From a virus, in the IMG/VR virus record IMGVR_UViG_3300032294_000731, positions 1-40,198 of that record: a stretch of 40,198 nucleotides of DNA; one strand, given 5' to 3'. Under the pieces are notes generated by a model, which saw only the letters and a list, made by a program, of their open reading frames with translations, was not told where the DNA came from and did not search any database. Below are positions 1-40,198 of the stretch, piece after piece (position 1 is the stretch's first letter; every line of letters starts with the position of its first letter). A program made the position numbers and the translations under genes.

Positions 1-1
1 A

Positions 2-289
2 ATGTTGAAGGGTATTGATAATCTATCTTTATACTATTCAACAGATAGTGAGAATAAGGCTATTGGTATTGGACTTAAAACAGATCATGGAATAAAGCTT
101 GCATACCTTGCCAAAAATTTTGCTATTGGTCAAGCAGACATGAAGGCATTGACTAATAAGCCTGGGGCTAAGTGTCCTGAGAATAATAAGCAGATACCGC
201 TAATTAGCACAAAGGGCTCGGCTTGCGTTTCTTGCTCATTGTGTGTATACTCTAAAGCAGACATAGTATTTTCCGCTACTAAAAAGTAA
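2..289 (+). CDS. Cys-rich phage protein, probably 5'-truncated (DUF7227-like C-terminus)
   Basis: The frame is open from the left edge and ends at a TAA. The first ATG lies at base 2, so the true start may be outside the window. The C-terminal third has a CP...CVSCSLC cysteine cluster followed by a hydrophobic beta-strand (DIVFSA). This resembles the C-terminus of phage proteins grouped as DUF7227, where such a cluster probably binds a metal. The family match is from memory and unconfirmed. The next gene starts 9 bases downstream behind an AAGGAG site, so the two are likely co-transcribed. Confidence 0.6.
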   Translation: MLKGIDNLSLYYSTDSENKAIGIGLKTDHGIKLAYLAKNFAIGQADMKALTNKPGAKCPENNKQIPLISTKGSACVSCSLCVYSKADIVFSATKK

Positions 290-297
290 GGAGATAA

Positions 298-360
298 ATG
301 GATAGTAAAACTATCTTATTTGTCATACTATGGCTATTGGTGGTATTTATTGCTCAATAG
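298..360 (+). CDS. 20-residue single-span membrane peptide
   Basis: A good ribosome binding site (aaggagataa) sits directly before the ATG. The product is MDSKT followed by about 14 hydrophobic residues (ILFVILWLLVVFIA) and a terminal Gln, a classic one-pass membrane microprotein. It sits 9 bases after the preceding gene. Function is unknown; such peptides in phages can modulate lysis or membrane complexes. The strong RBS is the main reason for calling a gene this short. Confidence 0.5.
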   Translation: MDSKTILFVILWLLVVFIAQ

Positions 361-392
361 TCTAGTGTGACATAAATCACATACCCGCCCGT

Positions 393-407
393 CTCACATA
401 GTGAGAA
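393..407. repeat. Perfect inverted repeat upstream of a promoter
   Basis: TCTCAC-ATA-GTGAGA, a 6-bp perfect inverted repeat with a 3-base centre, lies just upstream of the promoter at 423-451. A second short dyad, GTGA-cataaa-TCAC, lies about 25 bases further upstream. They could be an operator or a hairpin ending the 298-360 transcript. There is no T-run, so an operator is slightly favoured. Confidence 0.35.
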
Positions 408-422
408 ATACTAGAAATGGAT

Positions 423-451
423 TTGTATTTTTGGTATTTTTTGGCTATACT
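423..451 (+). promoter_or_regulatory. Sigma-70-type promoter
   Basis: TTGTAT (423-428), a 17-base spacer, then TATACT (446-451). Transcription would start near 458 and give a 35-base leader with an aggaga ribosome site before the gene at 492. The 17-base spacing and TAtAcT -10 are shared with many other promoters in this window. Confidence 0.65.
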
Positions 452-491
452 TAATACATAAGGAAAAACAACCTAACAGAAGGAGAAACAA

Positions 492-653
492 ATGACAGTA
501 TCAGTATCAACTTACAAGGTAGGCGACCTCTACACAACACAGAAGTCACAGGTCACAGGCACTATCTTGGAAATTGCACCAACTAACAAGAACACAGTTC
601 GTGTAAAGTTAGATGTCAATGGCAACACACGCTGGACAACTTGGAAGGCATAA
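492..653 (+). CDS. Small beta-rich protein of unknown function (53 aa)
   Basis: It starts at an ATG 5 bases after an aaggaga site and downstream of a clear promoter. The sequence alternates polar and hydrophobic residues (GTILEIAPT, TVRVKLDVNG) and ends in TRWTTWKA, consistent with a small SH3-like or KOW-like beta barrel. That fold is a guess. A conserved hairpin element begins 11 bases after the stop codon. Confidence 0.65.
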   Translation: MTVSVSTYKVGDLYTTQKSQVTGTILEIAPTNKNTVRVKLDVNGNTRWTTWKA

Positions 654-663
654 GCCAACTATT

Positions 664-688
664 CCTGAGCATGAAATAAAACTGCTCA
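664..688 (+). repeat. Intergenic hairpin element, copy A
   Basis: CC then a 6-bp stem TGAGCA / TGCTCA around an 11-base loop TG...TAAAAC. It is one of seven copies in the window sharing the 5' CC, the stem and the loop ends (A/T)G and AAAC. It lies 11 bases after the stop of the 492-653 gene and has no T-run, so it is not an ordinary intrinsic terminator. Confidence 0.7.
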
Positions 689-735
689 ACACAACCCCCT
701 AACAAATCAAACACCAAAGAAAAGGAAAATAAAAG

Positions 736-1158
736 ATGGCACGACAGAAAGCAATTAGCGTAAAGATAGCAACACCAAAGGTAATCAAGGCACTAGAGCA
801 AGCACTTGCTACACTAGAACTAAACTACACATCACAAGAAGCAAACGAGGCTAAGTATGAGAAGGCTCGTAAAGCATGGCAGAAGGAACTTATTGACTAT
901 GCGGTAGCAAACATCAAGAAGGCAGAAAACTTCCGCACCAACTATCGCTCTTGGAATAATCAGTTAAACATTGACTTTGACTTAACAGTTTCAGAAAAGG
1001 AAATGCCTAAAGAGCCTGAGAAGGATTTTGAGTCAATGTCTGTCTATAACTATCGTGAGCAGAAAGAGGAAATCTCTAACGCTATTCGTATCCTAAAGAT
1101 GACAGATGAGGAAACAGTTTCCACATCAACCTATCAAGCGGTTGCTCGTTATCTCTAA
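736..1158 (+). CDS. Lys/Glu-rich helical protein of unknown function (140 aa)
   Basis: It begins at ATG with an aaaggaaaa site upstream. The protein is highly charged and probably mostly alpha-helical, with a possible coiled coil from residue 15 to 65 and another near 95-115. No enzyme motif is visible. It lies in a + strand series between two hairpin elements (copies A and B). Its length and clean codon usage support a real gene; its function is unknown. Confidence 0.75.
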   Translation: MARQKAISVKIATPKVIKALEQALATLELNYTSQEANEAKYEKARKAWQKELIDYAVANIKKAENFRTNYRSWNNQLNIDFDLTVSEKEMPKEPEKDFESMSVYNYREQKEEISNAIRILKMTDEETVSTSTYQAVARYL

Positions 1159-1169
1159 TTAAATAATGT

Positions 1170-1196
1170 CCTAAGCATGACATACTAAACTGCTTA
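1170..1196 (+). repeat. Intergenic hairpin element, copy B
   Basis: CC-TAAGCA-(13-base loop TGACATACTAAAC)-TGCTTA. Compared with copy A the second stem pair changes from G-C to A-T on both sides, a compensatory change that supports a selected base-paired structure. It starts 12 bases after the stop codon at 1158. Confidence 0.7.
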
Positions 1197-1254
1197 AAGT
1201 TTCATCTCTGCTAAGCCCCAGGCCATGATGCGTGGGTATGCCTGAGATGATGAT

Positions 1255-1289
1255 CCTGAGTAAGATCTAAAACTACTCCCCGCAAGGGG
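1255..1289 (+). repeat. Intergenic hairpin element, copy C, with adjoining GCAA-loop hairpin
   Basis: CC-TGAGTA-(loop AGATCTAAAAC)-TACTC shows a second compensatory change (C-G to T-A at stem position 5). Its last base overlaps CCCC-GCAA-GGGG (1278-1289), a 4-bp stem with a GNRA tetraloop. This double structure ends just before the promoter at 1292, so it may separate the upstream and downstream transcripts. Confidence 0.65.
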
Positions 1290-1291
1290 CC

Positions 1292-1321
1292 TTGACAATT
1301 GTCAGTGGTACCTAGTACAAT
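1292..1321 (+). promoter_or_regulatory. Sigma-70-type promoter
   Basis: TTGACA (1292-1297), 18-base spacer, TACAAT (1316-1321). It fixes the downstream start at ATG 1356, because an earlier in-frame ATG at 1299 lies inside the promoter. The -35 hexamer is a perfect consensus. Confidence 0.75.
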
Positions 1322-1355
1322 TAATATAAACAAACTAACAGAAAGAGGGCCCCCT

Positions 1356-1769
1356 ATGGACCAACAAAAAGACACACACTACATGACACGAGAATTTCTT
1401 GAGTCTAAGTTAGTAGAAAATACAAACCGTATCAAGCAACTTGAAGAGCACATCCAAACGGTAACTCAGCGCTCATACGGCGAGGCTGCAGAGCGTAACC
1501 GTATGCGTAATGAAATGCAAGACTGGACCTTGGAGCAGATGAATGATGGAACAATTTCAGAAGATACTGCACAAGAGATTGCAGATATTTGCGGCTTTGA
1601 GTTAACAAAAGAATTTGAATTAGAAGTTTCAGTTCAATATTCAATTACAGTCAATGCACGTAATGAAGAAGAAGCAATTAATGCAATTCATGAAATTGAT
1701 TTTGATTCTGTTTCATATGGTGAAGAAGTAACTTACTTGTCATCTAGTGTTGACAGAGTAGATATTTAG
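1356..1769 (+). CDS. Hypothetical protein with N-terminal coiled coil (137 aa)
   Basis: The start at 1356 follows an agaaagaggg ribosome site and the promoter at 1292-1321. Residues 15-50 look like a coiled coil (heptad-like, with LEEHI and QRSYGEAAERN). The second half has a beta-alpha-beta pattern (FELEVSVQYSITVNARNEEEAINAI) like small ferredoxin-fold domains. The N-terminal MTREFLESKL region recalls actinophage proteins of unknown role. No catalytic motif is visible. Confidence 0.7.
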   Translation: MDQQKDTHYMTREFLESKLVENTNRIKQLEEHIQTVTQRSYGEAAERNRMRNEMQDWTLEQMNDGTISEDTAQEIADICGFELTKEFELEVSVQYSITVNARNEEEAINAIHEIDFDSVSYGEEVTYLSSSVDRVDI

Positions 1770-1789
1770 TAGGGGGCTACTAATATAAA

Positions 1790-1813
1790 CCTGAGCATGT
1801 TTTAAAACTGCTC
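1790..1813 (+). repeat. Intergenic hairpin element, copy D
   Basis: CC-TGAGCA-(loop TGTTTTAAAAC)-TGCTC, 21 bases after the stop at 1769. It is followed by ctaatttttatt, the only copy with a downstream T-rich run, so this one could terminate transcription. Confidence 0.65.
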
Positions 1814-1948
1814 CTAATTTTTATTCATGCCGTTGCATAAAAATTCAAATGCCCGGCCCTAAAATCCTGATCTTGTCAAGTCGACACGCCGTTATGATTG
1901 GTCAAACTTTTTCCCGTGTCCTAATTGTCCATGTTTAACTATCCCGAT

Positions 1949-1977
1949 TTGCATTTGTCAGCCCATTGGTGTATGAT
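1949..1977 (+). promoter_or_regulatory. Sigma-70-type promoter for the DUF932 gene
   Basis: TTGCAT (1949-1954), 17-base spacer, TATGAT (1972-1977). The predicted transcript starts near 1984 and carries an aaaaaggaga ribosome site before the ATG at 2011. Confidence 0.65.
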
Positions 1978-2010
1978 TAAAAGTATCAACAAACAAAAAG
2001 GAGAAAACTC

Positions 2011-3027
2011 ATGGCACATGAAATCGAAACACAAAATGGTAAGGCTTCATTCGCATCATTTCGTGAACCCGCTTGGCATGGATTGGGTACCGTATTTACA
2101 GAAGAAAAAACAACATCAGAAATGTTAGAGGCTGCAAGCCTTAACGGTTGGAATGTTCGTCTGGAAGATTTGGAAACCCCATCACACTTAACAAGCGACA
2201 AGGCGTATCAATACGTTTTGCGTACTAATCCTACTAACAATTCACAGACAGACATCTTAGGTGTTGTCGGTGAGCGTTATCACGTCATGCAGAATGAAGA
2301 TTTATTCTCATTCGGTGACAACATTCTAGACGGTGGCGGACGTTGGGAAACAGCGGGGTCACTAAAGGGTGGTCGTGTTGTATTCGGTGCGTTAGCACTA
2401 GAACGTGAAACCGTACTAGACCCTAACGGTGTTGCAGACAAGGTAAAAACTTATTTGCTCATCAACACATCACATGATGGCTCAATCGCTATTCAAGCAA
2501 GCATTACACCCGTTCGTGTTGTGTGCGCTAACACTCTCAATCTTGCGCTTAACACTACTAAGAAAAAGAATGGTGTCAAGCAATCTTTCAAGATACGTCA
2601 CACACAGACCGCAAGCGGTAAGGTGCAAGTTGCTCGTGAGACACTAGGCATGGCTCATAAGTACATGGACTCTTTTGATTTAATGGCTAAGGCTATGATT
2701 GAAACAGAAGTATCCGCTAAGCAATTCAATGACATCATTCTTGCTGCATACCCAAAGCCTGAGAAGGACTCAAAGGGTGCTTTCAAGAAATGGGAAAACA
2801 AGGTAGATGTTATCAATGACATTTACACAGGCGAGTTTAATGGAATGATTGCGGGTAACGCTTGGGGTGCTTTCAATGCACTAACCGAACGCCTTGATTG
2901 GTACCGTTCTGCTCGTGGTGGTAGCAACGAGTCAATTCTCGCAAGTGCAAGCGGTTTTGACCCTGCAATTAACGCAGAAAAAAATCGTTTGCTAAAAATT
3001 GTGCAAAGTAATTTGCAGATTGCATAA
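2011..3027 (+). CDS. DUF932 phage/plasmid-like protein (338 aa)
   Basis: The N-terminus (FREPAWHGLGT) and the central segment (GERYHVMQNEDLFSFGDNI, then SHDGSIAIQASITPVRVVCANT) are typical of the DUF932 / TIGR03299 family, common in phages and plasmids and near replication or accessory genes. The exact biochemical role is not established. It is full length for the family. The C-terminus (NAWGAFNALTERLDWYRSAR) matches the conserved family end where a helix closes the fold. It has its own promoter, and hairpin copy E follows 11 bases after the stop. Confidence 0.9.
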   Translation: MAHEIETQNGKASFASFREPAWHGLGTVFTEEKTTSEMLEAASLNGWNVRLEDLETPSHLTSDKAYQYVLRTNPTNNSQTDILGVVGERYHVMQNEDLFSFGDNILDGGGRWETAGSLKGGRVVFGALALERETVLDPNGVADKVKTYLLINTSHDGSIAIQASITPVRVVCANTLNLALNTTKKKNGVKQSFKIRHTQTASGKVQVARETLGMAHKYMDSFDLMAKAMIETEVSAKQFNDIILAAYPKPEKDSKGAFKKWENKVDVINDIYTGEFNGMIAGNAWGAFNALTERLDWYRSARGGSNESILASASGFDPAINAEKNRLLKIVQSNLQIA

Positions 3028-3038
3028 CTAAAAAAATT

Positions 3039-3063
3039 CCTGAGTAAGAATTAAAACTGCTCA
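3039..3063 (+). repeat. Intergenic hairpin element, copy E
   Basis: CC-TGAGTA-(loop AGAATTAAAAC)-TGCTCA; one stem pair becomes T-G, allowed as U-G in RNA but not in DNA, which hints that RNA is the functional form. It sits between the DUF932 stop and the tRNA-Asp, ending 3 bases before the mature tRNA 5' end. Confidence 0.65.
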
Positions 3064-3066
3064 CAC

Positions 3067-3139
3067 GCTCCGTTAGATTAGCGGTTAAATCATCACACTG
3101 TCACTGTGAAGATCACGAGTTCAAATCTCGTACGGGGCG
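3067..3139 (+). tRNA. tRNA-Asp (anticodon GTC)
   Basis: Full cloverleaf: acceptor GCTCCGT / ACGGGGC (one G-T pair), D-arm with GGTTAA, anticodon stem TCACA / TGTGA around loop CTGTCAC with GTC at the centre, and T-arm ACGAG-TTCAAAT-CTCGT. No CCA is encoded. It is separate from the tRNA cluster at 13.4-14.0 kb and probably read from the DUF932 promoter. Confidence 0.93.
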
Positions 3140-3150
3140 CAAGCGTAAAT

Positions 3151-3184
3151 GGGGCCCCGGCAAAATCTATACAAAACGGACATT
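3151..3184 (+). repeat. Direct repeat copy 1 (GGGGCCC...AAACGGACAT)
   Basis: About 33 bases here, starting GGGGCCCCGGCAAA and ending AAAACGGACAT, recur at 6040-6070 with a few changes in the AT-rich middle. Both copies are followed by AT-rich DNA. This copy comes just after the tRNA-Asp, the other just before the putative origin. Confidence 0.6.
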
Positions 3185-3232
3185 ACTATTAAGTAACTAT
3201 ATCATTAATCATAAAATCTTTATTAAGAGGAC

Positions 3233-3261
3233 TTGCTTTTTTTCCCCGAATCCTGTAAAAT
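3233..3261 (+). promoter_or_regulatory. Sigma-70-type promoter for a leaderless gene
   Basis: TTGCTT (3233-3238), 17-base spacer, TAAAAT (3256-3261). The ATG at 3269 is 7 bases after the -10, so the transcript would begin at or next to the start codon, the leaderless arrangement frequent in actinobacteria. Confidence 0.6.
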
Positions 3262-3268
3262 TAATATC

Positions 3269-3433
3269 ATGACCCAAACAAAACCTTACACAATAGATGA
3301 ACTAATGCAAAAAATATATGATGAGAACTTTTCTCATTTTGATTTCATGGATAACATGAATGGTGGAGAATGTGATTGTAAATTACATATGGCAATGGAT
3401 TTAATGTATGAATATGGTGGTGGGCTATGTTAG
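3269..3433 (+). CDS. Small acidic protein (54 aa)
   Basis: The start at ATG 3269 fits the promoter; an upstream in-frame codon at 3233 lies in the -35 box. The sequence is acidic, with an internal CDCKLHMAMDLMYEY segment. It ends overlapping the next start (ATGTTAG). Function unknown. Confidence 0.6.
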   Translation: MTQTKPYTIDELMQKIYDENFSHFDFMDNMNGGECDCKLHMAMDLMYEYGGGLC

Positions 3434-3582
3434 GATATACCGTTGATGATTTAGATGAAATGATTAGAGCAGTTGTTTTATCTAAGAAATCAGTACCGAG
3501 CACACAAATCAGAATCCATGCTGGATTAGATAAAGCAGACGAGTTCTTAAAAGGACTATGGGCAGAGGGGTACTTTGACTAA
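3427..3582 (+). CDS. Hypothetical small protein (51 aa)
   Basis: It starts at ATG 3427, inside the last codons of the previous gene, and ends in TAATG shared with the next ATG, implying translational coupling. The sequence starts YTVDDLDEMIRAVV, helical and amphipathic. No family recognised. Confidence 0.65.
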   Translation: MLGYTVDDLDEMIRAVVLSKKSVPSTQIRIHAGLDKADEFLKGLWAEGYFD

Positions 3583-3797
3583 TGTGGACTAAGTATGATT
3601 ATCTATGTACTGATTGTGATGCCCTGATTGAAATCACTGCTTGTGCTGATAAGGTTTTAGATCCCGCCTGTATTTGTGGGGGATTAGGAATAGTTATCCT
3701 ATTATCACAGGCAGATGGAACAGGACCTCTCCTGGAGCCTGTGACGAAGGTCACACCCCCAAAACTTGTAAAAATTAACACCAACCCATATAATTGA
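3582..3797 (+). CDS. Small zinc-ribbon protein, FmdB-like N-terminus (71 aa)
   Basis: It begins YDYLCTDCDALIEITAC and continues with DPACICGG, giving two CxxC / CxC knuckles that probably bind one zinc. This resembles FmdB-type zinc ribbons. The tail TPPKLVKINTNPYN recurs in other phage zinc ribbons as far as I recall. Coupled to the previous gene through TAATG. Confidence 0.75.
   Translation: MWTKYDYLCTDCDALIEITACADKVLDPACICGGLGIVILLSQADGTGPLLEPVTKVTPPKLVKINTNPYN
3766..3794 (+). promoter_or_regulatory. Promoter for a leaderless gene
   Basis: TTGTAA (3766-3771), 17-base spacer, TATAAT (3789-3794), with ATG at 3801, 6 bases after the -10. It overlaps the end of the 3582-3797 gene. Confidence 0.6.
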
Positions 3798-3800
3798 TAT

Positions 3801-3971
3801 ATGGACATAAATACACTAAAAGAATATCTAAAAATACACCTGATTAGTCTTGAACAAGATATTCAGGAGCATGGAAACTATCTTGATGAGGTTTCTATAA
3901 TGGACGTTAATTATTTAACGGGACAGCAAGTAGCCACCGCACATATATTGGAGTATATCAATGAGCACTAA
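3801..3971 (+). CDS. Hypothetical helical protein (56 aa)
   Basis: ATG 3801 follows a perfect TATAAT by 6 bases and is probably leaderless. Sequence features: NTLKEYLKIHLISLEQDI, then GQQVATAHILEYI. It looks like two helices; no known family. Its end overlaps the next gene by 11 bases. Confidence 0.65.
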   Translation: MDINTLKEYLKIHLISLEQDIQEHGNYLDEVSIMDVNYLTGQQVATAHILEYINEH

Positions 3972-4245
3972 GTATCCTTTTATACCGCCACATTTAGAGA
4001 GTGCCCTAGAGGATATCTCTATTCCTTTAATTGACTTAATACATGGTCATCTTAAAGTAGCCATGCTTGACGCAGAGGTAGAACTTGAATCCAAAAAGGA
4101 ACAAGAAGAAGAATCAGGTAGCGCTATGGATAGCATGGAGCGTACGTATGCTGAAGGATATTTAGAGGCCTTGACAGAACTGTACTGCCTGACGTATAAT
4201 TTATCTATTGACCGCAAAAATATTGAGGAGAAGTACTATGCCTAA
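3961..4245 (+). CDS. Hypothetical acidic helical protein (94 aa)
   Basis: It starts within the end of the preceding gene. The middle is Glu-rich (ELESKKEQEEESG) and the C-terminal part YAEGYLEALTELYCLTYNL is helical. The last 8 bases overlap the next start. Function unknown. Confidence 0.7.
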   Translation: MSTKYPFIPPHLESALEDISIPLIDLIHGHLKVAMLDAEVELESKKEQEEESGSAMDSMERTYAEGYLEALTELYCLTYNLSIDRKNIEEKYYA

Positions 4246-4417
4246 GTGTTTAGACTGTGATAACACCACCCGTTTTTGGTATCAGGAAATCGGAAATAAA
4301 CTTGGTATATATAACGAGGACGGTACCCTTGAAGATGTAGAAGATGACTACTACGATGAGGTAGAGGGTGGCACCTGTGCTGAGTGTGAGTCTACAAATG
4401 TGGATGGTAAACTATGA
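4238..4417 (+). CDS. Small zinc-ribbon protein (59 aa)
   Basis: The ATG at 4238 has a gaggaga site 7 bases upstream. CLDCDN at residues 4-9 and CAECES near residue 48 form a two-knuckle zinc site separated by an acidic stretch. Several zinc ribbons of this size are scattered along this arm. Function unknown. Confidence 0.7.
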   Translation: MPKCLDCDNTTRFWYQEIGNKLGIYNEDGTLEDVEDDYYDEVEGGTCAECESTNVDGKL

Positions 4418-4776
4418 GCACATTTATTGAAATGACATTTGAAGAAGCAGATGAGCAATTCAAGTTTATGGTTAATAACTATGATGAGAATGCTTCCTTT
4501 GATGGTTTGATGTTTGAGACATATGGCGATGAAGTAGAGTACGTTAAGTCTAAGCCAGAGAACCGTATCTGGATGTATGGTCAAGGCGATGACGGCGGTC
4601 TCTATATCTGGAGCGGCTGGGGCTTTGTAAATAGGATTGGTTATTTTATTAGTGAACAACCTGTACCTGATAATACTATTATTCAAATCATGATTGATGA
4701 GCCAGACTTGACATGCGATGATTGCTATGAGACAATTGATGAAGATGAAGAACACCAATGCGAGGATAAGGAATGA
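4414..4776 (+). CDS. Hypothetical acidic protein (120 aa)
   Basis: ATGA overlap with the previous stop. The middle (NRIWMYGQGDDGGLYIWSGWGFVNRIGYFISE) is beta-rich and aromatic, and the end has a CDDCYETIDEDEEHQC zinc-like motif. The family resembles uncharacterised actinophage proteins with GLYIWSGWGFVNRIGY-type motifs. Role unknown. Confidence 0.75.
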   Translation: MSTFIEMTFEEADEQFKFMVNNYDENASFDGLMFETYGDEVEYVKSKPENRIWMYGQGDDGGLYIWSGWGFVNRIGYFISEQPVPDNTIIQIMIDEPDLTCDDCYETIDEDEEHQCEDKE

Positions 4777-4778
4777 TA

Positions 4779-4910
4779 ATGACCAAAGAATACGTTAACG
4801 AGCAACTCAACAAGGCCCAACAACTTTTATGGGGTGGCAGTGAAACAGAAAATATTCAAGCCCACAACATCATTGCTAAACTAGTTTCACAACTAGAGGA
4901 GAACCAATGA
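4779..4910 (+). CDS. Hypothetical small helical protein (43 aa)
   Basis: ATG 4779 lies 6 bases after aagga; an ATG at 4773 is an alternative. The product starts MTKEYVNEQLNKAQQLLWGG and is predicted helical. It overlaps the following gene by ATGA. Unknown function. Confidence 0.55.
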   Translation: MTKEYVNEQLNKAQQLLWGGSETENIQAHNIIAKLVSQLEENQ

Positions 4911-5050
4911 GCGAATATAAAGTAGAAATCATCTTTGAACCCACAGGTGACTACATGACATTTAGATACGAGGCTGAATCAGATAATGAAGAGGACCTCT
5001 GCAATGAAATTTTAAATCAACTATCGATTGTATCTTGGAAGGCAGAGTAA
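4907..5050 (+). CDS. Hypothetical small protein (47 aa)
   Basis: ATGA-coupled to the previous gene behind gaggaga. It begins YKVEIIFEPTGDYMTFRYEA (beta) and ends LNQLSIVSWKAE (helix-strand). It resembles short ferredoxin-like phage proteins; no known role. Its TAA shares a base with the next ATG. Confidence 0.6.
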   Translation: MSEYKVEIIFEPTGDYMTFRYEAESDNEEDLCNEILNQLSIVSWKAE

Positions 5051-5442
5051 TGGGAGCCCGTATTAACTACGTATTTAAAGATGTTGAGGGTGAGGCCTCT
5101 GTAGTACTCTATAGTCACTGGGGTGAGACCGAATGGCAGCGGGACCTAGCAATGGCTCTAGAGCACTCAAAGCCTAGGTGGAAAGACTATGCCTACTTTA
5201 CCCGCATGATGATTAGTTATCTTATTCAAGATTCCGTGCTTGAAGAAACAGGCTTTGGAATCTATGCCATTCAGGGAACTAACTTTGAATTAGGTGAGAC
5301 TACAGTAGTCATCGATATCACTAAAGAGACTATCTATGAGGCAGGCAAAGACCTGCAGGTTGATTGGCAGTTATTTATTAATGCCTATATACCTAAAGTT
5401 TACGCTGAGATAAGCGCTATGGAGGGGTCACCTAGCGCATAA
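5050..5442 (+). CDS. Hypothetical protein (130 aa)
   Basis: The start at ATG 5050 is coupled to the preceding stop (TAATG). The N-terminus INYVFKDVEGEASVVLYSHWGE and later FELGETTVVIDITKETIY suggest a mixed alpha/beta fold. It is followed by a strong terminator. This layout is common for conserved actinophage proteins of unknown function; no motif assigns a reaction. Confidence 0.75.
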   Translation: MGARINYVFKDVEGEASVVLYSHWGETEWQRDLAMALEHSKPRWKDYAYFTRMMISYLIQDSVLEETGFGIYAIQGTNFELGETTVVIDITKETIYEAGKDLQVDWQLFINAYIPKVYAEISAMEGSPSA

Positions 5443-5447
5443 TAAAA

Positions 5448-5491
5448 GGGGGGCGCAGTCTGTGGTGGGGTTGCGCCTCCCACTATTTTTT
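5448..5491 (+). terminator. Intrinsic terminator of the left operon
   Basis: A 10-bp GC-rich stem (GGGGGGCGCA / TGCGCCTCCC, one G-T pair) with a 14-base loop is followed by actattttttg, a six-T run. It begins 5 bases after the 5050-5442 gene. The 3' half of the stem contains the -35 box of the next promoter, so the two signals are interlocked. Confidence 0.8.
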
Positions 5492-5499
5492 GATACAAT
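5471..5499 (+). promoter_or_regulatory. Promoter for a leaderless gene, nested in the terminator
   Basis: TTGCGC (5471-5476), 17-base spacer, TACAAT (5494-5499), with ATG 6 bases later at 5506. It restarts transcription immediately after the terminator. Confidence 0.6.
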
Positions 5500-5505
5500 G
5501 AAAGG

Positions 5506-5745
5506 ATGAGAATGCGTGGACTTAAACTTGGTATCAGCAAGGAAGAAAAGGTTGCAGTATCTATTGGAAAACTCCTATCAGATTTCTCATTGGATTTGGA
5601 AGCGGTAGGAAAATATTTAGCAACGGCTCAGCCTTATGTTATTTATACAAGAATACTTGAAATCATGGATGCAACAGAGTATAATAAAACAGTAGCAGAA
5701 TACAGAGAGATAGGAAAATACTATGCCAACGAACTTCGAAACTAA
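5506..5745 (+). CDS. Hypothetical helical protein (79 aa)
   Basis: Leaderless start at ATG 5506; a second ATG 6 bases later is possible. Mostly helical (KVAVSIGKLLSDFSLDLEAVGKYLA). No family recognised. Overlaps the next gene by 23 bases. Confidence 0.65.
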   Translation: MRMRGLKLGISKEEKVAVSIGKLLSDFSLDLEAVGKYLATAQPYVIYTRILEIMDATEYNKTVAEYREIGKYYANELRN

Positions 5746-6004
5746 ATGTGAGATTTTGTCTGACCTATGGCTTAACTACAAAGACAATGAAGAACTAGGT
5801 GACTTTGTAGAATACAATGACTTAGGTTTGCCACTTGCTTATTTAATCCATACTAACTTGGTTACTGTAACTGAGGATGGTATGGGGTATGTAGATGAAA
5901 CATTTAATTTACTTTGCAAAGGATTAGATTTAGATTTAGATGGAGACTATGCTTCACTAAATGAACTAATGGAATTGCAAGATGATGAGGATGAAGAAGA
6001 ATAA
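5723..6004 (+). CDS. Hypothetical acidic protein (93 aa)
   Basis: ATG 5723 has an AGGA site 7 bases upstream, inside the preceding gene. The sequence FETKCEILSDLWLNYKDNEELGDFVEYNDLGLPLAYLI and an acidic tail (DDEDEEE) match a small actinophage family of unknown function. It is the last gene before the putative origin. Confidence 0.75.
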   Translation: MPTNFETKCEILSDLWLNYKDNEELGDFVEYNDLGLPLAYLIHTNLVTVTEDGMGYVDETFNLLCKGLDLDLDGDYASLNELMELQDDEDEEE

Positions 6005-6039
6005 TTTGGTTTGATCCCTTGGCCGCCGCCTGCGGCTGA

Positions 6040-6070
6040 GGGGCCCGGCAAATACATATAAAACGGACAT
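6040..6070 (+). repeat. Direct repeat copy 2 (GGGGCCC...AAACGGACAT)
   Basis: This matches 3151-3184: GGGGCCCGGCAAA, an AT-rich middle, then AAAACGGACAT. It marks the left edge of the putative origin. Confidence 0.6.
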
Positions 6071-6157
6071 ATTAGACAAACCTTTTTATATAAAAAACAT
6101 TAAGAACCATTACGAAATATCCCCAGAATCCCTGGATCATATCAAATAAAATATCAT

Positions 6158-6187
6158 TTGTCAAATCAGGTATGTATCTTGTATACT
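6158..6187 (+). promoter_or_regulatory. Sigma-70-type promoter inside the origin
   Basis: TTGTCA (6158-6163), 18-base spacer, TATACT (6182-6187). No gene follows; the transcript would run into two strong hairpins and the iterons. A non-coding or origin-activating transcript is possible. Confidence 0.55.
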
Positions 6188-6193
6188 ATATAT

Positions 6194-6254
6194 AGGGATG
6201 TTTGTCAAGTATGTTTTATATACCGCCGCCGGAAGGCGGCAGGGCCAAAGGCCC
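6194..6254 (+). ncRNA. Possible structured origin transcript
   Basis: Downstream of the 6158-6187 promoter, GCCGCC-GGAA-GGCGGC (6225-6240) forms a perfect 6-bp stem with a GNRA tetraloop, and GGGCC-AAA-GGCCC (6242-6254) forms a second hairpin one base later. The pair is far more GC-rich than its surroundings. It may be a short RNA or a terminator pair; no Rfam family is recognised. Confidence 0.4.
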
Positions 6255-6535
6255 ATAGAATTTCTCAAAAAAAGATTAAGAACCCTCTTCAAAAAATCCC
6301 TGAACGGTTTGGCATTTTTAATTATCCTAAAAAACATTAAGAACCCTTCCCAAAAAATCCCAGAAAGTTTGGGCGGTATACAAACAATATATCCTGAGAT
6401 CATAAAACCACTATAGTAAAACACATTAAGAACAAACAATTATTTTCCCCAAATTATCCAAACATTATATACATTTTTATAGGATTTGTCTACCATATTT
6501 GGATATTTTTGGGGATTTTTTATATGTTTTAAGAC

Positions 6536-6564
6536 TTGACAAATAAGGGTTTTGATGGTAAAAT
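6536..6564 (+). promoter_or_regulatory. Promoter reading towards the DnaA boxes
   Basis: TTGACA (6536-6541), 17-base spacer, TAAAAT (6559-6564). A second TTGACA at 6582 has only a weak -10. Transcription into an AT-rich origin is a common way to aid melting. Confidence 0.55.
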
Positions 6565-6732
6565 CCAGGCTATATTTGGATTTGACAAATTAAAAATTGT
6601 TTGATATGGGGTTTGGGAACTGGGTTGGTTTGAACTGGACATTACGGCCCCATCTGTAAAGATGCTCCATTCCCCACTTTACTCCATTTTCCACCATAAA
6701 ACATCTACGATAATATAATCAGTAATATATTT

Positions 6733-6837
6733 TGTGGATAACTTGTGGATAAATGTCCATTTACTGTGGATAAAGATGTGGATAACTATGTAAAATCTGT
6801 GGACAATATCTCAATATGTGGACAAACCTGTGGATAA
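6733..6837 (-). promoter_or_regulatory. Array of seven DnaA boxes
   Basis: On the - strand five boxes read TTATCCACA (at 6733, 6744, 6765, 6777 and 6829), the perfect high-affinity DnaA box. Two read TTGTCCACA (6798, 6817), the form typical of actinobacteria. All share one orientation. Start-to-start distances are 11, 21, 12, 21, 19 and 12 bases, close to one or two helical turns, so the sites lie on one face of the DNA. This strongly suggests cooperative loading of DnaA. I see no dnaA gene in the window, so host DnaA is the likely ligand. Confidence 0.9.
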
Positions 6838-6863
6838 CTTTATCTATGTGATATCATAATTAC

Positions 6864-6995
6864 ATGGGTATATTAGATAATTTAGAAGCATATATAGATT
6901 TTGAAGAGCCTTACAAGGTAGCCTGTAGCAAGTGTTTAAAGTTGTTTCTTAAGTCTACAGATGAGCCTTTTGTATGTTTGCTTTGTTCTCAGTAA
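6864..6995 (+). CDS. Small zinc-ribbon protein (43 aa)
   Basis: It starts 27 bases after the last DnaA box, with a TATCAT -10-like box just before the ATG, so it is probably leaderless. CSKC near residue 21 and CLLC near the end form a two-knuckle zinc site. Its position next to the origin could link it to replication, but nothing in the sequence shows this. Confidence 0.6.
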   Translation: MGILDNLEAYIDFEEPYKVACSKCLKLFLKSTDEPFVCLLCSQ

Positions 6996-7192
6996 GTTTC
7001 GACGGTATTATCCAGGGGAACTTCATGGCTATATCCCGTATGGCATTTCTTGCAATATGATCTAGGAGCCTTTACTCTAGGCTTTCCATTAACCAGGATT
7101 ATCTGGCCTATTCTATCCATTCCTATAAAGACTTCATCTATACTGTCTGTATATACTATAGGAGTAAGAAGTGTATTACATATAGGGCACAT
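6989..7192 (-). CDS. Zinc-ribbon protein (67 aa)
   Basis: It runs towards the 6864-6995 gene and overlaps it by 7 bases tail to tail. CPIC at residues 2-5 and CKKC near residue 47 flank a beta-rich middle (GQIILVNGKPRV). The start sits 5-6 bases after an extended -10-like TGcTAGAAT on the - strand, so it may be leaderless. Function unknown. Confidence 0.7.
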   Translation of the reverse strand: MCPICNTLLTPIVYTDSIDEVFIGMDRIGQIILVNGKPRVKAPRSYCKKCHTGYSHEVPLDNTVETY

Positions 7193-7246
7193 AAGTCTAT
7201 TCTAGCATACCGTCGCAATTTTGCCATATAGGGTATAATTGCTTTC

Positions 7247-7363
7247 ATGACTACTGGGATAACCTGCTCTATCTGTGGCAACAATAATGCAACTCATGTA
7301 ACTACCGTTGGGACATACTGTGTGTCCTGTTATGGTAGATACTATGAAAATAAGAGACGTTAG
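7247..7363 (+). CDS. Very small zinc-ribbon protein (38 aa)
   Basis: The ATG lies 7 bases after a perfect TATAAT (7234-7239), probably leaderless. CSICGN and CVSCYGRYY form a treble-clef or zinc-ribbon pair. It diverges from the 6989-7192 gene across a 54-base gap and overlaps the next gene by 4 bases tail to tail. Similar CxxCG...CxxCYG mini-proteins occur in actinophages. Confidence 0.6.
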   Translation: MTTGITCSICGNNNATHVTTVGTYCVSCYGRYYENKRR

Positions 7364-7989
7364 CCTTTATTTCGCATTTTTTCCCATTTGATTAAGTCAT
7401 TGGGATAATCAAAATCTTCTGTCCAGTCATCGATATGGACATACCCATCTGTCTTATAAAATCCTGACTTGGCATTGTCTAACCCATGAAGATGCAGATA
7501 TAGTCTCCATGCCCCTGCTCCGCCTTGCCCTCTGTCTATGAGCGTTTCTATGGCTGATTTGATCCTTTGGTTCATACCGCCAGCAAAGGCTAGGGCAAAG
7601 ATTTCTTTATGGTTTTTACCTGTATAAGATGACTTGTCTTTTCTTAGAAAAAATTTAAAATCATCTGTATCACTCATTATTGTATCTACTGCCTGGTCTG
7701 TAAAATATACATCTCCAAAGACTATTACTGTTCTATCCTCATCCCAGATAGGATAGGATGAATAGATCTTTCCGAAGTCTAAAAAATCTCCTACTAATGG
7801 GGCATATGTTTGTCCTATTGCATATCGTGGATCTGTGGAGACTATTACGATATTGTCCGTATACCGCTTGAATTGAGCATGGGTTCTATGTAGCAAGACC
7901 TCACCCTCAACCTCAACTAGATGCTTTGGGACATTACGATAGTTTTCCCATCTCACACCCTCACCTGCTGCAACTATTAAGACCTTCAT
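7360..7989 (-). CDS. Sugar nucleotidyltransferase, GT-A fold (209 aa)
   Basis: The N-terminus VLIVAAGEGVRW with PKHLVEV at residues 21-27 is the nucleotide-binding signature of NTP transferases that activate sugars (RfbA/GlmU-like). FGDVYF at 91-96 carries the metal-binding Asp. At 209 residues it is a catalytic domain without the beta-helix of GlmU. It could supply an activated sugar or polyol to the glycosyltransferases further right. The substrate cannot be read from sequence. The start lies 6 bases after a TATACT on the - strand, so it looks leaderless. Confidence 0.85.
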   Translation of the reverse strand: MKVLIVAAGEGVRWENYRNVPKHLVEVEGEVLLHRTHAQFKRYTDNIVIVSTDPRYAIGQTYAPLVGDFLDFGKIYSSYPIWDEDRTVIVFGDVYFTDQAVDTIMSDTDDFKFFLRKDKSSYTGKNHKEIFALAFAGGMNQRIKSAIETLIDRGQGGAGAWRLYLHLHGLDNAKSGFYKTDGYVHIDDWTEDFDYPNDLIKWEKMRNKG

Positions 7990-8005
7990 TATTTTAGTAT
8001 ATCAT

Positions 8006-8034
8006 TTGACCAATAGCCTAGGATAGGATATACT
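8006..8034 (+). promoter_or_regulatory. Sigma-70-type promoter
   Basis: TTGACC (8006-8011), 17-base spacer, TATACT (8029-8034). It drives the + strand chain starting at 8059 and overlaps the back-to-back promoter of the 7360-7989 gene. Confidence 0.65.
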
Positions 8035-8058
8035 AGATATCTAACTAAGGGGATTAAA

Positions 8059-8223
8059 ATGGTAGAAGATACATCATGCTTTACATACAAGGTAGAAATG
8101 ATTGTTCAGATCTTGGCAGAAGATGAGATCAAGGCTTCAGATCAATTAGAAAAAAGCGGTGGCTATGTCACATCTCGTACAGTAACATTAATGGATTCTG
8201 TTCCACTATTTAACGGTAAGTAA
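8059..8223 (+). CDS. Hypothetical small protein (54 aa)
   Basis: ATG 8059 follows taagggg by 6 bases. Sequence: FTYKVEMIVQILAEDEIKASDQL then TVTLMDSVPLFNGK, a beta-alpha-beta pattern like small ferredoxin-fold phage proteins. First gene of a long co-directional chain. Confidence 0.65.
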   Translation: MVEDTSCFTYKVEMIVQILAEDEIKASDQLEKSGGYVTSRTVTLMDSVPLFNGK

Positions 8224-8241
8224 TTGAAAGAGCCACGCATT

Positions 8242-8337
8242 ATGCAGATGGATTGGAAAGCACTTGGCTATGAAAGGGTGTATGTAGATGGCAAACTCAG
8301 ATGGGTTCCTCAAATCAGAAAAGATTCAAAAGACTAG
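8242..8337 (+). CDS. Hypothetical mini-protein (31 aa)
   Basis: ATG 8242, or TTG 8224 directly after the previous stop. The product MDWKALGYERVYVDGKLRWVPQI reads like a small phage protein, but overlap with the next frame makes this call weak. Confidence 0.35.
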   Translation: MQMDWKALGYERVYVDGKLRWVPQIRKDSKD

Positions 8338-8566
8338 AATCCTTCCACTTAGATGGATAGGTAATATATGTGGGGCATATGCAGGTAATCATCTAGTTAA
8401 GTGTTTTGATTATCATGAAGAAAATAGATTAGGCTTTGCCTATAAATACCACGCAAAAATGTGGACAATACTAAATAAGCCTTATGAGTTATGGGGAACA
8501 TATTATATGGTTGATACTAAGGCTTGGGAAGAAACACTAACCGATGGCGAGTCGCAAGACTCGTAG
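8288..8566 (+). CDS. Hypothetical aromatic-rich protein (92 aa)
   Basis: The frame is rich in Tyr and Trp (CFDYHEENRLGFAYKYHAKMWTILNKPYELWGTYY), like the 10011 and 10283 products. The first 50 bases overlap the preceding frame, so the true start may be further in. Function unknown. Confidence 0.6.
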   Translation: MANSDGFLKSEKIQKTRILPLRWIGNICGAYAGNHLVKCFDYHEENRLGFAYKYHAKMWTILNKPYELWGTYYMVDTKAWEETLTDGESQDS

Positions 8567-8597
8567 TATGGTGTATGGTTCTATTTTTGCGCCGAAC

Positions 8598-8626
8598 TTG
8601 ACATACTTGTCGCCGAACTGTATAAT
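8598..8626 (+). promoter_or_regulatory. Perfect-consensus promoter
   Basis: TTGACA (8598-8603), 17-base spacer, TATAAT (8621-8626): both hexamers match the sigma-70 consensus exactly. The ATG at 8633 is 6 bases after the -10, so its transcript is leaderless. Confidence 0.85.
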
Positions 8627-8632
8627 GGGTAT

Positions 8633-8719
8633 ATGAAGGCTTTTTTAATTTTAATGCTAGGGCTATTTATACTTTTAAATTATATGGCTTGGCTGCAACA
8701 ACAGAACATGGGTGGGTAA
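8633..8719 (+). CDS. 28-residue single-span membrane peptide
   Basis: MKAFLILMLGLFILLNYMAWLQ forms one membrane span followed by QQNMGG. It comes from the best promoter in the window and its TAA adjoins the next ATG. Either a membrane effector or a leader cistron that couples translation of the leaderless message to the downstream genes. Confidence 0.55.
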   Translation: MKAFLILMLGLFILLNYMAWLQQQNMGG

Positions 8720-8899
8720 ATGAGTCTAGATGATATGTTATTAAGAGAAGAGATTGCCAGGGCTATTGAGGCTATACCGCTTGGTGAAAACGAGTTTCAA
8801 CTAAATGCACTGGGTATGCGTATGCTTGCTGCAAAGGTTGCAAGGGGAAAAGACAACCATGCTACAAGTATCTTTGAACAGCAGATCGACTTTGAGTAA
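8720..8899 (+). CDS. Hypothetical helical protein (59 aa)
   Basis: It starts directly after the preceding TAA. The N-terminus LDDMLLREEIARAIEAIP and GMRMLAAKVARGKD are helical, and the C-terminal half is basic then polar. This resembles small proteins common in actinophages between early genes. No function known. Confidence 0.65.
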   Translation: MSLDDMLLREEIARAIEAIPLGENEFQLNALGMRMLAAKVARGKDNHATSIFEQQIDFE

Positions 8900-9101
8900 A
8901 CATTACGATATCCCAGACCCATTCCAAACCTTTGTAGCCAAGAAGTATGCTAACGCTAAGGGCTATGTACATGATTTCTTTACTGGGGAATGGTCTTATA
9001 AGTGTTCTACTTGTAAGGATGATCTTTATGCTCCATCCCGCAAAATTATGACAAAGATTAGATTATTTCACACACGCAACGAATGCCTTGGAGGTTACTG
9101 A
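8859..9101 (+). CDS. Hypothetical zinc-binding protein (80 aa)
   Basis: Proposed start ATG 8859; a TTG at 8892 over the previous stop is an alternative. CSTC near the middle plus a downstream His/Cys (FHTRNEC) suggest a single zinc finger. The HYDIPDPFQTFVAKKYAN segment has no known motif. It is followed by a ggagg ribosome site for the next gene. Confidence 0.55.
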   Translation: MLQVSLNSRSTLSKHYDIPDPFQTFVAKKYANAKGYVHDFFTGEWSYKCSTCKDDLYAPSRKIMTKIRLFHTRNECLGGY

Positions 9102-9295
9102 TGAAGATAGGTCCATACACATTACGCAGACCATGGGTTAAGTATGTTAACCTTGAGTTAGACATTGAGCAACAAATCACCAGAGCAGTAATGAACTCAA
9201 TTAGATCAGATATTGTGGCAGATATTATCTCTTTAGATCTTTGTGATATAGATTGTGATGTGATTCACTACCTTGAAAAAACTGCACGACCATGA
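9101..9295 (+). CDS. Hypothetical protein (64 aa)
   Basis: TGATG overlap with the previous stop and a ggagg site 6 bases upstream set the start at 9101. The sequence is helical with several Asp residues (DIEQQITRAVMNSIRSDIVADI). Unknown function. Confidence 0.65.
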   Translation: MKIGPYTLRRPWVKYVNLELDIEQQITRAVMNSIRSDIVADIISLDLCDIDCDVIHYLEKTARP

Positions 9296-9432
9296 GATAC
9301 TTTACAAAGGGTTGGTTAAAGGGTGGTGTCTGTGATGGCTGGGGATTTGCGATTGAGTTCTACCCAAGAGAAAGATCTCTGAGTATTACTTTTATACACT
9401 GGTATTTAATTATTGAAAAGGATTACACATGA
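9292..9432 (+). CDS. Hypothetical aromatic-rich protein (46 aa)
   Basis: ATGA overlaps on both ends place it firmly in the chain. It starts MRYFTKGWLKGGVCDGWGFAI and continues with a strand-rich segment (SLSITFIHWYLIIEK). The pattern resembles tiny actinophage proteins of unknown role. Confidence 0.6.
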   Translation: MRYFTKGWLKGGVCDGWGFAIEFYPRERSLSITFIHWYLIIEKDYT

Positions 9433-9617
9433 GCGATGCATTAACTATTTATATATCACGCCAACAATTTGGCTGGGCTTCAGATATATGGCGTGGAAGA
9501 GACAATATTGGTGGATGCACTGGTCCAACACTTGTTGGTGTTATGGACTTAGCACATGAAATAATTGCAGAGAGTGACCCAACATGGGCTGATTTTAATG
9601 CGAATGAGGACTTATGA
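9429..9617 (+). CDS. Hypothetical protein (62 aa)
   Basis: ATGA-coupled at both ends. Product ISRQQFGWASDIWRGRDNIGG then MDLAHEIIAESDPTWADFN. No recognised domain. Confidence 0.65.
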   Translation: MSDALTIYISRQQFGWASDIWRGRDNIGGCTGPTLVGVMDLAHEIIAESDPTWADFNANEDL

Positions 9618-9850
9618 CACACGATGAATTGCTGAAAAAGATAGATGATGAAGCAATGCTTGGTAATAAAGAATGGAGAGCCTTTCGTGCAGTAATTGAA
9701 CTTCATAAACCAGTTATGCAATGGAGTGGAGGCTATGACGGAGAAGACAATCCATTATATGCAGAACAGTGCAGTGATTGTTCAGGTAATGGTTTTACAC
9801 AAGAATATCCCTGCCCAACTATTCAGGCTATTGAGAAGGAGTTAGAATGA
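9614..9850 (+). CDS. Zinc-finger protein of an actinophage family (78 aa)
   Basis: CSDCSGNGF with a downstream YPCPTIQAIEKEL motif. Short proteins with a central His, a CxxC and a YPCxTIQxI tail are frequent in actinophages as I recall; the function is unknown. ATGA-coupled at both ends. Confidence 0.7.
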   Translation: MTHDELLKKIDDEAMLGNKEWRAFRAVIELHKPVMQWSGGYDGEDNPLYAEQCSDCSGNGFTQEYPCPTIQAIEKELE

Positions 9851-10014
9851 AAAAGAATTATGTATGTACTTGGTGCAACCAGCAAATTGCTGAAAAAGAT
9901 TTTGACTTACACAGCGCTGAGCATTATGTAAAACAAGCAGAGTTAATGAAAAGTAATCCTTCAACTACCATGACTTCTATTTCTAGCGTATCTTATGTAA
10001 AGGGTTTAGAATGA
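9847..10014 (+). CDS. Hypothetical small protein with CxxC (55 aa)
   Basis: MKKNYVCTWCNQQIAEKDFDLHSAEHYV: a CxxC and a HxxxxH-like spacing (CTWC...H...H) suggest a C2H2-type zinc finger. The last third is Ser/Thr-rich. ATGA-coupled. Confidence 0.6.
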   Translation: MKKNYVCTWCNQQIAEKDFDLHSAEHYVKQAELMKSNPSTTMTSISSVSYVKGLE

Positions 10015-10286
10015 GCAAAAAGAAAATTGATCGTCCAAAATACATTATTAAAGTAACTCGTGACTGGAGATATGGCAAGAGAGCCAGATTCTGGGAGATT
10101 CAGAAATGGTATCAAATGGGTGCAAAGCCAGATGATGGCTATTGGGGTAGAGCCTGCAAAGGTGGTCTTGCCTACACTGAATGGGGAATGTGGAGATCAA
10201 TTAATAAAAAACTAAAGAAGATGGACTTTGGTTATTACGAAAATTATTTTAGTTTAGATAGACAAGAGATAGAAGAGCCTAAATGA
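10011..10286 (+). CDS. Hypothetical Trp/Tyr-rich protein (91 aa)
   Basis: Basic, aromatic-rich (KVTRDWRYGKRARFWEIQKWYQMG, then YTEWGMWRSINKKLKKMDFGYYENY). Similar in flavour to the 8288 and 10283 products, so the three may be diverged relatives. ATGA-coupled. Function unknown. Confidence 0.7.
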   Translation: MSKKKIDRPKYIIKVTRDWRYGKRARFWEIQKWYQMGAKPDDGYWGRACKGGLAYTEWGMWRSINKKLKKMDFGYYENYFSLDRQEIEEPK

Positions 10287-10627
10287 TCCTTGAAGAAGAA
10301 ATTACCTTATTAACTGAAAAGTGGTATAAGTATGTTGGTATGGATCATCATAAAGACCGTGATTGTCACTGGTATATAACAAAGACTTATTCATATGGAC
10401 AAGAACCATATTGGGAAGCAAGTCATCATGGATACCGTTCAGAAACATGGTATAGCCCTAAGTGTGGCACTGAGGAGTTGGCAGAAACGCTTTTACGTGA
10501 TAGACTTAAGAAGTTGGTGGAAGAGGCTATCTGGTATTTAAAGCGTGATCTTGATGATCCAATGGCACTTGACTGGATGGTTAAAACAAAAGAACAAGTA
10601 GAACAAATGATTAAGGAATTAGAATGA
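10283..10627 (+). CDS. Hypothetical Trp/Tyr-rich protein (114 aa)
   Basis: Begins with a short acidic helix, then CHWYITKTYSYGQEPYWEASHHGYRSETWY, then two helices (LLRDRLKKLVEEAIWYL and TKEQVEQMIKELE). No catalytic motif. ATGA-coupled to neighbours. Confidence 0.7.
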   Translation: MILEEEITLLTEKWYKYVGMDHHKDRDCHWYITKTYSYGQEPYWEASHHGYRSETWYSPKCGTEELAETLLRDRLKKLVEEAIWYLKRDLDDPMALDWMVKTKEQVEQMIKELE

Positions 10628-10719
10628 ACGAAGCAGAGTTTGACCAAGAGTTTAGTGTTGAAGAAATAATGAATTTGTACGGTGTGTATAGTTTGGATGA
10701 CTTAGACAGGATTGACTAG
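10624..10719 (+). CDS. Acidic mini-protein (31 aa)
   Basis: ATGA overlap with the previous stop; MNEAEFDQEFSVEEIMNLYG then DDLDRID. Strongly acidic. Its TAG overlaps the GTG of the next gene. Function unknown. Confidence 0.5.
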   Translation: MNEAEFDQEFSVEEIMNLYGVYSLDDLDRID

Positions 10720-10883
10720 TGGATACCAACTGTTGCACTATATCAAAAGATAATGAAAACTTTTGGGACACTCATCAAACAATGTCAGATGGCAATATCT
10801 GGTGTCCTGCCAAGTCTATTGTCGATAGGGCTAAGGCTCAGGTTAAGGTAAAATATGGTAACAAGAAAAGGCATAGACAATGA
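10719..10883 (+). CDS. Hypothetical Cys-containing basic protein (54 aa)
   Basis: Starts at GTG overlapping the previous TAG and ends by overlapping the next ATG. CC near residue 5 and WCPA near residue 29 could bind zinc; the tail is Lys/Arg-rich and could contact nucleic acid. Tentative. Confidence 0.5.
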   Translation: MDTNCCTISKDNENFWDTHQTMSDGNIWCPAKSIVDRAKAQVKVKYGNKKRHRQ

Positions 10884-11023
10884 TAAATAATTTACTTATA
10901 TTCCTATGGGGAACCTTGGCTGGTTATCTTATTGCTACAATTAATATTGCTTTTGTTTTAGTACACAAGGGATACCGTTCAGTAAACGAGATTCCAGAAA
11001 AGGAGTTTTCCGATGAAGCATGA
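10880..11023 (+). CDS. Small membrane protein (47 aa)
   Basis: One strong transmembrane segment (LLIFLWGTLAGYLIATINIAF) followed by a short polar tail. ATGA-coupled to the preceding gene and overlapped by the next. Confidence 0.55.
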   Translation: MINNLLIFLWGTLAGYLIATINIAFVLVHKGYRSVNEIPEKEFSDEA

Positions 11024-11111
11024 AGACTTAAATGATCCACACACATATTGGAAAGAAATACTTATTGTTGTGGCTGTCTTATCATTCTTATTAGGTGTTT
11101 TGGTTGGATGA
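11013..11111 (+). CDS. Small membrane protein (32 aa)
   Basis: A polar N-terminus (MKHEDLNDPHTYWKEI) then one span (LIVVAVLSFLLGVLVG). An AAGGAG-type site (aaaaggag) precedes ATG 11013, inside the upstream gene. ATGA-coupled to the next gene. Confidence 0.55.
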   Translation: MKHEDLNDPHTYWKEILIVVAVLSFLLGVLVG

Positions 11112-11212
11112 GATGCTGTGATTATTGCAATGCCCCGCTAGAAGGCAATGCATGTTTATATTGCTATAATAATAAAGAAGCATTACAAGAGTTTGACAAT
11201 GAAGACGATTAG
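11108..11212 (+). CDS. Small zinc-finger protein (34 aa)
   Basis: CCDYC and CLYCY knuckles followed by an acidic tail; a minimal zinc ribbon. ATGA-coupled. The SSB promoter lies within its last codons. Confidence 0.6.
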   Translation: MRCCDYCNAPLEGNACLYCYNNKEALQEFDNEDD

Positions 11213-11221
11213 TGGTATCAT
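11193..11221 (+). promoter_or_regulatory. Sigma-70-type promoter for ssb
   Basis: TTGACA (11193-11198), 17-base spacer, TATCAT (11216-11221). It gives SSB its own transcript starting near 11228, with an agagaagaaa ribosome site. Confidence 0.7.
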
Positions 11222-11248
11222 ATAAATACGAGTAGAGAGAAGAAACAA

Positions 11249-11656
11249 ATGAATCCAAAGGTAACAGTAGTAGGACGTATTGGCGCAGATCCAGAAGCAA
11301 TTGGAACAAGCGGTGTGCGTATGCGTGTAGTAACAAATGATCGTGTAAAGAATCCACAAACAGGTGCATGGGAAGACCGTGATACATCGTGGTGGACCGT
11401 AAAGGCTTGGAAGACTCTTGCTGAGCAGGCAAAGGCAACATTGAAGAAGGGTCAAGAAGTAATTATTGTTGGAACTATCTATCAAGAAAGTTGGACAGAT
11501 AGCACTGGTGCAACAAAGACTTCTTATGAGATTAACGCAGAGTCACTTGCTTTGACTATGCACACACTTACAAAGGACATGCCAGGCATTACTCCCTCAG
11601 CACCAAAGGTTGCTTCTGTACCATCAGAAGATCCATGGACGAAGGTCAATGTCTAA
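11249..11656 (+). CDS. ssb: Single-stranded DNA-binding protein (135 aa)
   Basis: OB-fold SSB: MNPKVTVVGRIGADPE, a central WWTVKAWKTLAEQA segment and VIIVGTIYQESW match bacterial/actinophage SSBs. It is somewhat short because the disordered tail is brief. It ends SEDPWTKVNV rather than the usual acidic DDIPF tip, so recruitment of partners through that tip may differ. It protects ssDNA during phage replication and recombination. It has its own promoter. Confidence 0.92.
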   Translation: MNPKVTVVGRIGADPEAIGTSGVRMRVVTNDRVKNPQTGAWEDRDTSWWTVKAWKTLAEQAKATLKKGQEVIIVGTIYQESWTDSTGATKTSYEINAESLALTMHTLTKDMPGITPSAPKVASVPSEDPWTKVNV

Positions 11657-11867
11657 TTTTGATGATTTAACTGATGAACAAAAATCACAAGTAATGAACT
11701 TAGTTATTGTGACAGTTAAAGAAATTAGAGAACAGATTGCACTTGATATTGAGTATACTCATAAGGTGTGGTCAGCATATGGTAAAACAAAAAGTCGTAG
11801 AACTAACAAGGCATTTGAAGTCTGTGCAGATATTGCAAGAGGCTTGAATGAAAAGATAGTTGAATAG
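11649..11867 (+). CDS. Hypothetical helical protein (72 aa)
   Basis: ATG 11649 overlaps the SSB end. Three likely helices (DEQKSQVMNLVIVTVKEIREQIAL...). No family recognised. Its end overlaps the next gene, so it is co-translated downstream of SSB. Confidence 0.65.
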   Translation: MSNFDDLTDEQKSQVMNLVIVTVKEIREQIALDIEYTHKVWSAYGKTKSRRTNKAFEVCADIARGLNEKIVE

Positions 11868-12084
11868 CGAACAAGAGTTAGAGGGGTGGGCGGAAGCAAA
11901 TAATATTCCGCTCTCCCCCGAACTTTATCTTGCAAATCAAAGAGCACTTATATTGCAAGAGTTGGACATGGTTGATGTTTACGTCGATCTTCCTGGAACA
12001 TTTTTAGAATCATTAGATTCTCAGCAATTTGCAGAAGTAGTTGCAGGTGCAGTAAAACGTGCAGTTAATAGAAAAAATCGATAG
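11860..12084 (+). CDS. Hypothetical acidic protein (74 aa)
   Basis: Starts at TTG overlapping the previous stop. Sequence EGWAEANNIPLSPELYLANQRALILQELDMVDVYVDLPGTFLE is helical with an acidic patch, ending with a basic helix (GAVKRAVNRKNR). Unknown function. Confidence 0.6.
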   Translation: MNSEQELEGWAEANNIPLSPELYLANQRALILQELDMVDVYVDLPGTFLESLDSQQFAEVVAGAVKRAVNRKNR

Positions 12085-12095
12085 GGTATACTAAA

Positions 12096-12392
12096 ATGAT
12101 TATTACAGATATAGCACAAGTAAAAATTGCAGAACTAATTAAAGGTAGCCAAGCAGTAATGCCTGACTATAGTTTATTTTTGCGTGTAACAGCGGTTGCT
12201 GAAGGTGATTCTGGGTTAAAACATCAAACATATTTTGACTATGAAGAAAGAGAAGACGATAAAGTTTATGAGTATCTGGGCTTTAATCTTAGAGTAGACA
12301 AGTCCTCACTTGCTTATCTTGAAGGAGCAAGCATTCACTATATAGAATCAACTGACAACGCTGGTTTTATTATTGATAACCCTAATTCCTAG
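12096..12392 (+). CDS. HesB/IscA-like protein lacking the Fe-S cysteines (98 aa)
   Basis: It aligns with A-type Fe-S carriers over its whole length: ITDIAQVKIAELI at the start, YFDYEEREDD in the middle, and YLEGASIHYIES then GFIIDNPNS at the end. In IscA/ErpA the three ligand cysteines are in a GCSG motif and a C-terminal CGCG. Here the first motif is GDSG and the protein stops at NPNS, before the second; there are no cysteines at all. It therefore cannot carry a cluster by the known mechanism and may be a structural decoy or adapter for host Fe-S assembly. Confidence 0.8.
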   Translation: MIITDIAQVKIAELIKGSQAVMPDYSLFLRVTAVAEGDSGLKHQTYFDYEEREDDKVYEYLGFNLRVDKSSLAYLEGASIHYIESTDNAGFIIDNPNS

Positions 12393-12397
12393 AAACT

Positions 12398-12421
12398 CTA
12401 TGTCTGTAAGCATAGTTTTAA
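12398..12421 (+). terminator. Weak terminator-like hairpin
   Basis: CTATG-tctgtaag-CATAG followed by TTTTAATT, 6 bases after the stop of the HesB-like gene. The 5-bp stem is short, so termination would be partial. Confidence 0.4.
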
Positions 12422-12493
12422 TTAGTGATATAATATTTTTCCCAGTCTTTTCAAATAGATCTGCATCATCTGCAGTATAAACATAGATGACGA

Positions 12494-12522
12494 CCTGAGC
12501 ATGTCGCTAGATAAACTGCTCA
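12494..12522 (+). repeat. Intergenic hairpin element, copy F
   Basis: CC-TGAGCA-(15-base loop TG...TAAAC)-TGCTCA. The stem and loop ends match the copies at 0.6-3.1 kb although it lies 9 kb away. It abuts the -35 box of the next promoter. Confidence 0.7.
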
Positions 12523-12523
12523 C

Positions 12524-12552
12524 TTGTTTTATAAGCATACTTGTAGTACAAT
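12524..12552 (+). promoter_or_regulatory. Sigma-70-type promoter for the glycosyltransferase
   Basis: TTGTTT (12524-12529), 17-base spacer, TACAAT (12547-12552). The transcript would start near 12559 and include an aaaagggg ribosome site before ATG 12580. Confidence 0.6.
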
Positions 12553-12579
12553 TAGTATATAGAAAAGGGGTTGGTTACT

Positions 12580-13347
12580 ATGCCACATAGCGTTAAAGAA
12601 ACAATCACACTAGGTTGGTGTGATGGTGGTACCGTCGAAGGAAGATTCACAAGCGGTATTGCTAATACAATTATTGAAGCACCAAAATTAAAGATTAATA
12701 TTGAAAATACAATTCGTGTAAATGGAAATCAAATTGCACGACAAAGACAGTCACTGTTCGACTACTGGGCTGATCTATCAAAGACAGAATGGTTACTTTG
12801 GGTAGACTCAGACATTGTAATTGACCACAACATTGTTAAAATGCTTTGGGATGTTGCTGACAAGAAGACAAAGCCTATTGTAACTGGAACATATTTTGTT
12901 TCTTCACAAAATGAGCAGACACTTATGGAGCCATTCCCTGCATTGTATGAAGAGACTGGAGATGAGTTTCAGACTAAGGTTATTCATCCTCTACCGCAAA
13001 ACAAAGTAATACCAGTTGACATTGCTGGGTTTGGATTGATGCTAATGCATAGATCAATTATTGATCCAGTTCGCAAGGCTGCCGATGGCTATTCTGTTTT
13101 TGGAGAAAAGCAAAACCCTGGCGCTAAGTTTGTTAGCGAAGATGTTGCATTCTGTCGCTATGTTAAGAAGGCAGGCATACAACTGTATGCACATACTGGA
13201 GCAATTGTTCCACACATGAAGAAGTTTTCATTTGATAACAACTATTACAATATTTATTGGAGTGGTATTGCAGATGGAAAGATTAACAAGCCTGGTAGAA
13301 AACTTATTGACAAGGCTCCAGTAGAAGAAAAAGACGGCGTATCTTAA
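12580..13347 (+). CDS. Phage GT-A glycosyltransferase (255 aa)
   Basis: The start is set by aaaagggg 9 bases upstream. WLLWVDSDIVID at residues 71-82 is the DxD metal/nucleotide-sugar site of GT-A enzymes, preceded by QIARQRQSLFDYWAD, typical of this phage group. Later KFVSEDVAFCRYVKKAG supplies the catalytic acidic region and IVPHMKKFSF a His. Such proteins glycosylate phage DNA, virion proteins or host surface glycans; the substrate cannot be told. It precedes the tRNA cluster and lies 1.3 kb before the other surface-modification genes. Confidence 0.85.
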   Translation: MPHSVKETITLGWCDGGTVEGRFTSGIANTIIEAPKLKINIENTIRVNGNQIARQRQSLFDYWADLSKTEWLLWVDSDIVIDHNIVKMLWDVADKKTKPIVTGTYFVSSQNEQTLMEPFPALYEETGDEFQTKVIHPLPQNKVIPVDIAGFGLMLMHRSIIDPVRKAADGYSVFGEKQNPGAKFVSEDVAFCRYVKKAGIQLYAHTGAIVPHMKKFSFDNNYYNIYWSGIADGKINKPGRKLIDKAPVEEKDGVS

Positions 13348-13354
13348 TTAAGAT

Positions 13355-13427
13355 TGGTCTGTAACTCAGTTGGCAGAGTGGGAAACTGTTAATTTCCAAG
13401 TCGTAGGTTCGAGTCCTACCAGACCAG
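13355..13427 (+). tRNA. tRNA-Asn (anticodon GTT)
   Basis: Acceptor TGGTCTG / CAGACCA plus discriminator G, D-arm ACTC...GAGT, anticodon stem GGAAA / TTTCC with loop CTGTTAA, T-arm GTAGG-TTCGAGT-CCTAC. G73 fits an Asn tRNA. CCA is not encoded. Confidence 0.93.
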
Positions 13428-13431
13428 CGCT

Positions 13432-13502
13432 GCGGATATTGCATAGTGGTAGTGCGTAACCTTGCCAAGGTTAATGTGCGAGTTCGATTCTCGCTATCCG
13501 CT
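13432..13502 (+). tRNA. tRNA-Gly (anticodon GCC)
   Basis: Acceptor GCGGATA / TATCCGC, short D-arm, anticodon stem TAACC / GGTTA with loop TTGCCAA, T-arm CGAG-TTCGATT-CTCG. Five bases after tRNA-Asn and 2 bases before the HNH start codon. Confidence 0.92.
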
Positions 13503-13504
13503 CA

Positions 13505-13876
13505 ATGAAAACATGTAGCAAGTGTAAACTAGAACTAGATGATCTAGAGTTTTCACCATCTTCTGGTGGAAAGTATCTAAGACCTGAGTGTAAAAGTTGT
13601 GCAAAAAAGTTAGCAAAACGTAGAGAAGAATTAAAAAAAGAGTTTGGTTATCCTAGTAGTGACTATGTTTGTCCCATATGTTTAAAAAATGAAGATGAAC
13701 TAAAGGGAACTGGAGGTAATGCAAGTATATGGGTTGTAGATCATAATCATGATACCGATGACTTTAGAGGTCATCTATGTCATAATTGTAATCGTGGTCT
13801 TGGTGTATTCCAAGATAGTATTGAAAGATTAGATAGAGCAATTAAATATTTAAGCACCAGTAGCCAAGTTGGTTAA
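13505..13876 (+). CDS. Endonuclease VII-like HNH nuclease (123 aa)
   Basis: Zinc knuckles C4/C7, C29/C32 and C56/C59 with C92/C95, then VVDHNHDT (77-84) and FRGHLCHNCNRGLGVFQD (87-104), the signature of recombination endonuclease VII (T4 gp49 family; related HNH homing-type copies abound in phages). It begins 2 bases after tRNA-Gly and its last 7 codons plus stop are the first 23 bases of the tRNA-Met-type gene. It may resolve branched DNA or be a free-standing homing nuclease inserted in the tRNA array. No RBS is visible. Confidence 0.88.
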   Translation: MKTCSKCKLELDDLEFSPSSGGKYLRPECKSCAKKLAKRREELKKEFGYPSSDYVCPICLKNEDELKGTGGNASIWVVDHNHDTDDFRGHLCHNCNRGLGVFQDSIERLDRAIKYLSTSSQVG

Positions 13877-13928
13877 GGCACCGAACTCATAATTCGGCTA
13901 TTCGTAGGTTCAAGTCCTACCTGGTGTA
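13854..13928 (+). tRNA. tRNA with anticodon CAT (Met elongator or Ile2)
   Basis: Acceptor GCACCAG / CTGGTGT (G1-T72 pair) plus A73, D-arm GCC...GGC, anticodon stem CCGAA / TTCGG with loop CTCATAA, T-arm GTAGG-TTCAAGT-CCTAC. It lacks the three G-C pairs of initiator tRNA, so it is elongator Met or a lysidine-modified Ile tRNA. Its 5' 23 bases lie inside the HNH gene. Confidence 0.88.
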
Positions 13929-13932
13929 CCAG

Positions 13933-14005
13933 GTCTCTGTGGCGCAACGGACAGCGCAAATGGTTTCTACCCATTAGGTTGCAGGTTCGAATCCTGCCAG
14001 AGACG
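13933..14005 (+). tRNA. tRNA-Arg (anticodon TCT)
   Basis: Acceptor GTCTCTG / CAGAGAC, D-arm GCGC...GCGC, anticodon stem AATGG / CCATT with loop TTTCTAC, T-arm GCAGG-TTCGAAT-CCTGC. It reads AGA, a codon frequent in these phage genes, so it could relieve a host shortage. Confidence 0.93.
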
Positions 14006-14009
14006 CAAG

Positions 14010-14588
14010 TTATATTTTCTTTATATAAATATCTGCGTACATATTTTCTTGCAAAGCAAAAGCAATTACTTCCCAGTCTTTATTCTGATCTAAGAACTCA
14101 CAAACAACTTCAATAACACCATAATCAACACCGTGGTCTTGATCAACAATATAATCATTAAATCCAATTATTCCACCCTCTTCTAATAATGAAAGGGAAT
14201 CCATAAGGTCAGCCTTGCAATGCTCATAATCATGATTAGCATCTATGTATATATAATCAAACTTCTTATTTAGATTAGGTAGTATGTCATGGCTATAGCC
14301 TTTATTAAATGTTATACCGCTCACATTTTTAAATCTATTCTTCACAAAATCTAGATGACCCTTACGATTAAACCTGTTACAGTCTGGCCAATCATGGGCC
14401 TCAAACACGTCTACAAGGTCAATAGAGGCTGGTTTAACCTCTTTGATAAGTACTTCTGCATAGTCACCAGCAAGTGTTCCTATTTCAAGAATTCTAGATC
14501 CTTTGGGAATGTGCTTTGCAAACTCTTCTTTATTCTTAAATAGTTTTGCATTGTTTAGTTGTTCTTGTGAGATTGTTTTAATAGCCAT
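14010..14588 (-). CDS. SAM-dependent methyltransferase, Methyltransf_24 type (192 aa)
   Basis: LEIGTLAGDYA (34-44) is the SAM-binding motif I; IDANHDYEHCKAD (115-127) and GGIIGFNDY (138-146) are characteristic of the Methyltransf_24 / cephalosporin-hydroxylase-like family often found with glycosyltransferases. It could methylate a sugar added by neighbouring enzymes. Divergent from the next gene, with an AAGG site and a TATACT 6 bases before the ATG. A second family member lies back to back. Confidence 0.85.
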   Translation of the reverse strand: MAIKTISQEQLNNAKLFKNKEEFAKHIPKGSRILEIGTLAGDYAEVLIKEVKPASIDLVDVFEAHDWPDCNRFNRKGHLDFVKNRFKNVSGITFNKGYSHDILPNLNKKFDYIYIDANHDYEHCKADLMDSLSLLEEGGIIGFNDYIVDQDHGVDYGVIEVVCEFLDQNKDWEVIAFALQENMYADIYIKKI

Positions 14589-14614
14589 CCTTACAGTATA
14601 TCAGACCTCTAGTG

Positions 14615-14627
14615 TATAATGATATAT
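14615..14627 (+). promoter_or_regulatory. TATAAT box for a leaderless methyltransferase gene
   Basis: TATAAT (14615-14620) lies 7 bases before ATG 14628; the -35 is weak (TTACAG, 18 bases upstream). The 39-base gap serves both divergent methyltransferase genes. Confidence 0.5.
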
Positions 14628-15203
14628 ATGGGGTATCCAAATTGGTTTGAAAAAAATGCAATACATTATTTTAATTTAGTCTTGCCCAAAAGATTTGCAG
14701 GCAAGCCGCTAATAGATTTTTTACAGATTGGCGCATATACTGGTGATGCATCTGAATGGATGATGAAGAATATTATTACACATCCAACTTCATGGCTTAC
14801 AGATGTTGATACGTGGTGTGGCTCCGAAGAAGAAGTACACAAAGAGTTTGACTGGAATCAACTAGAATCTTATTACGATGAAAGAATGTCTAGTTATTCT
14901 AACATATGCAAGATAAAGGGATACTCAGCAAACTTTTTACAGGCTGCACAATCAGAGCACTATGATTTTATTTATATAGATGGCGATCACAGAGCAGACG
15001 AAGTGTATAAAGATGCAACATTTGGATGGAGATGCTTGAAGCCAAACGGTATTATGGCATTTGATGACTATCTATGGGTTCACGACTCTGGTGACATTCA
15101 ACTTTCTCCAAAGCCAGGAATTGATAAGTTCTTAAAAGAATATAAAAATAAATATCATCTTTTAATTATGGATGAGCAAGTATGGATTTCAAAGAATGGA
15201 TAA
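14628..15203 (+). CDS. SAM-dependent methyltransferase, Methyltransf_24 type (191 aa)
   Basis: FLQIGAYTGDAS (31-42) is motif I, IYIDGDHRADEVYKD (115-129) and LKPNGIMAFDDY (137-148) complete the fold. The N-terminal PNWFEKNAIHYF is typical of phage copies. ATG 14628 is preferred over ATG 14619, which overlaps the -10 box. Overlaps the GT25 gene by 8 bases, implying a shared operon and perhaps a shared glycan substrate. Confidence 0.87.
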   Translation: MGYPNWFEKNAIHYFNLVLPKRFAGKPLIDFLQIGAYTGDASEWMMKNIITHPTSWLTDVDTWCGSEEEVHKEFDWNQLESYYDERMSSYSNICKIKGYSANFLQAAQSEHYDFIYIDGDHRADEVYKDATFGWRCLKPNGIMAFDDYLWVHDSGDIQLSPKPGIDKFLKEYKNKYHLLIMDEQVWISKNG

Positions 15204-16671
15204 ATTAAAAAACTTTGGTCCAATATATTTAATTAATCTAAAAAGTCATGACCATAGACTAAAAAATGCAAAGCAAGAATTTAAAAAGTATGGTGTAACT
15301 GACTATACTGTTATTGAGGCTGTTGATGGAAGAAAGAGTGATCTTTCAGAAATTATAGATGGTAAGTATCCTAATCTAAGATCTTCAGAGATTGGGTGTA
15401 TGGCATCTCATATAAAGGCTCTTAAGCATTGGCTTGATACCTCTACAAGTGATTATGCAATTATCATGGAGGATGACTTTAGTTTTGATACCGTCGAACA
15501 TTGGCAGTGGGACTGGGACTACGTTATCCAAAATATCCCTAAAAATGCAGAAATAGTTCAGATGATATTAATTCAAAATGATCCAGTTAAATTTAGCCTA
15601 CACAAGAAAGAAAAGTTTGACCATAAGAGTGTTAAGAACTACGCTTGGTCTACGGCTTGCTACTTAATTAAAAGAAGTTATGCTAAAACTCTTGTTGATT
15701 TACATTACGTTGAAGGTAAGTATAGGTTAGAAAGTTATGGACATAAGAACCAAGCAGCAGACGTTATTCTGTACAACTTGGGCGATGCCTATTCCATACC
15801 CTTATTCACTCATATACTTGACATAAAAAACTCTATAAACAATATTCATAGTGATTTTCATACAAGATCAAAAAATAATATAGATTCTTGGTGGGAAAAA
15901 AATGGAAACAAGTATGATAAAAAACAGTTCTTTGATTTAGCAAGAGGCCTTGCAGAAAAGTCTGTGCAGCCTAAAGGATGCTTTACCATCTTTCATGTTG
16001 ATCAAGACACACCAGAAATGCAAAAGAGAAACCTGTTGGTCAAAAAAGCAATAGATAGACTACAGAAAAACTTTGATGAGTTTTCTACTCCTACAATTAT
16101 AATAAAAAATCAAGATGATGTAAAGAACTTTTATAAAAATGCAAACATTAAGATATATCCAATGGGTCACTTTAATACTGGATGGAAGCCTGGCGAGTTG
16201 GGGATCTGGGCAAGCAACTATACTGCTTGGCAAAACTTTCTTAAGTCTGACTATGACTATATTGTGTTAATGGAAGATGACATTGTTCTTGGAAATGATT
16301 TCAATAATAAGTTAATTAGATATATAGATGAACTTCCAGAAGACTGGGATATTTTTACAGCATACATTCCTTCATTTGGAAATGAGCGGTATGGCAAGAA
16401 TAGAAAATCATTATATGTTGACAAAGAAAACATATGTAGGGTATATCAATCATGGTCATGTCTATGCTATGTTGTTAGCAAGCAGGGTGCAAAGAAGTTG
16501 TTAAAGGAAGTACAGAGCACAGTAAGAAGTCCAATAGATCACTATCTGTTTTATCATAAGGGCATTAACGCATATACAATAAAACTTGAAAAAGGAAATA
16601 TCTGTGACATATATACAACATCTTCTACTGTTCAAAATGCACAAAGATATGACATGACTGGTTATGTCTAA
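15196..16671 (+). CDS. Tandem-domain glycosyltransferase, GT25-like (491 aa)
   Basis: First GT25-like domain: IYLINLKSHDHRLKNA (10-25), EIGCMASHIKALKHWL (65-80) and IIMEDDFSF (89-97) with an EDD motif. A second copy follows: ELGIWASNYTAWQNFL (334-349) and IVLMEDDIVLG (356-366). GT25 enzymes move galactose or related sugars onto LPS-type glycans or proteins. Two complete active-site motifs in one chain suggest two sequential transfers. Start chosen at ATG 15196 within the preceding gene's end; ATG 15172 is an in-frame alternative. Confidence 0.87.
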   Translation: MDKLKNFGPIYLINLKSHDHRLKNAKQEFKKYGVTDYTVIEAVDGRKSDLSEIIDGKYPNLRSSEIGCMASHIKALKHWLDTSTSDYAIIMEDDFSFDTVEHWQWDWDYVIQNIPKNAEIVQMILIQNDPVKFSLHKKEKFDHKSVKNYAWSTACYLIKRSYAKTLVDLHYVEGKYRLESYGHKNQAADVILYNLGDAYSIPLFTHILDIKNSINNIHSDFHTRSKNNIDSWWEKNGNKYDKKQFFDLARGLAEKSVQPKGCFTIFHVDQDTPEMQKRNLLVKKAIDRLQKNFDEFSTPTIIIKNQDDVKNFYKNANIKIYPMGHFNTGWKPGELGIWASNYTAWQNFLKSDYDYIVLMEDDIVLGNDFNNKLIRYIDELPEDWDIFTAYIPSFGNERYGKNRKSLYVDKENICRVYQSWSCLCYVVSKQGAKKLLKEVQSTVRSPIDHYLFYHKGINAYTIKLEKGNICDIYTTSSTVQNAQRYDMTGYV

Positions 16672-17366
16672 ACAAATTTATTATAAAAGTATTCTATTGC
16701 AGATCCTTTAGGCAGTTTGTTTTTATCAATTCCTTCTCTATTTAAGAACTGATTCCAAATCTGTAGTGTATGTGCATCCTTACACTTATCTAAAACTTCT
16801 TGCTTATAGTCTTTATTCCAAATCTTTTTCCATTGCCAGAAGTGAACGGGATAGAACACTTCGGGTGGCTGTGCATATTTTAAAACATTAAACCTTTTTG
16901 CACCTTTAGTTACTAACAGTGGTCCAATTTCTGACCACACTATCTTAGTCTTGTCATACTTTACTGAGTTCTTTATTAAGAATTCTATTAGTTCAGAGTC
17001 TTGTGGCATTCTTAATATACCGTTGGCAAGCCTGTCATCTTCTTCAAAACCAAATAGATAGTCTCCAAAATCCCAATCAGGCCTCAAACATATTGAGTCT
17101 GTATCTGTCCATGTAAGACCTGTTTTTTGTATCATTGTATATCTAAACATGTCTGCAAATGGTCCATATGAATTTTGTACTTTAAAAATTTCAGACTCTG
17201 GAATTATTTTGTTAGCATCTTCTTTTACAACACCATTTGGAACCTCCATATTCATGTCATAAACAAATAAGGTAAACGAATGTTTGTGGTATATAAAAGA
17301 AGCAAGGGCTGTCTGCTCTACCTTGCTTAATGGATTTCCTATCCACAATGATCCAAAATTTGCCAT
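16668..17366 (-). CDS. GT32-like glycosyltransferase (232 aa)
   Basis: ADMFRYTMIQKTG (71-83) and TWTDTDSICLRP (85-96), containing the DxD site, are the hallmarks of GT32/capsular-polysaccharide-type transferases (DXD sugar-binding family). The C-terminal half has SEIGPLLVTKGA and HTLQIWNQF, as in alpha-1,4-galactosyltransferase-like proteins. It converges on the GT25 gene with a 4-base overlap, and is the last gene of the - strand series, beyond the terminator at 17391-17414. Confidence 0.85.
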   Translation of the reverse strand: MANFGSLWIGNPLSKVEQTALASFIYHKHSFTLFVYDMNMEVPNGVVKEDANKIIPESEIFKVQNSYGPFADMFRYTMIQKTGLTWTDTDSICLRPDWDFGDYLFGFEEDDRLANGILRMPQDSELIEFLIKNSVKYDKTKIVWSEIGPLLVTKGAKRFNVLKYAQPPEVFYPVHFWQWKKIWNKDYKQEVLDKCKDAHTLQIWNQFLNREGIDKNKLPKGSAIEYFYNKFV

Positions 17367-17385
17367 ATATACATCCTATCATAAT

Positions 17386-17414
17386 AGAAAAGCCAGCCCA
17401 TTTCTAGGCTGGCT
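17386..17414 (-). terminator. Intrinsic terminator of the - strand operon
   Basis: AGCCAGCC / GGCTGGCT, an 8-bp perfect stem with an 8-base loop. Read on the - strand it is followed by TTTTCTATT. It ends transcripts coming from the 17431-17697 gene. Confidence 0.8.
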
Positions 17415-17430
17415 AAACTATTTATGCCGC

Positions 17431-17697
17431 TTACTTCTTGTCTGCTGGCTTCTTTGCAGCCTTCTTCTTAACTACCTTTGCATCCTTTAGCGCTGCTGCA
17501 ACATCTGCTTCAGCAGGCATACGTCCAAATGCCTTGTCGTTAGGATTGACTGCTCTCAATACTACTGGCACAATTGCTCCAAGTAGTGAGTAAGCAAGTG
17601 TCTCTGGATCTGTTACTCCAGATGCGTACATTGCTGTTGCTGCACCAAGAACTGATCGTCCGTATGATGCTAACATATTCTTCATTGCTTCGTTCAT
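17431..17697 (-). CDS. Small membrane-associated protein with Ala/Lys tail (88 aa)
   Basis: Start at ATG 17697 behind aggaggaa. MLASYGRSVLGAATAMYASG and LLGAIVPVVLRAVNPND are hydrophobic helices; the tail is KKKAAKKPADKK-like. Proteins like this occur in actinophage structural or lysis regions and some are annotated as membrane proteins. A holin is possible but not shown. Confidence 0.65.
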   Translation of the reverse strand: MNEAMKNMLASYGRSVLGAATAMYASGVTDPETLAYSLLGAIVPVVLRAVNPNDKAFGRMPAEADVAAALKDAKVVKKKAAKKPADKK

Positions 17698-17705
17698 TAT
17701 TCCTC

Positions 17706-17864
17706 CTAGGATATAACTTTGATTAGTATAGCGTAACCAGCCCATAGGCCTATAATACCTGCTACCCCTGCAAAAACAGGTGGTGCTGGAACTGGTAATT
17801 TGAATGCAGCAAAAACTAAGCCGCATCCAAAACCTGTTAGTACTGACAGTACAATGTCTTTCAT
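17706..17864 (-). CDS. XapX-family (DUF1427) membrane protein (52 aa)
   Basis: GFGCGLVFAAFKLPVPAPPVFAG then GIIGLWAGYAI matches the XapX domain: two short membrane helices joined by a LPxPAPP turn. Known bacterial members are of unclear function. Ribosome site gggggat before the ATG; the start overlaps the 17861-18025 stop by ATGA. Confidence 0.8.
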   Translation of the reverse strand: MKDIVLSVLTGFGCGLVFAAFKLPVPAPPVFAGVAGIIGLWAGYAILIKVIS

Positions 17865-18025
17865 CTATCCCCCACTATATATTCTCTATGATGATTTTCA
17901 CAGAAGTCTACGTATCTTGTTTCTGTCATTGCAAGTATTTTTGCCTCTTCAATGCATTCTTCTATTTCACAAACAATATAATCATATCTAATGCTATCTT
18001 CAAACTTTTTTATTTTAGGGTACAT
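17861..18025 (-). CDS. Hypothetical small protein (54 aa)
   Basis: A TAATG start shared with the preceding stop and an ATGA at its end place it inside the operon. Sequence YDYIVCEIEECIEEAKILAMTE is helical; the tail DFCENHHREY has Cys/His that might bind metal. Unknown function. Confidence 0.6.
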   Translation of the reverse strand: MYPKIKKFEDSIRYDYIVCEIEECIEEAKILAMTETRYVDFCENHHREYIVGDR

Positions 18026-18234
18026 TATTCTTTCATCCCATGATCTTGGCTTGGATTCTCAGGATGATCTATTGGTGTTGGTGCTGTACAAAAAGCACCG
18101 CAATCATTGCATTGCATATCTAGGTGATACATGCCAACCATATATGTATTTGGATCAAAAGAGACTAATGCTCTAAAAAGCGTACCGACACAACTTGGAC
18201 ACTCACAAGTTGGAATTCCTCTAGCGTCTATCAT
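18025..18234 (-). CDS. Zinc-binding protein (69 aa)
   Basis: CECPSCVG (C10, C12, C15) and a later CNDCGAFC give two zinc knuckles around a beta segment (YMVGMYHLDMQC). The tail is Pro/His-rich. Overlaps the upstream gene by 14 bases. Function unknown. Confidence 0.65.
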   Translation of the reverse strand: MIDARGIPTCECPSCVGTLFRALVSFDPNTYMVGMYHLDMQCNDCGAFCTAPTPIDHPENPSQDHGMKE

Positions 18235-18646
18235 CGACTTCCTCTGGAAGTAACTTTTTTAAATCTTTATATGCAGCAGAAATCTTTTTCATAGAATGGT
18301 AGTGTGGGTATGCATCTCCAACAACGCCATATTCATCAAAGTATATTATCTCTGGCTCAATATCTCTTATAAAATTTTCTAATTGTGTTTGAACATCTTC
18401 AATATATTCAAATGCCCAATCACGAGAATCAGAAAGAAACTTAATAAAGTTTTCTTTATGTATGTCCTGGTCTTCTTTGCTTACTGGTGACTGAAGGCTT
18501 GCCTCAAATGCCTCACGCATTGTAGCGTTTAGCATAACCATTTGTGCAAAAGCCTTGCTAACAACCTCTAGTCTTTTAAGAACGGCATAGTATGCAATAG
18601 CAAAAGACATGGCGAATAGGCTGGTTACTATAATAGCAATTCTCAT
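18221..18646 (-). CDS. Membrane-anchored helical protein (141 aa)
   Basis: An N-terminal membrane span (MRIAIIVTSLFAMSFAIAYYAVL) is followed by a long charged helical domain. Possibly a spanin-like or signalling protein, but no motif supports either. It lies immediately after the GlcNAc transferase-like gene (1-base gap). Confidence 0.65.
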   Translation of the reverse strand: MRIAIIVTSLFAMSFAIAYYAVLKRLEVVSKAFAQMVMLNATMREAFEASLQSPVSKEDQDIHKENFIKFLSDSRDWAFEYIEDVQTQLENFIRDIEPEIIYFDEYGVVGDAYPHYHSMKKISAAYKDLKKLLPEEVDDRR

Positions 18647-18647
18647 A

Positions 18648-19580
18648 CTATTCCTTTTCTCTCACTACTATTGTATCACTACTAGCATTATACATTTTTT
18701 TAAAGTCTATCCCTGTTATTTTTTCGTATTCTTCTATGCTTCTTTTTGTGCCTACTCCATAGATACCGCTTTCAATACCACAAAAAATACGCTTTTGTTT
18801 TTCTTTAGACAGCACCTCTAGTTCTTTCCACGAAATATCTCTTAGGTTCCTGTCTTTCCATATTTTGCTGTATCCCTCACGGGTATAAAAATGATAAACA
18901 ATCTTAACACAAGGAGAATATATGTCCCACCCTCTAGTCCACGCTCTTATTGCAAAGCATAACTCTTCACCAAAGAAACTAATCTCTGGATCATATGGGA
19001 TTTCTTTTACAATATCTCCAGTAGTAAAAATAAATCCTGCAAGTATTGTGGTTGATTCTTCTGGAGTATGCTTATTAGATAACTCAACTCTCTCTGCAGT
19101 CCAATCACCACGCTTTGTAAGCATAGGCTTTTGTTTTGTGGGATATGGCAACTGTTGCTTTGATTTTTTTATTATACTTATTTGTTTATTTGGTTCTACA
19201 TAAAATGGTGGAGGAAAGTGTGACAAGATAATCTTGTTATTCTTTGATATCTCTTGTGCCTTTTTATGTTGCTCAATACATAACAAGTCCCAATCTTTTT
19301 CAAATATAGTATGTGAATCAATTTGTAAGAAATAGTCTTGTCCAGAATACATTGGCATAATCTGTGCCCTGGCATAGCCAGCACCTCTTGCCATCTTTGG
19401 GTGTATCTTTCCCAGTGTAAGATTGGGAACCCATGATAGATCTGGTTCATACTTGTCAAACTCTTGCAGGAAAACACCAAAGTATAGTTCTTCTGGGTTG
19501 GCAGCATTATCTATAGCAGAATGAATTGTTCTTTCTAGTTCAGGGTCTCTATAACTAGCAACGGAGATAAAGATTGTCAC
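18648..19580 (-). CDS. GlcNAc-transferase-like glycosyltransferase (310 aa)
   Basis: It begins IFISVASYRDPELERTI, then ARGAGYARAQ (64-73) and FLQIDSHTIF (84-93), the signature of the GlcNAc (Skp1-type, PF11397) family. FTTGDIVKEIPYDPEISFFGEELCFAIRAWTRGWDIYSP completes the fold. These enzymes attach GlcNAc to hydroxyproline or related acceptors; phage copies probably modify surface glycans or virion proteins. Full length for a phage member. Confidence 0.85.
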   Translation of the reverse strand: MTIFISVASYRDPELERTIHSAIDNAANPEELYFGVFLQEFDKYEPDLSWVPNLTLGKIHPKMARGAGYARAQIMPMYSGQDYFLQIDSHTIFEKDWDLLCIEQHKKAQEISKNNKIILSHFPPPFYVEPNKQISIIKKSKQQLPYPTKQKPMLTKRGDWTAERVELSNKHTPEESTTILAGFIFTTGDIVKEIPYDPEISFFGEELCFAIRAWTRGWDIYSPCVKIVYHFYTREGYSKIWKDRNLRDISWKELEVLSKEKQKRIFCGIESGIYGVGTKRSIEEYEKITGIDFKKMYNASSDTIVVREKE

Positions 19581-19840
19581 TTCTTTACTGCTTCCCTGGT
19601 AACTAAAACAATAGCACCTTCCATTTCAAGAGCGTTCTTAAGTTTTAAAACATATTGCAACGCTTGAATCTTTTCATCGTGAACCAATCCAGCAAAGTGA
19701 TTTTCATCTAACTTGATAGTTAAAAAATGTTCATTGTCAATTATGTTTACACCAAATCCTTTTGGCGGTATAACTGAATGAAAAGCCCTACGCATTGCAT
19801 CTGTATACACTACTTCCTGCCCCATTGTATATAGTTCCAT
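19577..19840 (-). CDS. Hypothetical protein (87 aa)
   Basis: Residues 28-60 are alternating beta (GVNIIDNEHFLTIKLDENHF), followed by a helix (KIQALQYVLKLKNALEMEG). The ATG at 19840 overlaps the DUF2061 gene; ATG 19825 is an alternative. It overlaps the transferase downstream by 4 bases. Unknown function. Confidence 0.6.
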   Translation of the reverse strand: MELYTMGQEVVYTDAMRRAFHSVIPPKGFGVNIIDNEHFLTIKLDENHFAGLVHDEKIQALQYVLKLKNALEMEGAIVLVTREAVKK

Positions 19841-20013
19841 CCACGCTCATGTGCGTAGTAAATAAATATCTTAACTACAGTTTCCCAAAACGCAATTGTA
19901 ACAGAAAGCGCTGCATTATTTGTTATGACATAAGCAACAGCGACAGAGGAAAGTGTTCCCCATATGCGATAACTAAGTGCTTTTGCAAACGACCTAGCCT
20001 TGGTGACCTTCAT
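19810..20013 (-). CDS. DUF2061 membrane protein (67 aa)
   Basis: RSFAKALSYRIWGTLSSVAVAYVI then LSVTIAFWETVVKIFIYYAHERGWNYIQWG matches DUF2061, a small two-span membrane family with a conserved ExxxKxxxYxxHERxW motif. The start is ATG 20013 inside the end of the preceding gene. The function of the family is unknown. Confidence 0.85.
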   Translation of the reverse strand: MKVTKARSFAKALSYRIWGTLSSVAVAYVITNNAALSVTIAFWETVVKIFIYYAHERGWNYIQWGRK

Positions 20014-20101
20014 CAGTGCCTCCCCATTTTTTATCAACAAAATGCACTGCAACCAATGCAATTATAAGTGAAGCAACAACAGCAATAGCATTTTCCAACA
20101 T
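19994..20101 (-). CDS. Small membrane protein (35 aa)
   Basis: One span (AIAVVASLIIALVAVHFV) then a polar Gly-rich tail (KKWGGTDEGHQG). It begins 1 base after the kinase-fusion stop and overlaps the DUF2061 start by 20 bases. Confidence 0.55.
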   Translation of the reverse strand: MLENAIAVVASLIIALVAVHFVDKKWGGTDEGHQG

Positions 20102-20863
20102 TTATATTCCCATTTCCTTACGCTTCTGTGTTGCAGAAATAGCGTGAATGTCTGCACCCAAATCTACCTGTTCAATCTTGTAACCTACATCACGACCATA
20201 AACAATATTAGTAATGTTAGGTAATCTTAGTACCAATGCCCCATCCATAAATTCATCTTTAGCAATATACTCTTTTACCTGATCAAACTTAAGAGGATCT
20301 TTCTCGCTTGTGTTGTAGGTATTACGAACTCCAAGAAGTACCTGTTCGGTTCTCTTGCCAGCCTCTTTGTATAGGGCATGGTGTCCTTCATGCCATGGTT
20401 GGTATCTACCCAACATAAGTGTTGTTGGTGCAGACCAATCATGTAGTCCAAACTTTTGAATAATATGAGATGCCTTTGCATTAGCATCTAGATTATGACT
20501 AATGAAACAAACATCTGCATTGTCTGGGCGCTCAAACATTTTATTAGTATCTTCGAATCTACCTTCTGCAATTGTATCCATGAATACCAAAATATCTGGC
20601 TTACCAAATGCTGAACGAGTTAACTCTGTTGGACATACAAAGTCTACAATTACTGGAGCAACACCCTGCTTAGAAATTAATCGTGCCATCTCGCCCATGC
20701 GACGAGCCTGCTCAAGTCTATCTTCAGGGCTAAAACCTAAATCAGAATTAACTGTTGCTCTAACCTCATCTGCATTAAGATGAATAGCGTTGATTCGTTC
20801 TTTAAGCGCTTTTGCCAATTCTGTTTTTCCAGATCCTGGCAGTCCTATAATTTGTATAATCAT
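20102..20863 (-). CDS. APS-kinase-like P-loop kinase fused to an HxGH nucleotidyltransferase (253 aa)
   Basis: Residues 1-125 form a P-loop kinase (GLPGSGKT 7-14, LNADEVR 29-35) resembling adenylylsulfate kinase. Residues 145-253 form a cytidylyltransferase-like domain with GRYQPWHEGHHALYKEA, containing the HxGH catalytic site at 158-161. Both active-site motifs are intact. The order resembles phage bifunctional NMN adenylyltransferase or PAPS-type enzymes, so it could make NAD, PAPS or an activated small molecule. The start is MIIQIIG, after agagagaaga. Confidence 0.87.
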   Translation of the reverse strand: MIIQIIGLPGSGKTELAKALKERINAIHLNADEVRATVNSDLGFSPEDRLEQARRMGEMARLISKQGVAPVIVDFVCPTELTRSAFGKPDILVFMDTIAEGRFEDTNKMFERPDNADVCFISHNLDANAKASHIIQKFGLHDWSAPTTLMLGRYQPWHEGHHALYKEAGKRTEQVLLGVRNTYNTSEKDPLKFDQVKEYIAKDEFMDGALVLRLPNITNIVYGRDVGYKIEQVDLGADIHAISATQKRKEMGI

Positions 20864-21072
20864 TATTCTTCTCTCTTCCAATGTAAAAATGATTTAACAT
20901 AAACAATTCCATATGCTACAGCAGCAACTATGAAACCATATTGTTTGGTTGTTACAGCATAAACAATCCATAATACTTCATTTACGCAAAGAACAAGCCA
21001 TCCCCAAATGGTTTTACGACCAACCAGGAATATTCCTGTGACACCTATTGCTGCCAATACCCATGACCACAT
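20863..21072 (-). CDS. Small three-span membrane protein, PnuC-like (69 aa)
   Basis: MWSWVLAAIGVTGIFLVGRKT, WGWLVLCVNEVLWIVYAVTT and FIVAAVAYGIVYVKSFLHW form three helices. The WGW...NEVLWIVYA pattern recalls half of a PnuC nicotinamide riboside carrier and is frequent in actinophages. Its stop overlaps the start of the kinase/nucleotidyltransferase, which in a NAD pathway would be a sensible partner; that link is inference. Confidence 0.65.
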   Translation of the reverse strand: MWSWVLAAIGVTGIFLVGRKTIWGWLVLCVNEVLWIVYAVTTKQYGFIVAAVAYGIVYVKSFLHWKREE

Positions 21073-21073
21073 A

Positions 21074-21358
21074 TTATTGCTCCATTGTTAATGATTGCCA
21101 AGTCAAAGACCATTCTTGCTTTGACCTATGATTATTAAATTCTCTTGAGACTTCTCCACCTTCTAAGTAGACACCGCCCCAAACTCCCCACTCTTTACCA
21201 GATACTCCTACAGCAAAACATCTTTTTGCTACTGGGCAAGTCCTGCATAGAGAGTCAACAAAGGCTCTGCTTTCAGGCTTTTCTTCGTAGTCATCAAAGA
21301 ACATGTTTGTATCAGAACCTAAACATTCTGCAGCATCTTTCCATAGATGTTGTTTCAT
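21074..21358 (-). CDS. WhiB-family Fe-S transcription factor (94 aa)
   Basis: Four cysteines C12, C38, C41 and C47 (C-x25-CxxC-x5-C), the [4Fe-4S] ligands, then GVWGG (58-62), the signature turn that contacts sigma factor. WhiB proteins are confined to actinobacteria and their phages, and some phage copies repress host whiB genes or affect superinfection. The basic C-terminal part is short and lacks an obvious AT-hook. This is the strongest host indicator in the window. Confidence 0.92.
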   Translation of the reverse strand: MKQHLWKDAAECLGSDTNMFFDDYEEKPESRAFVDSLCRTCPVAKRCFAVGVSGKEWGVWGGVYLEGGEVSREFNNHRSKQEWSLTWQSLTMEQ

Positions 21359-21360
21359 GC

Positions 21361-21570
21361 TTAACCTCTATATCTGTTTGGAATATCCCATCCGTTACGA
21401 GTGACCTTATAAACTCTTTGTAGGTACCAAAGACCCTTTACTCTCACACCGTTAACGGCGGTACGTGCAGAATCAGATCTCTTTAGATCTACTACATCCC
21501 AACCAACCCAAGAAAGATTGTTATTTGTTTTTACAATCTTCTCCATTTTTTCTAAACTTGTTACTATCAT
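21361..21570 (-). CDS. Hypothetical protein (69 aa)
   Basis: Begins with a short helix, then NLSWVGWDVVDLKRSD and beta-rich VKGLWYLQRVYKVTRNGWDIP. The last part reads like a small DNA-binding or structural actinophage protein seen near whiB. Function not assignable. Confidence 0.6.
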   Translation of the reverse strand: MIVTSLEKMEKIVKTNNNLSWVGWDVVDLKRSDSARTAVNGVRVKGLWYLQRVYKVTRNGWDIPNRYRG

Positions 21571-21579
21571 ACTTCCCCC

Positions 21580-21930
21580 TTAGTATCTAAAAATTCCAAC
21601 TTCGATGTTTTCTAATTCAGCCTTAGCAACCAACTTAGAAGGTGTTTGCTTTGGGTTACATAAAAATGCAAAATAGTTTACATAAGACATGTTTTCTTCA
21701 ACCCATTGGCTAGGAACTTTATAGTATTTAATTTTCTTCCCTCTGGCTTTCATACCACGTTCAGAAAGATTTGAAAACTCTGAAACCATAGAGTTTATTC
21801 TTGTAGGACCTACTGAATAAATTGCAAACTCTTTATCATCTTCTTTCATGCCAGATAGGGCAACACCCATAGCACGAATGAATACGCTGTAGTCGCTAAA
21901 GTCATTCGTTCCCTGAACTACCACTATCAT
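21580..21930 (-). CDS. Hypothetical protein, possible SLOG/Rossmann fold (116 aa)
   Basis: MIVVVQGTNDFSDYSVFIRAMGVAL at the N-terminus and EFAIYSVGPTRINSMVSEF resemble the nucleotide-binding start of SLOG proteins (DUF2493-like). The rest has a NYFAFLCNPKQTPSKLVAKAE segment. No catalytic residues are certain. Overlaps the upstream gene by 29 bases. Confidence 0.6.
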   Translation of the reverse strand: MIVVVQGTNDFSDYSVFIRAMGVALSGMKEDDKEFAIYSVGPTRINSMVSEFSNLSERGMKARGKKIKYYKVPSQWVEENMSYVNYFAFLCNPKQTPSKLVAKAELENIEVGIFRY

Positions 21931-22321
21931 TTTGTATTCCTTTTCTTAAATTATCCAATATAAAAAGCATCTTGTCAATGTCTTTTTTAGACATAGTTGA
22001 TATGTCTACTGGTTCTGCGGTAGGACTAACAATGTCTCCATTATCAGTATCAGCAGAATAAAAAACATTATCTTTTACCCAATATGCTTTGTTGTCTATA
22101 ACAATAATCTTGATCATAGTGTTAGCAGCATGTTTTGCCGACTGAGACTCAATCTTTTCCTTATTGTTTAGTTTTTTAGGAATAAAGGCTCTAATACTTT
22201 CATGAATATCACTTTGTCTATACTTGATATTCGTTAAAGTTTTTGAAACTTTATATCCGTTTAATCTAATTATAGACCAAGCAGCCAGCAATGTCAAGCC
22301 GATGGCTAAAAAGTATTCCAT
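21902..22321 (-). CDS. Membrane-anchored protein (139 aa)
   Basis: One N-terminal span (YFLAIGLTLLAAWSIIRL) then a basic region and a soluble domain with IIVIDNKAYWVKDNVFYSAD. The C-terminal helix MSKKDIDKMLFILDNLRKGI is typical of phage proteins in this location. Function unknown. Confidence 0.7.
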   Translation of the reverse strand: MEYFLAIGLTLLAAWSIIRLNGYKVSKTLTNIKYRQSDIHESIRAFIPKKLNNKEKIESQSAKHAANTMIKIIVIDNKAYWVKDNVFYSADTDNGDIVSPTAEPVDISTMSKKDIDKMLFILDNLRKGIQNDSGSSGNE

Positions 22322-22330
22322 TTTTACCTA

Positions 22331-22501
22331 TTATTCAGGTTTTGTTTTTGTGATTTTTGTAGCAGGAACTGGCTCTGCCTGCTGAATCATAACTCTATTT
22401 AACTTAAGTTGTGATTGTAGCAACTGAAACTCCAGATCTGATGCCTTTTGTCTATAGAAGTTAACTAATTGCTTAACTTCTTCAATGTTCATATCTTCCA
22501 C
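22331..22501 (-). CDS. Small coiled-coil protein (56 aa)
   Basis: GTG 22501 is preferred (aaagggg 6 bases upstream); ATG 22492 is in frame. The N-terminal 35 residues form an amphipathic helix (EEVKQLVNFYRQKASDLEFQ), and the tail is Pro/Lys/Thr-rich. Could be a virion or chaperone-like helper; unproven. Confidence 0.6.
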   Translation of the reverse strand: MEDMNIEEVKQLVNFYRQKASDLEFQLLQSQLKLNRVMIQQAEPVPATKITKTKPE

Positions 22502-22504
22502 TGC

Positions 22505-22876
22505 CTACCCCTTTCTAAAACTAAATGGGCTACCTACCCACGCTTTGTCTGCCTTATCTCTTTCTCTTTCAACAATGGCACGGCTCCATGCAAAGCCTGC
22601 ATCTCCGCCCCATGCTTCCCACATAATTCTTCCATTAGAAGGAAACTCTGGACCATCGTAAAAACCTTTGCCTTTTTTATCTACTTCATGACGAGAGAAG
22701 AAAGAAAACATTCTCTTAACAGTATCAAGAGACATAGGCGCACCATTAACAATATCTGTTGCTCTACCCCAACCTACTGGAGTGCCAGCACCTGTTGCCT
22801 TGCCTTCTTCTTTCCACTTCAAAGCACGTCTTGCTGCGGCTTTCATTCCAGCATTAGGTGAATATGTCTCTGCCAT
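22505..22876 (-). CDS. Conserved phage protein, head-region type (123 aa)
   Basis: SPNAGMKAAARRALKWKEEG, LDTVKRMFSFFSRHEVDKKG and FPSNGRIMWEAWGGDAGFAW are motifs of a conserved small domain found in phage head-gene regions, often fused to or next to prohead proteases. Exact function is unknown. TGATG overlap sets the start; GTG 22879 is an alternative. Confidence 0.78.
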   Translation of the reverse strand: MAETYSPNAGMKAAARRALKWKEEGKATGAGTPVGWGRATDIVNGAPMSLDTVKRMFSFFSRHEVDKKGKGFYDGPEFPSNGRIMWEAWGGDAGFAWSRAIVERERDKADKAWVGSPFSFRKG

Positions 22877-23010
22877 CACTTATCCTTCTTTGGGTGTTTT
22901 ACTTCATATGGACCAAGAATAGATTTGATTGTACCGTTTTTATTCATACGAACAATCATTCCATCTTTAATCTGCGTTGAATTAAAAGATTGTGCTTTTC
23001 TCTTTGGCAT
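22876..23010 (-). CDS. Small basic protein (44 aa)
   Basis: Start TAATG overlaps the upstream stop and the stop overlaps the downstream ATG. Sequence KAQSFNSTQIKDGMIVRMNK then TIKSILGPYEVK, ending KHPKKDK. Possibly a small beta protein of the virion region. Confidence 0.6.
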   Translation of the reverse strand: MPKRKAQSFNSTQIKDGMIVRMNKNGTIKSILGPYEVKHPKKDK

Positions 23011-24200
23011 TACTTTACAAATGGATTAAGATCAAAGATTGATCCACTCCAGTTGCCCATGCCCTTCGTTGCATTGTTGCGCCAATCTTCAGGAAGCATC
23101 TCCATCATGCCAAGTGCTCTTGCACGGCGAATGATGTGTTCCTTTGCTGCTGCATAATTTGATGCACGTCCAACAGATTGAATTGCATTTTGTAAATCTC
23201 CACCATTTGCAATTGGGAATGAACCATCTGGCATTGCCATACCTGACTCAGCCATTGCACGACGTGCATCCATTGAGTAGTCTCTCTTATCCATGTCTTC
23301 TCCCTTATAAGTACCACCACGACGCTTGTACTCTCCAACTACCCATGCGTTTGCAACTGCAGAAGGATAAACATCAAACTTGTCTTTTGCTGCTTGAACT
23401 ACTCTTGCATATAATCTTGGATCAGAAGGTCTTGATCCGCCTCTTCTTGGCTCAATCATATCTTCGTAATTAGGCTTAGCCTTATCCATATCTTCTGCAT
23501 CTTTGTATGGGGCATTTGCCATTTCTCTTTTTCCAATTGATGAATCATACATTGCCATCGCAACTTCTGAGTCCATCATCTCTTCTTTATTATTTGCTTC
23601 AGCAAAAATAGTTGCTTCTTCACGAGTTGCAAAGCATCCTTCCAACTCTCCCTCTTCATCAACAACAGCAAATCCTTCAGAACAACTTGGATTATCTTGA
23701 ACTACTCTGTACATTGATTTATTTATTGTTTTTGCAGCATACATTGAATTATCCATTGACATTTCAACATCTGTTAATTTTGGTTCTACTGGAAGTGGAT
23801 CAATTGGAATCATTAGCGACATCATACATGCTGTGTAAAGTCTTGTTGCTTCCCAAAACCCATCATCTTCTTGTTGAAATAATTGTAATAATACTGCAGG
23901 GTTTTCTGCAGTTGCCTGCATATAATATTCTGTTCCTTCATTTCCAAGTGCACCATCACGCATTACGTGTACGATTTGTCCTATATGAAATTCGTCAGAT
24001 CCATGACCAGTCATGGCAAAATCGCCCTCATTAAGATTTGGCATTGATTTACCTATATTTCCTTCCCTAAGATTAATTGCATATATCTGTGCAGCAGCCT
24101 CAGCACGGGTTGTATGACATCCCATAACTTCCCCATCATCTTTTACTGCAGGGTATCCAGAGCATCCGTATGAGCCCTTTTCTCCAACCTTGTATGGCAT
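23010..24200 (-). CDS. Multi-domain phage protein with duplicated Cys repeat (396 aa)
   Basis: Residues about 12-45 (CSGYPAVKDDGEVMGCHTT then RAEAAAQIYAIN) recur near 170-203 (CSEGFAVVDEEGELEGCFAT then REEATIFAEANN): a duplicated Cys-x14-Cys domain. Between them is an IGQIVHVMRDGALG domain. The C-terminal third has YPSAVANAWVVGEYKRRGG and FPIANGGDLQNAIQSVGRA, both found in phage prohead-protease/capsid-region proteins. An AGGAGG site 6 bases before ATG 24200 supports the start. Probably virion or assembly related; no protease triad identified. Confidence 0.8.
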   Translation of the reverse strand: MPYKVGEKGSYGCSGYPAVKDDGEVMGCHTTRAEAAAQIYAINLREGNIGKSMPNLNEGDFAMTGHGSDEFHIGQIVHVMRDGALGNEGTEYYMQATAENPAVLLQLFQQEDDGFWEATRLYTACMMSLMIPIDPLPVEPKLTDVEMSMDNSMYAAKTINKSMYRVVQDNPSCSEGFAVVDEEGELEGCFATREEATIFAEANNKEEMMDSEVAMAMYDSSIGKREMANAPYKDAEDMDKAKPNYEDMIEPRRGGSRPSDPRLYARVVQAAKDKFDVYPSAVANAWVVGEYKRRGGTYKGEDMDKRDYSMDARRAMAESGMAMPDGSFPIANGGDLQNAIQSVGRASNYAAAKEHIIRRARALGMMEMLPEDWRNNATKGMGNWSGSIFDLNPFVK

Positions 24201-24231
24201 ATCCAACCTCCTAGTTTATACAATGATTATA

Positions 24232-24615
24232 TCAGACTTCTCGTGTTTTCAAGAGCCTCTTAATTTCATTAAGGTGCCACTGATCATCTTTGGATAGCCT
24301 TGAAACCTCTGCCTTATCCAAGGCTTTTTTGCCAATAGTTATGACTGGATCAGGCTTCATAAAATCAATCTCTAAAAATCCCATTTCCCAAAGTTTTAAT
24401 ACATTTTGATTTACATCTTTAATGTGTTGTTCATGTAAGTCTGGCATAAGTTCTTTGATCTTTGGAGTAAAGGCATATAGGAACTCACCGCTGTCTGAAT
24501 CTAGCCCAACAACTTCAAGGCCACCATTTAAGATTAAATAGTCTATAGAATCTTGTTCTTCAGGTATCATATTCTTACCATCAGGGTTGAATATCATCTT
24601 GAATATTTTTTTCAT
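24232..24615 (-). CDS. Hypothetical protein, possibly winged-helix (127 aa)
   Basis: Helical with short strands: SIDYLILNGGLEVVGLDSD, YAFTPKIKELMPDLHEQHIKDV, FMKPDPVITIGKKALD. The YAFTPKIK and ITIGKKAL turns recall winged-helix wings, but evidence is weak. Overlaps the thioredoxin gene by 35 bases. Confidence 0.65.
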   Translation of the reverse strand: MKKIFKMIFNPDGKNMIPEEQDSIDYLILNGGLEVVGLDSDSGEFLYAFTPKIKELMPDLHEQHIKDVNQNVLKLWEMGFLEIDFMKPDPVITIGKKALDKAEVSRLSKDDQWHLNEIKRLLKTREV

Positions 24616-24862
24616 AATTAATAAAATCCTCTAGTTGCTCTCTAGTTTGTGCCCCAGTAATTCTTTTAATTTCTATACCGTCTTTTAATAAAATAAATGT
24701 AGGCACAGAACGAATCTCAAACCTTTTGACAAGTTTCATTTCTAAATCAGCATCAATTATTTGGAACTTGTTATTGGTTTCTCTATTTATTTCTTCAACA
24801 ATTGGTCTTACTTTTTTACAAGGATTACACCAGTCTGCTGTAAAATAATAAACTAAACTCAC
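24581..24862 (-). CDS. Thioredoxin-like protein (93 aa)
   Basis: ADWCNPCKKVRP holds the redox CxxC (C12, C15) and RSVPTFILL (51-59) the cis-proline loop; the GITGAQ-type end is present as ITGAQTREQLEDFI. Slightly shorter than the usual 105 residues. It could reduce ribonucleotide reductase or capsid/host disulfides. Overlaps both neighbours. Confidence 0.88.
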   Translation of the reverse strand: MSLVYYFTADWCNPCKKVRPIVEEINRETNNKFQIIDADLEMKLVKRFEIRSVPTFILLKDGIEIKRITGAQTREQLEDFINYEKNIQDDIQP

Positions 24863-25266
24863 TTACCAGACTTCTTTCTTGCTTTTGCAAGAGCATCAAA
24901 GTCCTTAACCTTTGTTTCTCCCATGTATCCCCAAGCATAGCCATCATTAATCATCTTATCATTAACAGACTCTGTGTCACCATTTACATATAGCCAGCCT
25001 AAGATACGACCATACTTTTCAGATGAGTCCATCTTTTCAGTCTTAATCACAACAGACTTTGCATCCTTTAAAGCCTTCTTCAAATACTCTTTGGACTCAA
25101 GACCAAGAGCCTTCTCTTTAAGATCCTTTGTGCGAGACTCTGGTGTATCAATACCAGCCAATCTTACACGGGACTGAAATAAGATATCAAACCCTAAATC
25201 AATAAGAACATCGATGGTATCTCCATCTACAACATTTTCTACTTTTCTAACATAATATTGATACAT
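24859..25266 (-). CDS. Staphylococcal-nuclease-like nuclease (135 aa)
   Basis: VVDGDTIDVLIDLGF and RVRLAGIDTPES (33-44) are the SNase core with the calcium and catalytic residues (R35, D40, T41, E43); KYGRILGWLYVNG carries the second catalytic Arg, and GYAWGYMG follows. No signal peptide, so it acts inside the cell or is released at lysis. It may degrade host DNA or serve as a repair nuclease. Stop/start overlaps on both sides. Confidence 0.9.
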   Translation of the reverse strand: MYQYYVRKVENVVDGDTIDVLIDLGFDILFQSRVRLAGIDTPESRTKDLKEKALGLESKEYLKKALKDAKSVVIKTEKMDSSEKYGRILGWLYVNGDTESVNDKMINDGYAWGYMGETKVKDFDALAKARKKSGK

Positions 25267-25520
25267 TAGTATGACTCTCCTTTTGCTCTATTCTCAATCA
25301 ACTTATCTCTTTCATCAACTACAGTTAGCGCAAAAGCCATCATCTTCTTATAACCCTCAGAGTTATCCATGATTTTATTATAGTGATGACCACAAAACAT
25401 GAGGTCTCCAGTTAATCCAGTTACCTTTACAAGCGCCTCTGCTGCACATGAATCACAGCGGTCGGTTGCCTTTAGTACCCACTCTTTTGCTACGACATCT
25501 TCTGTAATCATTGTTCTCAT
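25266..25520 (-). CDS. DUF7455-type zinc-binding protein (84 aa)
   Basis: CDSCAAEALVKVTGLTGDLMFCGHH has the CxxCxAxAxVxV...LxFCGHH pattern of a small actinobacterial/actinophage family (DUF7455). Cys/His ligands probably bind one zinc. Function unknown. Start ATG 25520 or 25511. Confidence 0.78.
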   Translation of the reverse strand: MRTMITEDVVAKEWVLKATDRCDSCAAEALVKVTGLTGDLMFCGHHYNKIMDNSEGYKKMMAFALTVVDERDKLIENRAKGESY

Positions 25521-25531
25521 AGTATATACCC

Positions 25532-25708
25532 TTACTTTTTGTTGTCTGTTGAATAGAAACCTGAACCATTAAATATTACTCCGACAGAGCCTGTCCACTG
25601 TCTTTGCATTATTTCATTACAGCACGATGGCTCTCTGTCTTCACCGAATCCTCTTTCAAATTCGATAGACATTGAGCACACCGTGCACTTGTAATCATAC
25701 TTTGGCAT
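25532..25708 (-). CDS. FmdB-family zinc ribbon (58 aa)
   Basis: MPKYDYKCTVCSMSIEFE with a second pair CC near residue 29, then IFNGSGFYSTD, the hallmark ending of FmdB-type regulatory zinc ribbons. Starts 1 base after the endolysin stop. The bacterial family is linked to amidase/formamidase regulation; here its role is unknown. Confidence 0.8.
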   Translation of the reverse strand: MPKYDYKCTVCSMSIEFERGFGEDREPSCCNEIMQRQWTGSVGVIFNGSGFYSTDNKK

Positions 25709-26497
25709 TTACTTTTTTAAAGCCTTAAATGTTGCTTGGTCTACAATTCCAGTAACTGGAAGTTTGGATTTTTTCTGAAATTCCTGAACAGCCTTTGCTG
25801 TTCCTGGACCAAAGATTCCATCAGCCTTTAGGCCAAGAAGTGTTTGTACGTTCTTTACACCTGTTCCCTTTGAACCATTCTTCAATGGCTTAAATGCTGC
25901 AGGTGCTGCTTTTTTTGCAGGTGCTGCAATCTTTTGATCATCAACTGGCGCAACTAAGCCACCCTTTGACAGAAGCGGAGCATTTTCCTCACCCTTGTAA
26001 ACTGGACGACCCCAACCCACAACTGCATTGATCAACTTTGGCTTGTTATTCTTTACATATGCACGAGTCTTTTCTACGCACATACCGCCATTGCGCTGAT
26101 CTCCCTTAGCAGTTCCTGAAGTGTTTCCTTCAATAACTTGAATAGTTCCATCACCATTGTTCTTAATGCAAAGACCAACATGTGAAATTCGATTTACGCC
26201 ATCATCTGGGAAATCAAAATAAATCCAGTCTCCAGGAGTTGGATCATCATTACGAGCATCTGCCCAACGATTTTGTTTCTTAAATTCATCTGATGCTGCT
26301 ACTGTTGAAGCAGACTTTGGAAACTTTGCTATACCCGCAGTAAATGCACACCACGAAACGAATGACTGGCACCATGGTTGGAAGTTAACCTTCATCCATG
26401 CACCATACTTTGTTTCATTATCTTTTGGACCTTCAATTGTTCCAATTTCTTTCTTTGCAACCTCAATGATTGCTTCTACTGTACCTTTTTCAGCCAT
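25709..26497 (-). CDS. Endolysin: CHAP amidase/peptidase + peptidoglycan-binding domain (262 aa)
   Basis: CHAP domain with catalytic C43 (WCQSFVSWCAF), H106 (RISHVGLCI) and N125 (IEGNTSG). A Pro/Ala/Lys linker (about 165-200) leads to a PG_binding_1 domain (GSKGTGVKNVQTLLGL, DGIFGPGTAKAVQEFQ). It cuts peptidoglycan stem peptides at lysis. Start ATG 26497 behind aggagatg. The likely holins are at 28.7-29.2 kb, so the lysis genes are separated by five genes. Hairpin copy G is in its leader. Confidence 0.92.
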   Translation of the reverse strand: MAEKGTVEAIIEVAKKEIGTIEGPKDNETKYGAWMKVNFQPWCQSFVSWCAFTAGIAKFPKSASTVAASDEFKKQNRWADARNDDPTPGDWIYFDFPDDGVNRISHVGLCIKNNGDGTIQVIEGNTSGTAKGDQRNGGMCVEKTRAYVKNNKPKLINAVVGWGRPVYKGEENAPLLSKGGLVAPVDDQKIAAPAKKAAPAAFKPLKNGSKGTGVKNVQTLLGLKADGIFGPGTAKAVQEFQKKSKLPVTGIVDQATFKALKK

Positions 26498-26515
26498 TTC
26501 ATCTCCTAATATTAG

Positions 26516-26540
26516 TGAGCAGTTTACACACATGCTCAGG
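26516..26540 (-). repeat. Intergenic hairpin element, copy G
   Basis: On the - strand: CC-TGAGCA-(loop TGTGTGTAAAC)-TGCTCA. It lies at the very start of the predicted endolysin leader transcript, the only copy on the - strand, and 25 bases after the Hsp20 stop. Confidence 0.7.
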
Positions 26541-26551
26541 TGCTTATATCT

Positions 26552-26580
26552 ATTATATCCTATAGGTTACTTTTTAGCAA
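26552..26580 (-). promoter_or_regulatory. Promoter for the endolysin gene
   Basis: On the - strand TTGCTA (26575-26580), 17-base spacer, TATAAT (26552-26557). Transcription would start near 26545 and immediately include hairpin copy G. Confidence 0.6.
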
Positions 26581-26995
26581 CCTTGATAGCGATTTCTTTT
26601 GGCTTCTTTTCTTCAGGAACAATACGATCTATATCAATATGTAACATACCGTCCTTCATTTCTGCCCCAGTTACTTCCATATATTCTCCAAGAGCAAATG
26701 ATCGTACAAATTTACGACCAGCAATACCCTTGTGAACTACTTCCGCATCTGTTACCTCAACAATCTCGCCCTTAATAATTAGGGTTCCATTATCCACAGA
26801 GATTTTTAAGTCATCTTTTGTAAAGCCTGCAATTGCAAGCGACAACCTATATGTATCTTCATCTAGTTTAAGAAGATCATATGGAGGATATGATTGTGAG
26901 TTTGTTTTATGTGCTGTGTTCAAGCGGCTCAACTCTCTGTTGAAGCCAATAAAAAATGGATCATTAAAAAGATCCATAGCATACTTTGTTACCAT
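26567..26995 (-). CDS. Small heat-shock protein, Hsp20 family (142 aa)
   Basis: Alpha-crystallin domain with YPPYDLLKLDEDTYRLSLAIAGF, LKISVDNGTLIIKGEI and KGIAGRKFVRSFAL as in IbpA-like proteins; the end KEIAIKVAKK carries an I-x-I-like motif. N-terminal MDLFNDPFFIGFNREL is typical. Hsp20 genes are known from cyanophages and other large phages, where they may aid assembly or stabilise host proteins. gaaagggg site precedes the ATG. Confidence 0.92.
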   Translation of the reverse strand: MVTKYAMDLFNDPFFIGFNRELSRLNTAHKTNSQSYPPYDLLKLDEDTYRLSLAIAGFTKDDLKISVDNGTLIIKGEIVEVTDAEVVHKGIAGRKFVRSFALGEYMEVTGAEMKDGMLHIDIDRIVPEEKKPKEIAIKVAKK

Positions 26996-27022
26996 TTTAT
27001 TCCCCTTTCAAGCGAATAAGTT

Positions 27023-27049
27023 AGTGCACCCCCATTTGGCAGGTGCACT
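27023..27049 (-). other. 8-bp hairpin between subtilase and hsp20
   Basis: AGTGCACC / GGTGCACT with an 11-base loop. On the - strand it is followed by AACTTATT, too weak for a sure terminator. It begins close to the start predicted from a - strand TATAAT at 27054-27059 (with TTGTGG 17 bases upstream), so it may be the 5' cap hairpin of the hsp20 transcript. Confidence 0.55.
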
Positions 27050-27062
27050 ACCTATTATATCA

Positions 27063-27893
27063 CTATGCTACAGGAACCACAAGGTTGATTGATACCGACT
27101 TTAAGAAGTCGTATGTACCCTGGTAGGTGCCCTTATAATTTTTAGCCCAATGTGCTGCTAGTGCAGCGGTAGATGGAGAAGTTCCCATAATTCTTTCTCC
27201 TAAAATATCATATGTACCAAGAGCAAAGAAATCAATCTGTGGAGCCCTATTGCTATAGAGTTCAACTCTATGGTCAGCATTAGATGCACCTACTGCAATT
27301 GATTCAGATATGCAGGCTGGATACCCAATCTGATCTGCTTTATAGTCATTGCCAGCACTAAAAAATGTGCCAACGTTTAACTTTTGTAAAGATGCAATAG
27401 TCTTTTGCAAAGGACCATTTACTGGACAATAGTTAGCACCCTTTTTAAATCTAGAATACTCAGAAAAAGATGTAGATGTTGCTACAATATTAAACTTTGT
27501 TTTATTAGCAACTACCCAATCCAGTGCCTGCTTTACGGTACTATTAGAATTTACGGCAGAAAACATAGGATTTCTATCATTTCTATCTGCTGGAACAATA
27601 CGAATAAAAATGATGTTAACGTTTGGATTGATTGCTTGTGCAACTCTTACCATGCGTGTTCCATGCTCAAATCCATTTATGGCAGAGCGTGTTGCAGATC
27701 CAGGACCTTCCATGAATGTCTGCTTATTTGGACAACGTTTTTCTTCCATGATACATACCTCATGAAATACATTTACCTTTGATGTATCTACACCAGTATC
27801 AATAATTGCAATTGCAACTTTTTGTTCAGCGTGTACCGCTGGCAAAAATGCAACAGCAAATAGAATTGTAAAAATCCCCACTACTTTTTTCAC
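27063..27893 (-). CDS. Secreted subtilisin-like serine protease (S8, 276 aa)
   Basis: Signal peptide about 1-22 (KKVVGIFTILFAVAFLPAVHA). Triad: Asp32 in IIDTGVD, His77 in FEHGTRM, Ser239 in GTSPSTAALAA; oxyanion Asn182 in FFSAGND. All are present, and there is no long prodomain. At about 254 mature residues it is a minimal catalytic domain. Its start is GTG behind aaaggagat. It may remodel the host surface or act on virion or secreted proteins. A phage-encoded exported subtilase is unusual. Confidence 0.88.
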   Translation of the reverse strand: MKKVVGIFTILFAVAFLPAVHAEQKVAIAIIDTGVDTSKVNVFHEVCIMEEKRCPNKQTFMEGPGSATRSAINGFEHGTRMVRVAQAINPNVNIIFIRIVPADRNDRNPMFSAVNSNSTVKQALDWVVANKTKFNIVATSTSFSEYSRFKKGANYCPVNGPLQKTIASLQKLNVGTFFSAGNDYKADQIGYPACISESIAVGASNADHRVELYSNRAPQIDFFALGTYDILGERIMGTSPSTAALAAHWAKNYKGTYQGTYDFLKSVSINLVVPVA

Positions 27894-28112
27894 TTAGATC
27901 TCCTTTATTTTAAATACTACTTGACATGGGTCGCCCCCTGCTTCCCATTCTGCTTCTTCTTCTTCGCTCATGTAAGGATCACCCTCATGAGTATTACAAA
28001 ACGGTTCTGTTATCCATCCCCGCTCAACGCCATTTTCAAGCCAGATCTCAAACTCATTAAAGTCTGATTCACTTTCTTGAATCTTTTTTAATATGTCGTC
28101 AAATTCTTCCAT
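27894..28112 (-). CDS. Acidic conserved actinophage protein (72 aa)
   Basis: Very acidic with the motif GVERGWITEPFCNTHEGDPY and a later GGDPCQVVFKI. The FCNTHEGDPY...GGDPC pattern is a recurrent small protein in actinophages as I recall. ATG is 6 bases after a TATACT, hence leaderless. Function unknown. Confidence 0.72.
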   Translation of the reverse strand: MEEFDDILKKIQESESDFNEFEIWLENGVERGWITEPFCNTHEGDPYMSEEEEAEWEAGGDPCQVVFKIKEI

Positions 28113-28118
28113 ATGTTT

Positions 28119-28147
28119 AGTATACCCCTATGCGTTTAAAAAGTCAA
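28119..28147 (-). promoter_or_regulatory. Promoter for a leaderless gene
   Basis: On the - strand TTGACT (28142-28147), 17-base spacer, TATACT (28119-28124), ATG 6 bases later. The -35 lies within the last codons of the 28128-28646 gene. Confidence 0.65.
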
Positions 28148-28646
28148 CTGGGCCAATACAGGATGTACTAAACTGAATAGCACATCCAACAGCAAGAGCA
28201 AGCCTACGCTTTGGGTCTTTATGATTTTGGGTAGCATGAAGAGAACCCATAGCGTAGTCTGCTCCTGATCCTATGGCAACATAATCTCTGTCATAGGAAA
28301 TCATAGTAAACCCATCTGCTTCATGCTCATAGAGTTTACCCTTAATACCAATTAAAAGTGATATCTCACTATCTTTACCGCCAATATCCCATTCATTATA
28401 AAATGCTTTAAGAGATTTTAAAAATTTTCCATGCATAAACTTATCTAAGTTACCTTCTGGAGCAGGTGGAACAAAATTATATTGAATAATTTGTGCATCA
28501 AATGTTCCTGAATATCCAAAAATATATGGACCAGATTTCCAAATTTTTGGTTTGTCTATAGATACAATATAATTATCTTCTGACGCACCACGTTCACCAG
28601 CAAGGTATACCTTACCGTCTTTAATTATTCCTGCAATACAAGTCAT
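28128..28646 (-). CDS. Proteasome-beta/HslV-like Ntn hydrolase (172 aa)
   Basis: Begins MTCIAGIIKDGKVYLAGERGAS, matching HslV/20S beta subunits whose mature N-terminal Thr is the nucleophile. Later FGYSGTFDAQIIQYNF, ISLLIGIKGKLYEHEADG and VAIGSGADYAMGSLHA match the second half of the family (AxGSGxxYAxG). Lengths agree with HslV (about 175). Met removal would expose Thr. No ATPase partner is seen here. Actinobacteria have proteasomes, so it may form its own ring or interfere with the host's. Confidence 0.85.
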   Translation of the reverse strand: MTCIAGIIKDGKVYLAGERGASEDNYIVSIDKPKIWKSGPYIFGYSGTFDAQIIQYNFVPPAPEGNLDKFMHGKFLKSLKAFYNEWDIGGKDSEISLLIGIKGKLYEHEADGFTMISYDRDYVAIGSGADYAMGSLHATQNHKDPKRRLALAVGCAIQFSTSCIGPVDFLNA

Positions 28647-28673
28647 GCCTACCCCTAAGTTTACTGTATTACC

Positions 28674-28702
28674 AGTATATCAGAGGCAGGCATAACCGTC
28701 AA
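28674..28702 (-). promoter_or_regulatory. Promoter for the proteasome-like gene
   Basis: On the - strand TTGACG (28697-28702), 17-base spacer, TATACT (28674-28679). The 28-base leader carries aggggtagg before ATG 28646. An imperfect dyad (TGCCTACC / GGCAGGCA) spans 28646-28693. Confidence 0.65.
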
Positions 28703-28712
28703 CTACGCTGAA

Positions 28713-29024
28713 TTATGACTGCTTATCTACTTTAGCAAACGCTGCATTAATCTCAGCAGCGCTCAACTTGCCATCATCAAGAAATGCACGAGCCAGTCTT
28801 TCAATTACTGTTGCCACGCCCAATAGTCCAGCCATTGTTACTGCTGTAACTGTAGAAATACCAACAACTGCTCCTGCACCAATTACTGATAGTCCTGATG
28901 CTGCAAATACTGCAACAATTCTTAGAAAAATATTCCATATATTTGTTACAGCGCTTGATCCTAAAACTTCTTCTCCTGTTGTTGGATCAGTTACTGTTAG
29001 GTCTATATCTTTTTTCTTTGCCAT
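28713..29024 (-). CDS. Holin-like membrane protein (103 aa)
   Basis: Two hydrophobic segments (IFLRIVAVFAASGLSVIGAGAVV and VTAVTMAGLLGVATVIERLAR) with a short charged N-terminus and an acidic C-terminus (LDDGKLSAAEINAAFAKVD). This layout is common for actinophage holins. 1 base from the next membrane protein, and 2.2 kb from the endolysin. Confidence 0.75.
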   Translation of the reverse strand: MAKKKDIDLTVTDPTTGEEVLGSSAVTNIWNIFLRIVAVFAASGLSVIGAGAVVGISTVTAVTMAGLLGVATVIERLARAFLDDGKLSAAEINAAFAKVDKQS

Positions 29025-29025
29025 C

Positions 29026-29232
29026 TTAATCTTCCTTTCGTAGGGGGATTGTAATAAGCCAGATCACTGTTACTGCTAGTGTTGCAATACCAACAATGTC
29101 CCTGGCTGATCCTGTTAGTGTTAGCCATGCAATAAAGAAGCCAAGGAGAGTAAAGGCTTGTGCGATTACTTCAACTCCAGCGTCTTTCAGCCATGTGAAG
29201 AATCCCTTCACAACTTTTTTGATTATTTTCAT
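29026..29232 (-). CDS. Two-span membrane protein, possible second holin (68 aa)
   Basis: GVEVIAQAFTLLGFFIAWLTLTG and IVGIATLAVTVIWLITIPL are two spans flanked by basic ends (MKIIKKVVKGF, PLRKED). Paired small membrane proteins after a lysis gene are frequent in actinophages, one a holin and one an accessory or antiholin. Confidence 0.7.
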   Translation of the reverse strand: MKIIKKVVKGFFTWLKDAGVEVIAQAFTLLGFFIAWLTLTGSARDIVGIATLAVTVIWLITIPLRKED

Positions 29233-29233
29233 T

Positions 29234-31363
29234 TTATCTCCTCATTCCAATTAGAGTACTCGCAATTTGTGAAACAATCACAACTGGAATAATTACTTCT
29301 TGGGCTTTTTCTCTCTGATCATCTGTCATATCCATACCTAACTCAGAGAAATTAGATAGGAGTTCTAGTGGGTCTACATTGAATACAGCCCCAAGTGGGT
29401 CTGCTAAAAATGCTTCTGTTTGTACTTCTGTTACAGCATCTGCTAATGTAAATGGCATTGGGGTATCTCCTGCAGTCTCTGCTCTGTCATTAAATTCAAC
29501 AAACGCTTCTGCAAGTGCTGGATTAGATTTCATCTGCTCTGCAATCTGTGCAACCTCTGAAGGTTTAATACCAAGGTCTTCTGCAACCTCTGCCTTTGCT
29601 TCTTGAGTAAGGGATCTAAGGGTTTGGCTTACTGCTGTTATTTGTTCAGCAGAAAGTGTAACTAACTTATTATCCTTGCTTGTAAGGTTAGCAATAACAT
29701 TAGATAAATCTTGTTCTGTTCCAGTTCCTTTTTCAGGAACGAGTGCTGCTAATTCCTCATCTTTAATTTCTACATCTGGCTCAGTCCATGGATTTTCTTC
29801 TGGTGTAGGCTCTGGTCCAGGTTCTGGCGTAGGTTCTGGAGTTGGTTCATCAGTTGGCTCCACGACTGGCTCATCTGTTGGCTCTGGATCTGGAGTAATC
29901 TCTAGTGTGGGTTCTGGCGTAGGGTCAGGCGTAGGGTCTACTGTAGGCTCTGGAGAAGGCTTTGGGGTGGGCTCTTGTGTTGGTTCCTCTGTTGGCTCAA
30001 CGCTTGGTTCTGGAGAAGGCTCTGGTGTAGGTTCAACTGTAGCCTCTGGAGTTGGTTCTGGTTGTGGCATATTTGCAAGTGCAGTAGCAATAGCAGCAGC
30101 AATTCTCTGTTTTTCTTCAAAATCAAATTGACTAACATACTCTTCTTCAGCGGTAGCGATTGAAATATTCATATCACTAATTGCATCATTATAATCTTCA
30201 ATGGCATCATTTTTTTCATCTAATGCATCTTGAGTATTATCTTGTGCAGTTTCGTAGGCATTTTGTGCATTATTTTTATTAGTATTAGCAGTTGTTGATG
30301 CACTGTTATATGTATCTAACTTTGCAAGTTCCGTGTTATAAACAGATAACTTATCATTATAAGTTGCTAATGCAGATGTTCTTGTTGCAAGTGCCTGGTT
30401 ATAAGCATTTATTTGTTCTTGTGTTGGTCCTGTACCAGAAGAAAATGTATTAAGATTACAACTAAAGTTCTGTCCCCATACTCGTGGGTTTCCAGCATAG
30501 TCGCATCCTGCTCCAGTCCATCCTCCAGGAATTGCCCATCCAAGATGATAGTCTCCAGGACCTCCGCCGTTATACCACCAAATTTCTACACCCAATGTTT
30601 TGTCTTCACTAACATCATATACTGGTGAATAATCACTCCAAGTAGTGCCTTGCTCTTGCCAGTTATCAACTGCAAGAACTCCGTCTACATACATTCTAAA
30701 TCCATCATCTGTATATCCTGCAAAATATGTTGTTGTAAACCATGATGGGACAGTAATCGTTCCAGTAAATTTAACTATAAAATTTTCATACCTGTTGCCA
30801 CAAACTGGAAGATACATAGAGTTTGAGTTCCAAGTGCCAGAACAAAGCACAGATCCTGGGGTAGCGACATTTCCTTGTCTGACAAGAGTATAGACCGTAT
30901 AGGCTAACCCTGTTCCTCCAGCAGCCTGCATATTAGACTGTGTGGTTTGAAGATTAATATTGGCTATATTTAATGCTTCTTGAGCATTGTTTCTATTTGT
31001 TAATGCGGTTGAAACTATTGGGGTTTGATCATCTACCGCTTTTTGCGCTGCATTTAATAATGATATTTTATTGTTGAGATTAGATAGGGCTACTGATTCT
31101 GCATCTACTGCATCTAGATAGTCTTCTTCTGCTGATATCTTGTTGTCCCTAACATTTACGGCTGTCTCATACTTGTCCTGTGCTACATCAATAAGTGAGA
31201 CTAATTCGGCACTATCATTAAGGTCTGAAACCTTCTCATTTAGGGCCTCTATTCTTTGTGCACCTATTGTTATGGGGTCGTCAGAATGTGCTCCTAGTGG
31301 CGCTATAAATAGCCATCCAAATGCAAGAATAAAAACTGTAGATATACGCAAGAGTTTTTTCAA
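29234..31363 (-). CDS. Large secreted protein: coiled coils, PA14-like domain, Pro/Glu/Thr repeat (709 aa)
   Basis: Signal peptide about 1-27 (LLRISTVFILAFGWLFIAPLGAHS). Coiled coil about 30-150; a PA14-like carbohydrate-binding domain about 155-320 (AGYTDDGFRMYVDGVLAVDN, GVEIWWYNGGGPGDYHLGW) with several Cys; a second coiled coil about 325-430; a PEPTPEP-type repeat about 435-530; and a hydrophobic C-terminal end (VIIPVVIVSQIASTLIG). Start is TTG behind aggaga. It is exported, so it likely acts on or outside the host envelope, possibly as an adhesin or exclusion factor. Confidence 0.8.
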   Translation of the reverse strand: MKKLLRISTVFILAFGWLFIAPLGAHSDDPITIGAQRIEALNEKVSDLNDSAELVSLIDVAQDKYETAVNVRDNKISAEEDYLDAVDAESVALSNLNNKISLLNAAQKAVDDQTPIVSTALTNRNNAQEALNIANINLQTTQSNMQAAGGTGLAYTVYTLVRQGNVATPGSVLCSGTWNSNSMYLPVCGNRYENFIVKFTGTITVPSWFTTTYFAGYTDDGFRMYVDGVLAVDNWQEQGTTWSDYSPVYDVSEDKTLGVEIWWYNGGGPGDYHLGWAIPGGWTGAGCDYAGNPRVWGQNFSCNLNTFSSGTGPTQEQINAYNQALATRTSALATYNDKLSVYNTELAKLDTYNSASTTANTNKNNAQNAYETAQDNTQDALDEKNDAIEDYNDAISDMNISIATAEEEYVSQFDFEEKQRIAAAIATALANMPQPEPTPEATVEPTPEPSPEPSVEPTEEPTQEPTPKPSPEPTVDPTPDPTPEPTLEITPDPEPTDEPVVEPTDEPTPEPTPEPGPEPTPEENPWTEPDVEIKDEELAALVPEKGTGTEQDLSNVIANLTSKDNKLVTLSAEQITAVSQTLRSLTQEAKAEVAEDLGIKPSEVAQIAEQMKSNPALAEAFVEFNDRAETAGDTPMPFTLADAVTEVQTEAFLADPLGAVFNVDPLELLSNFSELGMDMTDDQREKAQEVIIPVVIVSQIASTLIGMRR

Positions 31364-31424
31364 GTGGGGGACTCTCCTCTTTGCTTATTATATCAAATTA
31401 TTCAATTAGACATATAAACATAAC

Positions 31425-31453
31425 AAAAAAGGGAGCCAAATTAATGGCTCCCC
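31425..31453 (-). terminator. Intrinsic terminator of the Ig-like surface gene
   Basis: GGGAGCC / GGCTCCC, 7-bp stem with an 8-base loop, followed on the - strand by TTTTTT. It lies 16 bases after the stop codon at 31469 and separates it from the 29234-31363 gene. Confidence 0.85.
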
Positions 31454-31468
31454 TCCTTGTTGGACTAA

Positions 31469-32644
31469 TTACTTAACTAGAGTAACTCGTGCTCTTGGAT
31501 TCTTTGCATTCCATTGGCGAGCCAACTTGTTGAAAGCATCCTTTAGTGACTTAATTGCTGCTGCATTGTCTGCAGTCAACTTAGCAATTTGTGCATCCTT
31601 AGCAGCAAGAGCAGCATCTGATGCTACCTTAGCAGCAGCAGCCTTGTCTGTCTCTACCTTAACTGCTGCAGCAAGTGCTGCATCTGCAGCAACCTTTGCA
31701 TCAGCAAGAGCCTTGTCTGAAGCAGCCTTAGCAGCAACTGCATCTGCAGCAGCCTTTAGAACTGCAGCATCTGCAACTGCCTTAGCAGCAAGCGCTGCAT
31801 CCTTTGCAGCCTTTTCAGAAGCAAGTTCTGATACTAGATCACGAACTGCAATCTCTGCAAATGGTGCAAGTGTTGGAGCAGTCAAACCTACTACTGCTGC
31901 TGCAACTGCATCTGTTGATGTTGTTGGAGCAAATGTAATAAGTGAGCGTGTTCCTGTTGTTGGAAGAGTTGCCTTAAAGGTTGCTGTTCCAAAGTCTGTT
32001 AGTGTAGCACCAGTTGTTACTGTTGCTGTATCCATTACTGCTGTTGCGGCAAACACTGTTGCTGTGATTGACTTACCAGATACCTTGTTACCAAATGCAT
32101 CTGTTGCAGTTACAACGATATCCTGCTTTGTTCCAGCAGCACCTGAAGCAGGTGTGGAAACTGTTAGGTTATTAATTAGACCAGCAGTGCCCTGTACATA
32201 ATATGTAAGTGTTACTGGACCGTTTGTAATTACAACTGTGCCAATTGCTGTTGTCTTTGTGTAAACATAAAACGTTGCTGCTGTTCCAGTTCCAGTTGCA
32301 ATTGTCAAAGATGATGAACCTGATGATGCTCCTACTGGAGCAGCAGGATCATGCAATGCAGATACGATTGTTGCATTTGTTGCTGTTGCAGTTACATTTG
32401 TTCCAGCAACAACGGTTGCTACCAACTGGACAACATCAGCGTTGTCAATCTTGTTGTCTGCAGGTACTGGACGTAGGATTGCAGTGCCTAGTGCTGTTCC
32501 AGCAGTTGCTGGTGCAGCGAATGCTGTACCGTTCCATGTTGTTGCTACAACTGACATGGTGTTAGCACTTGCAGGTGTTGCTACCATTGTGCCCAAAGTC
32601 ATGGCTGCAACCATGGCTAGTGCGATTTTCTTAAATGAATTCAT
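31469..32644 (-). CDS. Exported Ig-like surface protein with Ala/Lys coiled coil (391 aa)
   Basis: Signal peptide about 1-27 (ALAMVAAMTLGTMVATPASA). Residues about 30-260 are Ala/Thr/Val-rich beta sequence with a BIG_1/invasin-like Ig module near 160-255 (GTKQDIVVTATDAFGNKVSG). Residues about 265-365 are an Ala/Lys coiled coil, and the end reads FNKLARQWNAKNPRARV. It resembles actinobacterial cell-surface proteins and may be acquired from the host. Strong aaggagaaa site; own terminator. Role could be receptor masking or virion decoration. Confidence 0.75.
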   Translation of the reverse strand: MNSFKKIALAMVAAMTLGTMVATPASANTMSVVATTWNGTAFAAPATAGTALGTAILRPVPADNKIDNADVVQLVATVVAGTNVTATATNATIVSALHDPAAPVGASSGSSSLTIATGTGTAATFYVYTKTTAIGTVVITNGPVTLTYYVQGTAGLINNLTVSTPASGAAGTKQDIVVTATDAFGNKVSGKSITATVFAATAVMDTATVTTGATLTDFGTATFKATLPTTGTRSLITFAPTTSTDAVAAAVVGLTAPTLAPFAEIAVRDLVSELASEKAAKDAALAAKAVADAAVLKAAADAVAAKAASDKALADAKVAADAALAAAVKVETDKAAAAKVASDAALAAKDAQIAKLTADNAAAIKSLKDAFNKLARQWNAKNPRARVTLVK

Positions 32645-32660
32645 TTTTCTCCTTGTTTGA

Positions 32661-34445
32661 TTAAATTAATTTGTATTCATCTAGGAAATCTCTGATATCT
32701 TCAGGAATTTCCCTAGTTTCTAATTCTACCATATCCCTTTGCTTTTGTGCAAGTCGGGATGCGGTTGACCATGTATGGATCTCAATTTCTAGGTTGGAAT
32801 CCTTACTGGTATGGGATATTGCTCCAAATACCGCCCCACAAACGGCATCTGCCAAGTCCTTAGATTTCTTGCGTGGATGGTCAACTCTGTTATTTCTCAT
32901 AATCTTGAGTTCACTCATCTCTTCAAGCAATAAAGGAATCATTGGCATCGCAACTCTTTCTTCATATATCATCATTGCTAAATCTTCATAGTGTTTTTTA
33001 GCAACAGAAACAGTATCAGTTCTTATTCCAACAGCCTTAAGTTCATTTTGAATGTCAAAGGACTGCCAGCGGTCAAAAGATACCATTCCAATATTAAATC
33101 CTTCTCTGCGTAGATTTTGAATCCACAGTTTAACCTCAGATAAATTAACTGGGCCTTCTACCTTTGGCTCCCACCAAGCAACGGCATCAACAATAACAAC
33201 TGGTGCTACCTGCTGGTAATCTTTAATAACCTGAATATTAACCCACTTATCAACATGTGCAATTGCTACTGCACACTTGTCATGCTTTTGTGCAAGGTCG
33301 GCATGAACATAATAAGTTTTATCTGGATCTGGAGTAAATCCAGGATCAAATCTTCTATGACTATCCACAGGATTTCTTAAGGTCATACATCTTTCTAGTT
33401 TGTCCTTTTGCTTAAAGAAAGCATCAGATGAATATGTCGGGGTACAAAGGAAGCGCATCATTGCATCTCCCATATCTTTAAAAAATGACATCTTAAAATC
33501 TTCAATACTTCTAGTAGGATTTACTTCCCATGTGGGTCTTTTTAATGCATATACCTTTGGTATTTTATATGAAACAATATGGTCTTCTTCCCATACAATT
33601 TCAAGTTGATTGCTTGAATCATCATGTGGTAGGTCAGGATTAATTATATAGGTATGCCTACGTTCTATTACATCTTTATCCATAATTACATCGTCATACC
33701 GCTTTGAAATAAAGTCACCCTGATATCTTGGGAAAGAAAGCAAAACAACCTTTCCTAAGTCTGGAAAACGAGAATCTACTGTACCGCTAAATGCTTTATA
33801 AATATTTTCAGCAGTCTTGCCTTGATCATTTCCAGTACCTACTTCAGATGCAAAGCCAGAAATCTCATCAAGTACTGCCATTAGCAAGTTCAAACCCTCA
33901 TGCGACTCACGCTCTGAGTGTCCAGAATAAACAGTGATTGATTTATCAAACTCAACGCTATCTGCTTTTGGATTATACTTGCCTGCAAACCATGGAGATC
34001 TTTCGATCTTGCTTTTAAAACCTTTGAAGAAAACGTTCTTAGCCTGTTGAGCGTTTACTGCAACGTTAATAATATCTATAGCGTCTCCGCTTGGCTTTCC
34101 AAAATATCTGGCAGGGTCTTTAAGGCAAAGTAACTTATAAACAACATAAGCACAAGCAACAGTGGAAACAAAATCTTTGCCACTACCTTTACCCAACTGT
34201 AAAATGATTTCGTTCTTAGTGTATTTTGCATAATATTTACTACCTTCTACTGATCCCAGTAACTCTTCTAAGTCTTCTTTTTTATAAATCTGACTCATAG
34301 CCTCAACAATGTCATACTGAATCTCAGATAATGATGGCTGTCCAAGAAAGTCTGGAGACTCAACAAATGTCTTTGCATCTACTGGAATCTCTTCAAAATT
34401 GTTTTCTTTTAAGACCTCTAAGAAATCATTGAACATCGTGGACAA
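32661..34445 (-). CDS. terL: Terminase large subunit (594 aa)
   Basis: Walker A GKGSGK at 85-90 (LQLGKGSGKDFVST), Walker B LMAVLDE at 188-194, and C-terminal RNase H-like nuclease motifs YVHADLAQKHDKCAVAI (about 357-375) and DLADAVCGAV (about 540). It powers and cuts DNA during head filling. Full length. TTG 34445 is favoured by a gagg site; ATG 34436 is possible. Overlaps the small subunit by 20 bases. Confidence 0.93.
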   Translation of the reverse strand: MSTMFNDFLEVLKENNFEEIPVDAKTFVESPDFLGQPSLSEIQYDIVEAMSQIYKKEDLEELLGSVEGSKYYAKYTKNEIILQLGKGSGKDFVSTVACAYVVYKLLCLKDPARYFGKPSGDAIDIINVAVNAQQAKNVFFKGFKSKIERSPWFAGKYNPKADSVEFDKSITVYSGHSERESHEGLNLLMAVLDEISGFASEVGTGNDQGKTAENIYKAFSGTVDSRFPDLGKVVLLSFPRYQGDFISKRYDDVIMDKDVIERRHTYIINPDLPHDDSSNQLEIVWEEDHIVSYKIPKVYALKRPTWEVNPTRSIEDFKMSFFKDMGDAMMRFLCTPTYSSDAFFKQKDKLERCMTLRNPVDSHRRFDPGFTPDPDKTYYVHADLAQKHDKCAVAIAHVDKWVNIQVIKDYQQVAPVVIVDAVAWWEPKVEGPVNLSEVKLWIQNLRREGFNIGMVSFDRWQSFDIQNELKAVGIRTDTVSVAKKHYEDLAMMIYEERVAMPMIPLLLEEMSELKIMRNNRVDHPRKKSKDLADAVCGAVFGAISHTSKDSNLEIEIHTWSTASRLAQKQRDMVELETREIPEDIRDFLDEYKLI

Positions 34446-34962
34446 CTGTTATTACCTCTCCCTCTTTTGCAATAGAGGAAAGTCTTTGCATAATAATGTC
34501 ACGTACTTCTGGATGGGATGATGCAATATCTCTTAGAATTGCAACAAGAACCTCTTGTCTTTTTTCAATTGCAACCATTTCTTCTGCAAGTTCTTTGTTC
34601 TCAAGAAGCCCAGCCTTTTGAAGCATATCAATGCGCTTAGACTCAATATCCATAACTAGTTTAATAGCAGCAGTCTTTGCACTAAGATTATTGGTCATTG
34701 AGGCTTCATCAATAACTTCATACGACTTTGATATAAGTTTTGTGTAATGTGTGTCTGCTCCGACAAGTGCTTCTTTTGCACGGGCACGAATTGCTGAGTT
34801 GTCTGAGGCCATAGCCTTCCACTCATTAATAAGTGTGACAACACGAGTACGTGGAATATCTAATTCTTTTGAGATAACTGTTGGGTCATTGCCCTTAAGG
34901 TATTCAGAAACTACTGTATTTACCTGATCAAGGTGTTTAACTAGATCTTCTTCAGTTGACAT
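34426..34962 (-). CDS. terS: Terminase small subunit (178 aa)
   Basis: N-terminal helix-turn-helix (GNDPTVISKELDIPRTRVVTLI, about 24-45) for binding the packaging site, then a long helical region (AAIKLVMDIESKRIDMLQKAGLLE) for oligomer formation. Position immediately before the large subunit supports the role. Sequence is divergent, so the family call relies partly on context. Confidence 0.85.
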   Translation of the reverse strand: MSTEEDLVKHLDQVNTVVSEYLKGNDPTVISKELDIPRTRVVTLINEWKAMASDNSAIRARAKEALVGADTHYTKLISKSYEVIDEASMTNNLSAKTAAIKLVMDIESKRIDMLQKAGLLENKELAEEMVAIEKRQEVLVAILRDIASSHPEVRDIIMQRLSSIAKEGEVITVVHDVQ

Positions 34963-35197
34963 TGTATTTGCCCTCTAGTCTATTGATTTCATCCTTGATA
35001 TAAAAGATTGCTTTTTCTAAATCCTGAATAGTTTTTGATTCATCCTTAAGTCCTGCTCTCCACAAATACTTAAAAGCATTACCAATATTAAAATTACGAT
35101 GACGAGTAATCTGTATGCACTCTACGCCAGAAGGATCTGAGACATAGTGAGATGGATGGTTGACTTGATCAACCGTAATATGTAAATTATCGCTCAT
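34952..35197 (-). CDS. DUF3310 protein (81 aa)
   Basis: VNHPSHYVSDPSGVECIQITRHRNFNIGNAFKYLWRAGLKDES then DLEKAIFYI is the DUF3310 signature, a small phage family often annotated nucleotide-kinase-like. Its biochemistry is unclear. Overlaps terS by 11 bases and the next HTH gene by 4. Confidence 0.9.
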   Translation of the reverse strand: MSDNLHITVDQVNHPSHYVSDPSGVECIQITRHRNFNIGNAFKYLWRAGLKDESKTIQDLEKAIFYIKDEINRLEGKYNVN

Positions 35198-35349
35198 CGC
35201 TTACTCTTCCTTAATCCAAATTTTGCAAGGTAGACATATACAGTTTCCACTGTACAACCACACTCCTTTGCAATCTCCTCTGGAGTCTTCTTATCTAATA
35301 CGTAGCGCTTACGCATGTAGACTTCTGATGTATATAGTTTACCAGCCAT
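35194..35349 (-). CDS. Helix-turn-helix protein (51 aa)
   Basis: Start ATG 35349, 8 bases after the RuvC TAA. TPEEIAKECGCTVETVYVYLAKFGL is a classic HTH, preceded by VYMRKRYVLDKK. It probably binds DNA as a small regulator; a longer in-frame reading would overlap RuvC heavily and is rejected. Confidence 0.75.
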   Translation of the reverse strand: MAGKLYTSEVYMRKRYVLDKKTPEEIAKECGCTVETVYVYLAKFGLRKSKR

Positions 35350-35353
35350 AGCG

Positions 35354-35926
35354 TTATTTGTCAACCCCCAAAGCCTTATCCCAATTGTGAATAGCCCAAT
35401 GCCCAATGCCAGCAGCATCTGCAACATCATAATCTTCTATCTTTCTGTCATAAACAATGTCAAGTAATTTAGTTGTTCTTTTCTTTCTAAAATCACGCTC
35501 ATATGCCTTATACCAAGATAAAGACTTTCCAGGATTTGTTACTCTTACCTGTAGTTGTTCTTCTTTAGATAGTTTCTTATTGCCTAGATAGTTCTGCCAT
35601 GTTATTGGAGATACCTTGCCTACCGTTTTGATACCGCACATAGCCGCTGCACCCAGCAAGGCACCCTGTACAAGTGCAAGATCTGCTGCAGTCTTGGGGC
35701 TGTTCATAAAAACGGTATGCTCAATAACAATAGCATCTACCTCAATAAACTCACTAAAGAATGCCCTAGTTTTAACTGCAGCATCTCCTACCTTAGCATA
35801 AATATCTTTACCTTCAAAATTAATCTTTCCAACACTATCAAGTTTGTCATCAATATAAATAGCAAAGGCAAGGCTGTTTGTGCTTGCATCTATTGCACAA
35901 ATTTTGCCTGGTTTATTCTTGTTCAT
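35354..35926 (-). CDS. RuvC-like Holliday junction resolvase (190 aa)
   Basis: RNase H-fold with ICAIDASTNSLAFAI (Asp13), IVIEHTVF (Glu69) and YDVADAAGIGHWA (Asp167/Asp170), the four acidic metal ligands of RuvC. It cuts branched DNA before packaging. It may work with RecA and the Cas4-like nuclease. MNKNKP at 35926 is preferred over the upstream MI. Confidence 0.88.
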   Translation of the reverse strand: MNKNKPGKICAIDASTNSLAFAIYIDDKLDSVGKINFEGKDIYAKVGDAAVKTRAFFSEFIEVDAIVIEHTVFMNSPKTAADLALVQGALLGAAAMCGIKTVGKVSPITWQNYLGNKKLSKEEQLQVRVTNPGKSLSWYKAYERDFRKKRTTKLLDIVYDRKIEDYDVADAAGIGHWAIHNWDKALGVDK

Positions 35927-36209
35927 AATCAAAAAACCCCTTTACCTCTTTTAACATTTTTGCTACTGCTTTTTCGCTAACATTACAGTTAGAACAAAAT
36001 CCAGAGTCATTATAGATGGATAGTTGTACTCCACACCCACCAAGACATCTTCTTATTTTACCTAAACGCTTTTGTCTTTTGGTTACTTGATATCTTTCAG
36101 CAATCTTTTCTTTTGTAGAAAGGTCTCTGCACTCTTCGCTACAATAAATTTGATAACTTACTTTTGGTTTAAAATGATTTTCACATTCAAACCTGCTACA
36201 TCGTTTCAC
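35913..36209 (-). CDS. Zinc-finger protein (98 aa)
   Basis: CSRFECENHF, YCSEECRDL, then CLGGCG and FCSNCN: four Cys pairs, likely two zinc sites. The central KEKIAERYQVTKRQKRLGKIRR is basic and could bind DNA. Overlaps the nuclease upstream and RuvC downstream. Confidence 0.72.
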   Translation of the reverse strand: MKRCSRFECENHFKPKVSYQIYCSEECRDLSTKEKIAERYQVTKRQKRLGKIRRCLGGCGVQLSIYNDSGFCSNCNVSEKAVAKMLKEVKGFFDYEQE

Positions 36210-36984
36210 TCAATTCCTCCAGAGATGCAATCTTAATAACTCCCGCCTCTGTTTTGTCACAATCTGACTTAAGCGGACAGTTTTTGCAAATCTTTGAGTT
36301 TGCTCTATAGTTCTTCATTGGAAGTTGTTGGTCTTCCCATGCCTTACGAACAACTCTCATCCATTCAAATGCTTGATCAATCCAATTAATATAATTTTCA
36401 TTGATAGCAACTGGTATTGCAAGAAGTTCATGGTTGTTCTTATTCTCATATACAAGAACACCTCTGGCCTTTTTAAGAACCTTCATATAAATCAACAACT
36501 GAATTACGTGTCCAGTCTTTGGCTTATTTGTTTTCTTACGATATTCAAATACTTGTTCATTTGTTGTCTTTACTTCAACAACAACCTCTTCATCCTGCCA
36601 TTTAACAAGACCATCGACCTTACCATAAATTGGAGGATCTGATTCACGCAAGTCAAACTCTGTATCAATAAGAATTCCAGAGCCTGCAAATGCTTTTCCA
36701 AGAATACGATCATGAGAGATAATACCATTGGTCATATTTGCTACATCATACGGAGTGTTATTGTCTTCAAAGTTTGCACCCTGAAATGCTAGGTACCAGT
36801 ACCGTGGACATTCTCCATGGCCATATGCAATTGTAGAAGGACTAAAAGATTTTTTAGTTTGAAACTTTGTACCACGATCTGCTAAGTAGCCGTTCTGAAT
36901 AGTCTCAACAAACTTTTCTGTCTCAAATGTATCGTTTTCTGTTGTAGGCTTAAGCATAATCTGTTTTAGTAAATTTTTTGTCAT
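36196..36984 (-). CDS. Cas4/RecB-like PD-(D/E)XK exonuclease with Fe-S cysteines (262 aa)
   Basis: His91, Asp124 (GKVDGLV), Glu137-x-Lys139 (VVVEVKTT) and Gln162 (IQLLIYM) match the PD-(D/E)XK core. C59 (GECPRYW) with C233, C236 and C242 (CKNCPLKSDC) matches the [4Fe-4S] cage of Cas4/AddB. It likely makes single-stranded ends for RecA-mediated recombination. No cas1/cas2 or CRISPR array is present, so it is not an adaptation gene. Confidence 0.9.
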   Translation of the reverse strand: MTKNLLKQIMLKPTTENDTFETEKFVETIQNGYLADRGTKFQTKKSFSPSTIAYGHGECPRYWYLAFQGANFEDNNTPYDVANMTNGIISHDRILGKAFAGSGILIDTEFDLRESDPPIYGKVDGLVKWQDEEVVVEVKTTNEQVFEYRKKTNKPKTGHVIQLLIYMKVLKKARGVLVYENKNNHELLAIPVAINENYINWIDQAFEWMRVVRKAWEDQQLPMKNYRANSKICKNCPLKSDCDKTEAGVIKIASLEELSETM

Positions 36985-37015
36985 TATATTCCCTTGTTTA
37001 TATAAGTATAGCAGG

Positions 37016-37333
37016 TTATCGCATTATGTACTTAAGTGCTGATACCAAATCATTGATTGCTTCTGCTGCTGTGTAGTAAATGTTCTTCTTTGCTCTGTCG
37101 CTTTTATCTACATTAGTTAGCCAAGTAGCCTTAAATGACATTTTTGCTGCGATAGCCTGTAGTCTTACGATCTCAAGACTTGCTACATGAGGAGGAATAT
37201 CTGGTTTAATAATTAACTTAGCAATCATTGTAAGGGCAGTAGTTAACTCTTCATCTTTCATATAGTCTGCAATTTCTGCCAGTCCATTAACCATATCAAT
37301 GGTTGTCTTTTCTTGTTCATTCTGTTGTGTCAT
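37016..37333 (-). CDS. Conserved helical phage protein (105 aa)
   Basis: Mostly helical: TIDMVNGLAEIADYM, then IPPHVASLEIVRLQAIAAKMSFKATWL and KKNIYYTAAEAINDLVSALKYI. Resembles a frequent actinophage protein in replication regions. No function known. Overlaps the upstream gene by 17 bases. Confidence 0.75.
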   Translation of the reverse strand: MTQQNEQEKTTIDMVNGLAEIADYMKDEELTTALTMIAKLIIKPDIPPHVASLEIVRLQAIAAKMSFKATWLTNVDKSDRAKKNIYYTAAEAINDLVSALKYIMR

Positions 37334-37619
37334 TTTTATACCCTTCTGTTAACTGCTCAAGCATTTCTACTTCTATTACCGCCAGCCTTACCTTAGCATT
37401 TCCCTCACCAAGTACCAAGAATATTGCTGGATCGTTTCCATTTCTAATGGCATCTGTTACTGCCTTAGCCCAAATATCTTTATTTACTGTAATACCTTTT
37501 GGATATTCTTTAAAATCAACTGTAAAGTTTCTCCAAGTTGCATCACCTTTGTGAGTATTACGACCAGAGTTTTTGTGCTGCTTGGCACCAATTCTCTTAC
37601 TTTCTGATCTTTCACTCAT
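37317..37619 (-). CDS. Possible phage nuclease/resolvase, PD-(D/E)XK-like (100 aa)
   Basis: SKRIGAKQHKNSGR then GDATWRNFTVDFKEYPKG: Gly-Asp followed by an FTVDFKEY strand fits a minimal D...(D/E)xK nuclease core, and VNKDIWAKAVTDAIRNGNDPAIFLVL resembles phage Holliday-resolvase-like proteins. Assignment is tentative. Start ATG 37619. Confidence 0.65.
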   Translation of the reverse strand: MSERSESKRIGAKQHKNSGRNTHKGDATWRNFTVDFKEYPKGITVNKDIWAKAVTDAIRNGNDPAIFLVLGEGNAKVRLAVIEVEMLEQLTEGYKNDTTE

Positions 37620-37797
37620 CTTCAAAATCCTTTTTCTTCTTTTTCTTTGCAACTAGTTCAACTTTTGATATATGCTTTTTAGAGCACATCCATGTAACAT
37701 CTCCAGTTTCATACCAAAATCTTGCAGCAGTTACATCTTCTTTACACTTTTGGCAAATAAATTTACCAGGAACTGGAAGGAATTTTTCTTCAGCCAT
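37612..37797 (-). CDS. Zinc-ribbon protein (61 aa)
   Basis: FICQKCKEDVTAARFW and MCSKKH give three Cys and a His that could bind zinc; the C-terminus is a Lys run then acidic. It sits between RecA and the putative nuclease and overlaps both by 8 bases. Confidence 0.68.
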   Translation of the reverse strand: MAEEKFLPVPGKFICQKCKEDVTAARFWYETGDVTWMCSKKHISKVELVAKKKKKKDFEDE

Positions 37798-38806
37798 TTG
37801 CTAACTTTGATCTAAGGCTATCCTGTAGATCTAGGTCTTCCTTTACTCTGTTAATAAATCCTTCTCTGCCTTGGACCTTTGTGCCATCTTCAAGTTGATA
37901 CCAAGCACCAGTGCGGGTAACAAGACCAGCGAGTTCTGCAGTATCCACAAGATCACCAATAGTATCAATACCAACTTCATCTCCTCTAAAATAAAAATCA
38001 TACTCACCAGACTGGAATCCAGGTGAAGTCTTTGAGAATTGCAGTTCCCATCTTACCTTTCTGCCAATCTTTTCTTCAATTAGTTTGTCTCCGACCTTGA
38101 TCTTACCCTTGATGGCTTGATTATCGGATTCTGAAGAAAACAGTTTAATAACTGTAGATGAGTAAAACTTAGTAGCCTGACCGCCAGTTGGTTGCTGGCT
38201 TGTATACATAGCGCTAATATTATTACGTGATTGTGAAATTAAAACAAACAGTGTTGGCTTTACTTTATTGTTTGCATAGTTAATCATCTTCCATGCATTA
38301 CTAAAGTCACGAGACTCAGCACCAATCTGCTTGGTATTCTCAAGTTGCTTAAGTTCATCTGAGTCTTTCTCAAAATAAATTGCTGGCAAAAGAGATGTAA
38401 TACTATCTACAACAACCATATCTACACCAGCATTCATTAAACTAGTGCCAATATCTACCATTTCATTTATAGTTCTGCACTGTGAAACAATTAGTTTTGA
38501 AGTATCTACCCCAAGTTTTTCAGCCCATTCTTTGTCATACGACATCTCGGCATCAATCCAAGCACAGATCTTTCCTTCTTTTTGTGCAAGACCAATCATC
38601 TGTAGGCACAAAGAAGACTTTGCAGAAGACTTAGATCCCCAGATTAATACCTGACGACCATAAGGCAAGCCTCCATTTAGTGCACGATTTAATCCAAAAC
38701 TTGGAGTTGCAGCATACTGTGTTGCTGGAATTGTGTCTCCAGCCATTACCGTCTTTCTTAATTTAGGATTAAGTTGTGCCAAAACATCTTCTATTGTTAC
38801 TACCAT
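37790..38806 (-). CDS. recA: RecA-like recombinase (338 aa)
   Basis: RecA core: Walker A GSKSSAKS at 57-64, AWIDAEMSYDKEWAEKLGVD (90-110 region), VDMVVVDSITSLLP (Walker B), LFVLISQSRNN and the L2-like QQPTGGQATKFYSS. The invariant Gly before the P-loop Lys is Ala. It pairs and exchanges DNA strands in phage recombination and end repair. Shorter than bacterial RecA and likely single-domain like UvsX. Confidence 0.92.
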   Translation of the reverse strand: MVVTIEDVLAQLNPKLRKTVMAGDTIPATQYAATPSFGLNRALNGGLPYGRQVLIWGSKSSAKSSLCLQMIGLAQKEGKICAWIDAEMSYDKEWAEKLGVDTSKLIVSQCRTINEMVDIGTSLMNAGVDMVVVDSITSLLPAIYFEKDSDELKQLENTKQIGAESRDFSNAWKMINYANNKVKPTLFVLISQSRNNISAMYTSQQPTGGQATKFYSSTVIKLFSSESDNQAIKGKIKVGDKLIEEKIGRKVRWELQFSKTSPGFQSGEYDFYFRGDEVGIDTIGDLVDTAELAGLVTRTGAWYQLEDGTKVQGREGFINRVKEDLDLQDSLRSKLANG

Positions 38807-39150
38807 TAAAATTTTACCCCGTGTTTTTCTGGTCTAGTTTTATTGAACTCTACCTTTTCTCTTAATGCTTGATCAAGTGATAACCTAGTATACCCTGCTT
38901 CAACCATTCCTGCATATAAATCAAGTGTGCGAATAATAATATCTGCAAACTCTTTAGTAATTTCTTCTTCACCTTTATCTTTACGTACGGCTTCCATTAC
39001 CTCAGTAACTTCTGAAACAATCATCATACATTGCTTAGCCACAAAAATATCATTTATGGCATCATGATCTTCTGGGCTTCCCCAAAAGCCTTTTTCAACT
39101 GCATTTTTATGTAATTCTATTGCTAGATTATCAAACACGTTGTCATACAT
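38806..39150 (-). CDS. MazG-like NTP pyrophosphohydrolase (114 aa)
   Basis: VSEVTEVMEAVRKDKGEEEITKEFADIIIRTLDLY carries the ExxE...ExxD metal-binding motifs of all-alpha NTP pyrophosphohydrolases. Phage MazG-like enzymes clear aberrant or signalling nucleotides. Overlaps RecA by 1 base and the polymerase by 8. Confidence 0.88.
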   Translation of the reverse strand: MYDNVFDNLAIELHKNAVEKGFWGSPEDHDAINDIFVAKQCMMIVSEVTEVMEAVRKDKGEEEITKEFADIIIRTLDLYAGMVEAGYTRLSLDQALREKVEFNKTRPEKHGVKF

Positions 39151-40198
39151 TTTCTACCTCATCCATTATAACGGTCCCATCTTTTGTCTTTCCAAACTTA
39201 AATTTATAAACATTGCCTGCTTCAATAGTCATATACGCTCTAGCAAATGATGTTGGGAATACAGTGATTGCATGTAATTCTCTACCCGAATCTGCTAAGG
39301 TTAGTGAAGCCATCTTCTTTCCAGTCTTTGTAATTCTTGGTTTAAACGATACAACAAAGTGCTCACCTTCTTTAAATGGCAACATCTTGTAGTTTAAGAA
39401 CTTAACCAGTGCATCCTTGGACTCTTTTATTTCATCTGCTGGAACCGCAGACACAATCCTATTGTCATTAATCAAAGCAATGTATGTTCGCCCAGCCTCA
39501 ATCGTTGTATTTTCATCATCAAAAATACCAACAGATCCAGTTTTATCTAACAACTCTACCCTTGACCAACCTTTGCTTCTCTTAATTGATTTTATCATAC
39601 CCATAAGAATAAAGGCTCCCTTTTCTTCATATTCTTCAACATCATTTAGATATGCATAATAATGTTGTGGAATAGATGTATTAAACTCAGGTAAGTTTAA
39701 ATACTCATATAGGTTTTCTTTTACTTCATTTGGGTTAGCAGGGTTATCCGTAAATGTTAATGCTCCTACCGCCCTCATAGCGTTAAGTGCACGAGTGTTT
39801 ACACCATTACCTTTTGTAAATGTAAACTCTTCTACTTCTTTGTATGTTTTAAAAGGACGAGCCTGGATGTATCTTTCAGCAATAGTATCAGAAATAAACT
39901 TGATAGCAGACAGGCCAAAACGAATACCCTTTCCTTCAATCTTAAAGTCTTTGTCTGAGTCATTAATATGAGGCAACTTAACTGGTATGCCCATTCTTTT
40001 AGCCTCAATTAAATACTCTGTTCTAGTGTCTTTGTCTTTTTCATTCTTAAGCAATGCAAACATAAACTCTAGAGGATAGTGATACTTTAACCACGCCGTC
40101 CAATACGAGAGCGTAGAGTAAGCAACCGCATGAGACTTGTTGAACGAGTATCCCGCATGTGCTTCAAAGTCATGCCATAGATCAAGAGCCTGATTGGG
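39143..40198 (-). CDS. dnaE: DNA polymerase III alpha subunit, C-terminal part (runs off the right edge)
   Basis: The frame is open to the edge. FNKSHAVAYSTLSYWTAWLKYHYPLEFM, just inside the edge, is the hallmark of the DnaE finger/thumb region (read here in two parts: FNKSHAVAYSTLS and WTAWLKYHYP). Then KFISDTIAERYIQ and helix-hairpin-helix (RALNAMRAVGALTF), and an OB domain (FILMGMIKSIKRSKGW, RVELLDKTGSVGIF). It is a replicative polymerase encoded by the phage. The 5' part with PHP and catalytic Asp residues lies outside the window. Confidence 0.93.
   Translation of the reverse strand, partial: PNQALDLWHDFEAHAGYSFNKSHAVAYSTLSYWTAWLKYHYPLEFMFALLKNEKDKDTRTEYLIEAKRMGIPVKLPHINDSDKDFKIEGKGIRFGLSAIKFISDTIAERYIQARPFKTYKEVEEFTFTKGNGVNTRALNAMRAVGALTFTDNPANPNEVKENLYEYLNLPEFNTSIPQHYYAYLNDVEEYEEKGAFILMGMIKSIKRSKGWSRVELLDKTGSVGIFDDENTTIEAGRTYIALINDNRIVSAVPADEIKESKDALVKFLNYKMLPFKEGEHFVVSFKPRITKTGKKMASLTLADSGRELHAITVFPTSFARAYMTIEAGNVYKFKFGKTKDGTVIMDEVENV

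Follow-up and report, generated by a model that had tools for sequence, protein, structure and literature searches.

The start of replication in large phages with their own polymerase is mostly unknown, and the locus described here raises the question of how such a phage might make use of the initiator of its host. The DNA analysed (the window) is a stretch of 40,198 nucleotides from the IMG/VR collection and represents a 40-kb fragment of a phage genome of ~105 kb. At positions 6733 to 6837 it holds seven DnaA boxes with near-helical spacing, all on the minus strand, of which five read TTATCCACA and two TTGTCCACA. Judged from the sequence, this array suggests that the phage and its relatives start DNA copying with the host initiator despite bringing most of their own replication machinery.

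A motif scan of the window placed the minus-strand box starts at 6733, 6744, 6765, 6777, 6798, 6817 and 6829, giving start-to-start spacings of 11, 21, 12, 21, 19 and 12 bp, in full agreement with a preliminary description of this DNA. That description had also called a chance origin of the cluster negligible, and the calculation bears this out: for seven boxes in 105 bp (lambda = 0.017) the Poisson P was ~1e-16, to be multiplied by ~8e4 possible positions. Since the whole window contained 21 box matches with at most one mismatch where 14.5 were expected, which is a mild excess, the extraordinary feature is the clustering of the boxes. For their proposed placement on one face of the helix, the window alone gave moderate evidence (R = 0.88 at 10.5 bp; P = 0.01, or 0.03 with the period scanned), and the strong evidence for phasing comes from the relatives, whose spacings lie near multiples of 11 bp. 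Boxes 1 and 2 (6733 to 6752, minus strand), with starts 11 bp apart, form the core pair and are the best-conserved part of the array, a spacing of 11 or 12 being present in nearly all box-bearing relatives.

Relatives of the phage were gathered by means of RecA and DUF932, and they include circular-complete genomes of ~105 kb. Terminase, RecA, DnaE, RuvC, DUF932 and other proteins were ~37-53% identical to those of Streptomyces phage NootNoot (Stanwilliamsviridae) and were encoded in collinear order; going by these proteins, the window phage is a distant cousin of the Streptomyces Stanwilliamsviridae. The presence of a WhiB gene indicates an actinobacterial host, and this freshwater phage group probably infects actinobacteria. 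The relatives encode a DnaB-type helicase, primase, SSB, DnaE and RecA, and searches of them for Bac_DnaA, for the box-binding domain Bac_DnaA_C (DnaA domain IV) and for a tyrosine integrase returned nothing. No Rep initiator gene was present among the few array neighbours scanned. The preliminary description had further named DNA polymerase III alpha, RecA, SSB and terminase genes as neighbours of the boxes; they are not near, with SSB at 4.4 kb, terminase at ~26 kb, RecA at ~31 kb and a truncated DnaE at ~32 kb. Directly flanking the array are short genes without known function and one for a MobA-like nucleotidyltransferase. Elsewhere in the window, a block of genes judged by eye to be probably glycosyltransferase- and methyltransferase-like (12571 to 19580) encloses a tRNA cluster for Asn, Gly, Met and Arg (13355 to 14006), and tandem 12/48-bp repeats at 29798 to 30061 code for Pro/Thr/Glu-rich repeats in a protein of 709 aa with a signal-like N terminus.

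Conservation in related phages, which the preliminary description had proposed as a check on the boxes, was assessed in 66 loci anchored on DUF932, each covered for 4.7 kb or more downstream. In 60 of these the box cluster was kept, with the same place, strand and near-helical spacing; it lay mostly 3.2-4.6 kb, and never more than 5.4 kb, downstream of DUF932. Typically, the core consisted of three perfect TTATCCACA boxes with spacings of 11/12 and 32-34; the spacing variants 21, 44-45 and 54-56 retained helical phase, and in the alignment of relatives insertions of about one or two helical turns between boxes preserved it. Box distances in 49 dereplicated loci favoured multiples of 11 bp (R = 0.70), and the 270-bp core of these loci was 79 times richer in exact boxes than the remaining sequence. 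Although the search tolerated one mismatch, the core boxes of the relatives were nearly all perfect. The number of boxes per locus ranged from 0 to 7, with the window the richest of the set and its nearest relative carrying five.

The array is part of a non-coding region of ~0.86 kb (6005 to 6863) that holds the whole locus. On the plus strand, iterons at 6091 to 6451 comprise ACATTAAGAACC-type repeats (ATTAAGA at 6099, 6275, 6336 and 6425; ATTACGA in relatives) together with GGTTTG motifs. A sigma-70-like promoter read from the sequence, TTGACA-17-TAAAAT (6536 to 6564, plus strand), is directed at the boxes and has TTGACA/TATAAT counterparts in relatives. It is followed on the same strand by a block with the consensus ATTACG..CC..TCT.TAAA.G.GCTC among relatives (6641 to 6663) and, at 6664 to 6694, by a TCCAC(T) triple repeat that is conserved in the group and degenerate in the window; it is oriented opposite to the DnaA boxes and has its units ~10 bp apart in relatives. 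An AT-rich weak-duplex element, the candidate DNA unwinding element, occupies 6700 to 6732 on the 3' side of box 1 and contains ATCAGTAA at 6718-6725, the columns of which were invariant in the alignment of relatives. Iterons and AT-rich DNA thus do accompany the boxes, as had been claimed. The consensus of the relatives runs, from the promoter side, through GGTTTG repeats, the TTGACA/TATAAT-like promoter, ATTACG..CC..TCT.TAAAAG.GCTC, three TCCAC(T) repeats and an AT-rich stretch ending in ATCAGTAAgATttat to box 1, box 2 and the further boxes. Calculated nearest-neighbour stability, averaged over 47 relatives, centred the least stable duplex 15 bp before box 1, and it is on this same side of box 1 that the unwinding elements of oriC are located.

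The density of AGGTTTG peaked genome-wide at the array locus in all three complete relatives, as did that of ATTACGA, and the TTTACGA repeat of NootNoot was densest in the gap homologous to the array locus. An operator role of AGGTTTG in promoter spacers was rejected, as no more than 1-2 of the 15-20 promoter-like sites in each genome had the motif, and so was a known structured RNA at the locus, for which there was only a sub-threshold chance match. DnaA-trios formed no consistent run: the mean run was 1.8 against 1.0 in shuffles, and three or more trios occurred in only 2 of 49 loci.

With an ordered DnaA-box cluster, a calculated AT-rich element 3' of the proximal box and conservation, the locus has three of the features expected of an oriC-type origin, and iterons beside AT-rich DNA and DnaA boxes are a feature that it has in common with iteron origins of the P1 oriR type. 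We consider the odds to be slightly in favour of region 6005-6863 being a phage replication origin, or an origin initiation module, with the array as candidate site for host DnaA. The sites, their conservation and phasing, the calculated weak duplex, the iterons and a phage gene set with no recognisable DnaA are direct observations; from them we infer DnaA binding, melting, helicase loading and a replication start at the array. Host DnaA would load cooperatively onto boxes facing one side of the helix, and a DnaA filament growing out from box 1 would reach the AT-rich element next to it and melt this DNA, after which the phage DnaB-type helicase, primase, SSB and DnaE polymerase would take over. 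The upstream iterons may be the target of a phage protein, and transcription from the promoter directed at the array may assist initiation. A change of GC skew at ~6.8 kb, which the preliminary description had expected of an origin, did not appear: in three complete relatives the cumulative skew turned elsewhere. Such skew is weak evidence in a phage, and we rejected it as an origin marker because its turns mostly followed gene strand and not the array.

The main argument against an essential DnaA-dependent origin comes from the six of 66 relatives that lack boxes at the locus (L298, L310, L313, L320, L326 and L328), five of which keep iterons, TCCAC repeats and ATCAGTAA. The boxes are therefore dispensable at least in those lineages, and since the neighbouring elements are retained, we regard the array as a module for recruiting DnaA, set on an origin of iterons and AT-rich DNA and differing in importance between phage lineages. 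The original claim of a replication start that depends on host DnaA is thus supported in part: a phased, origin-like array stands beside a weak duplex and iterons, and the phages concerned encode a replisome and no DnaA, but strict dependence throughout the group is doubtful given these relatives. At the expected box site, several box-less relatives (among L298, L310, L313, L326 and L328, ~4.0-4.3 kb after DUF932, and L320) carried CAAACC repeats.

Clusters of DnaA boxes can also serve to bind and titrate or to recharge DnaA, as do datA and DARS (PMC5835720), to which the array is alike in being a DnaA-box cluster away from dnaA. It might similarly act as a decoy, titrating host DnaA in the manner of datA, blocking new rounds of host chromosome replication and freeing nucleotides and replisome parts, with phage replication beginning elsewhere or through an iteron-binding phage protein. 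We hold this to be unlikely. The boxes would suit such a role in being near-perfect, apparently high-affinity-type sites that vary in number and can disappear from an otherwise retained locus, and the iteron/AT-rich core seems self-sufficient in the box-less relatives. Yet a decoy needs neither a fixed position nor an 11/12-bp pair beside the least stable DNA, and both are conserved; in the window group, unlike in datA and DARS, the array adjoins a conserved weak duplex and iterons.

We further considered a role in transcription control, in which DnaA bound to the boxes would repress or time a promoter of the neighbouring genes. The direction of the sigma-70-like promoter would be in keeping with this, as would the position of a small plus-strand ORF (6864 to 6995, read from the sequence; 43 aa, Cys-rich, MGILDNLEAYIDF...) that begins 26 bp past box 7. 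This ORF has a near-identical copy in one relative (L265) and is absent from this position in most others. Relatives also have a further pair of perfect boxes, inverted and spaced 12 bp, beside promoter-like sequence (72,932-72,952 in G003; 6,671-6,691 in G005); it lies outside the window on the far side of DUF932, in complete relatives ~10 kb from the array, and some box-less relatives retain it as well (11 or 12 bp apart). The genes after the array are unrelated between phages, and with mechanical ORF choice what follows it was on the plus strand at 27, on the minus strand at 20 and absent at 2 of 49 loci. Because downstream content thus varies in identity and strand, it is the cis element itself that is conserved, which argues against control of one particular gene and makes this explanation improbable.

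The homologous gap in the Streptomyces BE1 phages bears on a third possibility. NootNoot, Daubenski and Bmoc (Samistivirus relatives) carry an inverted TTATCCACA pair there, 22-24 bp apart, with a mismatch in one box of Bmoc; the records for these phages are NC_042009.1 (120,207-120,300), NC_055822.1 and NC_055842.1. This pair lies 93-114 bp short of the point where the terminal repeat begins. The repeat measures 10.8 kb in NootNoot, and repeats of ~11 kb are reported for BE1 phages (PMC5764925). Streptomyces phage Coruscant had no box in the homologous gap. This terminal-repeat gap of the Stanwilliamsviridae is like the window locus in its homologous position, with the DUF932 block on one side, in its TTATCCACA boxes and in being the densest site of a TTACGA-type repeat (in NootNoot), and unlike it in holding an inverted pair only, or none in Coruscant, in place of a same-strand array. 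That the region lies at the edge of a long terminal repeat, with a role for the boxes in end processing or in packaging coupled to replication, is suggested by the place of the pair before the repeat in three phages and by collinear gene order, but we think it improbable, given that the freshwater complete records are circular assemblies, that contig ends do not pile up at one site, that Coruscant has a terminal repeat and no boxes, and that packaging by itself, while compatible with an origin, leaves the DnaA specificity unexplained. A terminal repeat in the freshwater group was also sought through contig-end pile-up or long end repeats, and neither was seen.

A replication origin recruiting host DnaA, which remains the preferred reading, has counterparts in known systems. 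The tandem 11/12 pair is a hallmark of oriC: it was present in 44 of 396 genomes of the bacterial phylum sampled, with none for the mirror control, and stood beside dnaA in both genomes checked. The core spacing of the array was also found in many bacterial chromosomes. With the bacterial oriC and its basal unwinding system the array shares tandem, same-strand, phased TTATCCACA boxes 11/12 bp apart and a weak duplex 3' of box 1; it differs in residing on a phage genome without dnaA, in its iterons and promoter, and in showing no consistent DnaA-trio run. Small genomes of the phylum gave no clear oriC for a comparison with the host; upstream of dnaA they had nothing beyond inverted pairs with a 23-bp spacing. 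These pairs (L541, L542, L544, L548 and L549) were exactly 23 bp apart, lay ~1.4-2.2 kb from the DnaA box-binding domain and resembled the pair of the Streptomyces phages.

Iteron origins such as phage P1 oriR, F, R1 and pSC101 combine iterons, AT-rich DNA and DnaA boxes in mobile replicons that use host DnaA. The window group has the same three components, and is set apart by a longer, same-strand, phased array and by the lack of a recognised linked Rep gene among the few neighbours scanned; it also encodes its own helicase, primase and polymerase, and no tyrosine integrase was found. RepA and the iterons have been described for P1 (PMC7157519) and DnaA boxes for R1 (PMC5883639). By its presumed mechanism, the array belongs with these known DnaA-box and iteron origins, P1 oriR and oriC.

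The preliminary description regarded a tie to host DnaA as unusual for a phage with its own replicase; the idea that such an array is exceptional among phages found no support. Three boxes on one strand, separated by short gaps, occurred in at least 119 other viral contigs, with 3 to 24 boxes per array, against 7 matches in the whole collection for a mirror pattern, which accepted T only at a position where the forward pattern took T or C. Among the matches listed, the arrays shared the spacings 11/12/21/22, nearly all array-bearing contigs were without detectable homology to window proteins, and none had a DnaA signature near the array, versus 32 of 120 chromosomal matches of a similar pattern. 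Phased DnaA-box arrays thus look widespread among phages and little described, rather than unusual. Our search of the open literature found no description of them as a general phage feature; DnaA boxes are indicated in the Ori-Finder prediction shown for one phage (PMC11512268).

We tentatively suggest, as a possibility that falls short of an even chance, that minimal-oriC-like arrays are a widespread, independently acquired and portable origin module, gained and lost atop an iteron origin, by which replisome-bearing phages without DnaA capture the host initiator. Since the arrays occur in unrelated viral contigs, the question can be tested at large scale. If the site works as proposed, these phages would be tied to the cell-cycle initiator of the host (the DnaA-ATP level), the origins of uncultured viruses could be found from their sequence, and sister phages with and without boxes would offer a natural comparison of DnaA-dependent and DnaA-independent initiation. 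It is the apparent generality of the arrays, together with this natural set of relatives, that raises their interest. Three of the array-bearing contigs (L050, L022 and L029, with arrays near 12.9, 6.1 and 1.6 kb) were phages with SU10/P22-like portal and terminase genes, and their arrays lay within ~1-2 kb of the terminase large subunit, which hints at a link to the packaging region.
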